DNA of 64,000 nt, from NCBI GenBank assembly GCA_019873685.1, contig JAIOAT010000001.1, positions 193,523-257,522 of the forward strand, in the 5' to 3' direction. Positions 1 through 64,000 of this stretch are shown here, piece by piece. Position 1 is the stretch's first letter. Each line of letters begins with the position of its first letter. Made by a program: the position numbers and the translations under genes. The notes beneath the pieces were generated by a model that saw only the letters and a list, made by a program, of their open reading frames with translations, searched no databases and was not told where the DNA came from. Source of the stretch: Chloroflexota bacterium. Its GTDB lineage: Bacteria > Chloroflexota > Anaerolineae > Aggregatilineales > Ch27.

Positions 1-426
1 GGCGTTGGTGAAGCGGTCTTCATCGGCGCGGACGAGCAGGAACTGCTCGAGCATCATGTAGGGGTCGGAGAAGTCGATGACCTCGTCGCGTTCGGCGGTG
101 ATGGTGATGCCATCCATACCGATCTCGAACTGGCCTTCAGCGACAGCGGGGATCATGGCATCCCAGCCGATCAGGTTCCATTCGACGACGCAGTTGAGGC
201 GGCGGCAGATTTCCTCCATGGCCTCGTATTCCCAGCCCATGGCTTCGCCGGTAGTCGGGTCTTCGAAGTTGAGTGGCATGTAGCCGTTCTCGGTCACCGC
301 TACCACCGTCCGCCCACCCAGATCGGGCAAATCGCCCCACTGGGCCTGAGCGGTTGGCTGCGGCGCAAGGCTAAACAGCAAGGCAAACGCAGTCAATAGC
401 ACGGCAACACGGGTGTAACGCGGCAT
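1..426 (-). CDS. Amino-acid ABC transporter substrate-binding protein (family 3), C-terminal part outside window
   Basis: Seen: an open frame of 142 codons running off the left edge, starting at ATG 426 behind a GAGGAAAGAGG ribosome site. Residues 1-28 form a Sec signal peptide (hydrophobic VLLTAFALLF core, cleavage near AQA). The mature start, GRTVVAVTENGYMPLNF, followed by a GWEYEAMEEICRRLN segment and EGQFEIGMDGITITAERDE, is the ordinary beginning of an extracellular solute-binding protein family 3 domain. Family knowledge: such proteins deliver amino acids or similar polar solutes to an ABC permease. The permease and ATPase would lie to the left. The ligand cannot be told from this fragment. 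Nothing abnormal is visible apart from the truncation by the window. Confidence 0.85.
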   Translation of the reverse strand, partial: MPRYTRVAVLLTAFALLFSLAPQPTAQAQWGDLPDLGGRTVVAVTENGYMPLNFEDPTTGEAMGWEYEAMEEICRRLNCVVEWNLIGWDAMIPAVAEGQFEIGMDGITITAERDEVIDFSDPYMMLEQFLLVRADEDRFTNA

Positions 427-522
427 CCTCTTTCCTCCTCAGGCATCTCAGAGCCTCGCTGAATGGTTCTTCGTCGTATCCCAGACCTATGTTACCACCG
501 GATGCGAGCTTTCCAAACGGCT

Positions 523-1452
523 CTAGACGACCGGATCGGTTGAACGCACGAGGTGGAGACCTGCAGCCTGGTAGCTCGCCAGGGCCGCCGTGGCAAGTTG
601 CTCAAAGTCGATCTGGGGATGGACGACCGAAGACGTGCAGTCGATCAGTACGTGTAGACGCTGGATCACTCCCGGGCGATCAGCGAAATACCGCATAAGC
701 GAGCTGACCGTCTCCAGAACGCAGTGACTCTTGGCCTGCCCGGCAATGTAGATGCGGTCGTAGGTGGCCAGCATTTCCATGAATGGGATATTCAGTTCGC
801 CGCCGCGTTCGCTTTCCTCCGGGATTTTGACTTCCGGTTCGACAATGGAGTAGTGTTCCGTCCTGGCCAGAAAGCCCTTGGCAAGAAAGTGGGGCTGCGC
901 ACCGCGCGCTGCGGCGTGATAAGCGATGGCTTCGTAGAGGGCAGGAGTGATGGCCTGACCGGGCGTGCCGATCATGGTGTGGTAGGGCCAGATCATCAGC
1001 GTCTTCTTGGCTTCGCGTTCCAGTCGCTCTACATACTGGACTGACCACGCTGGCTCGATCAGCGGCCGCCAGCGCCCTGCCTGTACATCTGCGGCGGTGA
1101 TCGCTGTGAACGGGGCGGGCGCGCGGCCATCCGGGTCAGCCCACCAGGTGGGATAAAAAATCTGTAGCGGCATGTGGCTGTCCAGCGAAGCGGCAATGGT
1201 CGTGATGTGCCCCAGGTTGCGGAACAGCCATTCAATGGTGCGGCGGGTATCATCCACTGCGCCCGGCACGGCCAGAGCACCGTCCGGGTGGATGAAGTCA
1301 ACCTGGGTATCGACCAGGATCAGGAGCGTACGGTAGCGATCGTCGGCTGCCGGCGCTGTCCGCGCGGCTAGCCCGGCGGCAATGGCCGCCGTTGTATCAG
1401 GTGTGTAGAGCGTGCCCACGCGGTCAGGGTTGTAGAAGGCAGGAAAACTCAT
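523..1452 (-). CDS. Nicotinamidase/isochorismatase-like cysteine hydrolase
   Basis: 309 aa, start ATG 1452 after a GGAGAGAGTC ribosome site. The isochorismatase-like fold is recognisable: LLILVDTQVDF near residue 42 carries the catalytic Asp48, FLAKGF the probable catalytic Lys192, and GQAKSHCVLETV the nucleophile Cys244, a D-K-C triad. SLDSHMP (D91, H93) sits where nicotinamidases bind metal, and WPYHTMIGTPG resembles the WPVHC-QGTPG segment of that family. The protein is longer than typical PncA (about 200 aa), with an N-terminal extension of some 40 residues and extra insertions, so the substrate may be another amide. Downstream of it on the same strand is an amino-acid binding protein; upstream is a dipeptide epimerase. 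A salvage role is possible but not shown. Confidence 0.75.
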   Translation of the reverse strand: MSFPAFYNPDRVGTLYTPDTTAAIAAGLAARTAPAADDRYRTLLILVDTQVDFIHPDGALAVPGAVDDTRRTIEWLFRNLGHITTIAASLDSHMPLQIFYPTWWADPDGRAPAPFTAITAADVQAGRWRPLIEPAWSVQYVERLEREAKKTLMIWPYHTMIGTPGQAITPALYEAIAYHAAARGAQPHFLAKGFLARTEHYSIVEPEVKIPEESERGGELNIPFMEMLATYDRIYIAGQAKSHCVLETVSSLMRYFADRPGVIQRLHVLIDCTSSVVHPQIDFEQLATAALASYQAAGLHLVRSTDPVV

Positions 1453-1520
1453 GGCGACTCTCTCCTCTCAACCGGTGAATGCACCGGAGCTAGTCAGCGT
1501 GTGCTTATTCGGATATGTTG

Positions 1521-2552
1521 TCAGGCGTGTTCCTGAGAGTGGCGATGGACACCCAGACCGGGTGCATCTGGCAGATGGAGCCGACCATTGTCCCAGATTA
1601 CACCGCCCTCATAAGGATCATTTGTGACCGTCAGGAAACCGTCCAGATCAGCGAAATCGACCAGCGGGGCCAGATGCGCTGCCGCCGTCACACCAACAGT
1701 GCTTTCAATCATGCAGCCGAGCATCACCTTCATGCCCAGCGTCCGGGCCAGGGCGATCATGCGGCGCGCCTCGCGCAGGCCGCCACACTTGGCCAGCTTG
1801 ATGTTGATGCCATCCGCTGCACCGTGTAGCGGAAGGATGTCTCGCGAGTCGTGGATCGATTCGTCGGCGATCAGCGGCGGCATTCCCGCCGGGAGTCGTC
1901 TGGCCAGTGTGTGCCAGCCGGTGATGTCGTGCCGGGCAAGCGGCTGCTCAATGAACATGAGGTCGTATGCTGCCAGGCGCGGGATGATCTCCGCTGCCTG
2001 ATCGACCGTCCAGGCGGCGTTTGCATCAACACAGAGGCGGGCGTTGCTTTCCTCCCTGGCCATGCGCACCAGCGCCTCATCTCCTTCCAGTGTACCGGTA
2101 CCCAGTTTGATCTTGAGCAGTGGATAGCGGGCTGCTTCCTGTACTCGTTGGCGAAATTCGTTTTCCTCGGCCATGCTGATCGTGAACGTACTGTACGGAG
2201 CGCGGGCCGGGTTGAGACCCCAGAGGCGATAAAGGGGCTGGCCAAGTGTTTGCGCCCAGAGGTCATGCAGGGCGATTTCGATGGCAGCGCGGGCCGGGGC
2301 TGGCCCCTCCGGCAGGGCATCCAGAATGTCCTCGATGAAGCGGATATCGGTGTCAAGCGCCTGCTGCGTCCGTTGATCGCATACGTAGGCCAGTACATCG
2401 GGAACCTGAGCGGGGTAGTAGGGTGTGATGGCGGCCACCCCAACGCCGCTGTCGACGTGAACCAGTACATTGTTACGTTCAGTGCTGGTGCCGTGAGCAA
2501 TGCGGAAAGGGGTGCTCAGGCGCAGGAAAACCGGTTCGGCCTGGATGCGCAT
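1521..2552 (-). CDS. Dipeptide epimerase, enolase superfamily (L-Ala-D/L-Glu epimerase type)
   Basis: 343 aa from ATG 2552, preceded by GGAGAG six bases upstream; the frame is open further upstream but without a ribosome site. Enolase-superfamily catalytic residues are all present: K147-x-K149 in LLKIKLG, metal ligands D176 (CVDAN), E202 (FIEQP) and D230 (IADES), and K252 in INIKLAKCGG. The ADLDGF motif near residue 302 is the signature seen in Ala-Glu and related dipeptide epimerases, which invert the second residue of a dipeptide released from peptidoglycan or protein. The exact dipeptide is not predictable. Nearby genes (amino-acid binding protein, cysteine hydrolase) fit scavenging of amino compounds. 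A -10-like element lies upstream at 2596-2601. Confidence 0.85.
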   Translation of the reverse strand: MRIQAEPVFLRLSTPFRIAHGTSTERNNVLVHVDSGVGVAAITPYYPAQVPDVLAYVCDQRTQQALDTDIRFIEDILDALPEGPAPARAAIEIALHDLWAQTLGQPLYRLWGLNPARAPYSTFTISMAEENEFRQRVQEAARYPLLKIKLGTGTLEGDEALVRMAREESNARLCVDANAAWTVDQAAEIIPRLAAYDLMFIEQPLARHDITGWHTLARRLPAGMPPLIADESIHDSRDILPLHGAADGINIKLAKCGGLREARRMIALARTLGMKVMLGCMIESTVGVTAAAHLAPLVDFADLDGFLTVTNDPYEGGVIWDNGRLHLPDAPGLGVHRHSQEHA

Positions 2553-2576
2553 GATGCTCTCCTTTGTTGCGCATAA

Positions 2577-2601
2577 GACTCCTGCTAGCGGAGTCATTAT
2601 A
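2577..2601 (-). promoter_or_regulatory. Putative promoter -10 with adjoining inverted repeat before the dipeptide epimerase gene
   Basis: On the minus strand TATAAT occurs at 2601-2596. Immediately downstream, where transcription would begin, is the inverted repeat GACTCC (2577-2582) / GGAGTC (2590-2595) with a 7-base loop. No convincing -35 is seen at 16-18 bases. The repeat could be an operator over the start point or a 5-prime hairpin in the mRNA. Confidence 0.35.
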
Positions 2602-2705
2602 ACGTGAGTAATGTCAGGTGAGGGTGTGCCTTTAGAGGCTGCCACAGGCCTGGCGGAGATGTTATTGTTGGAATATCCGTCAGTGTTATTGTCTGGAGGT
2701 ATTCC

Positions 2706-3578
2706 ATGCAGCAGGATCTCACTGAAGCGTTTGTGGAGCTGATCCGCCGGGCTTCCACTGACCTGCCACCTGATGTTGAGGAGGCCCTGCGTGAGGCCTA
2801 TAACCGGGAAGAAGAAGGCTCGGCGGCGCAGAGTGTCTTCAGCAGCATTCTGGAAAATGTCACCCTGGCTCGCCAGCATTCGACGCCAGTGTGCCAGGAC
2901 ACGGGCACGCCGATTTTCTATGTACACTATCCTTTCGGCTGGTCCACGCTGAAGCTGCGGGAACAGATCCGGACGGCGGTTCAGGAGGCCACCCGACGCT
3001 CGTACCTGCGTCCCAATGCCGTCGACAGCCTGACGGACCGTAATAGCGGGGACAATACCGGGCAGGACTTCCCGGTCATCCACTTTGAGGAGTGGGAAGA
3101 AGACTATCTCCAGGTTGATCTGACTCTTAAAGGCGGCGGATGCGAGAATGTGGGGATTCAGTATTCACTGCCGGATAGCCGCCTGAAGGCCGGGCGGGAC
3201 CTGGAAGGCGTGCGCAAAGCCGCGCTGGATGCTGTGGTCAAGGCGCAGGGACAGGGGTGTGCGCCGGGCATTCTGGGGATTGCCATCGGGGGCGACCGGG
3301 GCACCGGCTATGAGGTTTCCAAGGAGCAGTTTATCCGCAAGATCGGGGAGCGCAGCGACATTCCAGAGGTGGCAGCGCTGGAAGAGCGGCTCAAAGAGGA
3401 AGCCAACTCTCTGGGCATTGGCCCGATGGGTTTCGGCGGCAAGACCACCGTGCTGGATGTTCAGATTGGGGCGGCGCACCGGCTGCCGGCCAGCTACTTT
3501 GTGACGGTGTCCTACATGTGCTGGGCCTGCCGCAGGAACCGGATGATCGTGCGTGACGGTCAGGTGTCGTACCAGTAG
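2706..3578 (+). CDS. Class I fumarate hydratase, alpha (N-terminal) subunit
   Basis: 290 aa, ATG 2706 with GGAGG seven bases upstream. It matches the alpha part of two-subunit iron-sulfur fumarases (Fe-S hydro-lyase, TtdA/FumA N-terminal family). Three cysteines in conserved settings, HSTPVCQDTGTP, GGGCENVG and GQGCAPGILGIAIGGD, would hold the oxygen-sensitive 4Fe-4S cluster. The enzyme hydrates fumarate to malate in the TCA cycle or its reductive branch. The beta subunit follows 19 bases downstream, so the two are certainly one transcript. Tartrate dehydratase is the main alternative within the family; the company of an aspartase/fumarase-type lyase favours C4-dicarboxylate metabolism. Confidence 0.9.
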   Translation: MQQDLTEAFVELIRRASTDLPPDVEEALREAYNREEEGSAAQSVFSSILENVTLARQHSTPVCQDTGTPIFYVHYPFGWSTLKLREQIRTAVQEATRRSYLRPNAVDSLTDRNSGDNTGQDFPVIHFEEWEEDYLQVDLTLKGGGCENVGIQYSLPDSRLKAGRDLEGVRKAALDAVVKAQGQGCAPGILGIAIGGDRGTGYEVSKEQFIRKIGERSDIPEVAALEERLKEEANSLGIGPMGFGGKTTVLDVQIGAAHRLPASYFVTVSYMCWACRRNRMIVRDGQVSYQ

Positions 3579-3597
3579 GAGAAAGCGAGCGACGAGC

Positions 3598-4215
3598 ATG
3601 ATCAGGCTGCAAACCCCCATCTCAGAAGAGCAAATCCGCGCCCTGCACACGGGCGATGTCGTCCAGTTGAACGGTATTGTGGTCACAGCGCGTGATGCTG
3701 CTCACAAGCTGATGATCGAGAACTTCATCAAGACGCCGGAGATCAAGCGCCCGGAGCTATACGCCCGCCTCAAGCCGCTGCTGGAAGGCGGGGTGATCTA
3801 TCATTGTGGCCCGGTGGTGGCCCAGAATCCGGATGGCAGTTATCGTTTTGTGGCTGCCGGGCCGACGACCAGCATCCGCGAGGAACCGTACGAAGCGGAT
3901 GTCATCGGCCATTTCAAAGTGCGTGCGATCATCGGCAAAGGCGGCATGGGTGCCAGGACGCTGGCTGGCTGCAAGGAACACGGCGCTGTGTACCTGCATG
4001 CAGTTGGCGGCGCGGCGACCCTGATCGCGGCGACGGTCGAGAAGGTTGAGGATGTCCTGCTCAAGGACGAACTGGGCGTGCCAGAAGCCTTCTGGGTAAT
4101 CCGCGTCAAGAACTGGGAGCTGGTCGTAACGATGGACTCCCACGGCAACAGCTTGCATGACCAGATCCAGGCGGCCTCCGAGCAGCGCTTCAAGGAACTG
4201 GTCGGGCTGGCCTGA
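3598..4215 (+). CDS. Class I fumarate hydratase, beta (C-terminal) subunit
   Basis: 205 aa from ATG 3598; an in-frame GTG at 3553 would overlap the alpha gene and is less likely. The family hallmarks are visible: LHTGDVVQLNGIVVTARDAAHK at the start, YHCGPVV, the AAGPTTSIREEPYEAD substrate-site segment, and IIGKGGMG before GAVYLHAVGGAA. This is the swivelling domain that closes over the substrate in class I fumarases and L-tartrate dehydratases. It acts with the upstream alpha subunit in the cytoplasm. The unit ends at a strong intrinsic terminator (4252-4308), so the pair forms a bicistronic operon. Usual length for the family. Confidence 0.9.
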   Translation: MIRLQTPISEEQIRALHTGDVVQLNGIVVTARDAAHKLMIENFIKTPEIKRPELYARLKPLLEGGVIYHCGPVVAQNPDGSYRFVAAGPTTSIREEPYEADVIGHFKVRAIIGKGGMGARTLAGCKEHGAVYLHAVGGAATLIAATVEKVEDVLLKDELGVPEAFWVIRVKNWELVVTMDSHGNSLHDQIQAASEQRFKELVGLA

Positions 4216-4251
4216 GCCGCTTGCATGACCGGCGGGTGTAACTTCTCGTTG

Positions 4252-4308
4252 CGCCCGGCAGAGGCGTCCCGCTGATCTAGGTGTGGGATTGCCCTGCCGG
4301 GCGTTTTT
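4252..4308 (+). terminator. Intrinsic terminator after the fumarase genes
   Basis: Ten-base stem CGCCCGGCAG (4252-4261) / CTGCCGGGCG (4294-4303) followed by TTTTT. The loop is long (32 bases). It lies 36 bases after the beta-subunit stop. Confidence 0.8.
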
Positions 4309-4395
4309 CGTTTGTAGCCGACACCACGTAGTTGTTGGCATCACCCTGGTGCGCTAGACTTACACATAAATCGGACTGAAATTATCAGGAGTGCA

Positions 4396-5847
4396 GTGAA
4401 GAAGATGGGCGCTGTTCGCGTGGAGAGGGATTCACTTGGCGAAGTGCTGGTTCCTGCCGGGGCGCTCTATGGCGCGCAGACGCAGCGGGCGGTTGAGAAT
4501 TTCCCCGTCAGCGGTATGCACTGTTACCCCGCGTTCATCTGGGCAATGGCGGTGATCAAGCGTGCGGCAGCAGAAGTCAACCGGGATCTGGGACTGTTCC
4601 GGGATGTGCAGGTCGGCGGGAGAGTCATTCGGGGGGAAGAACTGGCTGCGGCGGTGATGGCCGCGGCGGATGAAGTGGTTGCCGGTCAGTGGCACGACCA
4701 ATTCGTGGTTGATCCTTTTCAAGCTGGCGCCGGTACCAGCCAGAACATGAACACCAACGAGGTCATCGCCAACCGGGCGAACCAGTTGCTGGGCTTTGCC
4801 GTGGACGATCCGGTCAAGCCGGTTAATCCCAATGATCATGTCAATATGGCTCAGTCAACCAATGACACCATCCCGACCGCTATCCGGCTGGGCGTACTTT
4901 GGCGGTTAGATGAACTGGAGGAGGTGTTGCGTGGCCTTCAGCATGCGCTGGAGGAGAAGGCGGCAGCTTTTGATGATGTTGTGAAGAGCGGGCGGACGCA
5001 TCTTCAGGATGCCGTCCCGGTGCGGCTAGGGCAGGAGTTTGGCGCCTATGCCAGGGCTGTGGAGCGCAATATTGAGAAGATCGAGATGGCGGCGGAGGGC
5101 CTGCGGCGGCTGGGCATCGGCGGTACAGCGATCGGTACCGGCCTCAATGCTCACCCGGAATACCATAGTCGCATGATCAGAACGCTGTCTCGTCTAACCG
5201 GTTTCCGGCTGTACGAGAGCGACAATCTCTTTGAGTCGATGCAGTCCATGCAGGATGCCGTGTTCTTCTCCGGAGCGATGAGAGCGCTGGCGCAGGATTT
5301 GACGCGCATCGCCAACGACTTCCGCCTGCTGAGTAGCGGCCCCACTACCGGCCTGGATGAGATCCGGCTGCCGATGGTGCAGCCCGGCTCCAGCATCATG
5401 CCCGGCAAAGTCAATCCAGTGCTGGCGGAGATGTTGAACATGGCCATGTACCATGTGATGGGCAATGATCTGACGGTGATGCTGGCCGGGCAGGCGGGGC
5501 AACTTGAACTGAATGTGATGATGCCTATTCTGGCTCATAACCTGTTTGAGATGATGCATGTAACGATCGGGGCGGTGCGCGTCTTTACGGAAAAGTGTGT
5601 GGTTGGCCTCACGGCCAACCGTGAAAAGGCAGAGGGCTGGCTGGCGAAAAACCCGATTCTGGTGACTGCGCTCAATCCCATTATCGGCTATCTCAAAGGG
5701 GCCGAAGTGGCCAAGAAGGCCATGGCTGAGAACAAACCGGTGAAGCAAGTGGTTGTGGAACTGGGCTATATGACTGCCGAGGAAGCAGAGGCGGTGTTGA
5801 ATCCCCGCGCGATGACCGAGGGCGGTATTCGCGACGCTGGCGTCTGA
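4396..5847 (+). CDS. Aspartase/class II fumarase family lyase, probably aspartate ammonia-lyase
   Basis: 483 aa from GTG 4396; ATG 4405 is the alternative (AGGAG at 4387-4391 lies 4 or 13 bases away). The superfamily signature GSSIMPGKVNP is intact, as are SGRTHLQDAVPVRLGQEF and GTSQNMNTNEVIANRANQLLG. The stretch after the signature, GQAGQLELNVMMPILAHNLFE, resembles aspartases (AGQLQLNVMEP) more than FumC, whereas DHVNMAQSTNDTIPTA is intermediate. Family knowledge: the reaction is reversible release of fumarate from aspartate or from malate. A class I fumarase just upstream makes a second fumarase less necessary, which supports aspartase. Separated from those genes by a terminator, so probably its own transcript, ending at the 5869 terminator. 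Confidence 0.8.
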   Translation: MKKMGAVRVERDSLGEVLVPAGALYGAQTQRAVENFPVSGMHCYPAFIWAMAVIKRAAAEVNRDLGLFRDVQVGGRVIRGEELAAAVMAAADEVVAGQWHDQFVVDPFQAGAGTSQNMNTNEVIANRANQLLGFAVDDPVKPVNPNDHVNMAQSTNDTIPTAIRLGVLWRLDELEEVLRGLQHALEEKAAAFDDVVKSGRTHLQDAVPVRLGQEFGAYARAVERNIEKIEMAAEGLRRLGIGGTAIGTGLNAHPEYHSRMIRTLSRLTGFRLYESDNLFESMQSMQDAVFFSGAMRALAQDLTRIANDFRLLSSGPTTGLDEIRLPMVQPGSSIMPGKVNPVLAEMLNMAMYHVMGNDLTVMLAGQAGQLELNVMMPILAHNLFEMMHVTIGAVRVFTEKCVVGLTANREKAEGWLAKNPILVTALNPIIGYLKGAEVAKKAMAENKPVKQVVVELGYMTAEEAEAVLNPRAMTEGGIRDAGV

Positions 5848-5868
5848 GTCCGTATTTCGGCGGGTAGG

Positions 5869-5906
5869 AGGTGGGACGGCTGATGGGGAGCCGTCCCACC
5901 TTTCTT
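5869..5906. terminator. Bidirectional terminator between convergent genes
   Basis: Perfect 13-base inverted repeat AGGTGGGACGGCT (5869-5881) / AGCCGTCCCACCT (5889-5901), loop of 7. T-rich on the plus strand (TTCTT). It sits between the convergent lyase and trehalose synthase genes and can serve both. Confidence 0.75.
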
Positions 5907-5913
5907 GCCAGGC

Positions 5914-7521
5914 CTACGCGCCAGTGGCAGACGCCAACCAGCGAAAGGCGTATGGTGGAAGAGTCAGCGGTTCGCTCGTTGTGATCTGTTCACCGGTCAG
6001 GATATCGATAGCCAGGGCGGGCATGGTGGGGGGAAGGGATAGCCTGACGGTCACGTCCGCCAGATTATGCAGGATCAGCAGATTCTGATCAGGGCTGGTG
6101 CGCCAGAAGACCAGCGTTGACAGCGGGGCATCCTCAACCCAGTGGAGCTTCCCCTCGGCCAGGGCAGGCTGCTGTTTGCGAACGTGAATCATATGCCGGA
6201 TGCGGTTGAGGAGCGAGTCTGGATCCGCCTTCTGGGCAGCGACGTTGACGCGGCGGTAACCGTAGACCTCGTCATCGATCACCGGCGCATAGAGCTGGTA
6301 CGAGGGCGCACTGGAGAACCCAGCGTTGGGCCCGGAGTCCCATTGCATGGGGGTGCGGACACCATTGCGATCAGGTAGATGGATGTTGTCACCCATCCCG
6401 ATCTGGTCACCGTAGTACAACACTGGCGTGCCGGGCAGCGTGAACAGCATCGAATACATGAGCAGGATTTTACGGCGATCGTTGTTCATCAGCGGCGCCA
6501 GCCGGCGGCGGATGCCCAGGTTGAGGCGCATACGTGGTTCCGGTGCATAGGTGTTCCACATGAACTCGCGTTCTTCCGGGGTGACCATCTCCAGGGTTAG
6601 CTCATCGTGGTTGCGCAGGAAAGTCCCCCACTGGCAGCCGGGGGGGATTTCCGGAGTTTCCGCGAGGATGTCCACGATTGATGTGCGGTCCTGGCGAGCC
6701 AGCGCCATGTACAGACGGGGCATGAGGGGGAAGTGGAAATTCATGTGGAATTCGTCGCCGTTGCCAAAGTAAGGCAGGGTGTCACGCGGCCACTGGTTGG
6801 CTTCGGCGAGCAAAATCGTGCCCGGATAGTGATCGTCCATGAAGCGCCGGATACGCTTGCAGTACTCGTGCGTTTCTGGCAGGTTCTCGCAATTGGTGCC
6901 TTCACGCTCGAAGAGGTACGGTACGGCGTCGACGCGGAAGCCATCTACCCCCAGATCAAGCCAGTACTTGATGACGTCCAGCATGGCCTGTTGAACTGCC
7001 GGACTGTCGTAATTCAGGTCGGGCTGGCTGCTATAAAAGCGGTGCCAGTAGTATTGCTGGCTGACAGGATCAAGCGCCCAGTTGGAGGTTTCAGTATCCA
7101 AGAAGATGATGCGGGCGTCAGCGTAGCGAGAAGGCGTATCGCTCCAGACGTAGTAATCGCGCAGGCGCGACTGCCGCGATTGGCGGGCGATCCGGAACCA
7201 GGGGTGCTGATCCGACGTGTGATTCATCACCAGATCGGGGATGATACGCATCCCGCGCCGGTGCACCTCATCGACCACCAGGCGGAACTCTTCGATGGTC
7301 CCATAGTTGGGGTGGATGCCGTAGTAACTGGAAATGTCATAGCCGTCATCTTTCAGCGGCGAGGGATAGATCGGCGTGATCCAGATGCAATCCACACCCA
7401 GCCATTCCAGGTAGTCCAGTCGCTCCAGAATTCCGGCGAAATCGCCCCAGCCGTCGCCATTGCCATCAGCGAAGGCGCGGGGATAAAGCTCATAGAAGAC
7501 CGCATTGGTGTACCAGGCCAT
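5914..7521 (-). CDS. treS: Trehalose synthase (maltose alpha-D-glucosyltransferase), GH13
   Basis: 535 aa, ATG 7521 with AAGGAAG about ten bases upstream. A GH13 TIM barrel of the trehalose synthase type: YELYPRAFADGNGDGWGDF at the start, nucleophile D198 in GFRVDAVPYL, acid/base E240 in LLAEANQWP, and transition-state Asp307 in FLRNHDELTLEM. The segment FEREGTNCENLPETHEYCK is distinctive of TreS. The enzyme interconverts maltose and trehalose in the cytoplasm. No fused maltokinase domain follows. It lies at the end of a cassette with a sugar ABC importer and a LacI-type regulator, which suggests the importer brings in maltose or trehalose. A terminator at 7546-7584 stands between the permease gene and treS, so treS may depend on readthrough or its own promoter. 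Confidence 0.9.
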   Translation of the reverse strand: MAWYTNAVFYELYPRAFADGNGDGWGDFAGILERLDYLEWLGVDCIWITPIYPSPLKDDGYDISSYYGIHPNYGTIEEFRLVVDEVHRRGMRIIPDLVMNHTSDQHPWFRIARQSRQSRLRDYYVWSDTPSRYADARIIFLDTETSNWALDPVSQQYYWHRFYSSQPDLNYDSPAVQQAMLDVIKYWLDLGVDGFRVDAVPYLFEREGTNCENLPETHEYCKRIRRFMDDHYPGTILLAEANQWPRDTLPYFGNGDEFHMNFHFPLMPRLYMALARQDRTSIVDILAETPEIPPGCQWGTFLRNHDELTLEMVTPEEREFMWNTYAPEPRMRLNLGIRRRLAPLMNNDRRKILLMYSMLFTLPGTPVLYYGDQIGMGDNIHLPDRNGVRTPMQWDSGPNAGFSSAPSYQLYAPVIDDEVYGYRRVNVAAQKADPDSLLNRIRHMIHVRKQQPALAEGKLHWVEDAPLSTLVFWRTSPDQNLLILHNLADVTVRLSLPPTMPALAIDILTGEQITTSEPLTLPPYAFRWLASATGA

Positions 7522-7545
7522 AGGACTTTGACTTCCTTGTTGCAG

Positions 7546-7584
7546 AAAAACACCGGCACACTCCAGCGGAAGAAGGTGCCGGTG
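7546..7584 (-). terminator. Intrinsic terminator between permease gene and treS
   Basis: On the minus strand a nine-base stem CACCGGCAC / GTGCCGGTG (7584-7576 and 7559-7551) is followed directly by TTTTT. It lies 33 bases beyond the permease stop and 24 bases before the treS start, inside an otherwise co-directional cluster. Confidence 0.8.
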
Positions 7585-7617
7585 ACCGATTATACAACAG
7601 TCATTGAACCGCTTCAG

Positions 7618-8466
7618 CTATCCTTTGACTGCGCCGGCGGTCAGGCCAGCGACAATCCGGTTCTGGAAGATCAACACCAGGGCCAACAGCGGCAATGTGA
7701 CTACCATGGCCGCCGCCATGACCTCGGCGATCGGCTCTTCGCGGGCGATACGGCCAGAGAACAGGGCGATGGCAACCGGAACAGTGCGCGCGCTAGGGTT
7801 GGTCATAGTAAAGGTCAGGGCGAACAGGTACTCGTTCCAGGCAGCGATGAAGGCCAGCAGGCCGGTTGTCACCAGGGCAGGAGCCGTCAATGGCAGGAGG
7901 ATCATGCGGAAAGTCTGGAAGGTGGTCGCGCCGTCAACCAGCGCTGCCTGCTCGATCTCCTTGGGCAGGCCCCGGAAGAAGCTGGTGAGCACCCAGACGG
8001 TAAAAGGCAGGGTGAAGATCGGGTACGAGATGATCAGGGATAGCTGCGATCCGAAGACGCCCAGGTCCCTGACGATGGCAAACAGGCCTGAAAGGACGGA
8101 AATCTGCGGGAACATGGTCATGGAGAGCACAGCGTACAGCATGGCTGTGCGCCCGCGAAACCGCAGCCGACCCAGTGCATATGCCGCAAACGAGCCAACC
8201 ACCAGGGCCAGGAGAACCGTCGTCGCCGAGACAATGGCGGAGTTACCCAGAGCGCGGATGAACTCATCATTCTGGAAAACGCCCTGGTAATTGATCAGCG
8301 TCGGGTTACGCGGCAGGTACGAGGCTGGCTCCATGATCTCCTGTTCGCTCTTGAACGAGGAGTTGAGCGCCCAGTAGAAGGGGAATAGCGTGTAGACGGC
8401 AATGACGATCACCAGCAACCAGAATCCCACACGTCCCAACAGGTGGCGTAACGCTTTGGCTGTCAT
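7618..8466 (-). CDS. Sugar ABC transporter permease, MalG type
   Basis: 282 aa with six predicted membrane segments, beginning with VGFWLLVIVIAVYTLFPFYWAL. The cytoplasmic coupling loop EIEQAALVDGATTFQTFRMI is the EAA motif by which MalG-like permeases contact the ATPase. The ATG at 8466 overlaps the stop of the upstream permease by four bases (ATGA), implying translational coupling. With the larger permease it forms the heterodimeric channel of a CUT1-family disaccharide importer. No ATPase gene is present in the cassette, so a shared MsmK-like ATPase elsewhere is likely. The trehalose synthase and LacI-type genes suggest a trehalose/maltose substrate. Confidence 0.88.
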   Translation of the reverse strand: MTAKALRHLLGRVGFWLLVIVIAVYTLFPFYWALNSSFKSEQEIMEPASYLPRNPTLINYQGVFQNDEFIRALGNSAIVSATTVLLALVVGSFAAYALGRLRFRGRTAMLYAVLSMTMFPQISVLSGLFAIVRDLGVFGSQLSLIISYPIFTLPFTVWVLTSFFRGLPKEIEQAALVDGATTFQTFRMILLPLTAPALVTTGLLAFIAAWNEYLFALTFTMTNPSARTVPVAIALFSGRIAREEPIAEVMAAAMVVTLPLLALVLIFQNRIVAGLTAGAVKG

Positions 8467-10070
8467 TCTGTCTCCACCCCCAGTGTGCGCACATAGATGA
8501 CGGCGAAGATGAAGATCAGGATGAAGATGATCACCCCGATCGCGGAGGCATAGCCGCCATCCTGATTCTGGACAAGGGTCTCAAAGTTGTAGGTGGCCAT
8601 GGAAAGCTTGCGCCGTCCCAGCAGGACGTTGAAAACATCGAAGACACGCAGAGCATCCAGGGTGCGGAAAACCAACGCTACCGCGATGGTCGGTCGTAGC
8701 AGGGGGATGGTGACCGCGAAGAACTGCCGGACGCGGTTGGCTCCATCCACGGAGGCGGCTTCGTACAGGTCTTCCGGGATGGTCTGCAGACCGGCCAGCA
8801 GCAACAGGGCCATGAAGGGGGTGGTCTTCCAGACATCCACCAGAATAAGCGACCAGAGTTGAATATTCGGGTTAGCCAGCCAGGCCTGCGACTGGGAGAG
8901 GATGCCGAGGTCAACCAGCATCTTGTTCAGGATGCCGGACTGGTTATCCCGCAGCATGATCTCCCAGAGGCGGGCCGAGATCACAGTCGGGATGGCCCAG
9001 GGCACCAGCATGGCGGCGCGCATCAGACCGCGACCGCGGAACTTAGAATTGACCACCATGGCCACGAACAGGCCCAGTACCAGCTCCAGCAAGACTGACA
9101 CTACAGTGAAGAACAGTGTATTGCCCGCGCTGGAAATAAAGCTGGCGTCTATGGCGCTAATGGTCAGGCCACGCCCGCCGCCAAGGTCAATGGTCGACAC
9201 GGGCCGGAAGCCCTGCCGCAGCATCTCGCGGTCGATCATTTCCCAGCGTACTGCGCCGGTTGTGTCTGTGGCACAGGAATTAGTCTCTTCATTCAGGCGG
9301 CAGGGTACGATGTCCAGCCGGAAGCTGAGCAGCCTCGCGTAGTTGTTGAGGCCGACGAAGTTGACCGTTTGAGTGCCGGCGAAGCGTTTGTCCGTCAGGC
9401 TGGTGATAAACGTCTCTTCCAGTGGGCGAGCGGCGACCACAATCAGGACGGCCAGCGTAGGGATCAGCAGGTTCCAGGCCATGCGGGTATCGCGGGCAGT
9501 CAGTGTTTCGTCGCCCTCGAAGATCACGTTGATCAGCCGGCTGAGCCAGCGTAGAGCAACCAGCAGGACAACCAGAATGACAGCATGCGGGATTATTGCT
9601 CCCACTGCCTCAGCCCATTTGAAGCCCGTATCCGTCAGGGCCAGGACTGGCCGGCCAGCATTATAGAAGGCGCTAAGGCCCAGCACGCCCACGCCTACTG
9701 ACAGCCAGACCAGTGCAAGCTGCGCCCAGCGGGCGGCGGTGATCCCGCGCTGACGCAGCCTGACACCCAGCCAAATCAGCAATCCGCCAAGCACCAGAAC
9801 CAGGATCGGCACGACAATCCCGAAACTGTCCAGAAACGCCAGAATAAGCGACTGCTCCGACCTGCCCTGCGTGATTGCCTGGATGGTCGGGTCGCTGTTG
9901 ATACTGACAAAAAGCAGGGCAAACGCCCCCAGGCCAATCAGGATGAACAGACCGCTGATCAGCTCGATGGTCACCGCTTCGATGTCTGTGGGTGAGCGCA
10001 TGCGCTCCGGTGATGGCATGACCGGTTCGTCAATGTCTTCCAGGGGATGTTTGGGGGTTCTGGTTACCAT
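8463..10070 (-). CDS. Sugar ABC transporter permease, MalF type, with long N-terminal membrane extension
   Basis: 535 aa from ATG 10070, preceded by GGAGGGAGCG; the frame extends upstream without a ribosome site. The C-terminal 300 residues are a standard CUT1 permease: NTLFFTVVSVLLELVLGLF, then the EAA loop IPEDLYEAASVDGANRVRQF. The first 190 residues carry about four additional hydrophobic segments (such as LFILIGLGAFALLFVSI and VPILVLVLGGLLIWLGVRL), absent from ordinary 290-residue permeases. E. coli MalF also has extra N-terminal helices and a periplasmic loop; here a periplasmic insertion with two cysteines (VPCRL, NSCAT) is also visible. It pairs with the downstream MalG-type protein. 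Confidence 0.85.
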   Translation of the reverse strand: MVTRTPKHPLEDIDEPVMPSPERMRSPTDIEAVTIELISGLFILIGLGAFALLFVSINSDPTIQAITQGRSEQSLILAFLDSFGIVVPILVLVLGGLLIWLGVRLRQRGITAARWAQLALVWLSVGVGVLGLSAFYNAGRPVLALTDTGFKWAEAVGAIIPHAVILVVLLVALRWLSRLINVIFEGDETLTARDTRMAWNLLIPTLAVLIVVAARPLEETFITSLTDKRFAGTQTVNFVGLNNYARLLSFRLDIVPCRLNEETNSCATDTTGAVRWEMIDREMLRQGFRPVSTIDLGGGRGLTISAIDASFISSAGNTLFFTVVSVLLELVLGLFVAMVVNSKFRGRGLMRAAMLVPWAIPTVISARLWEIMLRDNQSGILNKMLVDLGILSQSQAWLANPNIQLWSLILVDVWKTTPFMALLLLAGLQTIPEDLYEAASVDGANRVRQFFAVTIPLLRPTIAVALVFRTLDALRVFDVFNVLLGRRKLSMATYNFETLVQNQDGGYASAIGVIIFILIFIFAVIYVRTLGVETE

Positions 10071-10244
10071 TCGCTCCCTCCTGCGGGAGGACTTTCGCGG
10101 CGCATAGCCCCGGTAGTGATCCAGCGTACAAATGGTTGATACTTGTTCAGGTGAAAGGAACAATCCTCATGCAGCCGATTTGGGGGAAGTCTTCTGAGCC
10201 GGACTCTATTCTGCTACCTGCTACTGGCAGGGCAGGCAATTGAT

Positions 10245-10271
10245 CTGGGGGTAGGGTGGACCTACCCCCAG
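10245..10271 (-). other. Strong intergenic hairpin between binding-protein and permease genes
   Basis: Perfect 11-base inverted repeat CTGGGGGTAGG (10245-10255) / CCTACCCCCAG (10261-10271), loop of 5, and no T-run on the minus strand. Such hairpins after the binding-protein gene of ABC operons commonly protect the upstream mRNA from 3-prime decay, allowing more binding protein than permease. That role here is inferred from position. Confidence 0.6.
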
Positions 10272-10312
10272 ACGCACTTCAGCGCGTGTCAGGATTCAAC
10301 GATCCCCAACGG

Positions 10313-11620
10313 CTATTTGCCGAGGAGGTCCGCCAGATCCAGTTCCAGCAGTTCCAGAGCGACCGCGGCGTCCTGTTCGCCAGTCAGGATGCTATGCACG
10401 GCGGTGAAGTAAGCGGTCGAGACGGCGTTGTAGTTCGGAGCAGACAGGGTCGACGGACGGGCTACAGCGTTGATGAAGACGTCATACAGGCTGCCGAAGA
10501 ACGGCGCAGCGGCCAGGACTTCCTCATCCTCGTACAGGGACATGATTGTCGGGTTGAACGACCCTTCGACTGCGCGAATCTTCTGTTCCGCAGCGCTGGC
10601 CAGGTAAACAGCCACAGCAGCAGCCGCGTCCGGATTCTTGGAGTACTTGGAGACAGCCAGCTGCCAGCCGCCCAGAGTGGCTGCACCATGACCGCTGGCA
10701 CCGAAGGGCAGCGGAGCAACATCGAACAGGCCCTTGATCGGGCTGTCGTCAGCGTTGCCGAGGCTATAGGCATACGGCCAGTTGCGCATGAAGGCGGCGT
10801 TACCAGCCTGCCAGACCGCCCGGGCGTCTTCCTCAGCGTAGCTGGTCACGCCGTCAGGGCTGATGGTGCCCACCCAGCTGGCAGCGCGCTCAAAGGCGGC
10901 GATGGTCGCCTCATTGTTGACCTCAATCTCGCCAGTTTCCGGGTTGACGATCTGGGTGTCGCTCTCGCTGTACTGCCACTCCAGCGCGTCGCAGGTCAGG
11001 CCTTCGTAGGCATTGCCCTGCCATACAAATCCCCAGAATTCGGCATTGCCGGCAGCACGTTCACCATCCTGAATGACCTGAGCCATCTCGGTCAGTTCAT
11101 CCCAGGTTGCTGGCGGGGCGTCAAAACCATACTTCTCCAGAAGGTCGGTGCGATAGTACAGCAGACCGGCATCGGTGAACCACGGAATGCCGACCAGCGC
11201 GCCATCTACCGTATTGTTCTGGATGATGGCCGGGAAGTGAGCGGCGATCTCCTCCTCGGTCAGATACGGGGTGAGGTCGATCAGGTGCTCAGCCAGGTCG
11301 CCAGGCCAGATCACATCAATCTGGAAGACGTCGACATCGCCACTCTGAGCCTCAAAGAGTTGCAGATAGAAGCCCAGACGATCCTGCACCATGTCGGGCG
11401 TTTCCAGAACGGTCACGGTGATATTGGGGCAGGCTTCCATGAAGCGCTCAGCGCCAGCGCGGGTCAGTTCCAGTTCCTGGCCCACGGCGCCAGCGGCTAC
11501 CACGACAGTCGCTTCTTCATCGGTAAAGCACTTGATCTCAGGTTCCTGGGCGGTCACAGCGACGGGGAAGGCTGCCATGACCAGGATGACTACCAGGAGA
11601 AGGGCGGTTAGTTTGCGCAT
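10313..11620 (-). CDS. Sugar ABC transporter substrate-binding protein, trehalose/maltose type
   Basis: 435 aa from ATG 11620 with GAGGAGC seven bases upstream. A signal peptide covers residues 1-24 (LLLVVILVMAAFPVAVTAQ) without a clear lipobox. The body is a family 1 solute-binding protein: DVFQIDVIWPGDLAEHL, GIPWFTDAGLLYYRTDLLEKYG, PATWDELTEMAQ, and SKYSKNPDAAAAVAVYLAS, closest in style to trehalose/maltose binding proteins (ThuE/LpqY-like). It captures the sugar outside the membrane and delivers it to the two permeases downstream. The substrate assignment rests on the treS neighbour. Confidence 0.85.
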   Translation of the reverse strand: MRKLTALLLVVILVMAAFPVAVTAQEPEIKCFTDEEATVVVAAGAVGQELELTRAGAERFMEACPNITVTVLETPDMVQDRLGFYLQLFEAQSGDVDVFQIDVIWPGDLAEHLIDLTPYLTEEEIAAHFPAIIQNNTVDGALVGIPWFTDAGLLYYRTDLLEKYGFDAPPATWDELTEMAQVIQDGERAAGNAEFWGFVWQGNAYEGLTCDALEWQYSESDTQIVNPETGEIEVNNEATIAAFERAASWVGTISPDGVTSYAEEDARAVWQAGNAAFMRNWPYAYSLGNADDSPIKGLFDVAPLPFGASGHGAATLGGWQLAVSKYSKNPDAAAAVAVYLASAAEQKIRAVEGSFNPTIMSLYEDEEVLAAAPFFGSLYDVFINAVARPSTLSAPNYNAVSTAYFTAVHSILTGEQDAAVALELLELDLADLLGK

Positions 11621-11737
11621 GTCTAGCTCCTCAAAAAGATGCAAATGTCAGGACGTCAGCAGTTGAGAGTGCAAGTCTCACCAGATGCTCGTATCCCCCT
11701 TTCCCTTATAGTAATTGAAAAACTGAAAATCCGATGC

Positions 11738-12778
11738 TCATGATTCACGCAGAGGCGCCGTCGAGTGACGGATAACAAGGCGAGTTTCTAGGAGAACACG
11801 ATGCGGCACCGGGGGATCGCCCTGGATCAGCTGCATCAGCATCTCTCCGGCGCGCACACCGAGCTGGACGACCGGAATGTGAATTGTCGTCAGGCCAGGC
11901 GCCAGGTAACTGGCGAGCGGGATGTCATCAAAACCCACGATAGAGATGTCGGCTGGGATGTGCAGGCCCGCTTCCTGGATGGCTCTGATAGCCCCGAAAG
12001 CGACGACATCGCTAGCAGCGAACACGGCAGTAGGACGCTCAGGCAGGTCAAGGAGATGACGCATTGCCTCGTAACCGCCCTGGTCAGTAAAGGTCGGATT
12101 GATCTGAATGTAGCGATCTTCGCAGGGCAGCCCGGCGTTGAGCAGCGCCTGTCGATAGCCTTCCAGACGATCGCTACTGGCTGTGTAGTTGAGCGGGCCG
12201 TTGGTGATATGGGCAATACGGCGATGGCCGAGATCGATCAGGTGCTGTACGGCAGTCCGAGCGCTGGCGACGTTGTCTACGTCAACGCTGTAGAGCTCCT
12301 CAAAGTCCGGCTTGCCGTTGACGACGATTGGCACGCTTTCACGGTGCAGGTCCCGCAGTTCGGTGTCATCTACCACCGGCCCGGAGATGATGAGTCCATC
12401 GACGCGCTGCGTGCGAACTAACTCTGTATACGCGCCAGCGGAGGCATCGTGGCCGACGGCCTCGAACAGCAGGCGGTAGTTGTCTGCGCTGATAGCTTGA
12501 GTCACACCGCTGAGCAAGCCGCCCAGGAAGCCATTTACCAGCAGTTCGTCGGGTACCTGGCGCAGGATGAATGCGACCGTCTGCGAACGTCCGGTAGCCA
12601 ACGAACGAGCGGCGAAGGTGCGGGCATAGTTGAGGTTAGCGACGGCCTGCCAGACACGGGCGCGGGTTGCAGCGGAGATATTCACATTGGGCGTGTTGTT
12701 GAGGACGAAAGAAACCGTCGTCCGCGACACGCCCGCTTCATCGGCCACCTGCTGCATGGTCACTCGTTTGCCGGACAT
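11738..12778 (-). CDS. LacI/GalR-family transcriptional regulator of the trehalose cassette
   Basis: 346 aa from ATG 12778; a TTG at 12814 lies in frame but falls inside the operator region. The N-terminal helix-turn-helix reads [22 protein letters not shown], the hinge helix follows at about residue 50, and the remainder is a periplasmic-binding-protein-like effector domain ([56 protein letters not shown]). It is the first gene of a minus-strand cluster with a sugar importer and treS. Two tandem operator-like elements sit between its promoter and start, so it likely represses itself and perhaps the cassette, responding to a disaccharide. Confidence 0.88.
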
Positions 12779-12813
12779 GCTGACCCCGCGTAAAGAGTCC
12801 CATAGAGTGATCA

Positions 12814-12829
12814 AGTAAAGCGCGTTACT
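12814..12829. promoter_or_regulatory. LacI-type operator, copy 1
   Basis: AGTAAAGCGCGTTACT is a 16-base near-perfect palindrome (AGTAA/TTACT arms around GCGC; one mismatched pair). Length, central CG and symmetry are typical of LacI/GalR operators. It lies just downstream of the promoter at 12847-12875 and upstream of the regulator's start. Confidence 0.65.
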
Positions 12830-12842
12830 AAACCGCGTTACT
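12827..12842. promoter_or_regulatory. LacI-type operator, copy 2
   Basis: ACTAAACCGCGTTACT repeats the first element with two changes, offset by 13 bases and overlapping it by three. The shared half CGCGTTACT suggests a second, weaker site for the same repressor. Confidence 0.5.
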
Positions 12843-12846
12843 TTTC

Positions 12847-12875
12847 ACTATACGCCCGAGTTAGTGCGGTGTCAA
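12847..12875 (-). promoter_or_regulatory. Sigma70-type promoter of the LacI-family regulator
   Basis: Minus strand TTGACA (12875-12870), 17-base spacer, TATAGT (12852-12847). The predicted start point falls at about 12840, within operator copy 2, which fits autorepression. Confidence 0.75.
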
Positions 12876-12940
12876 GCAAGTCGTTGTGCATCTATTGGCA
12901 GGATGTCTGGGTAGTATGACTATATTAGCATAGAGCTACA

Positions 12941-12979
12941 AATAAAATAAGTGTGCCCGGCCAGTGACCGGACACACTT
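12941..12979 (-). terminator. Intrinsic terminator after the DHOD-like gene
   Basis: Stem AAGTGTG/CACACTT extended after one mismatch by CCGG/CCGG (12949-12960 with 12968-12979), then ATTTTATTT on the minus strand. It ends 34 bases past the gene's stop. Confidence 0.7.
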
Positions 12980-13012
12980 AGACGCTCCGAATGGAAGCCT
13001 GCGGCGGGGGGA

Positions 13013-13999
13013 TCAGTGCGCGCCGCTGAGCAGCTTGACGTACTGGGCGCGCTCAAAAGCAAAGGGGTCGTCACAATTCTTCTGGCTGAGCTTGCCCCGG
13101 AAGTCGGCCAGGGTGTTGTAGCCTCTTTCCTCCATCCAGTTCTGGATGTCCAGAAGCATGGTGGAGATGTAAGGAATGCCGTTCTTCAGCAGTGTGGCGG
13201 CAACCTGGACGACCGTCGCTCCGGCCAGGAGCGCCTTGATGACATCGCGTCCGGTGTGAACACCGGTGTTGACGGCGATATCAAGGCCAGTGCGGCCATA
13301 GAGCAGCGCTGCCCAGCGCAGGGGCACTTTCAGCTCAGCAGGGGTGCTGAGGACCATTTCGTTGATGAGGGATTCAGTATCCGGGTCAATGTCTGGCTGG
13401 AGGAAGCGGTTGAAGATCACCACCGCATTCACGCCGCGCTTTTCCAGCTCTTTGACGACATTGGCCGGGGCAGTGTAGAACGGGCTGAGTTTCACCGCGA
13501 TGGGTAGCGAAACCTCTTTGCGGATGGCTTCAATGACATCGTAAAGCTGTTGTTCGATGACACTACCGGGCTGGTTCGGGTCTGCAGGCACGGCATAGAC
13601 GTTGATCTCCAGGCCATTGACGCCGGTATCGGCCAGCTGCCGCGCATAGGTTGTCCAGGCGCCCGGCGAGACCGCATTCAGGCTGGCGAAGATAGGCAGG
13701 GTCACAGCTTTGCGCGTCTTTTCCACCCACATCAGGTGTTCCTTGATCCCGCCGTGTTCCACCCTTGGAAAGTAAGACATCGCTTCGGCAAAGCTTTCAG
13801 CGCCGATGGCGAGCGCTTCTTCCATCCGCCACTGATCCAGGGAGATCTGCTCTTCAAACAGGGAGCGGATAACCAGCGCACCAGCACCGGCGCTTTCCGC
13901 CATCTGCACGCGATCGACGTAGCTAGAAACGGAGCTAGCGGCCACCATCACGGGGCTTTTGAGGGGGATGCCCATATAAGTCGTCTTGAGGTCAGCCAT
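13013..13999 (-). CDS. Dihydroorotate dehydrogenase-like flavoprotein, PFOR-associated
   Basis: 328 aa from ATG 13999 (AGGAGAAAG upstream). It is a TIM-barrel protein of the DHOD family: TTYMGIPLKSPVMVAAS at the start, LPIAVKLSPFYT, VNAVVIFNRFLQPDID, and AVNTGVHTGRDVIKALLAGA for flavin-phosphate binding. The usual class 1 active-site segment (NLSCPN) is replaced by EINVYAVPADPNQ, as in a DHOD-like subgroup of unknown reaction often found beside pyruvate-ferredoxin oxidoreductase genes. Here it is divergent from such a gene with a shared 224-base regulatory region. It therefore probably does not make pyrimidines; an FMN-dependent redox role linked to ferredoxin is an inference. Confidence 0.8.
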   Translation of the reverse strand: MADLKTTYMGIPLKSPVMVAASSVSSYVDRVQMAESAGAGALVIRSLFEEQISLDQWRMEEALAIGAESFAEAMSYFPRVEHGGIKEHLMWVEKTRKAVTLPIFASLNAVSPGAWTTYARQLADTGVNGLEINVYAVPADPNQPGSVIEQQLYDVIEAIRKEVSLPIAVKLSPFYTAPANVVKELEKRGVNAVVIFNRFLQPDIDPDTESLINEMVLSTPAELKVPLRWAALLYGRTGLDIAVNTGVHTGRDVIKALLAGATVVQVAATLLKNGIPYISTMLLDIQNWMEERGYNTLADFRGKLSQKNCDDPFAFERAQYVKLLSGAH

Positions 14000-14109
14000 C
14001 AATCTTTCTCCTCTTGTAGAAACAAATGTTGCTGCCAATAACTGCCGGGTCTGTAAGTGGGTGAGGCCATTCCAGGCCAATTCTACCGTATAACTGCGCA
14101 GGGGAGAAG

Positions 14110-14152
14110 ATAAGTGATAACTGACACCAAACTCATGCTGTTATTCACTTAT
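14110..14152. promoter_or_regulatory. Inverted repeat in the divergent DHOD-like/PFOR promoter region
   Basis: ATAAGTGATAAC (14110-14121) and GTTATTCACTTAT (14140-14152) are reverse complements apart from one inserted base, separated by 18 bases. It is the only obvious symmetry in this intergenic space and is a candidate operator for coordinated control of both genes. The binding protein is unknown. Confidence 0.5.
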
Positions 14153-14223
14153 GAGAACCGGATCGCCATGTTACTCTAGGGCCGAATATGGACTACTGTG
14201 TCTAGCAGCTAGGAAGGGTAATC

Positions 14224-17200
14224 ATGGCTGATCAAGAAGCGCGCCGGATCGTCACCATTGATGCCAATACGGCGGCGGCTCATGTTGCCCATGCATTGAG
14301 CGAAGTCATCGCGATCTATCCGATCACGCCTTCCTCTCCCATGGGCGAACTGGCTGATGAGAAATCGGCCAACAACGAGACGAACATCTGGGGGACTGTG
14401 CCGACTGTGGTTGAAATGCAGTCGGAAGGCGGCGCGGCTGGTGCGGTGCACGGGGCGATGACGACCGGTGCACTCACGACCACTTTCACGGCTTCGCAGG
14501 GTCTGCTCCTGATGATCCCCAACATGTACAAGATCGCCGGGGAGCTGACGCCTACGGTCTTCCATGTGGCAGCGCGCTCGCTGGCGGCGCAGGGATTGTC
14601 CATTTTTGGCGATCATTCCGACGTGATGGCGGCCCGTTCCACCGGCTTCGCCATGCTGGCGTCCAATAATGTCCAGGAAGCCATGGACTTTGCGCTGATC
14701 GCGCATGCGGCGACGCTGAAGGCGCGTGTGCCGTTTGTCCATTTCTTCGATGGCTTCCGTACGTCGCACGAAATTCAGAAGGTTGAGGAACTGAGCCAGG
14801 ACACGATGCGCGCGATGATCGATGAGGAGGCCCTGGCGGCTCATCGCGCGCGCGGGCTTAGCCCGGATCGCCCGGTCATTCGCGGTACGGCCCAGAACCC
14901 CGATGTCTACTTCCAGGGGCGTGAGACGGTCAACCGCTACTACCTGCAGGCGGCTGCAATCGTGCAGCAGTGCATGAATGATCTGGCCAAACTGACGGGC
15001 CGCCAGTATCACCTGTTCGATTATGTTGGCGCGCCTGACGCGGAACGCGTGATCGTGGTGATGGGGTCCGGCGCGGAAACGGTCCACGAAGTCGTCGAGA
15101 AACTGCAGGCTGACGGCGAGAAGGTAGGCCTGGTCAAAGTGCGGCTGTACCGGCCGTTTGACAATCGGGCCTTTGTGGCTGCACTGCCCAAGACCGTCAA
15201 GAAGATCGCTGTGCTTGACCGCACCAAGGAACCCGGCGCGACTGGCGAGCCGTTGTACCTGGATGTCCGCGCGGCGGTTGACGAAGCGGTTGAGGAAGGC
15301 GTGCTCAGTAAGTCGCCGCTGATTGTGGGCGGGCGCTATGGCCTGGGTTCCAAGGAATTCAACCCTGGCATGGCCAAGGCAGTGTTTGACAACCTGTCCG
15401 CCGACAAGCCCAAGAATCACTTCACCATCGGCATTATTGACGATGTGGCTGGCACCAGCCTGGAATGGGACGATAGCTGGTCCAGCGAGCCGGCCGGTGT
15501 ACATACGGCTGTGTTCTGGGGCCTCGGCTCTGACGGCACGGTTGGCGCGAACAAGAACACGATCAAGATCATCGGTGAGGCAACCGACTACTACACACAG
15601 GGCTACTTCGTCTACGATTCGAAGAAGGCTGGTACGCGCACTGTCTCGCACCTGCGCTTCAGCAAGCATCCCATTCGTAGCCCGTACCTGGTGCAGAAGA
15701 CCAACTTCCTGGCCTGCCATAACTTCAGCTTCCTGGAGCGGTATGAGATGCTCAGTGCACTGAAGGAAGGCGGGACGTTCCTGCTGAACAGCCCTTACGG
15801 TGCTGACGAAGTCTGGGATCATCTGCCGCGCGAGGTGCAGGAAGCTCTGATCGAGAAGAAGGCCAAGTTCTACGTCATCGATGCGCTGGGGATTGCCAAG
15901 TCGCTCGGCCTTGGTGGGCGCATCAATACCACGATGCAGGCGGCTTACTTCGCCATCTCCGGTGTGCTCCCGGAAGACGAAGCCCAGCGCATGATCGAAC
16001 TGGCCATCGAAGATACCTATGGCAAGAAGGGCAAGGCGGTCGTGGATATGAATGTCCGCGCTGCCGCGATTGCCAAGGAGCGTATTCAGGAAGTCAAGGT
16101 GCCGAACAAGGTCACCAGCACAATCCGGATCGCTCCGCCCGTACCGGATGACGCGCCGGAATTCGTGCGTAAGGTGACGGCAGAGATCATTGCCGGGCGC
16201 GGAGACTGGCTGCCGGTCTCGGCTATGCCGGAAGATGGCACCTTCCCGGTGGGGACGACCAAGTACGAGAAGCGTAACATCGCTTCGGAAATCCCGGTCT
16301 GGGAGCCGGACATCTGCATCCAGTGTAATCAGTGCTCGTTTGTGTGCCCGCACGCTGCAATCCGCACCAAGGTGTACGATGCTTCCTATGCTAACGGCAA
16401 CGCGCCCAAGACGTTCAAGTCTGTGGATGCGACCGGGCGCCAGTTTGCGGGGATGAAGTTCACCGTCCAGGTGGCACCAGAGGACTGCACGGGTTGCTCG
16501 CTGTGCGTGGAGGCCTGCCCCGCTTTCGAGAAGGTCAACGGTGTCAAGACCGACAAGAAGGCCATTAACATGGCTCCGCAGGCGCCGCTGCGAGAGGCTG
16601 AGGCTGAGAACTTCGCCTACTTCCTCTCCATTCCGGATACCGATCCGTCGCTGTTCAGCCGCTTCAGCGTCAAGGGTTCGCAGTTGCTGCGCCCGCTGTT
16701 TGAGTTCTCCGGCGCCTGCGCAGGCTGCGGGGAGACCCCCTACATCAAGCTGATGACGCAGTTGTTTGGCGACCGCGTCCTGATTGCCAACGCAACCGGC
16801 TGCTCGTCGATCTACGGCGGCAACTTGCCCACGACACCTTACACCACGAGGGCAGATGGCCGCGGCCCGGCCTGGTCGAACTCGCTGTTTGAGGACAACG
16901 CCGAGTTTGGCATGGGTATGCGGTTGACGGTTGACAAGCTGACCCAGTACGCCTTCGAGCTTCTGGATAGAGCGATCCAGGCGCTGCCGGGCCAGCAGGA
17001 GCTACTGACGGCCATCCGCGATGCTGACCAGAGCGAGCAGGAAGGCATTGAAGCGCAGCGTGCCCGCGTTGAGCAGCTAAAGGCGCTACTGGCCAAGGAC
17101 AGCAGCAAGCTGGCTCAGCAGCTGCTTTCAGTGGCCGATTACCTGGTGACCAAGAGCGTCTGGATCATCGGCGGTGATGGCTGGGCTTACGACATCGGCT

Positions 17201-17790
17201 ACGGCGGTCTGGATCACGTACTGGCATCCGGTGCGAATGTGAATATCCTGGTGCTGGATACGGCCGTCTACTCCAACACCGGCGGGCAGGCTTCCAAGGC
17301 TACGCCGCGCGCTGCAGTAGCCAAATTCGCTGCGGCGGGCAAGCCGGCTCGCAAGAAGGACCTGGGCATGATGGCGATGAGCTATGGCAACGTCTACGTT
17401 GCTCAGGTGGCGATGGGCGCCAACATGACCCACACCGTCCGGGCCTTCCGCGAAGCTGAAGCCTATCCGGGGCCGTCCCTGATCATCGCCTATGCGCACT
17501 GCATCGCCCATGGCATCGATATGGCGAAGGGCCTCGATGTACAGAAGGAAGCCGTGGAATCGGGCTTCTGGCCGCTGTACCGCTACAATCCTGCGGTGGA
17601 GCAGGGCAAGAACCCCTTCAGCCTGGATTCCAAGATGGATATCGAGCAGCTGGAGGAGTTCATGTACAAGCAGGGCCGCTTCAACATCCTGCGCAAGGCA
17701 GATCCGGAGCGCGCCACCAAGCTGGCCGAGCTGGTTCACCGGGATGTTCTGGAGCGCTGGCAGCAATACCAGCGAATGGCTGAAGCCTAG
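14224..17790 (+). CDS. nifJ: Pyruvate:ferredoxin (flavodoxin) oxidoreductase, single-chain
   Basis: 1188 aa, ATG 14224 after GGAAGGG. All domains of homodimeric PFOR are in order: N-terminal pyruvate/thiamine domain (VIAIYPITPSSPMGELAD), transketolase C-like domain, gamma domain, a two-cluster ferredoxin domain with CIQCNQCSFVCP (C698, C701, C704, C708) and CTGCSLCVEACP (C755, C758, C761, C765), and a C-terminal thiamine domain with CAGCGETPY (C832, C835), ATGCSS, and the ThDP/Mg motif GGDGWAYDIGYGG. It converts pyruvate and CoA to acetyl-CoA, CO2 and reduced ferredoxin, or the reverse, in the cytoplasm. It stands alone before a strong terminator and opposite the DHOD-like gene. Confidence 0.95.
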   Translation: MADQEARRIVTIDANTAAAHVAHALSEVIAIYPITPSSPMGELADEKSANNETNIWGTVPTVVEMQSEGGAAGAVHGAMTTGALTTTFTASQGLLLMIPNMYKIAGELTPTVFHVAARSLAAQGLSIFGDHSDVMAARSTGFAMLASNNVQEAMDFALIAHAATLKARVPFVHFFDGFRTSHEIQKVEELSQDTMRAMIDEEALAAHRARGLSPDRPVIRGTAQNPDVYFQGRETVNRYYLQAAAIVQQCMNDLAKLTGRQYHLFDYVGAPDAERVIVVMGSGAETVHEVVEKLQADGEKVGLVKVRLYRPFDNRAFVAALPKTVKKIAVLDRTKEPGATGEPLYLDVRAAVDEAVEEGVLSKSPLIVGGRYGLGSKEFNPGMAKAVFDNLSADKPKNHFTIGIIDDVAGTSLEWDDSWSSEPAGVHTAVFWGLGSDGTVGANKNTIKIIGEATDYYTQGYFVYDSKKAGTRTVSHLRFSKHPIRSPYLVQKTNFLACHNFSFLERYEMLSALKEGGTFLLNSPYGADEVWDHLPREVQEALIEKKAKFYVIDALGIAKSLGLGGRINTTMQAAYFAISGVLPEDEAQRMIELAIEDTYGKKGKAVVDMNVRAAAIAKERIQEVKVPNKVTSTIRIAPPVPDDAPEFVRKVTAEIIAGRGDWLPVSAMPEDGTFPVGTTKYEKRNIASEIPVWEPDICIQCNQCSFVCPHAAIRTKVYDASYANGNAPKTFKSVDATGRQFAGMKFTVQVAPEDCTGCSLCVEACPAFEKVNGVKTDKKAINMAPQAPLREAEAENFAYFLSIPDTDPSLFSRFSVKGSQLLRPLFEFSGACAGCGETPYIKLMTQLFGDRVLIANATGCSSIYGGNLPTTPYTTRADGRGPAWSNSLFEDNAEFGMGMRLTVDKLTQYAFELLDRAIQALPGQQELLTAIRDADQSEQEGIEAQRARVEQLKALLAKDSSKLAQQLLSVADYLVTKSVWIIGGDGWAYDIGYGGLDHVLASGANVNILVLDTAVYSNTGGQASKATPRAAVAKFAAAGKPARKKDLGMMAMSYGNVYVAQVAMGANMTHTVRAFREAEAYPGPSLIIAYAHCIAHGIDMAKGLDVQKEAVESGFWPLYRYNPAVEQGKNPFSLDSKMDIEQLEEFMYKQGRFNILRKADPERATKLAELVHRDVLERWQQYQRMAEA

Positions 17791-17812
17791 CACTTACAGA
17801 TACTGCAGCCAC

Positions 17813-17850
17813 AACTGCCTGTCGGTATTACCGGCAGGCAGTTTCTTTTT
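17813..17850 (+). terminator. Intrinsic terminator after PFOR
   Basis: Thirteen-pair stem (17813-17825 with 17831-17843, one G-U pair), loop TATTA, followed by a run containing TTTCTTTTT. It lies 23 bases after the stop codon. Confidence 0.9.
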
Positions 17851-17922
17851 GCCTTGGCGGGACTTCAGTGGCCGGGGAAGACATAGCGCAGCCGGATGAT
17901 GGTAGCTAGGCCCGCGAAAGCA

Positions 17923-17931
17923 TGGTATAAC
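17923..17931 (+). promoter_or_regulatory. Extended -10 promoter before the phosphodiesterase gene
   Basis: TGGTATAAC is an extended -10 (TG-n-TATAAC). It lies 44 bases before the start codon and just after the PFOR terminator, so it probably starts the two-gene unit that follows. Confidence 0.45.
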
Positions 17932-17975
17932 AGCGGCGCAGCAGCGGAGAGGCACTGCGACGAGAAGGGGCAGCC

Positions 17976-19717
<1,742 letters not shown>

Positions 19718-19766
19718 GCTGTGCGTTGTTGCTGCGCCCGGCGTGTATTCTGGCCGGGTGCGTCGC

Positions 19767-20942
19767 TCAGTTTCCCGGTGGCGGGGTCGGGGCGCGAGCG
19801 TTGTACTGCCAGAGCAGCGTATACGAGCCGCCCTGGTGACCCTCAGCAGGTGCGACAGCCAGGTGGAATTGCCCGGTCTGGGGAGCGATCACCTGACGTA
19901 GCACTGCCTGGCCATCTTCCGCCAAACTGGTATACAGTGGTTGGCCATCCGGAGCCAGCAGAGTGAGGATAGGGGAGAAGCGTGCGTCATCCGCCACTAC
20001 CGCTGCGCTGATGATGTCGCCGATGGTCAACCGGATCGGCCAGATGGCGCGGGTAAAGGGCTGCTCCAGCGTCCCGGCGTGTACGAGGTCTGGCGCTGGT
20101 TCTGGCAATACGACTTCGCGGAATGTAGCGCCGTAGCCAAAGGCGAGATCATACGGCCCGCTGGCCTGGTTACCCGCCGCGCCGACGTAGACGACATATG
20201 CTCCTGTTACAGGTAACCGAATGCTGGCAATGATCGCCTGGATATCTGTCTCGACGCTTTCGGCCAGCATATCGCCGCTGGGGGCGAAAAGCGTGAGGAT
20301 TGGGCGAACAGGACTGCCGGGCACGCGCGTCGCGCCAATGGTGACTACTGTGCCTGCTGGAGCGAAGATCGTATAGTGTTCAGTGGCTCCAAAGTCGATG
20401 ATCTGGCCGCGAATCGGGCGGTAGGGCTGCAGGCGCGCTCCTGAGCCAACACGCAAGGGCGCGCTGGTGGCTGTGACTGTCGTCGTCGCAGGGAGAGATT
20501 CCGCGGGAGTCGCGGTTGCTGGCGTGATTGACGCAGGCGCCACTGAGGATGGTTGGGCTTCAGTGATGGTCAGGTGGTAGGTAGCCGTGGCGGCAATCTT
20601 CAGGGCTACTACCAGCCGGTGGCTGCCTGTCTCCGAGAGTTGCACTGCTCTGGTCAGATTCGCCGGGGTGGGGCTTTGACTGACCTGCATGGGGATGGCA
20701 GCACCCGACGGGCCATAGAGGGTCAGGCTCAGGGGCGGTCCGGCGACCTCGAGGGCGATGGTGATTTGCTGCCCCGCTTGCCCACTGAAAAGCCAGTGCT
20801 GTTCGCCATCAGGTCCGGTCAGGGATTGTTCTACCGTCTGGTTGAATTGCAGCAGATTGGTTTGCGTGACCGGCGTCGGCGCTATGGGACGGCAGGCAGC
20901 AACCATCCCGACGACCAGCGCCACGGCAAGCCAGCGAGTCAT
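19767..20942 (-). CDS. Exported lipoprotein with repeated PPC-like beta domains
   Basis: 391 aa, ATG 20942. The N-terminus is a lipoprotein signal: hydrophobic LAVALVVGMVAAC with Cys17 as the lipidation site. The rest contains three similar 100-residue beta-rich units, each with a hydrophobic-glycine pattern such as GQQITIALEVAGPPLSLTLYGPSG, GTVVTIGATRVPGSPVRPILTLFAPSG and GDIISAAVVADDARFSPILTLLAPDG, resembling bacterial pre-peptidase C-terminal (PPC) domains. A Pro/Thr/Ser-rich linker separates the first and second. These domains usually bind ligands or assist secreted proteins. The start overlaps the stop of the glycosyltransferase gene by four bases, so the two are co-translated. Function unknown. 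Confidence 0.7.
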   Translation of the reverse strand: MTRWLAVALVVGMVAACRPIAPTPVTQTNLLQFNQTVEQSLTGPDGEQHWLFSGQAGQQITIALEVAGPPLSLTLYGPSGAAIPMQVSQSPTPANLTRAVQLSETGSHRLVVALKIAATATYHLTITEAQPSSVAPASITPATATPAESLPATTTVTATSAPLRVGSGARLQPYRPIRGQIIDFGATEHYTIFAPAGTVVTIGATRVPGSPVRPILTLFAPSGDMLAESVETDIQAIIASIRLPVTGAYVVYVGAAGNQASGPYDLAFGYGATFREVVLPEPAPDLVHAGTLEQPFTRAIWPIRLTIGDIISAAVVADDARFSPILTLLAPDGQPLYTSLAEDGQAVLRQVIAPQTGQFHLAVAPAEGHQGGSYTLLWQYNARAPTPPPGN

Positions 20943-22108
20943 AGTTGCGCCCCGCGCTGCTGGCTGACTTCCTCCAGTACCTGACGGTAGACGGCTAGCG
21001 TGACTTCTGCCGTGTTGCGCCAGCTAAACTGCGAGGCGCGGCTGAGGCCCAGATTGCGTAACTGGCCAGCCAGTTCAGGCTGAACAAGAATGCTCAGGAT
21101 AGCCCCGGCCATGCCGCGCGCGTCATCTGGAGGGACAAGAAAGCCGGCATCCCCCACGATCTCTGGAATGGACGATGCCTCGCAGGCGACCAGCGGGGTG
21201 CCACAGGCCATCGCCTCCAGCGGAGGTAGGCCAAAGCCCTCATAGCGGCTGGGAAAGGCAACGACTGCGGCCAGCCTATACAACGAAGGTTTGTCCTGCT
21301 CGTCGATCTCTCCCAGCCAGCGCACATGATCGCCTATCCCCAGTTGCTCGATGTATTGAGGCAAATCCGGGAAGCGCATAGTGCCCCATGCGCCCGGAGG
21401 CCGGCCAGCCAGGATTAGCGGCACTTCATCAGCCATCGCCTCAACTACATAGGTGTATGCGAGCAGGAGCGTGTGCACGTTCTTGCGGATGTCATAGCCG
21501 CCCAGGTACAGGACAAAGCGTTCCGGAAGGTCGTACTTCCTGGCTACAGCCGCGTCGTTTTCACTGCCGACGCGGGGATGAAAACGTTCGTCTGTGGCGA
21601 GCCAGGCGACCGACACCCGTTCCGGCACGATGTGGAGACGGCTGACGATCTCCGATCTGGAGGCCTGCGAATCGGTCAGGATATGCGCCGCTGCCTGCGC
21701 TCCGGCAGCTACAAGGCTGGTGTACAGGCGAGCCAGCGGTCCCCCGCGATAGGGAGGGATGGACAGCGCGATCACGTCGTGGATGGTGGACACGACCGGC
21801 ACAGGGGCGCCAAGCGGCGGCGCCCAGTAGGGCACATGGAGCAGATCGGCGCCAACTCTGCGAGCAGCCCGAGGGACGCTGACTTGCTCAAACCAGACCT
21901 TGCCAAGCTGACCGCCAATCGGCGTAGCCACCCGGAGTAGACTCACATCCGGCGGGAGTTCCTCTACCTGCCGGATGTGTGGCGGGAGAAGTAGCGTGAA
22001 ATGGACATCACCTGCCAGTTCGTGCAGCGCAGGGAGCAGGCGGCGGATGTACTGCCCGCTGCCAGTGTCAGGACGATCCCAGAACCAACCACTGAGTGCA
22101 ATGTGCAT
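20939..22108 (-). CDS. Glycosyltransferase family 4 (GT-B fold)
   Basis: 389 aa from ATG 22108. The N-terminus MHIALSGWFWDRPDTGSGQYIRRLL and the GPLARLY region are the acceptor half. The nucleotide-sugar half shows FVLYLGGYDIRKNVHTLL, HVRWLGEIDEQDKPSLYRLA, and the EX7E-type motif in FPSRYEGFGLPPLEAMACGTPL, followed by SIPEIVGDAGFLVPPDD. It is a retaining GT4 enzyme such as those building polysaccharides or glycolipids, probably at the inner face of the membrane. It lies 50 bases downstream of galE and overlaps the lipoprotein gene by four bases, forming a three-gene unit for surface glycan work. Donor and acceptor cannot be named. Confidence 0.85.
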   Translation of the reverse strand: MHIALSGWFWDRPDTGSGQYIRRLLPALHELAGDVHFTLLLPPHIRQVEELPPDVSLLRVATPIGGQLGKVWFEQVSVPRAARRVGADLLHVPYWAPPLGAPVPVVSTIHDVIALSIPPYRGGPLARLYTSLVAAGAQAAAHILTDSQASRSEIVSRLHIVPERVSVAWLATDERFHPRVGSENDAAVARKYDLPERFVLYLGGYDIRKNVHTLLLAYTYVVEAMADEVPLILAGRPPGAWGTMRFPDLPQYIEQLGIGDHVRWLGEIDEQDKPSLYRLAAVVAFPSRYEGFGLPPLEAMACGTPLVACEASSIPEIVGDAGFLVPPDDARGMAGAILSILVQPELAGQLRNLGLSRASQFSWRNTAEVTLAVYRQVLEEVSQQRGAQL

Positions 22109-22158
22109 GATCGTGTTAGCGCGTTCCCCCGGCTCACCCAGACAGGACAGCCGACACA

Positions 22159-23160
22159 CTACAGAAGGTCGGTGTAGCCGTTGGGGTGGGTGCTGTGCCA
22201 GACCCAGGCACTGCGGATGATCTCCTCCAAAGCAGTGTATCTGGGTTGCCATCCCAGTTCCCGCATGATTCGCTCGGAAGAAGCCACCAGGATCGGGGCG
22301 TCGCCGGCGCGTCGTGGCGCTTCTTCTGCCGGAAAATCGATGCCAGTGACCTGACGGGCGACGTTGATGACTTCCCGGACGCTGTAACCGCGACCGTTGC
22401 CAATGTTGTAGATCATGGTCGGGCGCTCATCAAGCGCTTCAAGGGCCAGAACATGCGCCTGGGCCAGGTCTTCCACGTGCACGTAATCGCGGATGCAGGT
22501 GCCATCGGGAGTGGGGTAATCCGTGCCGAAAATCTTAACGCTGGCGCGCTGCCCAAGCGGCACCTGTAGGGTCAGCGGAATCAGGTGTGTTTCCGGGCGG
22601 TGTGCCTCACCTCTGACGGCCTGACCGTTGTCATCCAGCATTGCGCCGCAAGCGTTGAAGTAGCGCAGCGCCGCGTAGCGAAGACCGAGCTGGCTGGCAT
22701 ACCAGCGCAACATGGTCTCGATCATCAGCTTGGTTTCGCCATAGACATTGGCCGGGCACAGCGGGTCAGATTCCTCCAGCAGGGTGTCCTTGCTGGCATA
22801 AACCGCGGCGGTAGAAGAGAACACGATCCGCCGGACATTGTGAGCCATCATAACGTCCAGAAGGGCCTGCGTGTTGACAACGTTGTTCCGGAAGTACTTG
22901 CCCGGATTGACCATGCTCTCGCCAGCTTCAATGAACGCGGCGAAGTGCACCACGGCGTCAAAGTCGTTGCTTTGAAACAGCACATCAAGCGCCGAGCGAT
23001 CGCCGACATCTCCCCGGACAAAGCCTGCGCCAGCAGGGATCGCAGCCCGGTAGCCATAGCTCAGGTTATCGTAGACGGTAACCCGGTGCCCCGCCTGCAG
23101 GAAATAGGCAGCGGTGACTGAGCCAATGTAGCCTGCACCGCCGGTGACGAGAATGTGCAT
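22159..23160 (-). CDS. galE: UDP-glucose 4-epimerase
   Basis: 333 aa, ATG 23160. Full-length extended SDR with all GalE marks: VTGGAGYIGSVTAAYFL for NAD, HFAAFIEAGESMVNPGKYF, the catalytic Ser in FSSTAAVY, the YGETK tyrosine-lysine pair, LRYFNACGA, and TCIRDYVHVEDLAQAH. It interconverts UDP-glucose and UDP-galactose, supplying galactosyl donors, and NAD stays bound. It heads a minus-strand unit with a glycosyltransferase and a lipoprotein, and is divergent from the FHA gene. Confidence 0.93.
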   Translation of the reverse strand: MHILVTGGAGYIGSVTAAYFLQAGHRVTVYDNLSYGYRAAIPAGAGFVRGDVGDRSALDVLFQSNDFDAVVHFAAFIEAGESMVNPGKYFRNNVVNTQALLDVMMAHNVRRIVFSSTAAVYASKDTLLEESDPLCPANVYGETKLMIETMLRWYASQLGLRYAALRYFNACGAMLDDNGQAVRGEAHRPETHLIPLTLQVPLGQRASVKIFGTDYPTPDGTCIRDYVHVEDLAQAHVLALEALDERPTMIYNIGNGRGYSVREVINVARQVTGIDFPAEEAPRRAGDAPILVASSERIMRELGWQPRYTALEEIIRSAWVWHSTHPNGYTDLL

Positions 23161-23241
23161 AAGTCCCCAGACTCCTGGTGAAGAGTAGCGTGCCTGTATT
23201 CTACCGCGTTAAGCTTCTATACCAAGCCTCCGTTCTCCTGT

Positions 23242-23250
23242 TGCTATAAT
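23242..23250 (+). promoter_or_regulatory. Extended -10 promoter of the FHA/Clp-N-kinase pair
   Basis: TTGCTATAAT contains TGCTATAAT, a consensus extended -10. No good -35 accompanies it, as is common for extended -10 promoters. It lies 47 bases before the FHA start, in the region divergent from galE. Confidence 0.6.
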
Positions 23251-23297
23251 AGGGCAGCATGGCGTTGGATAAACAAGGTGGCAGGCATCGGTAATTC

Positions 23298-23648
23298 ATG
23301 GCAGAGCAAGCGGTTCAGAGCGTAACGATAGCGATCATGAGTGGGCCGGATGACGGCCGCAAGTGCCAGTTTCGCCGCGCGGATGGGGCTGGTAGCGCGG
23401 GGCCAAATGGTACGTGGATTCTCACCTTGGGGCGGCGCGATGATTGTGATCTTTGCCTGCAGTTTGATACCCAGGTCTCCCGTCTGCATGCGCGGCTAAT
23501 CGGGCTGCCTGATGGCGGATGGCTGCTGGAGGATACCGGTAGTCGTAACGGAACTTATGTGGGAAAGAAGCGGATAGAAGGCGCTACTCCGCTGGAGCCG
23601 GGTACGTTGTTTCGGGTTGGACGCACCTGGTTGCGTCTGGAAGAGTAA
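23298..23648 (+). CDS. Small FHA-domain protein
   Basis: 116 aa, ATG 23298; the ribosome site is weak. Nearly the whole protein is one forkhead-associated domain: LTLGRRDDCDLCLQ (phospho-binding Arg), VSRLHARLI (SxxH) and DTGSRNGTYVGKKRI (the NGT motif). FHA domains bind phosphothreonine peptides. The next gene starts six bases later and contains a kinase-like domain, so the obvious hypothesis is that this protein reads a phosphorylation written by, or on, its partner. No other domain, signal or membrane segment is present. An insert of about ten residues between the first two strands (RRADGAGSAGPNG) is rich in small residues. Confidence 0.88.
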   Translation: MAEQAVQSVTIAIMSGPDDGRKCQFRRADGAGSAGPNGTWILTLGRRDDCDLCLQFDTQVSRLHARLIGLPDGGWLLEDTGSRNGTYVGKKRIEGATPLEPGTLFRVGRTWLRLEE

Positions 23649-23654
23649 GAAACT

Positions 23655-25661
23655 GTGTCCGCCAGGATATTTGATGAGATCATGGCGCTGGCGCGTAAAG
23701 AGTCGGCCAACGCCAGGCATTACTATGTCGGCGTAGAACACCTGTTTATGGCGTTGACACGGCTTGAGGGCGGTGTCACTGTCGGCGTTCTGGAAGAACA
23801 GGGCCTTGCGCCGCGCTTTGTGCGCTACATGTTGCGGCAGGAACTGAGCCAGGGCGACGATCGTCGTTTCTGGCCGGGGTATCGGGAGACTCCTCGCCTG
23901 CAGACCGTCCTGAAGCTGGCCCACAGGCTTGCTCAAGAGAGGGGGGAGGCAGAGCCTTCAGAGCGTGATCTGTTGCTGGCGATCCTGCGCGAAGGGGATA
24001 GCCTGCCTGTGCGCGTGCTGATAGCGATGGAAGCAGATCTGGATCGCCTGGAGGTGGTGGCGGCGAACTGGTCGGCGGATCAGCGGACGCCGTCAGTGCC
24101 GGTGCCGGTGTACATTCAGGACCCTGGTGTGATGCTGAATGCGGAGGAGCTGGAAGTCATCCGCCAGATGTTTCCGGGGCATGGGCGAGTGGTGATAGAC
24201 CGCCAGCTTCACGGCGGCTATTCCAGCGCCAGGGTGCTGGTGGCGACTCCGTACCAGCCTGATGGGCGGGCCATGGCCGCTGTTGTCGTCAAGCTGGCGG
24301 AGCGGCAGGCCATCCTCTACGAGAAGATGCGGTTTGACTCCTTTGTCCGTGACACGCTGCCTCCCACAACTGCGCGAGTTGTAGGCAATCCAACACTGGT
24401 TGAGAAATCGACGCTTGGCGGGTTGAAATACACGTTCATCCGCGAGCCTGGCGCACCGGGACCGATCGATCTGGCTGACTACGGGCGCGATCAGGGGCCA
24501 GAAGCGATGGCCGAGCTTTTGCGGAACAGCCTCTTCCGAGTATTTGGCGAGACCTGGTGGTTGCAGCATCAACGATACCAGTTCGGCGTGTGGCAGGAAT
24601 ACGAGCTTCTGCTTCCACCAGCGCTGGTCATCGAGGTGGCGCCGGAAGCGGGGACGCCTCGCCGACGACTGACCCCGCTCGGCCAATGGAGTCGGCGCGG
24701 CCACTTTGAGCGCGGTGAGGTGGTAGCGCTCGAGGGATTTACCGTTGAGGATTTCTACCCTGACCGGCAGGGCGTCCAGTTGATTGCTGGTTCCGGGGCG
24801 GATGCTCAGCTCCGGGCTGGCAAGGTCGAGGTGCGGGGCATTCCAAACGCGATGCGGGTGTACCACCGCGGCTCGGTGGTGGAGCAGATCATCGGACGTG
24901 TGTTGTACACGCGGGATGATCTGTTGTTCCAGCAGGTGGCCGATCTCGATCCTGACTTTGACCCCGGTCAGGAACGGCTGCCCGCGCCAGCAGGCTTTGA
25001 CTATGCGTTGCCGAATCCACTGCGGCGTTACCCGAATCTGTTGCAGCGCCAGATTACCGGTTCGCTGTCGACGATTCACGGGGATTTGCATGTGCATAAC
25101 ATTCTGGTTGGCCCCGGCGGTAACGCGTGGCTGATCGACTTTGCCCAGACGCGGGAGGGGCACACTCTCTTCGATTGGGCTGTTCTGGAAGTCAGCCTGT
25201 TAAGCGAGTATATCGCGCCACATCTCCGATCAGCACACTGGGCGGATGTCTGGGCGGCCATCACCTTGCTGCTTGAGATCAGCCAGACACGCCGCCTGAG
25301 GCAGACGGCTGACTCGCTGTCGCACGCCCTGACGGCGATTGTGGCGGTACGCGACATTGTAGCGGACTGCTTGGCTAATGCCGATGATTGGCGGGAGTAT
25401 TACGTGGCGCTCGCGCTCTGTGCGCTGCGGGGTATGCGCTGGGCGAAGACCGTTTCATTGGCGGGAAGACGACTGTTGTTTTTGACCTCGGCACTGGCCA
25501 TGGCGCTGGCGATGGGGCGGGATGGCGTCTCGGCATCCAGCCCGGACGTCGATACCACCGATTTCAACATCGGCGTCACGGATCTCTTCTCCAGCCAGCG
25601 GATGCAGGACGCCCTGGACGCCAGCGACGATCTCAACCCGGATGAGGGTAACCCGCTGTAA
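23655..25661 (+). CDS. Clp-N domain fused to a large kinase-like (APH/protein-kinase fold) domain
   Basis: 668 aa from GTG 23655, six bases after the FHA gene. Residues 1-150 look like the double Clp N-terminal repeat of ClpC/ClpA (ARKESANARHYYVGVEHLFMALTR; SERDLLLAILREGDSLPVRVL), but no AAA+ ATPase follows. Residues 170-560 hold phosphotransferase motifs: a candidate ATP-binding Lys213 in AAVVVKLAERQ, a catalytic loop IHGDLHVHNILV (H475, D477, N482) and metal-binding D495 in WLIDFAQT. About 260 residues separate lysine and catalytic loop, so a large insertion is present. A hydrophobic stretch (LFLTSALAMALAMG) near residue 615 may touch the membrane. Function unknown; the pairing with an FHA protein suggests a signalling or conflict system. 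Confidence 0.7.
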   Translation: MSARIFDEIMALARKESANARHYYVGVEHLFMALTRLEGGVTVGVLEEQGLAPRFVRYMLRQELSQGDDRRFWPGYRETPRLQTVLKLAHRLAQERGEAEPSERDLLLAILREGDSLPVRVLIAMEADLDRLEVVAANWSADQRTPSVPVPVYIQDPGVMLNAEELEVIRQMFPGHGRVVIDRQLHGGYSSARVLVATPYQPDGRAMAAVVVKLAERQAILYEKMRFDSFVRDTLPPTTARVVGNPTLVEKSTLGGLKYTFIREPGAPGPIDLADYGRDQGPEAMAELLRNSLFRVFGETWWLQHQRYQFGVWQEYELLLPPALVIEVAPEAGTPRRRLTPLGQWSRRGHFERGEVVALEGFTVEDFYPDRQGVQLIAGSGADAQLRAGKVEVRGIPNAMRVYHRGSVVEQIIGRVLYTRDDLLFQQVADLDPDFDPGQERLPAPAGFDYALPNPLRRYPNLLQRQITGSLSTIHGDLHVHNILVGPGGNAWLIDFAQTREGHTLFDWAVLEVSLLSEYIAPHLRSAHWADVWAAITLLLEISQTRRLRQTADSLSHALTAIVAVRDIVADCLANADDWREYYVALALCALRGMRWAKTVSLAGRRLLFLTSALAMALAMGRDGVSASSPDVDTTDFNIGVTDLFSSQRMQDALDASDDLNPDEGNPL

Positions 25662-25709
25662 CACATGGGTGTGTCCCTGTTACCTCGAGATTGCGGCATC
25701 AGGCGGGCA

Positions 25710-25740
25710 ATGCCCGGCCTCCGGGAGATAGGCCGGGCAT
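25710..25740. other. Hairpin between convergent genes
   Basis: Perfect 11-base inverted repeat ATGCCCGGCCT (25710-25720) / AGGCCGGGCAT (25730-25740), loop of 9, without a T-run on either side. Probably acts as a barrier or weak terminator between the kinase-like gene and leuB. Confidence 0.45.
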
Positions 25741-25752
25741 CGCAGCGATGGT

Positions 25753-26823
25753 TCAGGCGGGTAGTTGCGCGAGGATGGCGTCCGTCATTTCGGCGGTAGA
25801 GGCTGCCTTTTGCCCTCCCAGGTTGATGTCCGCTGTGCGCAGTCCTGACTCGAGGACAGTTTCCACAGCCTGTTCGATGAGCGAAGCTTCTTCCGCCAGG
25901 CCGAGGCTATAGCGGAGCAACATGGCCGCGCTCAGGATCGTACCGATGGGGTTAGCGATTCCTTTCCCGGCGATATCTGGCGCAGAACCGTGGATTGGCT
26001 CGTAAAGGCCGAATGTGCCCTCCCCCAGGGAGGCTGAAGGCAGCATCCCCAGGGAGCCGGCGAGGGTCGCCGATTCGTCGCTGAGGATGTCGCCGAACAT
26101 GTTGTCAGCCAGAATCACGTCAAATGAGGCCGGACGACGCATGAGATGCATGGTGCAGGCATCAACAAGCACATCTTCCAGCTCTACGTCGGGATAATCC
26201 CTGGCGACGTTGTGGACGGTGCGTCGCCACAGCCGCATTGCTGCCAGGACATTCGCCTTGTCCACAGAGGTTACCTTGCGACGACGCTGCTGCGCAGCCT
26301 TGAAGGCCACATGGGCGACACGCTCAACTTCGGCAACGGTGTAGTACAGGGTATCGTACGCGGAATCGCCTGATCCCTGCTCTCTTCGCTCGCCGAAGTA
26401 GATGCCTCCGGTTAGCTCACGTACAAACAGGATATCGACACCATCGGCCAGGAGTTCCGGACGCAGCGGGGCGTGAGGAATCAGGGCCGGGAAAACTTTG
26501 ACCGGGCGTAGGTTGGCGAAGAGCGTGAAGTGCTGGCGCAGGCCGAGCAATCCCTGTTCAGGGCGGACAGGCAAAGAAGGGTCCGACCAGCGCGGTCCGC
26601 CTACCGCCCCCAGCAGGATAGCATCGGAATCCTCACAGACGCCAAGCGTTCGGTCGGGCAGGGGGGAGCCGGTCGCATCAATCGCGCATCCGCCCAGCAG
26701 GGCTTCCTCAAATACGAATGTATATCCACCAATGTCGGCGATACGCTGTAGCACCCGCTGGGCAGCAGCAACTACCTCAGGGCCAATGCCATCTCCCGGC
26801 AGCACAGCGATCCTGACGCTCAT
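25753..26823 (-). CDS. leuB: 3-isopropylmalate dehydrogenase
   Basis: 356 aa, ATG 26823, overlapping the cimA stop by four bases. Typical decarboxylating dehydrogenase: VLPGDGIGPEVVAAAQRVL, FVRELTGGIYFGERRE, TSVDKANVLAAMRLWR with the catalytic lysine, MFGDILSDESATLAGSLGMLPSA, and the NAD site EPIHGSAPDIAGKGIANP. It oxidises 3-isopropylmalate to 2-oxoisocaproate for leucine; in citramalate-route organisms the same enzyme often also handles 3-methylmalate for isoleucine. Last gene of the ilv-leu operon; a hairpin follows its stop. Confidence 0.95.
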   Translation of the reverse strand: MSVRIAVLPGDGIGPEVVAAAQRVLQRIADIGGYTFVFEEALLGGCAIDATGSPLPDRTLGVCEDSDAILLGAVGGPRWSDPSLPVRPEQGLLGLRQHFTLFANLRPVKVFPALIPHAPLRPELLADGVDILFVRELTGGIYFGERREQGSGDSAYDTLYYTVAEVERVAHVAFKAAQQRRRKVTSVDKANVLAAMRLWRRTVHNVARDYPDVELEDVLVDACTMHLMRRPASFDVILADNMFGDILSDESATLAGSLGMLPSASLGEGTFGLYEPIHGSAPDIAGKGIANPIGTILSAAMLLRYSLGLAEEASLIEQAVETVLESGLRTADINLGGQKAASTAEMTDAILAQLPA

Positions 26824-28418
26824 ACCCGGACTTCCTCCCTCTGTTGTTGTTCCTGCTCCAGCAGGAGACCGTACTCGACGCTATCCACCAGGGCGCGCCA
26901 CGAGGCATTGATGATGTTCGTGCCAGCGCCAACGGTACTCCAGCGGCGGTGGCTGTTCTGCGTGTCGATCAACACACGGGTAGTAGCAGCGGTGCCCCGG
27001 TTGCCATCCAGAATACGAACCTTGTAGTCCGCCAGGTGGAAGTTGGCGATTTCGGGGTAGACCGGCGTGAGCGCCTTGCGCAGGGCCTTGTCGAGCGCGT
27101 TGACCGGCCCGTTGCCTTCGGCGGCGGTGTGGAACACTTCGCCTTTGACGCGTAGCTTGACTGTAGCTTCGACCTCAGAACCGTATTCGCCGTTCTGGAT
27201 CACCAGCGTGGTGAAGTTCAGCAGCTCGAACGGTGGGATATACCCTTCCACAGACCGGCGCAACATGAGCGCCACGGAGGCCTCAGCGCCCTCAAACACG
27301 TAGCCTTCATGTTCCAGGCGCTTGATCTCTTCCAGGACGGCATGGGCTTTGTCGGAGGAAAGGTCCATGCCCATCTTCTCTGCCTCATGCAGCACGTTGC
27401 CACGCCCCGAGAGATCGGAGATCAGGAAGCGCATTTCATTGCCGACCAGCGCAGGATCGATGTGCTGGTAGCTCTCAACCGTGCGCCGCATCGCAGCGAC
27501 ATGGATGCCGCCCTTATGGGCAAAAGCACTCTTGCCTACGTATGGCTGGTGCGTATCCGGGGCCATGTTCGCCGTCTCAGCTACGGAGCGCGAGATGTGG
27601 CTCAGCCGCCTCAGCGCTCCTTCCGGCAGGCAGCGCACACCCATCTTCAATTCCAGGTCGGGGATGATCGAGCACAGGTTAGCGTTGCCGCAACGTTCCC
27701 CATAACCGTTGATCGTGCCCTGGATGTGGACGGCCCCCTGGCGCACCGCCGCAAGCGTATTGGCTACGCCGAGTTCACTGTCGTTGTGGGTATGGATGCC
27801 CAGGCTAACGCCGGGGAATTCCCCAGCAACTGTAGCGGTGATTTCCTCAACTTCCCAGGGCAGAGTTCCGCCGTTGGTATCGCACAGGACGAGGACCTCC
27901 GCCTGACCGTCGACGGCAGCGCGAAGGGTTGCCAGGGCGTAATCGCGGTCAAGCTTGAAGCCGTCAAAGAAATGCTCAGCGTCATAGATCACTTCTTTGC
28001 CCTGGGTTTTGAGAAAGGCCAGACTCTCGCGGATGATGCGGAGATTTTCTTCAGGGGTAGTGCGCAGCACCTCCGTGACATGAAGCATGGAAGTCTTGCC
28101 AACAACTGTCACGACCGGCGTCTGGGCGTCCAGCAACGCCTTGATGTTCGGGTCATCTTCCGGCTGGCCGCCAACACGACAGGTCATGCCAAAAGCAGCC
28201 AGGCGAGCATGGCGCAGGTTGAGGTCCCGGGCGCGGCGGAAGAAGGCGGCATCTTTGGGGTTGGAGCCGGGCCAGCCGCCCTCGATATAAGCAACCCCCA
28301 GTTCGTCCAGCAGACTGGCGATTTTGAGCTTGTCCTCGACCGAAAACGAGATGCCCTCACTCTGCGATCCATCACGAAGGGTAGTGTCGTAGATGACAAC
28401 CTGAGCTGGGGTGGGCAT
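26820..28418 (-). CDS. cimA: (R)-citramalate synthase
   Basis: 532 aa, ATG 28418. The N-terminal TIM barrel carries YDTTLRDGSQSEGISFSVEDK and the metal-binding HTHNDSELGVANTLAA; IEGGWPGSNPKDAAFF is diagnostic of the citramalate synthase branch rather than LeuA ([10 protein letters not shown] in this same window). A C-terminal LeuA-type regulatory domain follows (NGPVNALDKALRKAL, DYKVRILDGNRGTAATTRVLI), the site of allosteric control in this family, by isoleucine or leucine. The enzyme joins pyruvate and acetyl-CoA to citramalate, giving 2-oxobutyrate for isoleucine without threonine. Its place between leuD and leuB in one operon supports shared use of LeuBCD. Confidence 0.92.
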   Translation of the reverse strand: MPTPAQVVIYDTTLRDGSQSEGISFSVEDKLKIASLLDELGVAYIEGGWPGSNPKDAAFFRRARDLNLRHARLAAFGMTCRVGGQPEDDPNIKALLDAQTPVVTVVGKTSMLHVTEVLRTTPEENLRIIRESLAFLKTQGKEVIYDAEHFFDGFKLDRDYALATLRAAVDGQAEVLVLCDTNGGTLPWEVEEITATVAGEFPGVSLGIHTHNDSELGVANTLAAVRQGAVHIQGTINGYGERCGNANLCSIIPDLELKMGVRCLPEGALRRLSHISRSVAETANMAPDTHQPYVGKSAFAHKGGIHVAAMRRTVESYQHIDPALVGNEMRFLISDLSGRGNVLHEAEKMGMDLSSDKAHAVLEEIKRLEHEGYVFEGAEASVALMLRRSVEGYIPPFELLNFTTLVIQNGEYGSEVEATVKLRVKGEVFHTAAEGNGPVNALDKALRKALTPVYPEIANFHLADYKVRILDGNRGTAATTRVLIDTQNSHRRWSTVGAGTNIINASWRALVDSVEYGLLLEQEQQQREEVRV

Positions 28419-28447
28419 GGTGCATTCTCCTGGTTTTGCAGCGGTTC

Positions 28448-29065
28448 CTATGGGGCCGGCTGCCTGGTGTTCACACGAGAGGGGATGGACGCTTCAAAGG
28501 CTTCGATCTGCGGCAACTGGTTCAGCAGGTAGCCAAACTGGTCAACGCCGTTGAGCAGGCACATCCTGGCAAAGGCGTCAACCGGGAAGGTCACGCTCCG
28601 GCCATCAGGCAGGGTGAGTGTCTGTGCGGCCAGATCGATAGTGATGGTCGTCGTCGGCTCCTCGGCCGCCAGGCTGAACAGCTGCTGCAGGGTAGGCCGG
28701 TCAACAATCACCGGCAGCAGACCATTCTTGAGTGCATTGTTGCGGAAGATGTCAGCGAAGCGTGTACTGACCACCGCACGAATGCCATAACCCAGCAAGG
28801 CCCAGGGGGCGTGTTCGCGGGAACTGCCGCAGCCGAAGTTATCGCCGGCAACAAGAATCTGCGCTCCGCGATATTCCGGCTTATTCAGCGGGAAGTCAGG
28901 ACGAGGCTGCCCCTCAGGTGTATAGCGCCAGTCAGCAAAGAGGCTTTCGCCCAGGCCAGCCTTGTCCGTGGTCTTCAGAAAGCGAGCCGGGATGATCTGG
29001 TCGGTGTCAACGTTGTCGATCGGCAGCGGCAGCATGGTGCTGGTGAGAGTCGTGAACGCTGGCAT
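28448..29065 (-). CDS. leuD: 3-isopropylmalate dehydratase small subunit
   Basis: 205 aa from ATG 29065, whose A is shared with the TAA stop of leuC (TAATG), so translation is coupled. Swivelling aconitase-like domain: [20 protein letters not shown] at the start and [20 protein letters not shown] with the substrate-contacting Arg. With LeuC it isomerises 2-isopropylmalate to 3-isopropylmalate, and probably citramalate to 3-methylmalate. Usual length of the long LeuD type. Confidence 0.95.
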
Positions 29066-30489
29066 TAGAGCATCTCCCTCACGTCTGTGATCTGGCCGGT
29101 CAGCGCCGCGGCAGCTGCTGTTAGCGGGCTGGCCAGGAAGGTGCGGCCGCCCTTGCCCTGGCGACCTTCGAAGTTGCGGTTGCTGGTGCTGACAGCATAC
29201 TGGCCGGGTGCGAGCTGGTCGCCGTTCATGGCAATGCACATGGAGCAGCCGGCCTCCCGCCATTCTGCGCCGGCATCGCGGAAGATGCGATCCAGCCCTT
29301 CCGCTTCCGCCTGTTTCTTGATCTGCTGCGAACCGGGCACGACCAGCATCCGCACGCCAGGGGCAACATGGCGACCCTTGACCAGCCGGGCCGCTGCTCG
29401 CAGGTCAGAGATTCGAGAGTTAGTACAACTGCCGATAAAGACGACATCAATCTTTTTGCCCAGCAACGGCTGGCCGGGCTGCAGGTCCATGTACGCCAGC
29501 GCCTTCTCAAGGGCCTGCCGCTGGCTCAGATCACCGACTGCCATCGGGTCAGGCACACGGCCGGTCACCGGTACACCCATCCCGGGATTGGTGCCGTAGG
29601 TGATCATTGGCTCGAGCGTACTGGCGTCAAGAACCAGGCGCGAGTCATATGTCGCGCCATCATCGGGAGCCAGTTGACGCCATTCGGCTACTGCGGCGTC
29701 CCAGGCTGCTCCTCGAGGTGCATACGGGCGCCCATAGAGGTATTCAAACGTCGTGTCGTCTGGCGCGACCATACCGGCGCGTGCGCCACCTTCGATCGAC
29801 ATATTGCAGATGGTCATCCGGCCCTCCATGTCGAGGCTCCGGATCGCTGAACCGGTGTATTCAAACACGTGACCGGTTCCGCCTTCCACACCGATACGGG
29901 CAATGATCGCCAGGATGATGTCCTTGGCGGAGACACCCGGTCGCAGGCTGCCGTCGACACGGATTTCATAGGTCTTGGGGCGATACTGGAGCAGGCACTG
30001 GGTCGCCAGCACGTGGGCTACCTCACTTGTGCCAATGCCAAAAGCCAGCGCCCCGAAGGCGCCATGTGTACTGGTATGACTGTCACCACAGACAATGGTC
30101 ATGCCCGGCTGGGTCAGACCCTGTTCCGGGCCAATCACATGTACGATGCCCTGGTTTTCACTGCCCAGCCTGTAAAGGGGGATGCCAAACTCCTCACAGT
30201 TGCGAGCGAGCTGCTCAAGCTGCGCCGCCGCCAGGGCATCCGTCACCGGAATCTGGCCGTCCGCTGTACGCGGGGTGGTGGGGGTGCTGTGATCCATGGT
30301 GGCCAGTGTGTGATCCGGGCGACGCACTCTGAGACCGCGCTCACGCAGGGCGGCAAACGCCTGCGGTGAGGTGACCTCGTGAACCAGATGCAGGTCAATG
30401 TAGAGCGTCGCCGGCACGCCGTCTTTCTCCGGAGCTACAAGATGGGCGGCCCAGATTTTGTCAAATAGTGTGCGAGGGTTTCCGGTCAT
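29065..30489 (-). CDS. leuC: 3-isopropylmalate dehydratase large subunit
   Basis: 474 aa, ATG 30489 with GAGGAAGAAG upstream. Aconitase-superfamily catalytic subunit: [32 protein letters not shown], and cluster-binding cysteines in [16 protein letters not shown] and [13 protein letters not shown], followed by [19 protein letters not shown]. The 4Fe-4S cluster binds the hydroxyl of the substrate. Expressed with leuD by overlapping codons. A terminator-like hairpin at 30524-30551 precedes the gene inside the operon, so leuCD-cimA-leuB may be expressed below leuA or separately controlled. Confidence 0.95.
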
Positions 30490-30523
30490 CAGTCTTCTTC
30501 CTCAGTGGTACGGCGATGCGGAC

Positions 30524-30551
30524 AAAACCGGGGGAGCAACGCGCTCCCCCG
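30524..30551 (-). terminator. Terminator-like hairpin upstream of leuC
   Basis: Minus-strand stem CGGGGGAGC / GCTCCCCCG (30551-30543 and 30537-30529), 5-base loop, followed by GTTTTG. The T-run is short, so partial termination inside the operon is the likeliest effect. Confidence 0.55.
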
Positions 30552-30580
30552 TCGTCCAGTTCTTCCCACGGGCAAGCGCG

Positions 30581-30796
30581 TCAGCGGGCGCTGCTAATGC
30601 GAATCATGATGCTGGCGGAGCGTGGCCGGGGTGTTGGCTCAGGCGCATAGAGATAGTCAATGGTCTCTTTTTGATGTGCAGGCCCCGCCCACATATCACC
30701 GCCAAACTGCCAGCCACGCGGCGCAGGAAAGGCGGGAAAGATCGGGTCGTTTTGGCGCTTTTGGCCGGGTTCACCGGCGGCGTGTGATGTGGTCAT
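30581..30796 (-). CDS. Small hypothetical protein between leuA and leuC
   Basis: 71 aa from ATG 30796, 28 bases after the leuA stop, preceded by a GAGAAGC ribosome-like site. The sequence includes NDPIFPAFPAPRGWQFGGDM and a basic end (PTPRPRSASIMIRISSAR); codon choice is G+C-rich at third positions like the neighbours. I do not recognise a family. It could be a true small protein co-expressed with leucine genes, or only spacer that happens to be open. It contains few leucines, so it is not an obvious attenuation leader, although a terminator-like hairpin follows 29 bases after its stop. Confidence 0.4.
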   Translation of the reverse strand: MTTSHAAGEPGQKRQNDPIFPAFPAPRGWQFGGDMWAGPAHQKETIDYLYAPEPTPRPRSASIMIRISSAR

Positions 30797-30824
30797 AGTT
30801 GCTTCTCGCTTCTCCCAGTCACAA

Positions 30825-32471
30825 TCAACCGACGGCTGGAGTAACCTGTATTGCGGAAGATTCACCTTCGGGCTGGCTGAACTGGCTGCCTTTGACCACC
30901 AGCATCCGGTTCAGGGCGGCCAGGTAAGCCTTGGCGCTGGCCATGATGATGTCGGTGTCAGCACCATAACCGCCGAACGTGCGTGACGGGCCGTTCTGCG
31001 CGGCAATGCGGACGGTGACTTCCCCCATTGCATCAATGCCTTCCGTGATGCTATGCACGCTATATTCGATGAGCGTGTTGGGGGCCTTGATGATACTGTC
31101 AATGGCGGCGAACGAGGCGTCTACCGGGCCGGTGCCAACCGCTGGGGCGACATGTTCGCGGCCATCCGGCCCCTGCAGACGGACAGTGGCCGTGGGCATC
31201 CCAGGCCGTCCGCAGGTAACCTGCAGGTCCAGCAGTTTGTATAGCTCGTGAGGGCCGTAGAACTCGTCGGCGACCAACGCCTCGAGGTCGGCATCGGTCA
31301 CGGTCTTCTTCTTGTCCGCCAGGTCTTTGAAGCGGGCAAATGCTGTAGTGATGTCCTCGTCGCTTAGCTCAAAGCCCAGTTCCTGCAGACGGACGCGGAA
31401 GGCGTGCCGCCCGCTGTGCTTGCCCAGCACCAGCCGACTCTGGCTCAGACCGACTGTTTCAGGGGTCATGATCTCGTATGTCTGCTGGTTCTTGAGCATG
31501 CCATCCTGATGGATGCCTGCTTCGTGGGCGAAGGCATTGCTGCCAACAATCGCCTTGTTAGGCTGGACGATCATGCCGGTGTAGTTGCTGACCATGCGGC
31601 TGGCGCGGACGATCTGGGTTGTATCGATGCCGGTGTACAGGTTATAGAAAGTGCGGCGGGTGTGAAGCGCCATAACAACTTCTTCGAGGCTGGTGTTGCC
31701 GGCCCGTTCGCCAATGCCGTTGACGGTCACTTCTGCCTGGCGAGCGCCAGCGCGGATGCCCGCCAGGGTGTTGGCGGTTGCCAGCCCCAGGTCGTCATGG
31801 CAGTGCACTGACCAGATCACCCGGTCGCCGCCCGGCGTCTCCGTGATCAGTCGGCGCATCAGGGCATAGTATTCGTCCGGGGTGGTATAACCTACGGTGT
31901 CGGGGATGTTAAGCGTGGTTGCCCCGGCCTCGATGGCTACCGCCAGTACTGTGATCAGAAAGTCCGGGTCAGAGCGCCCTGCATCTTCCGGGCTAAACTC
32001 CACGTCCTGGCAGTATGCCTTGGCGTAGGCGACCATTTCCCGCGTGCGGTCGATCACCTGTTCGCGGGTCATGCGCAGTTTGTGCTGCATGTGGATATCG
32101 GACGTGGCCAGGAAGGTGTGGATGCGAGGCCTGGCGGCAGGTCTCACTGCCTCCCAGGCCTTATCGATATCGCCGGGCGTGGCGCGCGCCAGACCCGCGA
32201 TGACCGGCCCATCCGGTGTGCCCACTTCCTGGGCGATGCGCTGAACCGCCAACAGGTCATCCGGGCTAGCGGCGGGGAAGCCAGCCTCGATGATGTCTAC
32301 ACCCAGGCGGGCGAGTTGCCGGGCGATCTCCAGCTTTTCGGCGCTGGTCAGGCTGGCGCCGGGCGATTGCTCTCCGTCGCGCAGGGTGGTATCGAAAATG
32401 TACACCCGGTTCGGGTCTACACCCGATACGGCCGGTTCGCCTGTGCTGGTTTCTGCAGTGTTGTCAACCAT
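30825..32471 (-). CDS. leuA: 2-isopropylmalate synthase
   Basis: 548 aa, ATG 32471 with AAAAGGAC ten bases upstream. TIM barrel with [62 protein letters not shown] (metal HxH), [19 protein letters not shown], and the C-terminal allosteric LeuA dimer domain ([23 protein letters not shown]) where leucine inhibits. It commits 2-oxoisovalerate to leucine. It follows ilvC in the operon by a 173-base gap holding a short reading frame with a strong ribosome site (32417-32593) and two small hairpins. Confidence 0.95.
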
Positions 32472-32593
32472 AGCGAGGTGTCCTTTTCTGTGCTCACTTC
32501 CATTTCAGCAGTTCTGGAAATGGTCATGCCGTCGGCATGGCCGGTAAGCCTGTCAGCGACGCGACTAAGGTCGCTAAGGCCATCTTCGGGCAT
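32417..32593 (-). CDS. Short reading frame overlapping the leuA start (candidate translational leader)
   Basis: 58 codons from ATG 32593, preceded at six bases by AAAGGAGG (32607-32600), a perfect match to the anti-Shine-Dalgarno sequence and among the strongest ribosome sites in the window. The frame passes through the leuA start in another frame and stops 54 bases inside leuA. The peptide starts [16 protein letters not shown] and is not unusually rich in leucine (6 of 58). Two hairpins lie inside it: CATGCCG/CGGCATG (32525-32539) and AGCGAC/GTCGCT (32555-32575). It may couple or tune leuA translation. Existence as a translated frame is inferred. Confidence 0.4.
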
Positions 32594-32644
32594 AGAACAC
32601 CTCCTTTCGTTCCTGATCGGCGCCAGCCGCTACGCAACGGATTC

Positions 32645-33649
32645 TCATTCAACGGTTTTCGCCTGCAGGAAAGGCATCATGGCGCGCAGTTCCTTGCCGA
32701 TCTTCTCGATCATGTGGTTGCGTTCCCTGGCCCGCTGCTCATTGAACCATGGGCGGCCATCCTGATTCTCTTTGATCCAGTTGCGGGCGTAGGTGCCATC
32801 CTGAATTTCCGCCAGGATGTGGGCCATTTCCTCGCGGGTTTCGGCGGTGACAATACGGTTGCCGGCCATGTAGCCGCCATGTTCGGCGGTGTCAGAGACG
32901 CTGTACCACATGTAGGACAGGCCGCCCTGATACATCAAGTCGACGATCAACTTCAGCTCGTGCAGACACTCAAAATAGGCGATTTCCGGCTGGTAACCAG
33001 CCTTGACCAGTGTTTCAAAACCGGCACGAACCAGCGCCGTCACCCCGCCGCATAGGACAACCTGCTCGCCAAAGAGATCGGTTTCCGTCTCTTCGGCGAA
33101 GGTCGTCTCAATCACACCGGCGCGGGTGCAGCCGAGCGCTTTGGCATAGGCCAGAGCCTGGGCTTTGGCATGCCCGCTGGCATCCTGCTCTACCGCGATC
33201 AGGGCCGGGGTACCGCCGCCTTCCACAAAAACCTCGCGGACGCGGTGGCCGGGTGCTTTGGGGGCAACCATGCTGACGTCCACCGACTCCGGCGGCTTGA
33301 TCTGCCCGAAGCGGATGTTGAAGCCATGGGCGAACATCAGCGTATCACCGGGCTTGAGGTTAGACGCGATGCTCTCGTTGTAGATGGCAGGCTGCACGGT
33401 ATCCGGCGTCAGCATCATGATGATGTCAGCGCGTGCAGCAGCCTCGGCCACCGGGAAGACAGACAGCCCTTCGGCCTCGGCTTTGGCGCGGTTTTTGCTA
33501 CCCTCATGCAGACCGACGACGACGTTGACGCCACTGTCTCTGAGGTTCAGTGCGTGGGCATGACCCTGACTGCCGTAGCCGATGATGGCGACTGTTTTGC
33601 CATTGAGAAGGCTCAGATCAGCGTCCTGGTCGTAATACAGCTTAGCCAT
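32645..33649 (-). CDS. ilvC: Ketol-acid reductoisomerase
   Basis: 334 aa from ATG 33649 with GAGGAGC upstream; class I length. N-terminal NADPH domain [20 protein letters not shown], then [15 protein letters not shown], and the helical knotted domain with the Mg ligands ([43 protein letters not shown]). It rearranges and reduces acetolactate and acetohydroxybutyrate, a step common to valine, leucine and isoleucine. Follows ilvN by 55 bases. Confidence 0.96.
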
Positions 33650-33704
33650 GATAGCTCCTCTTATAAGGTGGGCTTCGTCCAACAGCCCGCAGCGCAACAC
33701 ACGA

Positions 33705-34250
33705 CTAAATCACCGATTTGTGGCCATTGCCATTAGCGCCGGGCTGAGGGCGGTACCCGTTGGAAGTCAGCAGGTGTTCGCCACGTCCCATCGCCACGAC
33801 GCCAGTGCGCACCATCTCCAGAATACCGATCGGGCGCAGCAGATCGGCAAAGCTTTCGATTTTGTCCTCGTCTCCGGTGATCTCAATGACGACCGATTGC
33901 GGGCCAACATCTACAATGTGCGCCCGGAAGATGTCGCAAAGCTGCATCACCTCGGAACGATTGGTGTTGTCTACGGCCACTTTGATCAGCGCCAGGTCGC
34001 GGATGACATTTGGCTTGTCTGTCAAGTGATCCACCTGGATGACATTGACCAGCTTGTACAGGTTCTTCTCAATGCGGTCGGCATCCTGCTCGGTGCCATC
34101 GATGACAATGGTCATCCGCGAGATTTCCGGTGTGTGTGTGCGGCCAACCGTCAGGCTGTCAATATTGAAACTGCGCCGACGGAACAGGCTGACCACCCGG
34201 TTCAACACCCCGGGTTTGTTTTCCACCAAGACGCTCAGTGTGTGTTTCAT
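33705..34250 (-). CDS. ilvN: Acetolactate synthase regulatory (small) subunit
   Basis: 181 aa, ATG 34250. An N-terminal ACT domain ([20 protein letters not shown], then [14 protein letters not shown]) binds the feedback inhibitor, usually valine, and a second ALS-specific domain follows (VEI-type stretch [31 protein letters not shown]). The C-terminal 20 residues ([14 protein letters not shown]) are a polar tail. It activates and makes the catalytic subunit IlvB, encoded 27 bases upstream, feedback sensitive. I use ilvN for the regulatory subunit; ilvH is the equivalent name. Confidence 0.95.
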
Positions 34251-34277
34251 AGAGGGTCTCTTTCTTTGGCGATCGGG

Positions 34278-35984
34278 CTAGACCATATCCGGTGCGGCAA
34301 GAGGACGGCGAATCATGTTGTGCAGGTCGGCGCCAGCGGGCACCATCGGATAGACAATGTCGTGTTTTTCCACCACGAACTCGATCAGGAAGGGGCCGCT
34401 ATTGTGCGCGCGAGCAGCTTCCACAGCGGCTTTGATCTGATCGCGGCTGGTCACACGGCGGGAGGGGATGCCATAGGCCTCGGCAAGCTTGCAGAAATCA
34501 GGGCTGAACATGGGCGTGGCGTTGTAGCGCTCCTCGTAGAAGAACTCCTGCCACTGGCGCACCATGCCCAGGTAGCCATTGTTGATAATGGCGATATTGA
34601 CCGCTGCTTTTTCCTGCACAGCGGTGGCCAGTTCGGCCAGGGTCATCTGGAAGCCACCATCGCCCACGATTGCCCAGACTTCCTCGTCGGGACGGGCCAG
34701 CTTGGCGCCGATCGAAGCTGGCAGGCCGAAGCCCATCGTGCCCAGCCCGCCGCTGGTGATCAGCGTATGGGGGCGTTTGTGAGGGTAGTACTGCGCTTCC
34801 CACATCTGGTGCTGGCCGACATCAGTGACCACGGTAGCGTTGCCGCCGGTATATTCCCAGAGGTCGCGGATCACGTGGGCCGCGTAGAGCTTGCCGCCTG
34901 CATCGCGGTTCACAATGTCGCGCTTGAAAGAGTCATCCTGCCATTCGCGGATCTGCGCCATCCACTCCGGATGCTGCTTAGGACGCAAGCGCGGCGTGAG
35001 CTGGCTCAGGACAGTGCGCAGGTCGCCCACAATGCCCAGATCCACCCGAACATTCTTGTTGATCTCAGAAGGATCAATGTCGACATGAATCTTGCGGGAA
35101 TGGGGTGCGTAGGTTGCCAGGTTGCCAGTCACCCGGTCATCGAAGCGCATCCCGAAGGCCAACAGCAGGTCAGCTTCCTGAATAGCCTGGTTCACATAGG
35201 CTTCGCCGTGCATGCCCATCATCCCCAGCACCATCGGGTGCCCTTCTGGCATACCGCCCTTGCCGAGCAGAGTAAGGGCAACCGGAATTTGCGCCTTTTC
35301 CACAAAGGCCATTAGCTCGCTGGCAGCGCCGGACATGACGACGCCGTGCCCGGCCAGGATCAGCGGCTTCCGGGCAGCATGGATGAGGTCGAGCGCACGC
35401 TCGATTTCAGCTTCGGTTGCGGCAGATGCCGGCCGGTAACCGGGCAGGACGATAGGCTCGTCTGGATAGACAAACTCAGTCTCGGCGTTCTGGATGTCTT
35501 TCGGGATGTCGATGAGCACCGGGCCAGGGCGACCAGTACGGGCGATGTGGAAGGCTTCGCGGATGGTGTAAGCCAGGTCTTCGACGTCGGTGACCAGATA
35601 ATTGTGCTTGGTAATGGGGAGGGTGACACCGGAGATGTCGATTTCCTGGAAGGCATCTGTGCCGATGTAGCTGGAGGCAACCTGTCCGGTGATGCAGACG
35701 ATAGGCGAGGAGTCCAGCATGGCGGTGGCGATGCCAGTCACCATGTTGGTTGCGCCGGGGCCGCTGGTGGCAATGGCCACGCCGACTTTGCCGGTAGCCC
35801 TGGCGTACCCATCAGCCATGTGTGTGGCACCCTGTTCATGGCGGGTGAGCACGTGGTGAATCTGCGGGTACTTGGTCATGGCATCATAGGTCGGCAGAAT
35901 TGCGCCGCCCGGATAGCCGAATACGAGGTTGACCCCCTCCCGCAGCAGACATTCCCAGATGATTTCCGCGCCTTTGAGTTTCAT
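34278..35984 (-). CDS. ilvB: Acetolactate synthase catalytic (large) subunit
   Basis: 568 aa from ATG 35984 with AGGAGAC upstream; the open frame extends 52 codons further without support. ThDP enzyme with three domains: NLVFGYPGGAILPTYDAM and the catalytic Glu in RHEQGATHMADGYAR; a central FAD-binding domain (AFGMRFDDRVTGNLATYAP); and the C-terminal ThDP motif IVGDGGFQMTLAELATA ending IINNGYLGMVRQWQ, a segment typical of biosynthetic ALS. It condenses pyruvate with pyruvate or 2-oxobutyrate. Works with IlvN. Confidence 0.96.
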   Translation of the reverse strand: MKLKGAEIIWECLLREGVNLVFGYPGGAILPTYDAMTKYPQIHHVLTRHEQGATHMADGYARATGKVGVAIATSGPGATNMVTGIATAMLDSSPIVCITGQVASSYIGTDAFQEIDISGVTLPITKHNYLVTDVEDLAYTIREAFHIARTGRPGPVLIDIPKDIQNAETEFVYPDEPIVLPGYRPASAATEAEIERALDLIHAARKPLILAGHGVVMSGAASELMAFVEKAQIPVALTLLGKGGMPEGHPMVLGMMGMHGEAYVNQAIQEADLLLAFGMRFDDRVTGNLATYAPHSRKIHVDIDPSEINKNVRVDLGIVGDLRTVLSQLTPRLRPKQHPEWMAQIREWQDDSFKRDIVNRDAGGKLYAAHVIRDLWEYTGGNATVVTDVGQHQMWEAQYYPHKRPHTLITSGGLGTMGFGLPASIGAKLARPDEEVWAIVGDGGFQMTLAELATAVQEKAAVNIAIINNGYLGMVRQWQEFFYEERYNATPMFSPDFCKLAEAYGIPSRRVTSRDQIKAAVEAARAHNSGPFLIEFVVEKHDIVYPMVPAGADLHNMIRRPLAAPDMV

Positions 35985-36018
35985 GGTTGTCTCCTGTTCC
36001 AGAATGAGGCGTATACGG

Positions 36019-37683
36019 TTAGTCGAAAAACACCGCGCCTGTGCTGGCGCTACTGACAAGCCTGGCGTAGCGGCGCAGCCAGCGGCTTTCGATGTGCGGT
36101 TCAAAGGGAGGGAGAGCCTGCAAGCGGGCGGCAAGCTCATCGTCGGGCAGTTCCAACGTGATCGAGCGGGAGTCCAGATCGATGGTGATCATGTCGCCAT
36201 TGCGCACTGCCGCGATTGGCCCCCCTGCCGCGGCTTCCGGGCTGACATGCCCGACGGCCAGACCGCGACTGCCACCGGAAAACCGGCCGTCGGTCACCAG
36301 CGCCACCGACTCGCCCAGGCCAACGCCCTGAATCTGGGCGGTGGGGCCGAGCATCTCCTGCATACCGGGGCCTCCACGCGGGCCTTCATAGCGGATAACG
36401 ACCACGTCGCCGGCCTGCACTTCGCCGTTGAGGATGCCACGCGAGGCGTCCTCTTCAGCTTCGAAGACCCTGGCAGGGCCGCGATGGACACGCTTGCCTG
36501 CCACGCCGCCTGTCTTGATGACAGCGCCCTCTGGTGCCAGATTGCCAAAGAGGATTGTCAGACCACCGGTGGATGAATAGGCCCGATCGCGGCGGCGGAT
36601 GACTTCCTCGTCTCTGATTTCGGCAGCCGCGATGTTCTCCCTCAGCGTTCGGCCCGTGACGGTCAGGCGGTCAAGGTGAAGGGTGTTGCCATCGCGACTG
36701 ATCTCGTGCAGGATGGCCGGCACGCCGCCTGCCCGATGGACATCTTCCATATGCCAGTGGCTGGCCGGGCTGACCTTGCAGATGTGCGGCACGCGGGCAG
36801 CAACCTCATTGATTCGCTGAAGGGGATAGTTGACGCCGGCCTCATGGGCGATGGCCAGGGTATGCAGAACCGTGTTGGTGCTGCCGCCCATGGCCATATC
36901 CAGGGCAAAGGCATCATCAATGGCTTCCGCCGTCACAATTTTGCGGGGAGTCAGGTCCATGTCAATCAGGGCCAAGACCTGGCTGGCCGCCTGGCGAGCC
37001 AGAGCGTAACGCTCTTCTGTCTCGGCCAGAGCGCTGCCGTTGTAGGGCAGGGCAAGCCCGAGGGCTTCCATCAGGCAATTCATACTGTTGGCGGTAAACA
37101 TCCCGGAGCAGGAGCCGCAGGAGGGGCAGCTGTAGTCTTCCAAGGTCTTCAATTCGGCTTCGTCGATCCGGCCCGCTTTGTATGCGCCGACACCCTCAAA
37201 GACACTGATCAGGTCTACCGTGCGGCCATCCGGGGTCTTGCCAGCAGCCATGGGGCCGCCACTGACAAAGATGGTTGGAATGTCCAGGCGCATGGCGGCC
37301 ATCAGCATACCGGGCACAATCTTGTCGCAGTTGGGGATGCAGATCATGCCGTCGAAAGCATGAGCGGCCACCATAGTCTCCACCGAGTCAGCGATCAATT
37401 CCCGACTGGGCAGGGAATAGTTCATGCCCTGGTGGCCCATGGCAATGCCGTCGTCAACGCCAATGGTGTTGAACTCAAAGGGAACACCGCCTGCCTCCCG
37501 GACGGCCTGCTTGATAAACGCGCCGAACTTCTGCAGATGGACATGGCCAGGGATGATGTCTACATAGCTGTTGCAGATGGCGATGAAGGGCTTGGACATG
37601 TCCTCATCGCGGACACCTGTCGCCTTCAACAGCGAGCGGTGTGGCGCACGTTCGAAGCCCCTCTTGATCCGATCGGAACGCAT
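36019..37683 (-). CDS. ilvD: Dihydroxyacid dehydratase
   Basis: 554 aa from ATG 37683, placed eight bases after AAGGA; ATG 37692 would leave no spacing, and the open frame upstream runs through the attenuator. Family marks: cysteines for the Fe-S cluster in [13 protein letters not shown] and [35 protein letters not shown], and [20 protein letters not shown]. It dehydrates the dihydroxyacids leading to valine/leucine and isoleucine. First structural gene of the operon, immediately behind the ilv attenuator, so its transcription depends on ribosome position on the leader peptide. Confidence 0.95.
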
Positions 37684-37711
37684 GTTGCGCATCCTTCTGT
37701 GTACCAGAACG

Positions 37712-37740
37712 AAAAAGCCCCCCGCTGGTTGGGGGGCTTT
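37712..37740 (-). terminator. Attenuator terminator before ilvD
   Basis: Minus-strand stem AAAGCCCCCC (37740-37731) / GGGGGGCTTT (37723-37714) with loop AACCAGC and a T-run. It ends 28 bases before ilvD. A competing 11-base pairing exists: leader segment GCTGGTTGGGG (37808-37798) is the exact complement of CCCCAACCAGC (37734-37724), which covers the loop and part of the rising arm. Confidence 0.92.
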
Positions 37741-37771
37741 GGTTGCCTGTTTCCTGTCGCTTTTGGCCTGC

Positions 37772-37894
37772 TTAGCTCCTGACAGCCGCCTTCTGCGCCC
37801 CAACCAGCATTACCTCGTCGCCAATAAGGATGACGAGGTTGACAAGTACGATAATGATGATGGCCAGAAGGAACAGACTGTCAGGTTGAGACAT
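37772..37894 (-). CDS. ilv operon attenuation leader peptide
   Basis: 40 codons from ATG 37894 to TAA 37772. Nineteen residues are Ile, Val or Leu, with runs IIIIVLV at codons 12-18 and LVILI at codons 20-24. The coding sequence contains an 8-base hairpin (37839-37832 with 37819-37812) within the control codons and, at codons 30-33, the 5-prime arm of the antiterminator. Known logic of ilv/leu attenuators: when charged Ile/Val/Leu tRNA is scarce the ribosome stalls, the antiterminator forms and the operon is read. A preceding mini-frame MVRR ends TGATG at the leader start. A small membrane peptide is a less likely alternative, because the terminator and pairing fit so well. Confidence 0.88.
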
Positions 37895-37941
37895 CAGCGG
37901 CGCACCATTTTCCAGGTGAGGTAATCGCTTACTTGTAGCTC

Positions 37942-37970
37942 AAGGTACTGTCTTTTCCGGGTTGTGTCAA
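37942..37970 (-). promoter_or_regulatory. Promoter of the ilv-leu operon
   Basis: Minus-strand TTGACA (37970-37965), 17-base spacer, TACCTT (37947-37942; poor match). Predicted start near 37935, giving about 40 bases before the leader ATG. It lies between argH and the leader, which is the only space for an operon promoter. Confidence 0.6.
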
Positions 37971-37983
37971 CAAAATGGGCCAG

Positions 37984-38025
37984 AACAAACAAAAGTTCGT
38001 TGTTTGTTGCTGAGCACATTTGTGC
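37984..38025. promoter_or_regulatory. Two palindromes upstream of the ilv promoter
   Basis: AACAAACA (37984-37991) / TGTTTGTT (38001-38008), spacing 9, and GCACATTTGTGC (38014-38025), a 5-base inverted repeat with TT centre. Both lie 14-60 bases upstream of the -35 element and after the argH stop; they could be activator or repressor sites. No T-run follows on the minus strand that would make them the argH terminator. Confidence 0.4.
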
Positions 38026-38040
38026 AGTATGACAGAGAGT

Positions 38041-39417
38041 TTATGACTGACCAAGCCTGGCCTGCCATTGGTTGATCTGTGCAGATACGGTCTCTGGCGC
38101 TGCTCCGCCGACGGGGCGGCGCCGCGCTACCGCCTGATCGAAGTCAAAGACATCATACACATCCGGGCCAAATTGCAGCGCGATGGCCTGGTAGTCGGCC
38201 AGGGGCAGGGCGGAAAGTTTCACCCCAAGTGCTTCAGCGCGGCGGACGACCTGGCCGGTCAGATGATGCGCGTGGCGGAAGGGCACGCCCCTGGCTACGA
38301 GGTAATCGGCCAGGTCTGTGGCCAGCATGGCTTCGTCGAGCGCAGCGCGCATCCGCTCTGGATGCAGGGTCATCGAGGCAATCAGGGCGGTCAGAACAGG
38401 CAGGAGTAACATCAGGGTATCGTAGGCGTCAAAGAGCGGCTCTTTGTCTTCCTGGAGGTCCTTGTTGTAGCCGGAAGGTAGACCCTTGAGCGTGGTCAGC
38501 AGGCCGGCCAGATGGCCAATGATCCGGCCGGTCTTGCCGCGGGCCAGTTCCAGCGGATCGGGATTGCGCTTCTGAGGCATCAAGCTGCTGCCCGTGCTGT
38601 AGCGATCGTCCAGGGTGACAAAGCCAAAGCGCGGGTTGCTGTAGATGATCAGGTCCTCAGCCAGCCGGGAAAGATGGGTCATCAGCAGCGCAGCGGCATG
38701 CAGAAAGTCGGCCACGAAATCGCGATCGGAGACGGCGTCGAGGCTGTTGCTGCTGGCCTGTTGAAAGCCCAGCGCTACAGCCAGAGCGGTACGGTCGATG
38801 GGGTAGGGGGTTCCAGCCAGCGCCCCCGATCCCAGTGGGCACTGGCTGGCGGCGGCAGCTGCCGCCTGTCCCAGCCGATCCCAATCGCGCTCAAGCATGG
38901 CTACGGTGCTCAGCAGCCAGTGTGCTGCCGTGATCGGCTGGGCAGGTTGAAAGTGGGTCAGGCCGGGCATCACGCTGTGGACATGCCCGGCAGCCTGTGC
39001 CAGGAGGGCGCGTTGCAGATCACGGATGTGATCCAGCAGGGCGGGCGTAGCCTGCATGACCCAGAGGCGCAGGTCTGTCGCCACCTGATCGTTGCGGCTG
39101 CGGCCTGTGTGCAGTTTGCCGGCTACAGGACCAATCGCCTCGGTAAGCCAGCGTTCAACGGCGGTGTGGATGTCCTCATCACCGGGGGCGGGTACAAACT
39201 GCCCGGAGGCAAAAAGCCGGCGTACTCGCTCCAGCCCTTGCACGATGGCCTGATGCTCTTCGGAAGTCAGAATTGCTGCCCGGTGAAGCGCTCCGGCCCA
39301 TGCCTGGCTGGCGGTGATGTCAACGTCATAGAGCCGCCAGTCAAAGGGTAAGCTGTCGTTCAGCCGCCTTACCGCGTCATCGGTCGGATGCTGGAATACG
39401 CCGCCCCACAGTGTCAT
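38041..39417 (-). CDS. argH: Argininosuccinate lyase
   Basis: 458 aa, ATG 39417, 27 bases after the argG stop. Fumarase/aspartase superfamily: LWGGVFQHPTDDAVRRLNDSL at the start, DEDIHTAVERWL, HTGRSRNDQVATDLRLWV, THFQPAQPITAAHWLL, and the signature GSSLMPQKRNPDPLELARG. It splits argininosuccinate into arginine and fumarate, the last step of arginine synthesis. The YNKDLQEDKEPLFD stretch is conserved in the family. Co-transcribed with argG under the arg attenuator. Confidence 0.95.
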   Translation of the reverse strand: MTLWGGVFQHPTDDAVRRLNDSLPFDWRLYDVDITASQAWAGALHRAAILTSEEHQAIVQGLERVRRLFASGQFVPAPGDEDIHTAVERWLTEAIGPVAGKLHTGRSRNDQVATDLRLWVMQATPALLDHIRDLQRALLAQAAGHVHSVMPGLTHFQPAQPITAAHWLLSTVAMLERDWDRLGQAAAAAASQCPLGSGALAGTPYPIDRTALAVALGFQQASSNSLDAVSDRDFVADFLHAAALLMTHLSRLAEDLIIYSNPRFGFVTLDDRYSTGSSLMPQKRNPDPLELARGKTGRIIGHLAGLLTTLKGLPSGYNKDLQEDKEPLFDAYDTLMLLLPVLTALIASMTLHPERMRAALDEAMLATDLADYLVARGVPFRHAHHLTGQVVRRAEALGVKLSALPLADYQAIALQFGPDVYDVFDFDQAVARRRPVGGAAPETVSAQINQWQARLGQS

Positions 39418-39444
39418 GGCATTCCCTAACGTGATCAGTTGTTG

Positions 39445-40710
39445 CTAGTCGCGCTTGAACAGGGCATAGTCGGGTTGCGCATATTCGCTTGTCTTCCGGC
39501 CTTCGAGGGCCAGGAGCGCTTCGACTTTGAGCGGCAGCCCGAACAAGTTGATGAACCCTTCCGCATCAGTCTGATCGTAGATGTCCATTTGCCCGAATGA
39601 CGCATAGTCTTCCCGGTACAGGCTGAAGGGACTCTTGCGTCCGGCGATGATCACGTTGCCTTTGTACAGCTTGAGCCGCACTGTGCCGGTGACATTGCGC
39701 TGGGTCACCCGGACAAAGGCGTCCAGCGCTTCCCGGAGCTGGGTGTACCACTGGCCGTTATACACCAGTTCGGCGTACTTCACGGCGATAAAGTCCTTGA
39801 AGTGCATGGTGTACTTGTCGATGCAGATGCTTTCCAGGGCCTGGTGGGCCTTGTAGCAGAGCGTGCCGCCTGGAGTCTCATAGACGCCGCGGCTCTTCAT
39901 GCCGACCAGCCGGTTTTCGACCATATCGACACGGCCAATGCCGTGCTTGCCGCCCAGGGCATTGAGGCGCTCGAACAGTTCGACAGGGGGTAGCTTTTGG
40001 CCATTCAGACTGACAGGAACGCCCTTCTGGAAGCCAATCTCAATATACTCAGGTTCGTCGGGGGCTTCCTGAGGACTGGCTGTCAGCGCGTACATCTCTT
40101 CCTCAGGTTCATTCCAGGGGTCCTCCAGCGGACCGCCTTCGTGGCTCATATGAAAGAGGTTGCGGTCACGACTGTAGATGCTCTTGAGAGTCTGAGTAAT
40201 CGGCACGTTATGCGCCTGGGCATAGGCGATGGCGTCCTCACGGCTGCGGATATGCCATTCTCGCCATGGCGCAATGACTTTGAGCTTGGGATTCAGGGCC
40301 ATCGCGGTCAGTTCAAAGCGCACCTGATCGTTCCCTTTGCCGGTGCAGCCATGCGCGATGGCGTCTGCGCCTTCGACTTCCGCCACTTCCACCAAGCGCC
40401 TGGCGATCAAGGGGCGGGCCATTGAGGTGCCGAGGAGATAATCACGCTCGTAGACTGCACCGGCCTGCATAGTTGGAAAGACAAACTTGAGCAGGAACTC
40501 TTCCCGTAGATCGTCGAGGATGAGTTTGCTGGCGCCGGTCTTGCGGGCCTTTTCCTCCAACCCTTCGAGTTCCTCTCCCTGGCCGATGTTGCTGGTGTAG
40601 CAGATCACCTCGCAGTCATAGTTTTCGATCAGCCAGGGAACGATGATCGAGGTATCCAGACCGCCGCTATAGGCGAGCACGACCTTGTTGACCTTTTGCT
40701 GACCAGCCAT
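39445..40710 (-). CDS. argG: Argininosuccinate synthase
   Basis: 421 aa from ATG 40710, ten bases after AAGGAG; a GTG three codons earlier would overlap that site. The ATP pyrophosphatase loop [18 protein letters not shown] is near the N-terminus, followed by [31 protein letters not shown] and [24 protein letters not shown]. It joins citrulline and aspartate using ATP. The C-terminus is normal. It is the first structural gene behind the arginine-leader attenuator. Upstream arginine genes (argB, C, D, F, J) are not in this window. Confidence 0.96.
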
Positions 40711-40754
40711 GTTTTTCACGCTCCTTCGGGGAACACCCGGCTACGGCCCACACG

Positions 40755-40793
40755 AAAATGTCCCCAGACCTCTTGTTTTGGTCTGGGGACATT
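40755..40793 (-). terminator. Attenuator terminator before argG
   Basis: Perfect 14-base stem on the minus strand, AATGTCCCCAGACC (40793-40780) / GGTCTGGGGACATT (40770-40757), loop of 9, then TT to give a TTTT run. It ends about 45 bases before argG. The competing antiterminator pairing is TGGTCTGG in the leader (40869-40862) with CCAGACCA (40786-40779). Confidence 0.85.
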
Positions 40794-40838
40794 CAGAGCA
40801 CCTTCAGGAAATTCGGCGTCTGCGGCAGTCCGAGAATT

Positions 40839-40934
40839 TCAGCGCAAGCCAAAATTCTCCGCCAGACCAGTATGCGGTCGGCGGATACGACGGCGCAAAC
40901 GCGAGACGGACGAATCGACCCAGGCGATACTCAT
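40839..40934 (-). CDS. arg operon attenuation leader peptide
   Basis: 31 codons from ATG 40934 to TGA 40839. Codons 11-20 read SRLRRRIRRP, six arginines in eight codons (CGT, CGC, CGT, CGT, CGC, CGA), and the last codon is also Arg. The antiterminator arm lies at codons 22-25 and the terminator follows 46 bases after the stop. A -10 element ends seven bases before the ATG, so the mRNA probably begins at the start codon (leaderless). A three-codon frame MQS overlaps it as ATGA. By analogy with his/ilv leaders, arginine shortage would stall the ribosome and spare argGH from termination. The mechanism is inferred; the composition and pairing are seen. Confidence 0.8.
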   Translation of the reverse strand: MSIAWVDSSVSRLRRRIRRPHTGLAENFGLR

Positions 40935-40940
40935 GATTGC

Positions 40941-40970
40941 ATGATAGCGATACCTCAACACCAACGTCAA
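40941..40970 (-). promoter_or_regulatory. Promoter of the arg leader and argGH
   Basis: Minus-strand TTGACG (40970-40965), 18-base spacer, TATCAT (40946-40941), each five of six consensus bases. The predicted +1 is the A of the leader ATG at 40934, give or take a base or two. Confidence 0.7.
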
Positions 40971-41098
40971 CGGACAGTTTGACATGTTTGTTTACCGCTT
41001 TTCTTGGATGATCTGCCTAAACGCTGTGATACGGCTTAACGTTGTTGAAGAAGAGGAGGGTATGCTAGCATCAACACAGCCAGAGGAAGGGGGCCGCT

Positions 41099-41938
41099 GT
41101 GACCAGGAGAGTTGCTTTTCAGGGTATTCATGGCGCTTATTCCGAGCAGGCTATTCGGCAGCATTTCGGCGATGATGTGGAGACAGTGCCCTGCCGGACG
41201 TTCATCGAGTTGTTCCAGTGTATCGACTCGCAGCAGGCCGATCATGCTATCCTGCCGATTGAGAACGCCCAGGCGGGCACGGTTTCGCAGTCCTATGAGC
41301 TGTTGATGGAACACGACCTGCGCGTTCAGGGTGAGGTCATCCTTCACGTGCGCCATGCCTTGCTGGCCCCACCCGGCACGCGACTGGCTGATTTGCAGCG
41401 CGTGCGTTCTCACCCTCAGGCGCTGGCTCAGTGCGAGCAGTATCTGCGGCGATTCGGGCTAGAAGCGGAACCCTGGTATGACACCGCTGGTAGCGCGCGT
41501 GATCTCGCTGCCGCGCCGATCCCCGGCGTCGGGGCGATTGCCAGCCCGCTGGCCGCCGAGTTATATGGGCTGGAAGTGATTGAGCCGAATATTGAGGATG
41601 TGGCGCATAATTTCACGCGCTTCTTCATCCTGGGGATCGAGGATGCTGAACGGGCGGAGAGGAACAAGACTTCGCTGGTCTTTGCCACGCGCCACCGCCC
41701 TGCGGCGCTGTATGAGTGTCTGGGGGAATTCGCCCTGCGTGGCATCAACCTGACCAAGATCGAGTCCCGGCCACGGCGCAACAGACCCTGGGAGTACGTC
41801 TTTTACCTGGATTTTGAGGGGCACTGGAAGGACCCGGTCTGCGAAGCGGCGCTGGTCGCCCTGCTACGGCGTGCCTCATTTGTGAAGATGCTGGGTTCCT
41901 ATCCTGCTGCAGACTCGCCAATTGTTGAGACACCATAG
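41099..41938 (+). CDS. pheA: Prephenate dehydratase
   Basis: 279 aa from GTG 41099, preceded by GAGGAAGGGGG. Monofunctional enzyme: [16 protein letters not shown] opens the catalytic domain, with [17 protein letters not shown] and the catalytic Thr region near [16 protein letters not shown] followed by [10 protein letters not shown]-terminal ACT domain ([21 protein letters not shown], then the ESRP motif with [17 protein letters not shown]) binds phenylalanine for feedback inhibition. It makes phenylpyruvate from prephenate. asd follows 11 bases downstream. A 389-base region separates it from argG; most of this holds the arg leader, and no phe attenuator was found. Confidence 0.93.
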
Positions 41939-41949
41939 GAGCAACCGAC

Positions 41950-43011
41950 ATGGCCAGGGTCAATGTCGCTATTCTGGGCGCAACCGGCGCGGTGGGACAA
42001 CGATTCATTCAGTTGCTGGAAAATCACCCCTGGATGCGGGTGACGGCGGTGATTGCCTCAGATCGGAGTGCGGGAAAATCATATGCCGAGGCGACCAGGT
42101 GGGTGCTTGCCGGGACGCCGCCCGCTGACGTGGCTGCTTTGCCTGTTTTGCCGCTTGACGCCGACCCGGATACGCCGCTGATCTTCTCGGCTCTTCCCGC
42201 CGAGGTCGCTATGGAACGCGAACTTGAACTGGCTGCAGCCGGTTATGTCGTGTGTTCCAATGTAAAGTCGCATCGCATGGCTGACGACGTGCCGCTGCTG
42301 ATTCCCGAAGTCAATGCTGATCATCTGGGACTGATCGATGTGCAACGTCGGCGTAGAGGGTGGAGCACAGGGGCGCTAGTGACCAGCCCTAACTGCACCA
42401 CAACGCCGGTGGTGATGGCGCTGGCTCCGCTGAAGCCGTTCGGGATCAGCCGGATCAGCGCGGTGAGTATGCAGGCAATCAGCGGGGCGGGGTATCCTGG
42501 TGTTGCTTCCCTGGATATCTTTGACAATGTCATCCCCTATATTCCGGGCGAGGAAGAAAAGCTGGAGACTGAGTCGCGCAAGATGCTTGGCGATCTGGAC
42601 GGCGAACGGATCGCCTGGTTGGCAGCGACAGTCAGCGCGCAGTGTCATCGCGTGCCTGTGCTGGATGGTCATACGGTTGCTGTATCGGTGGCTCTTGACC
42701 AACAGCCTGAACTTTCGGCAATTCGAGAGGCGTGGGAGAGCTTCACCGGGCCGGAAGTGGTTCGGGACCTGCCCAGCGCCCCCCAGAAACCGCTGGTGGT
42801 TTGCGACGCGCCGGATCGTCCCCAGCCCCGCCGGGATCGCGACGCCGGGAATGGGATGAGTGCAGTCATCGGGCGCCTGCGTCCGTGCCCGGTGCTGGGA
42901 TACAAGTTTGTCACCATGGCGCACAATACCGTGCGCGGAGCAGCGGGCGGCGCTATTCTGAATGCGGAACTGCTAATTGCGCAGGGCTACCTGACAGGTG
43001 TCACGGTCTAG
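41950..43011 (+). CDS. asd: Aspartate-semialdehyde dehydrogenase (archaeal/eukaryotic type)
   Basis: 353 aa, ATG 41950 with AGGAG nine bases upstream. N-terminal NADP motif VAILGATGAVGQRFIQLLE, VCSNVKSHRMADDVPLLIPEVN, and the catalytic cysteine in TSPNCTTTPVVMAL. The pattern (SAVSMQAISGAGYPGV, NVIPYIPGEEEKLETE, SAQCHRVPVLDGHT) matches the branch typical of archaea, fungi and some bacteria rather than the E. coli type. It reduces aspartyl phosphate for lysine, threonine and methionine. Paired with pheA in one transcript; the his promoter begins 16 bases after its stop. Confidence 0.93.
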   Translation: MARVNVAILGATGAVGQRFIQLLENHPWMRVTAVIASDRSAGKSYAEATRWVLAGTPPADVAALPVLPLDADPDTPLIFSALPAEVAMERELELAAAGYVVCSNVKSHRMADDVPLLIPEVNADHLGLIDVQRRRRGWSTGALVTSPNCTTTPVVMALAPLKPFGISRISAVSMQAISGAGYPGVASLDIFDNVIPYIPGEEEKLETESRKMLGDLDGERIAWLAATVSAQCHRVPVLDGHTVAVSVALDQQPELSAIREAWESFTGPEVVRDLPSAPQKPLVVCDAPDRPQPRRDRDAGNGMSAVIGRLRPCPVLGYKFVTMAHNTVRGAAGGAILNAELLIAQGYLTGVTV

Positions 43012-43026
43012 CGTGACAGTCGCGTG

Positions 43027-43055
43027 TTGACATGGCCGGCGGTAGCCGCTAGACT
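43027..43055 (+). promoter_or_regulatory. Promoter of the his leader and hisD
   Basis: TTGACA (43027-43032), 17-base spacer, TAGACT (43050-43055). Predicted start near 43062, about 45 bases before the leader ATG. Confidence 0.7.
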
Positions 43056-43106
43056 GCGTGGTGTCCCGTGGCAATAGCCTGTCTACTGCTTATTCGGGGG
43101 AGAACA

Positions 43107-43202
43107 ATGTACAAGGCGGGTAACGGTCTGGTTGTCTGCATTGCTGGTGTGAATCACCATCATCACCGTATTCCTAACCGGTCAGACCCCGCTGTCAGGT
43201 AG
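43107..43202 (+). CDS. his attenuation leader peptide
   Basis: 31 codons, ATG 43107 with GGGGGAG five bases upstream, stop TAG 43200. Codons 17-20 are four consecutive histidines (CAC CAT CAT CAC), the hallmark of his leaders. A small hairpin TGGTG/CACCA straddles the first His codon. Codons 27-29 (GACCCCGCT, 43185-43193) can pair, with two G-U pairs, to GGTGGGGTC (43228-43236) in the terminator arm and loop, acting as antiterminator. Terminator follows 20 bases after the stop and hisD 71 bases after it. The reading frame and terminator are seen; the control is by analogy with enterobacterial his attenuation. Confidence 0.92.
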   Translation: MYKAGNGLVVCIAGVNHHHHRIPNRSDPAVR

Positions 43203-43222
43203 GGCTTTGGGCAGGTATTGGG

Positions 43223-43252
43223 AGCGCGGTGGGGTCATCCACCGCGCTTTTT
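43223..43252 (+). terminator. Attenuator terminator before hisD
   Basis: Perfect 10-base stem AGCGCGGTGG (43223-43232) / CCACCGCGCT (43239-43248), loop GGTCAT, then a TTTTT run. It ends 21 bases before hisD. Confidence 0.93.
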
Positions 43253-43273
43253 GTATTGAAAGGTACAAGACAG

Positions 43274-44584
43274 ATGGCGATCAAGGTTCGAGAACTGGCC
43301 AGTACCCCGCCTGATGAACTGGCCCGGATCATGCGGCGGGCTGAGCAGGACATCACCGATCTTCTACCGGTAGCCGAGGAGGTTATCCAGCGCGTCCGGC
43401 AGGAAGGAGATGACGCGGTCGTTGCCTACACGCGGAAGTTCGATGCGCCGGAATTCACTGTCAAACAGCTCAAAGCCGCTGATGACGATTTTACGGCGGC
43501 GCGCGAACGTCTTGCGGAAGATGTCAAGGCGGCGATCATGCAGGCGTATGCCAACATCCGGCGCTTCCATGAAGCGCAGATGCCTGAACCGATGTGGTTC
43601 ACCGAGGTCATGCCAGGCGTTATGGCCGGGGAGAAGATCACACCGGTGGCTAGTGTCGGGCTGTATGTGCCGCGTGGCAAAGGCGCGTTCCCGTCAGTGA
43701 TGTTGATGCTGGCAGTCCCGGCGGTAGTGGCGGGTGTCGAGCGTGTGGTCGTGGTCACGCCGCCTGGGCCGGACGGCAAGGTGGATGATGCCTCGCTCTT
43801 TGCGGCGGAGGTCTGTGGCGTCAAAGAAGTCTACGCGGTTGGTGGGATGCAGGCGATTGCTGCGCTTGCCTATGGCACGGCGACAATCCCAAAGGTCGCC
43901 AAAGTCATCGGCCCTGGCAGCAGCTATGTGTCTGCTGCCAAGCGCCTGCTGTACGGCGTGATGGACGTGGGCACACCGGCTGGCCCCAGCGAGTCAATCA
44001 TCCTTGCTGATGAGACAGCGGATCCCCGGATCATCGCGGTTGATCTGCTGGTGGAAGCGGAGCACGGGCCAGACTCAGCGGCGCTGCTCGTGACTCACAG
44101 TCGCGCAGTCGCCGAGCAGGTGGAACGGCTCCTGCCAGAGCTGATCAACGCTCTGCCGGAATGGCGACGCAAGTTCGTCGAGACCGTGCTGGGCGGCTAC
44201 GGTGGGATCATGATCACCGAGAGCCTTGAGGAGTCGATTCGCTTCACCAATGACTATGCTCCGGAGCATCTGGAGATTCTGACTTGGGAGCCATTTGTGA
44301 CCCTGCAGAAGATCAGGAACGCTGGCGAAATCCTGCTGGGACCTTATACGCCCATCCCGATCAGCAACTACTGCCTGGGGCTGAATGCCATTCTGCCGAC
44401 CGGAAGCTTTGCGCGGTCTTTCTCGGCGGTAGGGGTGTACGATTTTCTCAAGCGCAGCGGGGTAGGGTATCTGTCGCGGGAGGGTTACGATGCCCTCAAG
44501 GCGACAACGGCTACTCTGGCTGATTACGAAGGATTCCCGGCGCACGCCCAGGCGGTGCGTCAGCGGGAGGTCTGGTGGAAGTAG
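43274..44584 (+). CDS. hisD: Histidinol dehydrogenase
   Basis: 436 aa from ATG 43274; an in-frame GTG/ATG upstream lies inside the terminator. Family marks: FDAPEFTVKQL, LYVPRGKGAFPSVMLML, VYAVGGMQAIAALAYGTATIPKVAKVIGPGSSYV, GTPAGPSESIILAD, VEAEHGPDSAALLVT, and catalytic Glu-His in NDYAPEHLEIL. It oxidises histidinol to histidine in two NAD-dependent steps with Zn. First gene after the his attenuator; a kinase-like gene overlaps its end by ten bases. Confidence 0.95.
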   Translation: MAIKVRELASTPPDELARIMRRAEQDITDLLPVAEEVIQRVRQEGDDAVVAYTRKFDAPEFTVKQLKAADDDFTAARERLAEDVKAAIMQAYANIRRFHEAQMPEPMWFTEVMPGVMAGEKITPVASVGLYVPRGKGAFPSVMLMLAVPAVVAGVERVVVVTPPGPDGKVDDASLFAAEVCGVKEVYAVGGMQAIAALAYGTATIPKVAKVIGPGSSYVSAAKRLLYGVMDVGTPAGPSESIILADETADPRIIAVDLLVEAEHGPDSAALLVTHSRAVAEQVERLLPELINALPEWRRKFVETVLGGYGGIMITESLEESIRFTNDYAPEHLEILTWEPFVTLQKIRNAGEILLGPYTPIPISNYCLGLNAILPTGSFARSFSAVGVYDFLKRSGVGYLSREGYDALKATTATLADYEGFPAHAQAVRQREVWWK

Positions 44585-45810
44585 ATATCCTGCAGGCAGT
44601 CCAGCGCCTGCAATTCACGGATCGAGAGGCCGCGCAGGCCATGCTCCGCCGCTTCGTCCAGGAGGTCTTTCAGCTGGATGTGGTAGCTGTGGAATTGCGG
44701 CCTCTCGCCGTGTCCCTGAATTCCTTCAACGGCTTCGTTGCACTGCGCGATGGCCGCCGGCTGTTCTTTAAGTCGCATGTTGAGCCGGGGAGCGTGATTG
44801 CGGAGTACTACAACAGCGATCTCCTGCGGCAGGCCGGATATCCAGTGGTTATGCCCGTGCTGGCTTCGACAGCGCCGGGCCGCCAGATGCTGCTGTATGA
44901 GGTTATTGAAGATGAGTCCCTGTTTGATGCGGCGTGGGCGGTTGAATGCGGGCAGGCTGCACCGGCGAGCTTCGAGCGGTTACGCCAGGCTCAGCAGACC
45001 TGTGACGATCAGCTTCTGGACGTCTACGTGCGAACGCTGACCTGGCAGGATGCGGCAACCCATGCCCGCCAGCCGGTGCACCAGCTGTTCTACCACCGCC
45101 TGACCGGGGGACGGCTGGACAACTTCTATGGGCCGGGGACAGCGATTACACTGCCTGGCGTGCGGCAAGCGGCCCTTGCCATCGTGCGGCGGGTGCAGTG
45201 GACGATCAATGGCGTCGCTTTCAAGGACACGCTGGATGACATCATTGTGCGCGCCAGCACGCTTCTGGCGCCGGAGCGCGACGGTCCGGCAGTGGTCGGG
45301 CATGGTGACGCCCACAATGGCAACCTGTTCTTGCGTGGCAGCGACCTGGTCTACTTCGATCCGGCGTTTGCCGGACGGCACGATCCCTTGCTGGACCTGG
45401 TCAAGCCGCTGTATCACAACGTTCATGCGATGTGGATGTACTTCCCCCAGCGTTGGGCGCAGCAGAACAAAATCTCACTGGCAAGGAAAGAGCACGAGTT
45501 CGTGGTGACCTATCCCGACCGCCTGCCGGCCATCCGGGAGATGTTCTGGCAGAGCAAGACGGAGCGCGTGTTGATTCCGCTGTTGCAGGAGTTGCGCAAG
45601 CGTGGCTGGTTGCGTTCTGATTGGCGGGCTTACCTGCAAGCGGCGCTGGCGTGTTGCCCGCTGCTGACGATGAATCTGGCGGATGGCCAGCGGTTTCCTC
45701 CGCCAGCGGCGCTGCTGGGGCTGGCTCAGGTGATCGAGATGGGTGGGCGCTCTTATGCTGGCGACAGCAGGGTGGAGCGGTGGCTGGATAGCGTGGAGGC
45801 CGCGCTGTGA
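44575..45810 (+). CDS. APH-like phosphotransferase, co-translated with hisD
   Basis: 411 aa from GTG 44575, overlapping hisD by ten bases. Aminoglycoside-phosphotransferase/protein-kinase fold: probable ATP Lys66 in RRLFFKSHVEP, catalytic loop GHGDAHNGNLFL (H243, D245, N250) and metal-binding D262 in VYFDPAFAGRHDP. A middle insertion (residues 150-215) is helical and family-specific. Small-molecule substrate unknown; members include choline, homoserine and sugar kinases. It overlaps the HAD gene by four bases as well, so hisD, this gene and the HAD gene are one tightly coupled unit under histidine control. Antibiotic resistance is unlikely given the setting. Confidence 0.75.
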   Translation: MEVDILQAVQRLQFTDREAAQAMLRRFVQEVFQLDVVAVELRPLAVSLNSFNGFVALRDGRRLFFKSHVEPGSVIAEYYNSDLLRQAGYPVVMPVLASTAPGRQMLLYEVIEDESLFDAAWAVECGQAAPASFERLRQAQQTCDDQLLDVYVRTLTWQDAATHARQPVHQLFYHRLTGGRLDNFYGPGTAITLPGVRQAALAIVRRVQWTINGVAFKDTLDDIIVRASTLLAPERDGPAVVGHGDAHNGNLFLRGSDLVYFDPAFAGRHDPLLDLVKPLYHNVHAMWMYFPQRWAQQNKISLARKEHEFVVTYPDRLPAIREMFWQSKTERVLIPLLQELRKRGWLRSDWRAYLQAALACCPLLTMNLADGQRFPPPAALLGLAQVIEMGGRSYAGDSRVERWLDSVEAAL

Positions 45811-46862
45811 CCAGGCCTGTCGACCTGATCATCTTCGATCTGGACGGCGTGATCACGACCGAGCAGATCTACTGGGAGTGCGCCCGCCTGACGCTGTGGG
45901 AACTTGTGCAGCCAGAGCAAGTTGCGTCGGCGTTCGCGGCCATACCTGAAGGTGTTGCACGTGAGCGTATCCTGCCACCAGTGCTGATCGACGCTGTCAA
46001 GGACCGGGCGGTGAACTCCAACTGGGACCTGACTTACCTGGCGGCCTGTGCACTGTTGCTCGCCTGCGAGCCGGGGGATGGTACGAAACCCGAAACGATA
46101 CTAGGCCTGCTGGGGCAACTGCGATCGGGGTCTGCGAACCTGGTGGCCTGGCCCGCGCCGATCGAGAGGCTACTGGGTTTGGCCGGGGAGCGCCAGAGCA
46201 GTGCCCTGTTGGACTTTGCCGGGCGAGCAGCAGCGGATCATGTGGGTGCACCGCGTGATCTGTTGCAGCCACAGGGAGCCTGGTGGTCTTACCTCTACGA
46301 GCGATTCCAGAGATGGCTTTCGGGAGAGATGCTGGTTGCCTCCGGCATGCAGCCGCTGGTTGACACGCTGACACTACCTGCGGAGATTCTACAGGGGACG
46401 CTGCGCATTCTGCGGGAGAAAGGCTACCTGCTGGGAATTGCCACCGGTCGTCCGTACGCTGAGGCGATACCCCCGCTGCACAGCAACGGCTTGCTCGATC
46501 TGCTAGACCCATACCGGATCGTCACGCATTCCGACGTGGAAACAGCCAGCAAAGAGACAGGTCAGACGGCGCTGGGAAAACCACATCCCTTCTCGATCTG
46601 GCGGGCAATGTTCCCTGAGCTACCGACAAGCCGTTTGCTTGGCATGTCGCTTCCTGGTGGTCTGCGGGCGCTGATGGTCGGCGATTCTCCTAGCGATGCC
46701 CGGGCAGCGCAGGCGGCGGGAATTCCGTGCGTGGGTGTGCTCAGCGGGTTGACCGATCTTCAGCGCCGCGAACGCCGCCGGGTGGCTTTGCGGGCTGCAG
46801 GCTGTGTTGATGTCCTGCCGGATGTAAGTCACCTACCGGCCTGGCTGGATAGCTGGCACTGA
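45807..46862 (+). CDS. HAD-superfamily hydrolase, last gene of the hisD unit
   Basis: 351 aa from GTG 45807 (GTGA overlap with the kinase-like gene; GGAGG eight bases upstream). All four HAD motifs are present: I, IIFDLDGVITTE (D11, D13); II, IATGRP; III, Lys in GKPHPFS; IV, MVGDSPSDARAA. A long insert after motif I (about 190 residues, mostly helical) forms a C1-type cap and makes the protein longer than typical phosphatases. HAD enzymes hydrolyse phosphate esters; a histidinol-phosphatase role would fit the operon but is only a hypothesis, and phosphoglycolate-type activity is equally possible. The gene is convergent with hisG. Confidence 0.78.
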   Translation: MTRPVDLIIFDLDGVITTEQIYWECARLTLWELVQPEQVASAFAAIPEGVARERILPPVLIDAVKDRAVNSNWDLTYLAACALLLACEPGDGTKPETILGLLGQLRSGSANLVAWPAPIERLLGLAGERQSSALLDFAGRAAADHVGAPRDLLQPQGAWWSYLYERFQRWLSGEMLVASGMQPLVDTLTLPAEILQGTLRILREKGYLLGIATGRPYAEAIPPLHSNGLLDLLDPYRIVTHSDVETASKETGQTALGKPHPFSIWRAMFPELPTSRLLGMSLPGGLRALMVGDSPSDARAAQAAGIPCVGVLSGLTDLQRRERRRVALRAAGCVDVLPDVSHLPAWLDSWH

Positions 46863-46903
46863 TGGCTGGGTGGCGTCACGGACTATTTTTAGGGCGCCAG
46901 ACG

Positions 46904-47920
46904 CTATGTTCCCAGCAGGCGTTCCAGCCGCTCAATGCTGGGCGAGTGTCCCAGAAAAACGTAGCGCGCCGGCGTCACAATCGTCTGGACGCCGCCAATG
47001 GAGCGCAGGTACTCGACGGTGGCCAACAGGTCGCTGTTGCGGATCATGATGGTCACCGTGTACCATTGATGATCCTCATCCGCAAGTGAGTCAGGGGTAT
47101 AGATGGGGGCAATCGTAGGTCCCTGCAGGCCACGGGTCAGCGGGTTGCCAGCCACTAGCGCGGCTACCGCCTCGGCGCTCGCGCCCCGGACATTCGCCGT
47201 GACGGTATAGAAATCACGCCCCTGCAGGGCGGCGTCAATCAGCTCCAGCAGAATGTGGGCAGTCCGGCGAACGACCGGTTGTGTCTCCAGCGCTGTCCGG
47301 TTGGCGACCAGACAGGTCTGCGACTTGAGAACAACGCCATCTACCAGCGTCTTGAGATGATTCTCGCGCAGTGTTGTGCCTGTGGCGGTCAGGTCACAGA
47401 TCACATCGGCGTAGCCAAGCGTCGGGGCCGCCTCCAGTGCGCCCTCCGATTCGACGAGCGTAAAGTGTTGCAGCCCATGCTCGTGTAGAAAGCGGCGGGT
47501 GAGGTTGGTGAACTTGGTGGCGATGCGCAGGTTGCGACGCTTGTGTTCGCGGAAGTCCAGCGAGATGTCAACCAGATCGCTCATTGACTCCACATCCAGC
47601 CAGCTTTCCGGGACAGCCACAATCAGTTCGCAGAAGCCGTAGCCCAGGTTATCGTGGATGACCAGCAACTGGCTACTGGGATGCTCCATGACGACATCCA
47701 GTCCAGTGATGCCCATGTGAATGGTACCGTCAGCCACCTTGTAGACGATGTCGCTCACCCGCTGAAAAAGGATATCGACCTGGGGCAACGCCGGGATGCT
47801 GGCTGTGTACTGGCGTGGATTGATCTGGTGGACCTTTAGATCGCACGATTTCAAAAAATTGAGGGTTGGCTCCGCGAGCAGTCCTTTGCTGGGGAGCGCC
47901 AGGGAGACCCGTTCTGTCAT
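46904..47920 (-). CDS. hisG: ATP phosphoribosyltransferase, long form
   Basis: 338 aa from ATG 47920, overlapping the hisZ stop by four bases (ATGA). Catalytic domain: SLALPSKGLLAEPTLNFLKSC (somewhat divergent opening), GTIHMGITGLDVVME, TKFTNLTRRFLHEHGL, VESEGALEAAPTLGYADVICD, and the PRPP-binding region DLTATGTTLRENHL. A C-terminal regulatory domain (YTVTIMIRNSDLLATVEYLRS, GGVQTIVTPARYVF) marks the long form, which is normally self-sufficient and histidine-inhibited. At 338 residues it exceeds the usual 290-300. Its co-occurrence with HisZ is unusual. First step of histidine synthesis. Confidence 0.9.
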   Translation of the reverse strand: MTERVSLALPSKGLLAEPTLNFLKSCDLKVHQINPRQYTASIPALPQVDILFQRVSDIVYKVADGTIHMGITGLDVVMEHPSSQLLVIHDNLGYGFCELIVAVPESWLDVESMSDLVDISLDFREHKRRNLRIATKFTNLTRRFLHEHGLQHFTLVESEGALEAAPTLGYADVICDLTATGTTLRENHLKTLVDGVVLKSQTCLVANRTALETQPVVRRTAHILLELIDAALQGRDFYTVTANVRGASAEAVAALVAGNPLTRGLQGPTIAPIYTPDSLADEDHQWYTVTIMIRNSDLLATVEYLRSIGGVQTIVTPARYVFLGHSPSIERLERLLGT

Positions 47921-49359
47921 GAGCACAACTCCAGGGCGCGAAGGATGCCGGTGATATCGCCGCGATCCAGAGTTAAGTCAGTGTGGTTGGCCAGTTGAAA
48001 AAGGCGCAGCCCGGCTTGTTCTACCATGAGCAGGTGAGTCTCACCGTGTGGCCCTTTCCAGGCAGCGTCAGGACCGGATTGTGTTGTCACCCGGATGCCA
48101 GCAGCGCGGAGGGCAGAAGCCAGGGCGATCGCTTCCTCGATCAGCCGATCCTCAGAAGGGCGCACCAGAACATGGATCCGATCGCGGGGTTCCTCCGGCG
48201 GGGCAGGCTGCTGAGCAGCCAGCAGCGGATTCAGGTAAAGCATGAATCCGACCGCCGGGACATTGTGCCTGGCTCCCAGCAAGCCGATTAACTCGTCGTA
48301 GCGCCCACCGCCGCCAAACAGATTGCCAGGTTCATGCGCGGCGTGGCATTCGAAGATCAGCCCGGTGTAGTAATCCAGGTTGCGGGTGAAGCTGAGATCA
48401 AAGGCGATTCGATCCTGCGGAATGCCGTATGCAGCCAGCAGGCTGAAGGTTGCCAGGATGTGCTGCGCCATGACCTGTAGCGTGGCGTCCTCAAGATGAG
48501 CCATGAGCGCGGCGGGGGATACGGCCTGCTCGAGGAGTTGCTGAAGGTCGCGTAGAGCGTGACGTACCCTGTCGCGCTGGTTGCCCTGTTGCTGCTTTTC
48601 CAGCAGACGTCGCGCGATTTCCTCGCGGCTGCGCCCGCCAGACGGGCCGTGCTGCGGGGCAGCCTGTAATAGTGCGTACAGCGCTGCTTCCGCTTCCAGA
48701 TGGTTGTTGATCGGTTGGGCTTCCGTCAGGGTCGCGGCTGGAGCCTCCAGACTGGCCAGTGCCTCCAGTGTCTGCGCCAATCCTTCGGCTCCCTGCCGAA
48801 GGGTGGACAGGTGGTTGATCACAAAGCGGCGCATCTGCCGGTTGAGCTGGTAGCGATCCAGGAAGCGCTCGATCATGCCGCTGTGTCCGACTGTGACCCG
48901 CCAGTTGCTGATGCCGGCTTCCTCCACGAGCCTGACCGTAAGCGCAATAACCTCCGCGTCCGCAGCCGGGCTGTACTCGTTGATAAGCTCAGCGCCGATA
49001 GCGTTCTGCTCGGTGATCGCGCCGTGACTCAGACTGTCATACTGCAGGATAGGGCCGGCAAACTGCAGACGTACAGGGCCGGGGTGATCCTGGAAGTGTT
49101 CGATGTATACCCGTGCAGCCGGAGCCGTGAATTCCGGACGCAAACACAGTGTCTGGCCATTCAGTTCGAAGCTGACCAGGCGGTTGATCGCAGCGTCGCC
49201 GGCTTTGATCAGGAACACATCCGCCTGCTCGACCAATGGCGTGTTGAGCGGCAGATAGCCAAACAGCTCCAGTTGCCGGGTGAGCCGCGACATGAGCCGC
49301 TGCGCCTGGCCCAGCGCGTCAGGGAGTTGGTCAGCCAGATGTGGGGGGAGAGTCAGCAT
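47917..49359 (-). CDS. hisZ: HisZ-type ATP phosphoribosyltransferase regulatory subunit (HisRS paralogue)
   Basis: 480 aa from ATG 49359 with GGGAGGC upstream. Class II synthetase fold as in HisRS: motif-2-like stretch LQFAGPILQYDSLSHGAITE, IGAELINEYSPAADAEVIAL, and FTRNLDYYTGLIFECHA with GGGGRYDELIGLLG. The HisRS motif-2 FRHE and histidine-loop RGLDYY are altered, and the sequence ADAEVIAL is HisZ-like, so I favour the regulatory subunit over a second HisRS. It is about 90 residues longer than usual HisZ, with a C-terminal anticodon-domain-like part (RIHVLVRPSEDRLIEEAIAL). Overlaps hisG. Confidence 0.8.
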   Translation of the reverse strand: MLTLPPHLADQLPDALGQAQRLMSRLTRQLELFGYLPLNTPLVEQADVFLIKAGDAAINRLVSFELNGQTLCLRPEFTAPAARVYIEHFQDHPGPVRLQFAGPILQYDSLSHGAITEQNAIGAELINEYSPAADAEVIALTVRLVEEAGISNWRVTVGHSGMIERFLDRYQLNRQMRRFVINHLSTLRQGAEGLAQTLEALASLEAPAATLTEAQPINNHLEAEAALYALLQAAPQHGPSGGRSREEIARRLLEKQQQGNQRDRVRHALRDLQQLLEQAVSPAALMAHLEDATLQVMAQHILATFSLLAAYGIPQDRIAFDLSFTRNLDYYTGLIFECHAAHEPGNLFGGGGRYDELIGLLGARHNVPAVGFMLYLNPLLAAQQPAPPEEPRDRIHVLVRPSEDRLIEEAIALASALRAAGIRVTTQSGPDAAWKGPHGETHLLMVEQAGLRLFQLANHTDLTLDRGDITGILRALELCS

Positions 49360-49440
49360 TCTGCCTCCCGGAGACCGGCACGAATGACAGGGCGGAGCTA
49401 CTGCCGGTTGCCTGTAGCCCACGGGCGCAAAACTTAGACG

Positions 49441-50505
49441 TCACCTGGTGTACTGACCACTGCTGTAGACATAGACGTAGGCGTTGGCGTAAGGGCCTTC
49501 GGTCCAGCGGTACAGCCAGTGAGCATCAGTGATTGTCAGGTTGACACAGCCATGGCTGTGACGATACCCGAAACCGTCATGCCAGTAGGTGCCATGCAGG
49601 GCGATATCATGATCAAAGAACATTGTCCAGGGGACTTCTTCCAGGTAGTAGAAGTCGGGTGCGCCTTCAGCGCCGCTCATAGGGGTGTGTTCGTAACGAT
49701 CCCAGATCTGAAACAGCCCTTCGTTGGTTGGCCAGTCCGGCAAGCCGGAAGAGATCAGGGTAGCATACACCGGGGTGTCATTCTCATAGGCGATGAGCGT
49801 CTGTTCATACAGGTCAATGGCGATCCAGCGGCCTTCGACGCCTTCCGGGCGCTTGACAGGCGTGATCTTGCCCAGGCGCGTCTGATGCACCCATTGATCC
49901 GGGCCAATAAGGTACCAGCGCCAGCCATCGACGGTGGTGCTGGCGTAGATATTCACCAGGGTATAGCGTGGGATGAACTCTGTACCAGGCACGGGCTTGG
50001 CGCCAGGACGCTGGCTGGGCTTGGTGTCCAGCAGGAACCAGGCGAAGGGGTAAAGCGGGCTGGAATTGAAGGTTACCCCGGCAAAGCGCGAGATCCGCGC
50101 ACCGCCCAGGAATTCATCCTGGATCCATTGGCCGGGGTTGACTTCTACCCAGTTGTCAACGCGGTTGATGACGGTGACAAAATTGAAACCGGGGTCCAGG
50201 GTTCCGATTGGGTTGCCGTTGGGAGCGTCATAGATAGTAACGGCGTCCAGCACGCGACGGTAGCTACGGCTGTTCAACAGCGACTCATCCACCGGGATGG
50301 GGGTGACATCCGGCGCCGGGTAAGCAGCAATCTCTGCCATCAAGGCGCGAAGTTCAATGGCCGTTAGTTCGCCGGTCAGGCACTGCCCGCTGGCATCAAC
50401 CGGGCAGATCGTCTCAGGGCCATCGGCGCTTGCGTGGCCTGCCGCCAGCAGCGGTAGAAGGAGCAGAAGCGAAAGTGCAATGTTCCAGCAGCGGTGTCTG
50501 AGCAT
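49441..50505 (-). CDS. Exported L,D-transpeptidase (YkuD domain)
   Basis: 354 aa, ATG 50505. Signal peptide at residues 1-27 (IALSLLLLLPLLAAGHASA). Two SH3-like repeats follow (DAPNGNPIGTLDPGFNF with VNPGQWIQDEF; then YTLVNIYASTTVDGWRWYLIGPDQWVHQ), and the C-terminal third is a YkuD domain: GRWIAIDLYEQTLIAYEND, then the catalytic HGTYWHDGFGYRHSHGCVNL with the nucleophile Cys. It makes 3-3 cross-links or attaches proteins in peptidoglycan outside the membrane. Predicted promoter at 50612-50620. Confidence 0.9.
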   Translation of the reverse strand: MLRHRCWNIALSLLLLLPLLAAGHASADGPETICPVDASGQCLTGELTAIELRALMAEIAAYPAPDVTPIPVDESLLNSRSYRRVLDAVTIYDAPNGNPIGTLDPGFNFVTVINRVDNWVEVNPGQWIQDEFLGGARISRFAGVTFNSSPLYPFAWFLLDTKPSQRPGAKPVPGTEFIPRYTLVNIYASTTVDGWRWYLIGPDQWVHQTRLGKITPVKRPEGVEGRWIAIDLYEQTLIAYENDTPVYATLISSGLPDWPTNEGLFQIWDRYEHTPMSGAEGAPDFYYLEEVPWTMFFDHDIALHGTYWHDGFGYRHSHGCVNLTITDAHWLYRWTEGPYANAYVYVYSSGQYTR

Positions 50506-50611
50506 GTGACCTCTCCCGATAGCGAATTAGCGATAAAGCACCAACCGTACTTCTTTCTGGTAGATTTCGGCAACAATACCTGGCTATCGCCAGTTCGTCA
50601 ATCGCGGGTCT

Positions 50612-50620
50612 ATTATAACA
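50612..50620 (-). promoter_or_regulatory. Extended -10 promoter of the L,D-transpeptidase gene
   Basis: Minus strand TGTTATAAT (50620-50612), a consensus extended -10. It gives a 5-prime leader of about 100 bases in the 269-base space divergent from the ferredoxin-NADP reductase gene; nothing else recognisable is seen there. Confidence 0.5.
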
Positions 50621-50774
50621 GGCGATGTCAGGATTCCGGTGGAAACAGGCCGAGACAACTGCAGCGTATACAGGCGCTCCACGAATGTCGCAGCCGATCG
50701 GTTGTGACGGAGCGGAAATCAGACTAAGATCGTGCATTAGCGAGTGAGAATCTACACACCAGAAAGAATACCCC

Positions 50775-51761
50775 ATGGATATCTACGACATTCTCATCCT
50801 TGGCGCCGGGCCAGCCGGTCTCTTCGGCGCGTTTTATGCCGGTATGCGTGAGATGCGAACCAAGATCGTGGAGGCGCTGCCGGAGCCAGGAGGGCAGCTG
50901 GCGGTGCTCTACCCGGAGAAGTACATCTACGATGTTGCCGGGTGGCCGCGAATCCTCGCCAAGGACCTGGTACGCAATCTGGTGGAGCAATGTGAGCAGT
51001 GGCATCCCACGTTCTGCTTTGAGGAACGCGGCGAGGCGCTACGCCAGCTGGAGAGCGGTGTGTGGGAGTTAGCTACCGATCGGGCGGTGCACCATGCCAG
51101 GGCGGTAATCATCTGCGCCGGGATTGGGGCTTTCCGGCCCAATAAGCTGGCTAATGAGACGATTGAGCAGTTTGAGAATGGCGGCGGCGTGTATTATTTC
51201 ATCCAGGACAAAAGCCCGTTTTTCAGGAAAGATCTGCTGGTGGTCGGGGGCGGGGATTCCGCAGTGGATTGGGCGCTCAACCTCAAGGACTATGCCCGTT
51301 CGGTGACGCTGATTCATCGGCGGGAGGGATTCCGCGCCCATGAGAGCAGCCTGGCCCAGCTCATGAAGTCGCCAGTGAAAGTGTTGACTTTCTACGAAAT
51401 CCGCCGCTTGGAGGGGGAGGGGCATGTTGACCGAGCAGTCATCTTTGACAATCGCACTAACGAAGAAACGACCCTCCACGTCGATGCCGTTTTGCTGAAC
51501 CTGGGCTTCAAGGCTAACCTGGGCGCGATCAAGGACTGGGGGCTGGAGTTCGATGGTCGCTATATCAAGGTCAACGGAAGGCAGGAAACCAATCTGCCGG
51601 GAGTCTATGCGGCAGGAGATATCTGCAAACAGGAAGGGGTTGAGCCGCTGAATCTGATTGCCACAGGATTTGGCCAGGCCGCTGTAGCCGTGAACCATGC
51701 TTACAGCGCCCTGACTGGCAAGAGCGTCTTCCCTGGTCATTCCTCTGAGATGCGCCTGTAG
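50775..51761 (+). CDS. Ferredoxin-NADP reductase, thioredoxin-reductase-like
   Basis: 328 aa, ATG 50775. FAD motif ILGAGPAGLFGAFYAG, EPGGQLAVLYPEKYIYD, NADPH motif LVVGGGDSAVDWALNL followed by VTLIHRREGFRAHE, and the C-terminal FAD contact YAAGDICKQEG. The redox-active CxxC of thioredoxin reductase is absent, as in the YumC-type ferredoxin/flavodoxin reductases. It would move electrons between ferredoxin (reduced by PFOR, encoded at 14-18 kb) and NADP. The C-terminal aromatic/histidine region of this family (AYSALTGKSVFPGHSSEM) is present. Single gene. Confidence 0.92.
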   Translation: MDIYDILILGAGPAGLFGAFYAGMREMRTKIVEALPEPGGQLAVLYPEKYIYDVAGWPRILAKDLVRNLVEQCEQWHPTFCFEERGEALRQLESGVWELATDRAVHHARAVIICAGIGAFRPNKLANETIEQFENGGGVYYFIQDKSPFFRKDLLVVGGGDSAVDWALNLKDYARSVTLIHRREGFRAHESSLAQLMKSPVKVLTFYEIRRLEGEGHVDRAVIFDNRTNEETTLHVDAVLLNLGFKANLGAIKDWGLEFDGRYIKVNGRQETNLPGVYAAGDICKQEGVEPLNLIATGFGQAAVAVNHAYSALTGKSVFPGHSSEMRL

Positions 51762-51794
51762 AGGGTGATGTGGGGTAATCCGGGATTGTTCCGG

Positions 51795-52487
51795 CTAACC
51801 CCTGGTGATGGGTTTCACGAGGATGTATCCAGCAATATCGGCGGCGACGGTTGTCGCGGTATCTTCAAAGAGCAGGGCAATAGTGCCGGATGAGGAGATT
51901 TTTTCGGTGATCACAATCCGCGCACCGGGTACCAATCCCAGGCCGGCAAGATGGCGCAGCATCTCAGGGGACTGATCGGTGATACGATGGATCAGGCAGG
52001 GTTGGCCCGGCGCCGCCTCTGACAGGGTTATAAGTTCCTGCGGGGGGAGCGAACCATCCAGAGCGGGGATAGGATCGCCATGGGGATCATGGTCGGGATG
52101 CCCCATCGCTGCAGCTATGCGGGCCTCAAACTGCTCTGAGATAACGTGCTCCAGCCGATCGGCTTCCTCGTGGACTTCGTCCCAGGTGTAGCCGAGAGCT
52201 TCGGTGAGATACATCTCGATCAGGCGGTGGTGGCGGATGACTTCCAGCGCGATGCGACGGCCGGCCTCGGTGAGGCGGATGCCTTTGTACTTCTCGTGCT
52301 TCAAAAGGCCGTGAGCCGCAAGTTTCCTGGCCATTTCTGTTACGGAAGGCGGCTTGATGCCCAGTGCGGCGGCAATCGTCTTAGTTGCCACGGGGGATTG
52401 TTGGCGTTCAAGCAGGTAGACGACCTTGAGGAAGTCCTCAACTGCCTCGGTCCGCAATGTATGGAGCAGTTCACCTTTGCGGTCCAC
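51795..52487 (-). CDS. DtxR/MntR-family metal-dependent repressor with FeoA-like domain
   Basis: 230 aa from GTG 52487, six bases after GGGGAGG; a TTG at 52556 in the same frame is less likely. Domains: winged helix (AVEDFLKVVYLLERQ, TKTIAAALGIKPPSVTEMARKL), metal-binding dimerisation helices (HHRLIEMYLTEALGYTWDEVHEEADRLEH is the typical segment; E and H ligands visible), then a C-terminal SH3-like FeoA domain (ITLSEAAPGQPCLIHRI to YILVKPI). It senses Fe(II) or Mn(II) and represses uptake genes. No metal transporter is nearby. Divergent from coaE. Confidence 0.9.
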   Translation of the reverse strand: MDRKGELLHTLRTEAVEDFLKVVYLLERQQSPVATKTIAAALGIKPPSVTEMARKLAAHGLLKHEKYKGIRLTEAGRRIALEVIRHHRLIEMYLTEALGYTWDEVHEEADRLEHVISEQFEARIAAAMGHPDHDPHGDPIPALDGSLPPQELITLSEAAPGQPCLIHRITDQSPEMLRHLAGLGLVPGARIVITEKISSSGTIALLFEDTATTVAADIAGYILVKPITRG

Positions 52488-52569
52488 GACCAGCCTCCCC
52501 GTGCTCGATACCTGTATTTTTGATTGTAACTGTTTGTCAGCAGCAGCGACAGACAAACGGAGCTAGGCG

Positions 52570-53523
52570 GTGACCGAACCAGCGTTGTCCGATCATGGTG
52601 CGTTGATCCAAGAGCTTGTTGAGAGCGGGTTACTCTTCGTGAACAGCCAGGGAAACCTGGCGTTCCGGTACGGGTGGCTGGCCGGCTATCTGGCCGGGCG
52701 TGGGCCATCTGGCAGCCCGCCTTTTCGGCCCAGTGGTCAGTGGGGGCACAAGGCCGTGATCGGCGTGACCGGCAATATTGCTGTGGGCAAGAGCACGGTT
52801 CTGGCGATGCTGGGCAGCCTTGGCGCGTACGTGATTGATGCTGACAAGATTGTTCACCGTCTGCGACAACCCGGCGCACCGGGCTACACTGCTCTGGTTG
52901 AGCTTCTGGGAACGGGCATCCTGCTGCCGGACGGTCGCGTCGATACAGCTCAACTGGCCAGCAGGGCCTTCGACGATCCCCGGCTCTTGAGCCAGCTGGA
53001 AGGGATCTTCCGCCCGCTGGTAGTGGCGGAAGTCGCCCGTCAGGGTCGGGCCTGCCAGAGTAAGGTGGTGGTCATCGAGGCGATCAAGTTGCTGGAAGGC
53101 GGCCTGCGGACGCAGGTGGATCAGGTCTGGGTCGTAGATGCCCCCCGCGCGCAGCAGATCGAACGGCTGATGGCTGCGCGCGGTCTCAGCCGACCCGAGG
53201 CTGAACGGCGCATCGACGCCCAGAGTCCTCAGGCGGAAAAGCTGGCTCAGGCTAATGTTGTGATTCGGAACGACAGCGATTGCTCAGCAGTATGGCAACA
53301 GGTCATCGCGGCCTGGGCGGCGGTGCTTGAAGCGCTATGGCATCAGGGATGGCTCAACGACGATCTGGTCGAGCGATTCGTCGGGGCGCATGTCGCCAGG
53401 GAAAGTGTTTTGATCTCGCCCGGGAATGTCTGTCAGGTTTTGAAGCGCCTGGCCAAACACATGGACGTGGCGCCACTAACCTGGGATGAAACTGTCGCAC
53501 TGCTGGACAATCCCATGGCATGA
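52570..53523 (+). CDS. coaE: Dephospho-CoA kinase with N- and C-terminal extensions
   Basis: 317 aa from GTG 52570 with GGAGCTAGG upstream. The kinase core spans about residues 58-250: P-loop VIGVTGNIAVGKSTVLAMLG, YVIDADKIVHRL, HIFP-like stretch LEGIFRPLVVAEV, VVVIEAIKLLEGGL and the lid AARGLSRPEAERRIDAQSP. CoaE proteins are normally about 200 residues; here 57 residues precede and about 70 follow the core. The C-terminal extension (NDDLVERFVGAHVARESVLISP) is of unknown function. The N-terminal part (LIQELVESGLLFVNSQGNLAFRYGWLAG) recalls a small helical module. It phosphorylates dephospho-CoA. Confidence 0.82.
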   Translation: MTEPALSDHGALIQELVESGLLFVNSQGNLAFRYGWLAGYLAGRGPSGSPPFRPSGQWGHKAVIGVTGNIAVGKSTVLAMLGSLGAYVIDADKIVHRLRQPGAPGYTALVELLGTGILLPDGRVDTAQLASRAFDDPRLLSQLEGIFRPLVVAEVARQGRACQSKVVVIEAIKLLEGGLRTQVDQVWVVDAPRAQQIERLMAARGLSRPEAERRIDAQSPQAEKLAQANVVIRNDSDCSAVWQQVIAAWAAVLEALWHQGWLNDDLVERFVGAHVARESVLISPGNVCQVLKRLAKHMDVAPLTWDETVALLDNPMA

Positions 53524-53562
53524 GTCGCAAGCCAACTGGTTATGTCGTGCCCTGGCGTCTAC

Positions 53563-55326
53563 TCAGTCAATCGGTGGGAGTTCCCAGCGTTGCAGTTCGT
53601 CAAGAAGAGGGTTGCCCTCAAGGCGACAGGTTTCGTCGACGGTTTCCGGGTGGATGGCATCCAGTGGCGCGCCGGGATTGTAAGCGTTGTAGATCATGCG
53701 GGTGATCTCCGCCATAGCTGGCCAAGAAACCTCGTAGGGCAGCCACTGCGGTTGGTGGAGAGCCATGACCAGGACGAAATCCCCGCCCGGCGTAAAGACA
53801 ATCGCGGCATCGCCGTGGGTGTCGTCGATCCAGCCATGTTTGTGGGCGACACGGGTACCGGCAGGAACGCCCGCTTCGGTTAGCACGTTGATCTGGTTGC
53901 GGCTCATGGCCAGGATGATCTGGCGGCATTCTGTCGGCGTGAAATTGCCCGGAAATACTTCCTGGAGCGGGCCGTTTCCATCGGCGGCGCATTGATAGAT
54001 CGCTCCCAGTAGCCAGCCCAGATCTTCCGGGGTCATCTGGTTGAAGGGATCAGGTTCCGTCCTGCTCTGGTCTGCTGATGTTCTGGGGGTGACGACAGGA
54101 CGATTCTCCACCGGTTCATCGCCCAGCTTGAAAGGCGCCACAAGAAAGGTGTCAGTCAGACCGAGTTTGTGCAGCGTATCGGTTACCTGCGCGGTGCCAG
54201 CAAAGACGTCCCCATTTCCCAGGAGGGATAGTAGAGCATTCGCCGTGTGGTTGCCGCTACAGATCATGGTATTGGTGATAATCTCCGCCTGGAGGGCATC
54301 GGCGGGACGATCGGCCTGGCGGTAGAACTCCAACAGAATCGGGATTTTGATCAGACTCATGCCGCTGTAGGCGATTCCGCGACCGAGCGAGATGCTCTGC
54401 CCACTGGCCAGATCCAGTAGAAAAAGTGAGGCAAGCCGGTCTTCTTCCGGGACAAAACCCAGGTCAAGCAAGTAGCGAAGGATGCTATCTCCCAGGGCCG
54501 GGAGGTTGACCGCGCTGGCTGGCGCTGTGCTGCTGGAATCCTGATTTGCAACAGGCCAGGGTGGTACGGCAGTCACGACGAAAGGCGGGGTTGGGGTGAG
54601 CGTTGGCCATGCAACCTGCTCGATCGTGATGACCGGCAGGCTGTAGACGTCGCCGATGATGCGGACGACATCGGCGAACACCCAGCCGACTCCTTCCGGG
54701 GCGGCGGGATACTCGATCAGCAGCCAGGGATACAGTGCGTGGCGGCTGACAACTGGGAAGCGTTCGCCAGGCTGAATCTGGCCGATACGCGGGTAATCGA
54801 CTCCTGGCCCAAAGCGTACGTTGATCTCGGCGTCAGCCTCGACGTAGACCCTGGCAACGGCAGGCAAGGTGGCCGTAGGTGTGGGTGTCTGGATTAGGCC
54901 GGCAACTGTGGCCCGCGGGGTAACAGCTGTGGCGGAACCACCAACCACAACTGTGCTACTGATATACGGGACCTGGGTCAGGGGGGCGCTTAAGGTAACC
55001 AGATCAGTGAAAACCCAGGCCTGGCCATCCGGAGCAGGGGGGTAGGCAATCAGCAGCCACGGGACGAGCTCATGACGTGCGATGACCTGATAGCGCGTTC
55101 CAGTGGCGATCTGGCCGAGCACAGGGTACTCAATCCCCGGCCCGGCGCGCAGATTGGCTTCTCCGAGCGCTTCAGCAAAAACGCCGGTGGGGGGCAGTTG
55201 GGCTGGTGGCGCGCCAGAAACCACCGGAAGCGACAACAAGCCCAGCAACCCGGCGCACAATAGAAGCAGACCGGAGAATTGTAGCAGGTGGCGCAGCATA
55301 CGCTGCCTGAGGTCAGGGGTCATCAT
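53563..55326 (-). CDS. Exported serine hydrolase (class A beta-lactamase fold) with two SH3 domains
   Basis: 587 aa, ATG 55326. Signal/anchor segment FSGLLLLCAGLLGLLSLPVV, then two bacterial SH3 domains (ANLRAGPGIEYPVLGQI and INVRFGPGVDYPRIGQI) joined by a Thr/Pro linker (TPTPTATLP). The C-terminal 310 residues are a beta-lactamase-like domain: Ser-x-x-Lys in MSLIKIPIL, CSGNHTANALL at the SDN position, and HKHGWIDDTHGDAAIV at the KTG position. The SH3 domains suggest cell-wall binding. Family members include wall-modifying peptidases as well as lactamases; the altered KHG motif leaves activity open. Divergent from a second SH3 protein. Confidence 0.8.
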   Translation of the reverse strand: MMTPDLRQRMLRHLLQFSGLLLLCAGLLGLLSLPVVSGAPPAQLPPTGVFAEALGEANLRAGPGIEYPVLGQIATGTRYQVIARHELVPWLLIAYPPAPDGQAWVFTDLVTLSAPLTQVPYISSTVVVGGSATAVTPRATVAGLIQTPTPTATLPAVARVYVEADAEINVRFGPGVDYPRIGQIQPGERFPVVSRHALYPWLLIEYPAAPEGVGWVFADVVRIIGDVYSLPVITIEQVAWPTLTPTPPFVVTAVPPWPVANQDSSSTAPASAVNLPALGDSILRYLLDLGFVPEEDRLASLFLLDLASGQSISLGRGIAYSGMSLIKIPILLEFYRQADRPADALQAEIITNTMICSGNHTANALLSLLGNGDVFAGTAQVTDTLHKLGLTDTFLVAPFKLGDEPVENRPVVTPRTSADQSRTEPDPFNQMTPEDLGWLLGAIYQCAADGNGPLQEVFPGNFTPTECRQIILAMSRNQINVLTEAGVPAGTRVAHKHGWIDDTHGDAAIVFTPGGDFVLVMALHQPQWLPYEVSWPAMAEITRMIYNAYNPGAPLDAIHPETVDETCRLEGNPLLDELQRWELPPID

Positions 55327-55415
55327 GGGGCAAAATCATAACGCGAAAGCGGGCGTTTGCCACGTGTAACGGCCAGAACTGCACCGGTAGTTCTTTGGAC
55401 ACAAAAGGCAGGACA

Positions 55416-55425
55416 ATTGTACAAT
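55416..55425. promoter_or_regulatory. Symmetric -10 element shared by divergent SH3-protein genes
   Basis: The palindrome ATTGTACAAT provides TACAAT on both strands, within the 145-base space between divergent starts. A TTGGAC lies 19 bases before the plus-strand TACAAT. -35 matches are poor. Confidence 0.4.
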
Positions 55426-55471
55426 ACTGGCAAGTGAACTCGTGCTTGAGCTCTCAACCGAGGAGTCCGCT

Positions 55472-56479
55472 ATGAAAAGCCGTCCGCGCCATCTTATCGG
55501 CGTCATGCTGCTGGTTCTTGGCCTGTTGTTGCCAGCGTCATTGGTTCTGGGGCAGGGAGGGGGCGAGACTGCTACTGTGATTTCCCGCGCTCCCCTGCAC
55601 TCCGGCCCGTCTGCGCCGTCGGAGACCATCGCAATGCTCCCGCGTGGCACCCTGCTCTTTGTCAAAGGAACGGACGAGAGTCTGAACTGGGTCGAGGGGG
55701 AAACCGCTGATGGCCTCACAGGGTGGGTACATGTTGATCACCTGCGCCTGAATGGGCCATACATTCCACCAGCGGATGGCTTTACCGGCACGGCTGTTGA
55801 TGGCAGGCCCGATGATTGGGATCGCTTCTTGAGGCCGTATACTGACGAGACTGGCGATAGTACAGGCGCAGTTGACATCACAGCAGTGCGCTCCTTCCTG
55901 AATGATCAGTTTCTCTATGTACTGGTTGAAGTCCAGGGTGACCCGGCGGATGTGGACCTGCTGCTCCTGGATATTGTGACCAATAACCAGGGAGTCTACA
56001 GTACCTATCAGTATGCCCTGCCCAGGTTGCGGGCGGGCACGGTATTTGTTGTCAGCCCAGACGCAGCGCAGGCGCGCGCCGCCGACGGTGTTGTCACAGC
56101 CCGTGATACCGCGCTTGAACTGCGGATGCCCCTGACTCTGCTGGATAATCCGCCGGCGCTCAATCTCGTCGCTGTGCGCATCGAAGAAGGGGAAGCAGTC
56201 ACTGACGAACTGGCGGCGGTGATGCCGGCGGTTGTCACCTTAGAAACTGAGCCGCCGCTCAATGGCACGATTGCGGACTTCCGCGTGAACTTCCGCGCAG
56301 CGCCACGGGATGGACGGGTGATCACCGTGCTGGAGCCAGGCACAATGTTCAGTCTCAGGGGGCGCACGGCTGATAGTGAATGGCTGCTGGTACGGCGAGA
56401 GGACGCCTCCCAGGGCTGGGTAGCGGCCCAGTATGTTCGGACCGAGTTGAATATCGACGCTTTGCCAGTGGTGGAATAG
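55472..56479 (+). CDS. Exported SH3-domain protein with a central beta-rich domain
   Basis: 335 aa from ATG 55472, seven bases after GAGGAG; an upstream ATG at 55442 lacks a ribosome site. Signal peptide IGVMLLVLGLLLPASLVLGQ. An SH3-like repeat occupies residues 35-90 (TVISRAPLHSGPSAPSETI to GWVHVDHLRL) and another the C-terminus (IADFRVNFRAAPRDGRVITV to GWVAAQYVRTEL). Between them a 150-residue domain (DDWDRFLRPYTDETGDS, FLNDQFLYVLVEVQGD) resembles carbohydrate-binding-type beta sandwiches seen in DOMON/CBM9-like proteins. No catalytic motif. Probably a wall- or sugar-binding surface protein. Ends at a terminator. Confidence 0.7.
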   Translation: MKSRPRHLIGVMLLVLGLLLPASLVLGQGGGETATVISRAPLHSGPSAPSETIAMLPRGTLLFVKGTDESLNWVEGETADGLTGWVHVDHLRLNGPYIPPADGFTGTAVDGRPDDWDRFLRPYTDETGDSTGAVDITAVRSFLNDQFLYVLVEVQGDPADVDLLLLDIVTNNQGVYSTYQYALPRLRAGTVFVVSPDAAQARAADGVVTARDTALELRMPLTLLDNPPALNLVAVRIEEGEAVTDELAAVMPAVVTLETEPPLNGTIADFRVNFRAAPRDGRVITVLEPGTMFSLRGRTADSEWLLVRREDASQGWVAAQYVRTELNIDALPVVE

Positions 56480-56500
56480 ATGCCGGAAATTCAGTCCGAG

Positions 56501-56527
56501 GGCCGGGGGATACCCGGCCTTCTTTTT
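56501..56527 (+). terminator. Intrinsic terminator after the SH3-domain protein
   Basis: Stem GGCCGGG (56501-56507) / CCCGGCC (56513-56519) with a 5-base loop, then TTCTTTTT. Confidence 0.85.
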
Positions 56528-56665
56528 GTTGAGCGGGCATCAAAAGGTTTCAGGTTTGCCCCTGGCTGACGATCAGCCATCGCTTGCCCTGCATTCCAGC
56601 CAGTAGCTTGCCCAACCGGTCTATACTGGGATCAGCCTTTTCTTGCGTTCAGGCGGGAGATGCTA

Positions 56666-58072
56666 ATGCGACGTGATCCCAAACAAGTGTGGAGCGGGCG
56701 GGTAAGGCTGGTGCTGGCGTGCCTGCTCATATCTGTCATAACGCTGGTTGGCGCTTGTTGCATCTGGTGGTCGCCAGCGTCGATAGCGATGGCCCAGTCG
56801 CCCTCGCCGACCCCGGTGGCGACATTCGCGCCGCCGAGCGAAGCGCCTGTGACGGCTATCCCACCGGCGATGCCGCCGGTTAATCCTGCCGGGGGCGAGG
56901 ATGTGGTGAACATCTTGCTCCTCGGCAGCGACACCACGAATCCTGTCAATGCTGGCCGCACTGATGCCATCATGGTCGCTTCGATCAACCTGGCGCGTGG
57001 GACGGTAAGCTTGCTTTCCATCCCGCGCGATCTGTTTGTCTATATTCCGGGTTGGACAATGCAACGCATCAACACCGCCTTTGGCTACGGTGAGCAGATC
57101 GCACCCGGCTATGGTTACACGCTCCTCAAAGATACGCTGCGCTATAACCTGGGCCTGGAGATCGATCATTACGCGCGGGTGGACTTTAATGATTTTCAGG
57201 CCATTATCGATGCGCTGGGTGGGGTGGAGATCACGGTGGATTGTGCGCTGCAAGACTGGATTCTTAAAGCTCCCGACCTTGACCCCCAGAACGAAGAGAA
57301 CTGGGAATTGCTCACCCTGCCAGTCGGTGTGCATGTGTTAGATGGCCGCACGGCGCTGTGGTACGCCCGCAGCCGACGAACGAGCAGCGACTTCGACCGT
57401 GGTCGGCGGCAACAGGACCTGATCAGGGCGATCTGGCTGCGGTTGCGCCGGCTGGGCCTTCTGGAACAGGTTAGTGCGCTGTGGGGGCAGGTGACAGACA
57501 TTGTGGAAACTGATTTGCAGGTGCAGGATGTGCTGGAACTCATCCCGGTAGCCCTGACGCTGGACTCTGACCATATCGCACAGTATATGTTTGTGCCGCA
57601 CGTCCACGTGGAATCCTGGCTGACACCTTCCGGCGCAGCTGTGCAGTTACCGATTCGCGAGGCGGTGGAGGCGCTAATGCAGCGGTTTCTACAGCCGCCT
57701 ACAGCGAACCGGCTGGTGCGGAACGGCCCCCGTGTTGAGATCGTCAATGCTACTGGCTATGCGGGAATGGATCGTGTTGCTGCCGATTTGCTGGCCTGGG
57801 AGGGGTTCCACGCTGTAGCCGCAGGCGCAGAAAACCGTTATGCGGCACAAACCACAATCTACGATTTCACGGGGCGCACCAAGGGCGGCATTCTTGATGA
57901 GCTGCTGGTTGCACTGCATTTGCCGTCAGCGCCGGTTTTGGTATCCCCCGATCCGGGCCGAACGACGGACTATCGGGTCATTCTGGGCGGCGATTACCGG
58001 GCCTGTCACCACAATGTCATGCCGCCGGTGTCTACGCCAACTCCGCCCCCTGATGGCGAAAGCACGCCCTAG
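56666..58072 (+). CDS. LytR-CpsA-Psr family protein with LytR C-terminal domain
   Basis: 468 aa from ATG 56666 (GGGAG six bases upstream; ATG 56660 would have no spacing). N-terminal membrane anchor VRLVLACLLISVITLVGACC, a Pro/Thr linker, then the LCP catalytic domain: VVNILLLGSDTTN, GRTDAIMVASINLARG, LLSIPRDLFVYIPG, RINTAFGYG, VDFNDFQAIIDALGGVEITV and LWYARSRRTSSDFDRGRRQQ. The C-terminal 120 residues include a LytR_C domain (PRVEIVNATGYAGMDRVAADLL). LCP enzymes transfer glycopolymers from lipid carriers to peptidoglycan outside the cell. Fits the surface-glycan genes at 18-23 kb. Confidence 0.92.
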   Translation: MRRDPKQVWSGRVRLVLACLLISVITLVGACCIWWSPASIAMAQSPSPTPVATFAPPSEAPVTAIPPAMPPVNPAGGEDVVNILLLGSDTTNPVNAGRTDAIMVASINLARGTVSLLSIPRDLFVYIPGWTMQRINTAFGYGEQIAPGYGYTLLKDTLRYNLGLEIDHYARVDFNDFQAIIDALGGVEITVDCALQDWILKAPDLDPQNEENWELLTLPVGVHVLDGRTALWYARSRRTSSDFDRGRRQQDLIRAIWLRLRRLGLLEQVSALWGQVTDIVETDLQVQDVLELIPVALTLDSDHIAQYMFVPHVHVESWLTPSGAAVQLPIREAVEALMQRFLQPPTANRLVRNGPRVEIVNATGYAGMDRVAADLLAWEGFHAVAAGAENRYAAQTTIYDFTGRTKGGILDELLVALHLPSAPVLVSPDPGRTTDYRVILGGDYRACHHNVMPPVSTPTPPPDGESTP

Positions 58073-58077
58073 AGTGC

Positions 58078-58704
58078 CTACGCTTCGTCCGTGTCCAGAC
58101 GAACCGGTGATACTCTGCCAGCGGTTAGCTCAGAGACCTCGGCAGCCAGCGCCAGAAGGTTGTCCACGGGAAGGCGGGCAAACAGGGTGACTTCGGCGCC
58201 AAAACTCTGCTCCTGGATTTCGGCGTGGTGGCGGGCCAGCAGGCGCTGAATCTGTTCGAAAAATGGATAGGGGAATTCCAGCCCGATGGTGGCCTTAGGG
58301 ATGCGACGCTCGCGGGGCAGCGCAGCCAGCGCCTCCCTGGCGGCATTGCCGTAGGCGCGCACCAGTCCACCCGTGCCAAGCTTGGTGCCGCCAAAGTAGC
58401 GGGTCACCACGATCACCACGTCACCCAGGTCGGCGCCACGCAACACAGCCAGAACGGGTGGCCCGGCAGTGCCGCTTGGCTCACCGTCGTCGGTCATGCC
58501 TTCGATGACGCTGCTTCCGTAGCCGACCTTGAACGCATAAACATGGTGAGTCGCATCCGGCATTTCTGCGCGTACGGCGGCGATGAAGGCTTTAGCTTCC
58601 TCCACCGAGCGGGCAGGGCCGACCGTGGCGATAAAGCGCGAGTTAACCACCCGATTCTCAATTCGGATTGTCCCCGCCGGCACTTCGTAACCACTTGTGC
58701 TCAT
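58078..58704 (-). CDS. yigZ: YigZ/IMPACT-family protein
   Basis: 208 aa, ATG 58704. The UPF0029 N-terminal domain is clear: VVNSRFIATVGPARSVEEAKAF, ATHHVYAFKVG, DDGEPSGTAGPPVLAVLRG, and VVTRYFGGTKLGTGGLVRAYG. A ferredoxin-like C-terminal DUF1949 domain follows (GLEFPYPFFEQIQRLLARH). Eukaryotic IMPACT regulates Gcn2; the bacterial role is unsettled, with proposals in ribosome or nucleic-acid binding. Convergent with the LCP gene with five bases between stops; it follows recJ on the same strand. Confidence 0.9.
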   Translation of the reverse strand: MSTSGYEVPAGTIRIENRVVNSRFIATVGPARSVEEAKAFIAAVRAEMPDATHHVYAFKVGYGSSVIEGMTDDGEPSGTAGPPVLAVLRGADLGDVVIVVTRYFGGTKLGTGGLVRAYGNAAREALAALPRERRIPKATIGLEFPYPFFEQIQRLLARHHAEIQEQSFGAEVTLFARLPVDNLLALAAEVSELTAGRVSPVRLDTDEA

Positions 58705-58719
58705 ATCCGAAGAACCCTG

Positions 58720-61050
58720 TTACACCAGCAGGCTGGTGAGATCGGCCCGCCGGTGGAAGCGGCGATAACTATCGGATTCAGCCGACAGAAACTCAAAGGC
58801 CTCCCTAGCTTCAAGAGCGTCATATGCTGATGCAACTTTAGGGTTGGGTCGGCCGATGGTCACGCCCTCGTCGCTTTCTGCGAGACTGATGATATTCTCA
58901 GCGGCCAGCAGGCGTAGTCCCCAGAGGATTGTCTCGCGTGTCAGACCAATTGCCCCGGCCATCCTATCCAGATCGGCATGCCCTTCCAGATGCGTAAGGG
59001 TATAGCGGCAAAGGCCGAGCAGTTCGCGCAGGCGGTGGTTCAGATCAGCGGGCGGCAAAAGAACCCAGCCGATGTACAGACGCCGGGCCTGCGTTACCTC
59101 AAGTGCAGCGTTCAAGACGCTCTGTGACGGCGGCGCTGTGTAGATGAGGAGCGCTTCTGCCGGGCGCAGTTCATGCCGGCGTCGACCACGAGTCTGCGCA
59201 GTGTGTTCCCCTTCTGCCCAGATCAGACCGTTTGGCTCCTTTTCGGCAAATGCAGGCAGCAAGTCTTCCACAGGTACCTGTCGCCAGTCTTCGACTGTCC
59301 AGGCTGGAGCGGACGGTGCGGCAACCGCGACCGGCACGCGCTCGCGCAGGTTGACAAGGGTCAGAGCGACCTGGCGGCGGCCCTGGTAAATGTCCCATCC
59401 GATATTGAACGCGATGTCGACCTGTCCGTCAGGGGCGCGATGCTCCGCTCCGCGCCACCAGATGACCTGGCGAGAGACGCCAGCGCCATCGGTGACAGTC
59501 AGCTTGCGGTGCAATTGCTCCAGGCCGATGGTCTGGTACCTGCTAACGGTGAGGTCAGTTGCCATCAGCGTGATTGGCGGATTGCCCTGGCCAAAAGGCG
59601 CCAGCCGCTCCAATTCTTCCGCCAGGCTCTCGGTCACTTCGGCCAGAGACACAGCGGCATCGATGTTCAGAGTGGGTACCGGACGAATTGGCGCCTGTTC
59701 TTCCAGCGTGCGCGACAGCCGGCGCCGGAACTGATCAATCCGGTCAATCGGTAGACTCAGGCCGGCAGCGCCAGGATGCCCGCCGAAGGCAGACAGCAAT
59801 TCCGCCTGAGCTGCAATCGCTGCGCCAATATCGTAGCCGGGAGCGGAGCGGGCTGATCCACGGGCGAGGTCTCCGCCCGGTTCCGAGGTCAGCATGACGC
59901 AGGGACGACTGTAGCGCTCGGCCAGTTCCCCGGCGACAATCCCCAGTAAACCCGGATGCCAGCCGGGCTGATACAACACCAGGGCGGGGAAGTCCAGTAA
60001 AGTTGGATCGTTGCTGATCAGGTCTTGAGCGGCAGCCATGATCGCCCGCTGGTCGCGCTGCCGTTTCCTGTTCAGTCCTTCCAGGTTAGCAGCGATCACC
60101 TTGGCTTGAGTGTTATCGCGGGTGGTCAGCAACTCAACGGCCTGTGTAGCGTCGTCCAGGCGTCCGGCAGCATTGAGTCGAGGGGCAAGCTGAAAGCCGA
60201 TTCCTTCTGCCGTCAAATTCGGGAGATCGGTCCGCGAAACTTCTGCCAGGGCGCGAAGGCCTGTGCGCTCTGTGCGTCTCAGACGCTCTAACCCCAGCTG
60301 TAGCAGGTAACGTGTGTCGCGCCATTGTTCAGCGACATCCGCCACAATGCCCAGCGCCACCAGATCGAGAAGGCGTTCCAGTTCACCGGTATCCTGGCCC
60401 AGGTGCGCGTACAGCCCTTCGACCAGTTTGTAGGCGACGCCAACACCGGGCAGCGTGGCCAGCGGATGGCCGGGAGGCAGGCGCTTGGGGTTCAGTGCAG
60501 GAGCTGGCGGCAGTAGGCCATCAGGGGGCAGGTCATGGTGATCGGTGATGATGACTTTCACGCCCTGCTCAAGCGCATGGGTGATAGCGTCATGCGCAGT
60601 GATCCCCGTGTCACAGGTGAGCAGCAACGCTGGACGACGTTCAGCCAATAGCGCCAGGAGGCGTTCAGTCTGGATGCCGTGCGACTCGGTAAGCCGATGG
60701 GGGATGTGAAAACTGACCGACGCTCCTAACGTCGTGAGGGCATCAAGCAGCAGGGCGGTAGCAGTCTGCCCATCGACGTCAAAGTCGCCCCAGATCAGGA
60801 TGGGCTGGCGAGCCTTGATAGCGCCAGCCAGTGCTTCCACAGCCTGGGCCATGTCAGGGAGGTCATCCGGTGGGGCAGGGCGGTAGCGGGTCGCATCGAG
60901 GAAGGCCCACGCCTCCTCAGGGGTGAGTATGCCCCGCCGGGCAAGAATCTGAGCGACCAGCGGGTGGCCACCGATCGCGCTGTGAAGCACCTCTGCGGCG
61001 GCAACTGGCTCCTGCAGTTTCCACTGAAGATCAGCCATCTGGTTGAGCAT
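58720..61050 (-). CDS. recJ: Single-stranded-DNA-specific exonuclease RecJ
   Basis: 776 aa, ATG 61050 with GAGGCAACGC upstream. DHH phosphoesterase motifs: LIWGDFDVDGQTATALLL, LLTCDTGITAHD, VIITDHHDLPPDG and LPGVGVAYKLVEGLY; DHHA1 segment FGGHPGAAGLSLP; then an OB-fold (GQVDIAFNIGWDIYQGRRQVALTLVNL). About 200 extra residues at the C-terminus make it longer than E. coli RecJ (577) as in several Gram-positive-type RecJ proteins. It degrades 5-prime single strands in recombination and mismatch repair. Eight bases downstream of a nuclease gene that is fused by overlap to a helicase: a DNA repair operon. Confidence 0.93.
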   Translation of the reverse strand: MLNQMADLQWKLQEPVAAAEVLHSAIGGHPLVAQILARRGILTPEEAWAFLDATRYRPAPPDDLPDMAQAVEALAGAIKARQPILIWGDFDVDGQTATALLLDALTTLGASVSFHIPHRLTESHGIQTERLLALLAERRPALLLTCDTGITAHDAITHALEQGVKVIITDHHDLPPDGLLPPAPALNPKRLPPGHPLATLPGVGVAYKLVEGLYAHLGQDTGELERLLDLVALGIVADVAEQWRDTRYLLQLGLERLRRTERTGLRALAEVSRTDLPNLTAEGIGFQLAPRLNAAGRLDDATQAVELLTTRDNTQAKVIAANLEGLNRKRQRDQRAIMAAAQDLISNDPTLLDFPALVLYQPGWHPGLLGIVAGELAERYSRPCVMLTSEPGGDLARGSARSAPGYDIGAAIAAQAELLSAFGGHPGAAGLSLPIDRIDQFRRRLSRTLEEQAPIRPVPTLNIDAAVSLAEVTESLAEELERLAPFGQGNPPITLMATDLTVSRYQTIGLEQLHRKLTVTDGAGVSRQVIWWRGAEHRAPDGQVDIAFNIGWDIYQGRRQVALTLVNLRERVPVAVAAPSAPAWTVEDWRQVPVEDLLPAFAEKEPNGLIWAEGEHTAQTRGRRRHELRPAEALLIYTAPPSQSVLNAALEVTQARRLYIGWVLLPPADLNHRLRELLGLCRYTLTHLEGHADLDRMAGAIGLTRETILWGLRLLAAENIISLAESDEGVTIGRPNPKVASAYDALEAREAFEFLSAESDSYRRFHRRADLTSLLV

Positions 61051-61058
61051 GCGTTGCC

Positions 61059-61925
61059 TCAGTAGGCGATCTCATCGACATCTTCGAGGCGGAGCGATTC
61101 CCAGTCCAGTTCAACATCGCCCAGATCGATCATGCGTTCGTCGGTCTCGTGTCCGGCGGCAATGCCGCGTCCGCACAGCGATCGGTAGACGCAGAAGCTG
61201 CACATGCGTTCATCGGTCGTCATTTCCCAGGCGCCTGAAGCAAGGCGATCTTCCGCCTCCTTCAGCAAGCCTTCCAGGTAGGTGCGCGTCTGGTCATGCT
61301 GGGCCTGATCATAATGGAATACATGCGGCTGATCCGGGTAATTGGCAAACCAGTAAACCATGCTCACCCGCGCGGGTTCCACCGGGCCGCCAAAGAAGCG
61401 TCCAGCAGCCTCAACCGCAACAAATGGATAGACCCGGGTTTGCAGGCGCTGAGCCATTGCCTCACGGGAAGGGCGAAACCGACCGGTCTTCCAATCGACA
61501 ATGACGAGCCGACGTCCTGGGTCAACCGCCAGCAGGTCGATCACACAGATCAGACGCTGGCCCCCCAGTGCGGTTGCCAGCCGTACTTCTGGAAGGACAA
61601 CTTCCTGGGGCAGGTTGAGCGGTGGCTCCCGTAGAAAAGCGTTCCACCACGTGCGCAGTTGATCCTCGGACAGGGTTGTTTCAATGGCTTCCAGCGGCAC
61701 ACCGGTATAGTAGCGCTCCAGCAGTCGGTGAAACTGCCTGCCTCGCTGATTGTAGATTTCGCGCTCCAGTACCGGCTCAACTTCGACAGCAGGCCAGGGT
61801 TGAGCATTCACATATTGCAGCTGAAATCGGCGGGGACAATCGACCAGGTCCTGCAGTACCCCCTGACTGAACTCGAAGCCTTCCGGCAAAGCGGCTGCGC
61901 TGCGATCTTTGTGCATGGCCGTCAT
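61059..61925 (-). CDS. PD-(D/E)XK nuclease with predicted 4Fe-4S cluster (RecB/AddB C-terminal type)
   Basis: 288 aa, ATG 61925 overlapping the helicase stop (TGATG). Nuclease core: GRQFHRLLERYY (His), LICVIDLLAV (Asp) and LVIVDWKTGRF (D-x-K), the RecB-like arrangement, with a QTRVYPFVA motif (QhxxY type). Cysteines in LVDCPRRFQ and ERMCSFCVYRSLCG (C-x2-C-x5-C) would make an iron-staple cluster joining both ends, as in AddB and Cas4. Acting with the adjacent helicase it probably processes DNA ends. A stand-alone nuclease rather than a fusion is notable. Cas4 is less likely as there is no CRISPR locus. Confidence 0.85.
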   Translation of the reverse strand: MTAMHKDRSAAALPEGFEFSQGVLQDLVDCPRRFQLQYVNAQPWPAVEVEPVLEREIYNQRGRQFHRLLERYYTGVPLEAIETTLSEDQLRTWWNAFLREPPLNLPQEVVLPEVRLATALGGQRLICVIDLLAVDPGRRLVIVDWKTGRFRPSREAMAQRLQTRVYPFVAVEAAGRFFGGPVEPARVSMVYWFANYPDQPHVFHYDQAQHDQTRTYLEGLLKEAEDRLASGAWEMTTDERMCSFCVYRSLCGRGIAAGHETDERMIDLGDVELDWESLRLEDVDEIAY

Positions 61926-64000
61926 CAGGCATCCTCCAGGTGTTGCTTGAGCGCTACCAGGGCTAGAGCCGGGCGATTGACTTTGTCACCGCCCTGATTC
62001 CAGTAGCGACCCACGTTCCAGGTGATCATCAGGTGACGACGGGCACGGGTGATACCCACATACAACAGTCTGAGACGTTCGGCAGCGTAATCCAGACGCG
62101 CCTGGGCGGTGGCTTCTCCCTCACGATAGGGTTGGCTCAGGCGCAGGGCATCGAGCTGAGCCAGGATTTCTGCCTCAAGGTTGAGTTGATCGCGTAGAAA
62201 CCAGCGTTCCGCCAGGTAGTTGTCATATGGTTGGGCCGATGGGAACCCGTAGTTGCTGACGCCCATCAGATACACGCGATCCCATTCCAGCCCCTTGGCC
62301 GCGTGCATTGTCGCAACGGTTACTTTGCCTTTTTGAGGCTCGTACCCCTTTTCCACATCATCAAAGCCGATGAACTTGCGTTCATTGGCGCTGATCTGCT
62401 GCAGTTCGGCGGCGAACTCCGGCAGGCGGAAGGCCGGATTGCTCAACGTCATTTCGCGCAGCACCACAGCGATCTTGTATCCCAGCGCAATATCTGAGGG
62501 TTCGGTGAAACAGGCCTGGGTAATCGTCAGGATCAACTGGTCAACAGGCAGTGTGGTTGCTTCCAGCCACACGCGCACGCGGCTACGAAATGCTTCCAGA
62601 TCATCACGTATATCCGGTTCCTGAGCGATAGCTCTCACATCGTCAAGCCAGTCTGATCCGGCCAGCGGCCACAGGAATCGCTCCGGTTCGCGGCAGCCAG
62701 TTAGGGCGCGGAAGGCAATGCCGGCCTGGCGGTCGTCAAGAGCAAGAGCGTGCGGCCCTTGCCGCCAGACTTGCTGATACAGGGTAGCGAGAGTCCTGGT
62801 ATTTAGGGGTGCGCCCAGGTAGTCCAGAACGTGGTAGAGGATGGTTGCTGCCTGGCGCGTCGCCGAAGTGCTGCGTAACAACTCTTCATAGTCAATTTCC
62901 CGCGCTTTCAGCAGTTCAGCCAGTTTGTAGGCATGGCTGTTTTCCGGTGCCAGAACAGCCACGGTGTAGTCCTGACCGTCGCCCTGCCGGAGAAAACGCT
63001 CCACGTGGGCGGCAACCAGCTCAAGCTCGTATTCCGGAGTAATGTTCTCGCCGGGCTGGTAGTGGATGTAGATGCTGCTGTCGTCGTCCGGCGGGTTCGG
63101 CGCTGGATCGTTGGCTGGCGCCGGCTGGATGTACTGCTCGAGGAAGGCCTTCTGGCGGAGGTGCGGCACAGGGTGGGCGCGGGTTGTCCACGCCACCAGC
63201 GTATTGGCCAGATCAATGATCGCCTGTGTTGAACGCCCCGAGGTCTGCAAGGGCATATCCTGAACATCGCGCTGGTTGAGGAAATTGCGCAGAAACTGCG
63301 GATCAGCCGTGGTGAACGTGGTATTGATCGCCTGGTTGGGATCGCCGACGCGCACCCAGTTGCGTTCTCCGCTGAGCAATCGCAACATATCTTCCTGCAG
63401 CTTGCTGCTATCCTGGGCTTCGTCTTCTAGGATGTACGGCCAGCGGGTGCGCAGACGAGCCAGATAGTCTTCGTCGCGTTCCAGCGCGTCAATGGCCAGG
63501 CGAACTAGATCATCGAAATCGACCCCGCCCCGGTAGGTCAGGCTGCGCTGGTAGTCTTCGTAGACAGCCAGGCCAAAACGCACCAGCGGAAATGCGTCAG
63601 CGTGTGGCTCCAGCATCCCGCGAATCTGTGCCGGTTCCAAGCGGTAGTTTTTGGCCTGCTTGACAAAACGCTGTCCCAGATCAATAGCCAGTTGCGACAG
63701 ATCGTTGCGTGTCATCTGGCGAAGCCGCTGCTCGTTCGCCGCGATCTCCGCACTGAGGTAGAACCTGAAGACCGGCAGGTAGTCGGTGAGAAGTCCCTTG
63801 GCGATTTCCTCAATAATGTGTGTTGTCACACGTTCATCAATGATCTGGAAGTCTTCGGAAAGCCCCACCAACCCCGGGCGTTCCCGCACAATGTCGTGGG
63901 CCAGACCGTGGAGTGTGCGCACCCGGTAGCCGATGTAGGGCAGCAATCCGCGTTCTCGTTGCAGGATATCAGCGATGCGGTTGCGAAAATGGTTGACCGC
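61925..64000 (-). CDS. UvrD/Rep-type superfamily 1 helicase, N-terminus outside window
   Basis: 692 codons are visible and the frame stays open to the right edge, so the start and the Walker A lie outside. Motifs in order: VNHFRNRIADIL at the edge (motif Ic-like), VRTLHGLAHDIVRE, Walker B LEDEAQDSSKLQEDM, motif III RVGDPNQAINTTF, motif V VTVATMHAAKGLEWDRVYLMG and motif VI RLLYVGITRARRHLMITW. It is a 3-prime to 5-prime DNA helicase. The overlap with a RecB-like nuclease gene suggests a split AddA/RecB-like complex for double-strand break processing; the nuclease domain is on the separate chain. Confidence 0.9.
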   Translation of the reverse strand, partial: AVNHFRNRIADILQRERGLLPYIGYRVRTLHGLAHDIVRERPGLVGLSEDFQIIDERVTTHIIEEIAKGLLTDYLPVFRFYLSAEIAANEQRLRQMTRNDLSQLAIDLGQRFVKQAKNYRLEPAQIRGMLEPHADAFPLVRFGLAVYEDYQRSLTYRGGVDFDDLVRLAIDALERDEDYLARLRTRWPYILEDEAQDSSKLQEDMLRLLSGERNWVRVGDPNQAINTTFTTADPQFLRNFLNQRDVQDMPLQTSGRSTQAIIDLANTLVAWTTRAHPVPHLRQKAFLEQYIQPAPANDPAPNPPDDDSSIYIHYQPGENITPEYELELVAAHVERFLRQGDGQDYTVAVLAPENSHAYKLAELLKAREIDYEELLRSTSATRQAATILYHVLDYLGAPLNTRTLATLYQQVWRQGPHALALDDRQAGIAFRALTGCREPERFLWPLAGSDWLDDVRAIAQEPDIRDDLEAFRSRVRVWLEATTLPVDQLILTITQACFTEPSDIALGYKIAVVLREMTLSNPAFRLPEFAAELQQISANERKFIGFDDVEKGYEPQKGKVTVATMHAAKGLEWDRVYLMGVSNYGFPSAQPYDNYLAERWFLRDQLNLEAEILAQLDALRLSQPYREGEATAQARLDYAAERLRLLYVGITRARRHLMITWNVGRYWNQGGDKVNRPALALVALKQHLEDA

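What the first reader, a model, noticed from the sequence alone, without database searches (positions are those of the whole stretch)
40755..40970. Arginine-specific leader-peptide attenuator before argGH
Seen: a promoter, a 31-codon frame with SRLRRRIRRP at its centre, a perfect 14-base terminator before argG, and an 8-base alternative pairing (40869-40862 with 40786-40779) between codons after the Arg cluster and the terminator arm. Known: ribosome-mediated attenuation is classical for his, ilv, leu, trp, thr and phe. Bacterial arginine genes are usually described under ArgR repression, T-boxes or riboswitches; a ribosome-mediated arginine attenuator is, as far as I know, not well documented. 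This may be a new regulatory element.
Basis: partly seen in the sequence, partly recalled or inferred. Interest (0 to 1): 0.88.

Follow-up and report, generated by a model that had tools for sequence, protein, structure and literature searches.

The report
Arginine-codon attenuator controlling arginine genes
In a group of Chloroflexota bacteria that lack the usual arginine repressor, a tiny arginine-rich gene in front of the arginine-making genes appears to act as a fuel gauge: if the ribosome stalls there for want of arginine, transcription continues into the real genes, and if it does not stall, transcription stops early.

Summary
On the minus strand before argGH lie a promoter, the 31-codon ORF MSIAWVDSSVSRLRRRIRRPHTGLAENFGLR, an 8-bp antiterminator pairing and a perfect 14-bp terminator. 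On its own the window pairing is only suggestive (p about 0.03). The comparative evidence is strong. Arg-rich leaders plus terminators recur before argG in many Anaerolineae. ATG-started ORFs with >=5 Arg in 8 codons occur in 34/262 sense regions, against 3 antisense; no other residue does this. The segment after the Arg codons pairs with that genome's own terminator arm and covaries with it. A second leader of the same type precedes argC in the window's own genome and across the order, and reaches another class of the phylum. ArgR was found in none of 151 genomes of the order, but is present in other Chloroflexota. Most likely this is ribosome-mediated transcription attenuation sensing charged tRNA-Arg, standing in for ArgR. 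New features: almost only CGU/CGC codons, and a -10 box 6-10 nt before the leader ATG in 27/29 argG leaders, implying leaderless initiation. I found no description of such an arginine attenuator, but the paper library is open-licence only. Termination, antitermination and arginine response are inferred; no experiment was possible.

The parts
40965..40970 (-). -35 box TTGACG
   Evidence: conserved TTGACA/G in relatives
40941..40946 (-). -10 box TATCAT, 6 nt before the leader ATG, so the predicted transcript starts at or next to the AUG (leaderless)
   Evidence: 27 of 29 leaders have a gap of 6-10 nt
40839..40934 (-). leader peptide ORF, 31 codons, MSIAWVDSSVSRLRRRIRRPHTGLAENFGLR
   Evidence: frame and Arg core conserved in L004, L005 and other lineages
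40878..40901 (-). Arg control codons (RLRRRIRR: CGT, CGC, CGT, CGT, CGC, CGA)
40876..40884 (-). segment 1 CCGCCGACC: can pair with segment 2 (GGTC-T-GGCGG)
   Evidence: folds; similar in L005; not statistically general
40862..40869 (-). segment 2 TGGTCTGG, antiterminator 5' strand, 9-16 nt after the last Arg codon
40832..40859 (-). hairpin GAGAATTTT...AAATTCTC enclosed by the antiterminator; overlaps the leader stop codon
   Evidence: RNA fold
40779..40793 (-). segment 3: terminator 5' arm AATGTCCCCAGACC; CCAGACCA (40786-40779) is the partner of segment 2
40755..40770 (-). segment 4: terminator 3' arm GGTCTGGGGACATT and short T tract
39445..40710 (-). argG, argininosuccinate synthase (probable ATG start at 40710), the regulated gene
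38041..39417 (-). argH, argininosuccinate lyase, presumed co-transcribed

Best explanation
It is a ribosome-mediated transcription attenuator specific for arginine. RNA polymerase starts at or next to the leader AUG and a ribosome begins the leader peptide at the 5' end. With enough Arg-tRNA the ribosome passes the CGU/CGC cluster and occupies or disrupts segment 2 (TGGTCTGG), so segments 3 and 4 form the 14-bp terminator and transcription stops before argG. When charged Arg-tRNA is short the ribosome stalls on the Arg codons, segment 2 stays free and pairs with segment 3, the terminator cannot form, and argGH are transcribed. The same logic works at the separate argC leader of the genome. Together they form an arginine regulon without ArgR. 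Shown from sequence: the ORF, the pairings, their covariation, their position before argG and argC, and the lack of a detectable ArgR in the order. Inferred: stalling, termination, readthrough and the response to arginine.
For: Arg-rich leader plus terminator before argG in about 30 distinct Anaerolineae regions. Arg is the only enriched residue, 34 sense vs 3 antisense. Segment 2 pairs best with its own genome's terminator arm: the own duplex beats every unrelated swapped arm in 15/29 argG leaders and 8/26 argC leaders, median rank p 0.06. Covariation of 2:3 in 17 argG leaders: 89.7% paired, 10 double-change cells, 0/500 shuffles as high, falls to 15-56% when slid; 3:4 96.1% paired. The model R1 from argG leaders also found leaders before argC, including G000:C36, MTLLIAIPVAELRRPRRRPQTDPVWQG with possible 1:2, 2:3 and 3:4 helices and terminator AATCCCCCCAGACCGGGGGGATT. 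ArgR C-domain found in 0/151 order genomes with positive controls, and in the phylum sample all 97 positive genomes lie outside the class. Leader Arg codons are CGU/CGC in 311 of 325 against 145 of 252 in window genes. Folding: with the early Arg codon occupied and RNA made only to segment 3, the antiterminator is in the predicted MFE fold. Candidate His and Ile/Val leaders precede hisD and ilvD in the same window.
Against: No transcript, ribosome or reporter data. The T tract after the window terminator is short. The window's own 2:3 pairing alone is only p about 0.03. A general 1:2 protector hairpin is not supported statistically. Five of 29 argG leaders (L044, L050, L113, L144, L155) fail the swap test. 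Many genomes of the order lack an argG leader (for example those sampled of genus g28), although several of these keep the argC leader. With the complete leader to segment 4, MFE favours the terminator, so antitermination must be kinetic, as in all such attenuators.
Confidence: 0.9

Rival explanations
1. Nascent-peptide arrest: the Arg-rich peptide stalls the ribosome by itself or with free arginine (like the fungal arginine attenuator peptide or enterobacterial SpeFL), rather than through lack of charged tRNA-Arg.
For: Arg is strongly clustered, and poly-basic peptides can slow ribosomes; in close relatives the pattern RRIRRRRT is fixed.
Against: Outside Arg the peptide is not conserved: SRLRRRIRRP, RRIRRRRT, RPRRRYRRR, NRRLRRRTRK, RRPRRRPQT, PRTRRPKPTS; between the two congeneric genomes the Arg core is identical while six residues elsewhere differ. 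CGU/CGC codons are selected, which peptide chemistry does not need. Stalling by excess arginine would raise a biosynthetic gene when arginine is plentiful.
Confidence: 0.05
2. A ligand- or protein-sensing terminator (riboswitch, T-box or RNA-binding protein); the Arg ORF is incidental.
For: A conserved terminator with alternative pairings could serve any sensor.
Against: No Rfam family at the gathering score in the window or in four leader loci, and no meaningful hit at relaxed threshold. The region from the ATG to the terminator is short (about 110-180 nt), and its conserved parts are the Arg codons and switch helices. The Arg ORF recurs before two different arg operons.
Confidence: 0.03
3. 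Chance: an Arg-coding stretch in G+C-rich DNA next to an ordinary terminator of an unrelated short transcript.
For: The 8-bp pairing in the window alone is only p about 0.03.
Against: 34 vs 3 strand asymmetry with no other amino acid, covariation, a second copy at argC in the same genome and fixed promoter-to-ATG spacing.
Confidence: 0.01

Closest known systems
Ribosome-mediated amino-acid attenuators (trp, his, leu, ilv, thr, phe operons; uORFC-8-2 cysS motif, PMC8632094)
   Same: Short leader ORF with a run of codons for the pathway's end product, antiterminator segment just after the control codons, intrinsic terminator, biosynthetic operon downstream.
   Different: Arginine is the sensed amino acid; two independent arg operons per genome; predicted leaderless initiation at argG; a general 1:2 protector helix is not demonstrated.
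Polycysteine leaderless short-ORF attenuators of mycobacteria (Canestrari et al. 2020, cited in PMC9031893)
   Same: Leaderless short ORF with consecutive codons of one amino acid attenuating a downstream operon.
   Different: Arginine instead of cysteine; Chloroflexota; intrinsic terminator with covarying antiterminator.
Salmonella speF orf34 / SpeFL leader (PMC6386406)
   Same: Leader ORF with consecutive Arg codons that responds to arginine.
   Different: speF makes putrescine and the mechanism uses Rho, RNase G and RBS masking; here an intrinsic terminator precedes arginine biosynthesis genes.
ArgR repression of arg operons
   Same: Same regulated genes and end-product logic.
   Different: DNA-binding repressor; not detected in this order, but found in other Chloroflexota.
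Arginine T-box leaders (arginine regulation by T-boxes is mentioned in PMC1262725)
   Same: RNA-level antitermination sensing tRNA-Arg charging.
   Different: T-box RNA binds uncharged tRNA directly; no T-box model hit here, and translation of a leader ORF is used instead.

Membership tests
Ribosome-mediated transcription attenuator | Short translated leader ORF with clustered codons of the end-product amino acid | tested here: met
   ORF 40934-40839 with 6 Arg in 8 codons; conserved, Arg only. Translation itself not testable.
Ribosome-mediated transcription attenuator | Intrinsic terminator between the leader ORF and the structural gene | tested here: met
   14-bp stem 40793-40757; conserved, 96.1% paired with covariation. 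Short T tract in the window.
Ribosome-mediated transcription attenuator | Antiterminator pairing between a segment near the control codons and the terminator 5' arm | tested here: met
   TGGTCTGG/CCAGACCA in the window; own vs swapped arms and covariation.
Ribosome-mediated transcription attenuator | 1:2 protector/pause hairpin | tested here: inconclusive
   Can form in the window's argG leader and the genome's argC leader and some relatives, not significant across the set.
Ribosome-mediated transcription attenuator | Regulated genes belong to the pathway of the sensed amino acid | tested here: met
   argG, argH and argC.
Ribosome-mediated transcription attenuator | Starvation-dependent readthrough | not testable with these tools
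   Needs RNA or reporter experiments.
Leaderless-mRNA attenuator | Transcription start at the leader AUG | tested here: inconclusive
   -10 box 6-10 nt before the ATG in 27/29 leaders, 2/20 for control ATGs; start site not mapped.
ArgR regulon | ArgR protein encoded in the genome | tested here: not met
   PF02863 0/151 in the order including G000; controls positive.
T-box or riboswitch in Rfam | Match to the family covariance model | tested here: not met
   No gathering-level hit in the window or in four leader loci; nothing relevant at E<=1.
Arginine attenuator peptide / SpeFL arrest peptides | Conserved peptide sequence beyond the Arg residues | tested here: not met
   Non-Arg residues vary freely among lineages.

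The most novel reading that the evidence does not exclude
A previously undescribed arginine regulon in which Arg-codon leader peptides, leaderless at argG, control both the argC and argGH operons by intrinsic-terminator attenuation through one tRNA-Arg isoacceptor (the CGU/CGC reader), replacing ArgR in a large part of Chloroflexota.
Probability: 0.65. Interest if true: 0.8.

Novelty: new variant of a known kind. Interest (0 to 1): 0.74.

Why it matters
It adds arginine to the amino acids sensed by translation of a leader peptide with an intrinsic terminator, and explains how a large ArgR-less bacterial group could control arginine synthesis. It also gives a natural series of leaders in which codon choice, leaderless initiation and antiterminator covariation can be studied, with two operons of one genome under the same kind of switch. 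A cultured organism, Thermanaerothrix daxensis GNS-1, carries a version, so the idea is directly testable.

Tried and rejected
Rfam as an explanation: no hits. Pattern search with the Arg core DNA: the 0-mismatch hits are before argG, the weak ones are ordinary GC-rich coding DNA. General 1:2 protector helix: tested, not supported across the set. The phylum-wide search with R2 used strict filters and finds few genomes (12/400), so breadth outside the order is a lower bound. The first argC script used a wrong motif and was replaced. L348 (proS) and L355 were R1 hits without a convincing Arg leader. Arg-rich ORFs of L006-L008 have no matching terminator and were not counted as confident.

Full report
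Observation. argG and argH are confirmed by NCBIfam. Taken alone, the 8-bp antiterminator is about a 3% chance event, and the T tract after the hairpin is short.

Conservation at argG. The window lies in a Chloroflexota genome; relatives with the leader in named records are labelled Anaerolineae, Ardenticatenia and Aggregatilineales, and the NCBI taxonomy places Aggregatilineales in the class Anaerolineae. I collected argG upstream regions from the genus, family, order and class and from GTDB contigs. About 30 distinct regions carry an Arg-rich short ORF followed by a terminator. Across 262 distinct regions, ATG-started ORFs with at least 5 Arg in 8 codons occur in 34 on the sense strand and 3 on the antisense strand, about 1.5 after shuffling, and no other amino acid shows this. 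Many genomes, including most sampled of genus g28, lack both leader and terminator at argG.

Switch helices. The nucleotides after the Arg codons differ between lineages but match that lineage's own terminator arm: TGGTCTGG/CCAGACCA in the window, AGTCCGG/CCGGACT, GGTTCGG/CCGAACC, CCGGGTTCGG/CCGAACCCGG, GGGGTTTTT/AAAAACCCC. Own duplexes beat every unrelated swapped arm in 15 of 29 leaders. In 17 aligned leaders the 2:3 helix is 89.7% paired with ten double-change cells, none of 500 shuffles as good, and it collapses when slid; the terminator is 96.1% paired with eight double-change cells. When the early Arg codon is occupied and RNA is folded only to segment 3, the antiterminator is in the predicted structure. 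A 1:2 protector helix can be drawn in the window (CCGCCGACC with GGTC-T-GGCGG) and in some relatives, but is not significant across the set.

A second leader in the same genome. A covariance model from argG leaders found further copies that are not at argG. Many lie just before argC. The window's own genome has one at contig C36: MTLLIAIPVAELRRPRRRPQTDPVWQG, then CCAGACC-gaccc-GGTCTGG and the terminator AATCCCCCCAGACCGGGGGGATT, so that segments 1 and 3 share the sequence CCAGACC and both can pair with segment 2. Of the sampled argC regions nearly all have such a leader, with segment 2 matching their own terminator (swap test, weaker than at argG), including genomes of g28 that lack the argG leader. 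A model of argC leaders also hit argC in families of the same class (L411, L418) and in a lineage outside the class (L412-L417; MKKQMLTTLFSPALRLRRPRTNEVRWACAVCAA; GAGGTTCGG with CCGAACCTC). Thermanaerothrix daxensis GNS-1, a cultured species, has MFSQTFFTLPRTRRPKPTSAREGGVLLFG before argG.

No ArgR. The ArgR C-terminal domain is found in 0 of 151 genomes of the order (0 of 90 good ones) while the same search rings in 8 control genomes. In a phylum sample 97 of 400 genomes have it, and every one listed is outside the window's class. That attenuation replaced ArgR is an inference from this pattern.

Codons and initiation. Of 325 Arg codons in leader cores 311 are CGU or CGC, against 145 of 252 in eight window genes (Fisher p about 1e-30; leaders are related, so the p-value overstates independence). 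From general knowledge of bacterial decoding both codons are read mainly by one tRNA-Arg (ICG), so a single isoacceptor may be sensed; this was not tested here. In 27 of 29 argG leaders the best promoter has its -10 box 6-10 nt from the ATG, against 2 of 20 for other ATGs, which predicts a leaderless mRNA. The argC leader of the window genome appears to have a 5' UTR instead, so leaderless initiation is not essential to the switch.

Mechanism. Shown: ORF, helices, covariation, gene context and lack of a detectable ArgR. Inferred: ribosome stalling on Arg codons under arginine shortage frees segment 2 to pair with segment 3 and prevents termination; in plenty the ribosome covers segment 2 and the terminator forms. 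Peptide-arrest models are less likely because the non-Arg residues are free to vary and codon choice is selected.

Known or new. Classical attenuators are known for several amino acids. The nearest arginine case found is the Salmonella speF leader, with two Arg codons but Rho, RNase G and RBS masking and a polyamine gene (PMC6386406). A comparative study of Actinobacteria found no RNA structure at arginine operons and credits T-boxes elsewhere (PMC1262725). Leaderless attenuators are known for cysteine in mycobacteria (PMC9031893). Ten literature searches found no arginine biosynthetic attenuator of this kind and none in Chloroflexota, but the library is limited to open licences and one relevant comparative paper (Lopatovskaya et al. 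2010) could not be read.

Noticed in passing
window 43107-43253 (+): Candidate histidine attenuator before hisD: ORF MYKAGNGLVVCIAGVNHHHHRIPNRSDPAVR (43107-43202) with four consecutive His codons, then a GAGCGCGGTGG hairpin and T tract.
   Followed up: partly
window 37894-37714 (-): Candidate branched-chain attenuator before ilvD-ilv[41 protein letters not shown] followed by a terminator AAAGCCCCCCAACCAGCGGGGGGCTTT.
   Followed up: partly
L347 (G009:C27): An Arg leader (MFYKTLISRRSRRNTRIAQVRRG) and terminator precede a gene with weak similarity to an aminopeptidase, possibly a peptide-scavenging gene under the same control.
   Followed up: partly
L348 (G042:C1, 1500-1650): A leader with argG-like segment 2 and terminator but few Arg codons precedes proS (proline--tRNA ligase); what it senses is unclear.
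   Followed up: no
L410 (G215:C1): The argC leader has a TAG stop before the Arg codons where the relative L411 has CAG; perhaps a decayed attenuator or an error.
   Followed up: no
L038 / L116 (G102): argG terminator and segment 2 are kept, but the leader has only scattered Arg codons, possibly a degenerating switch.
   Followed up: no
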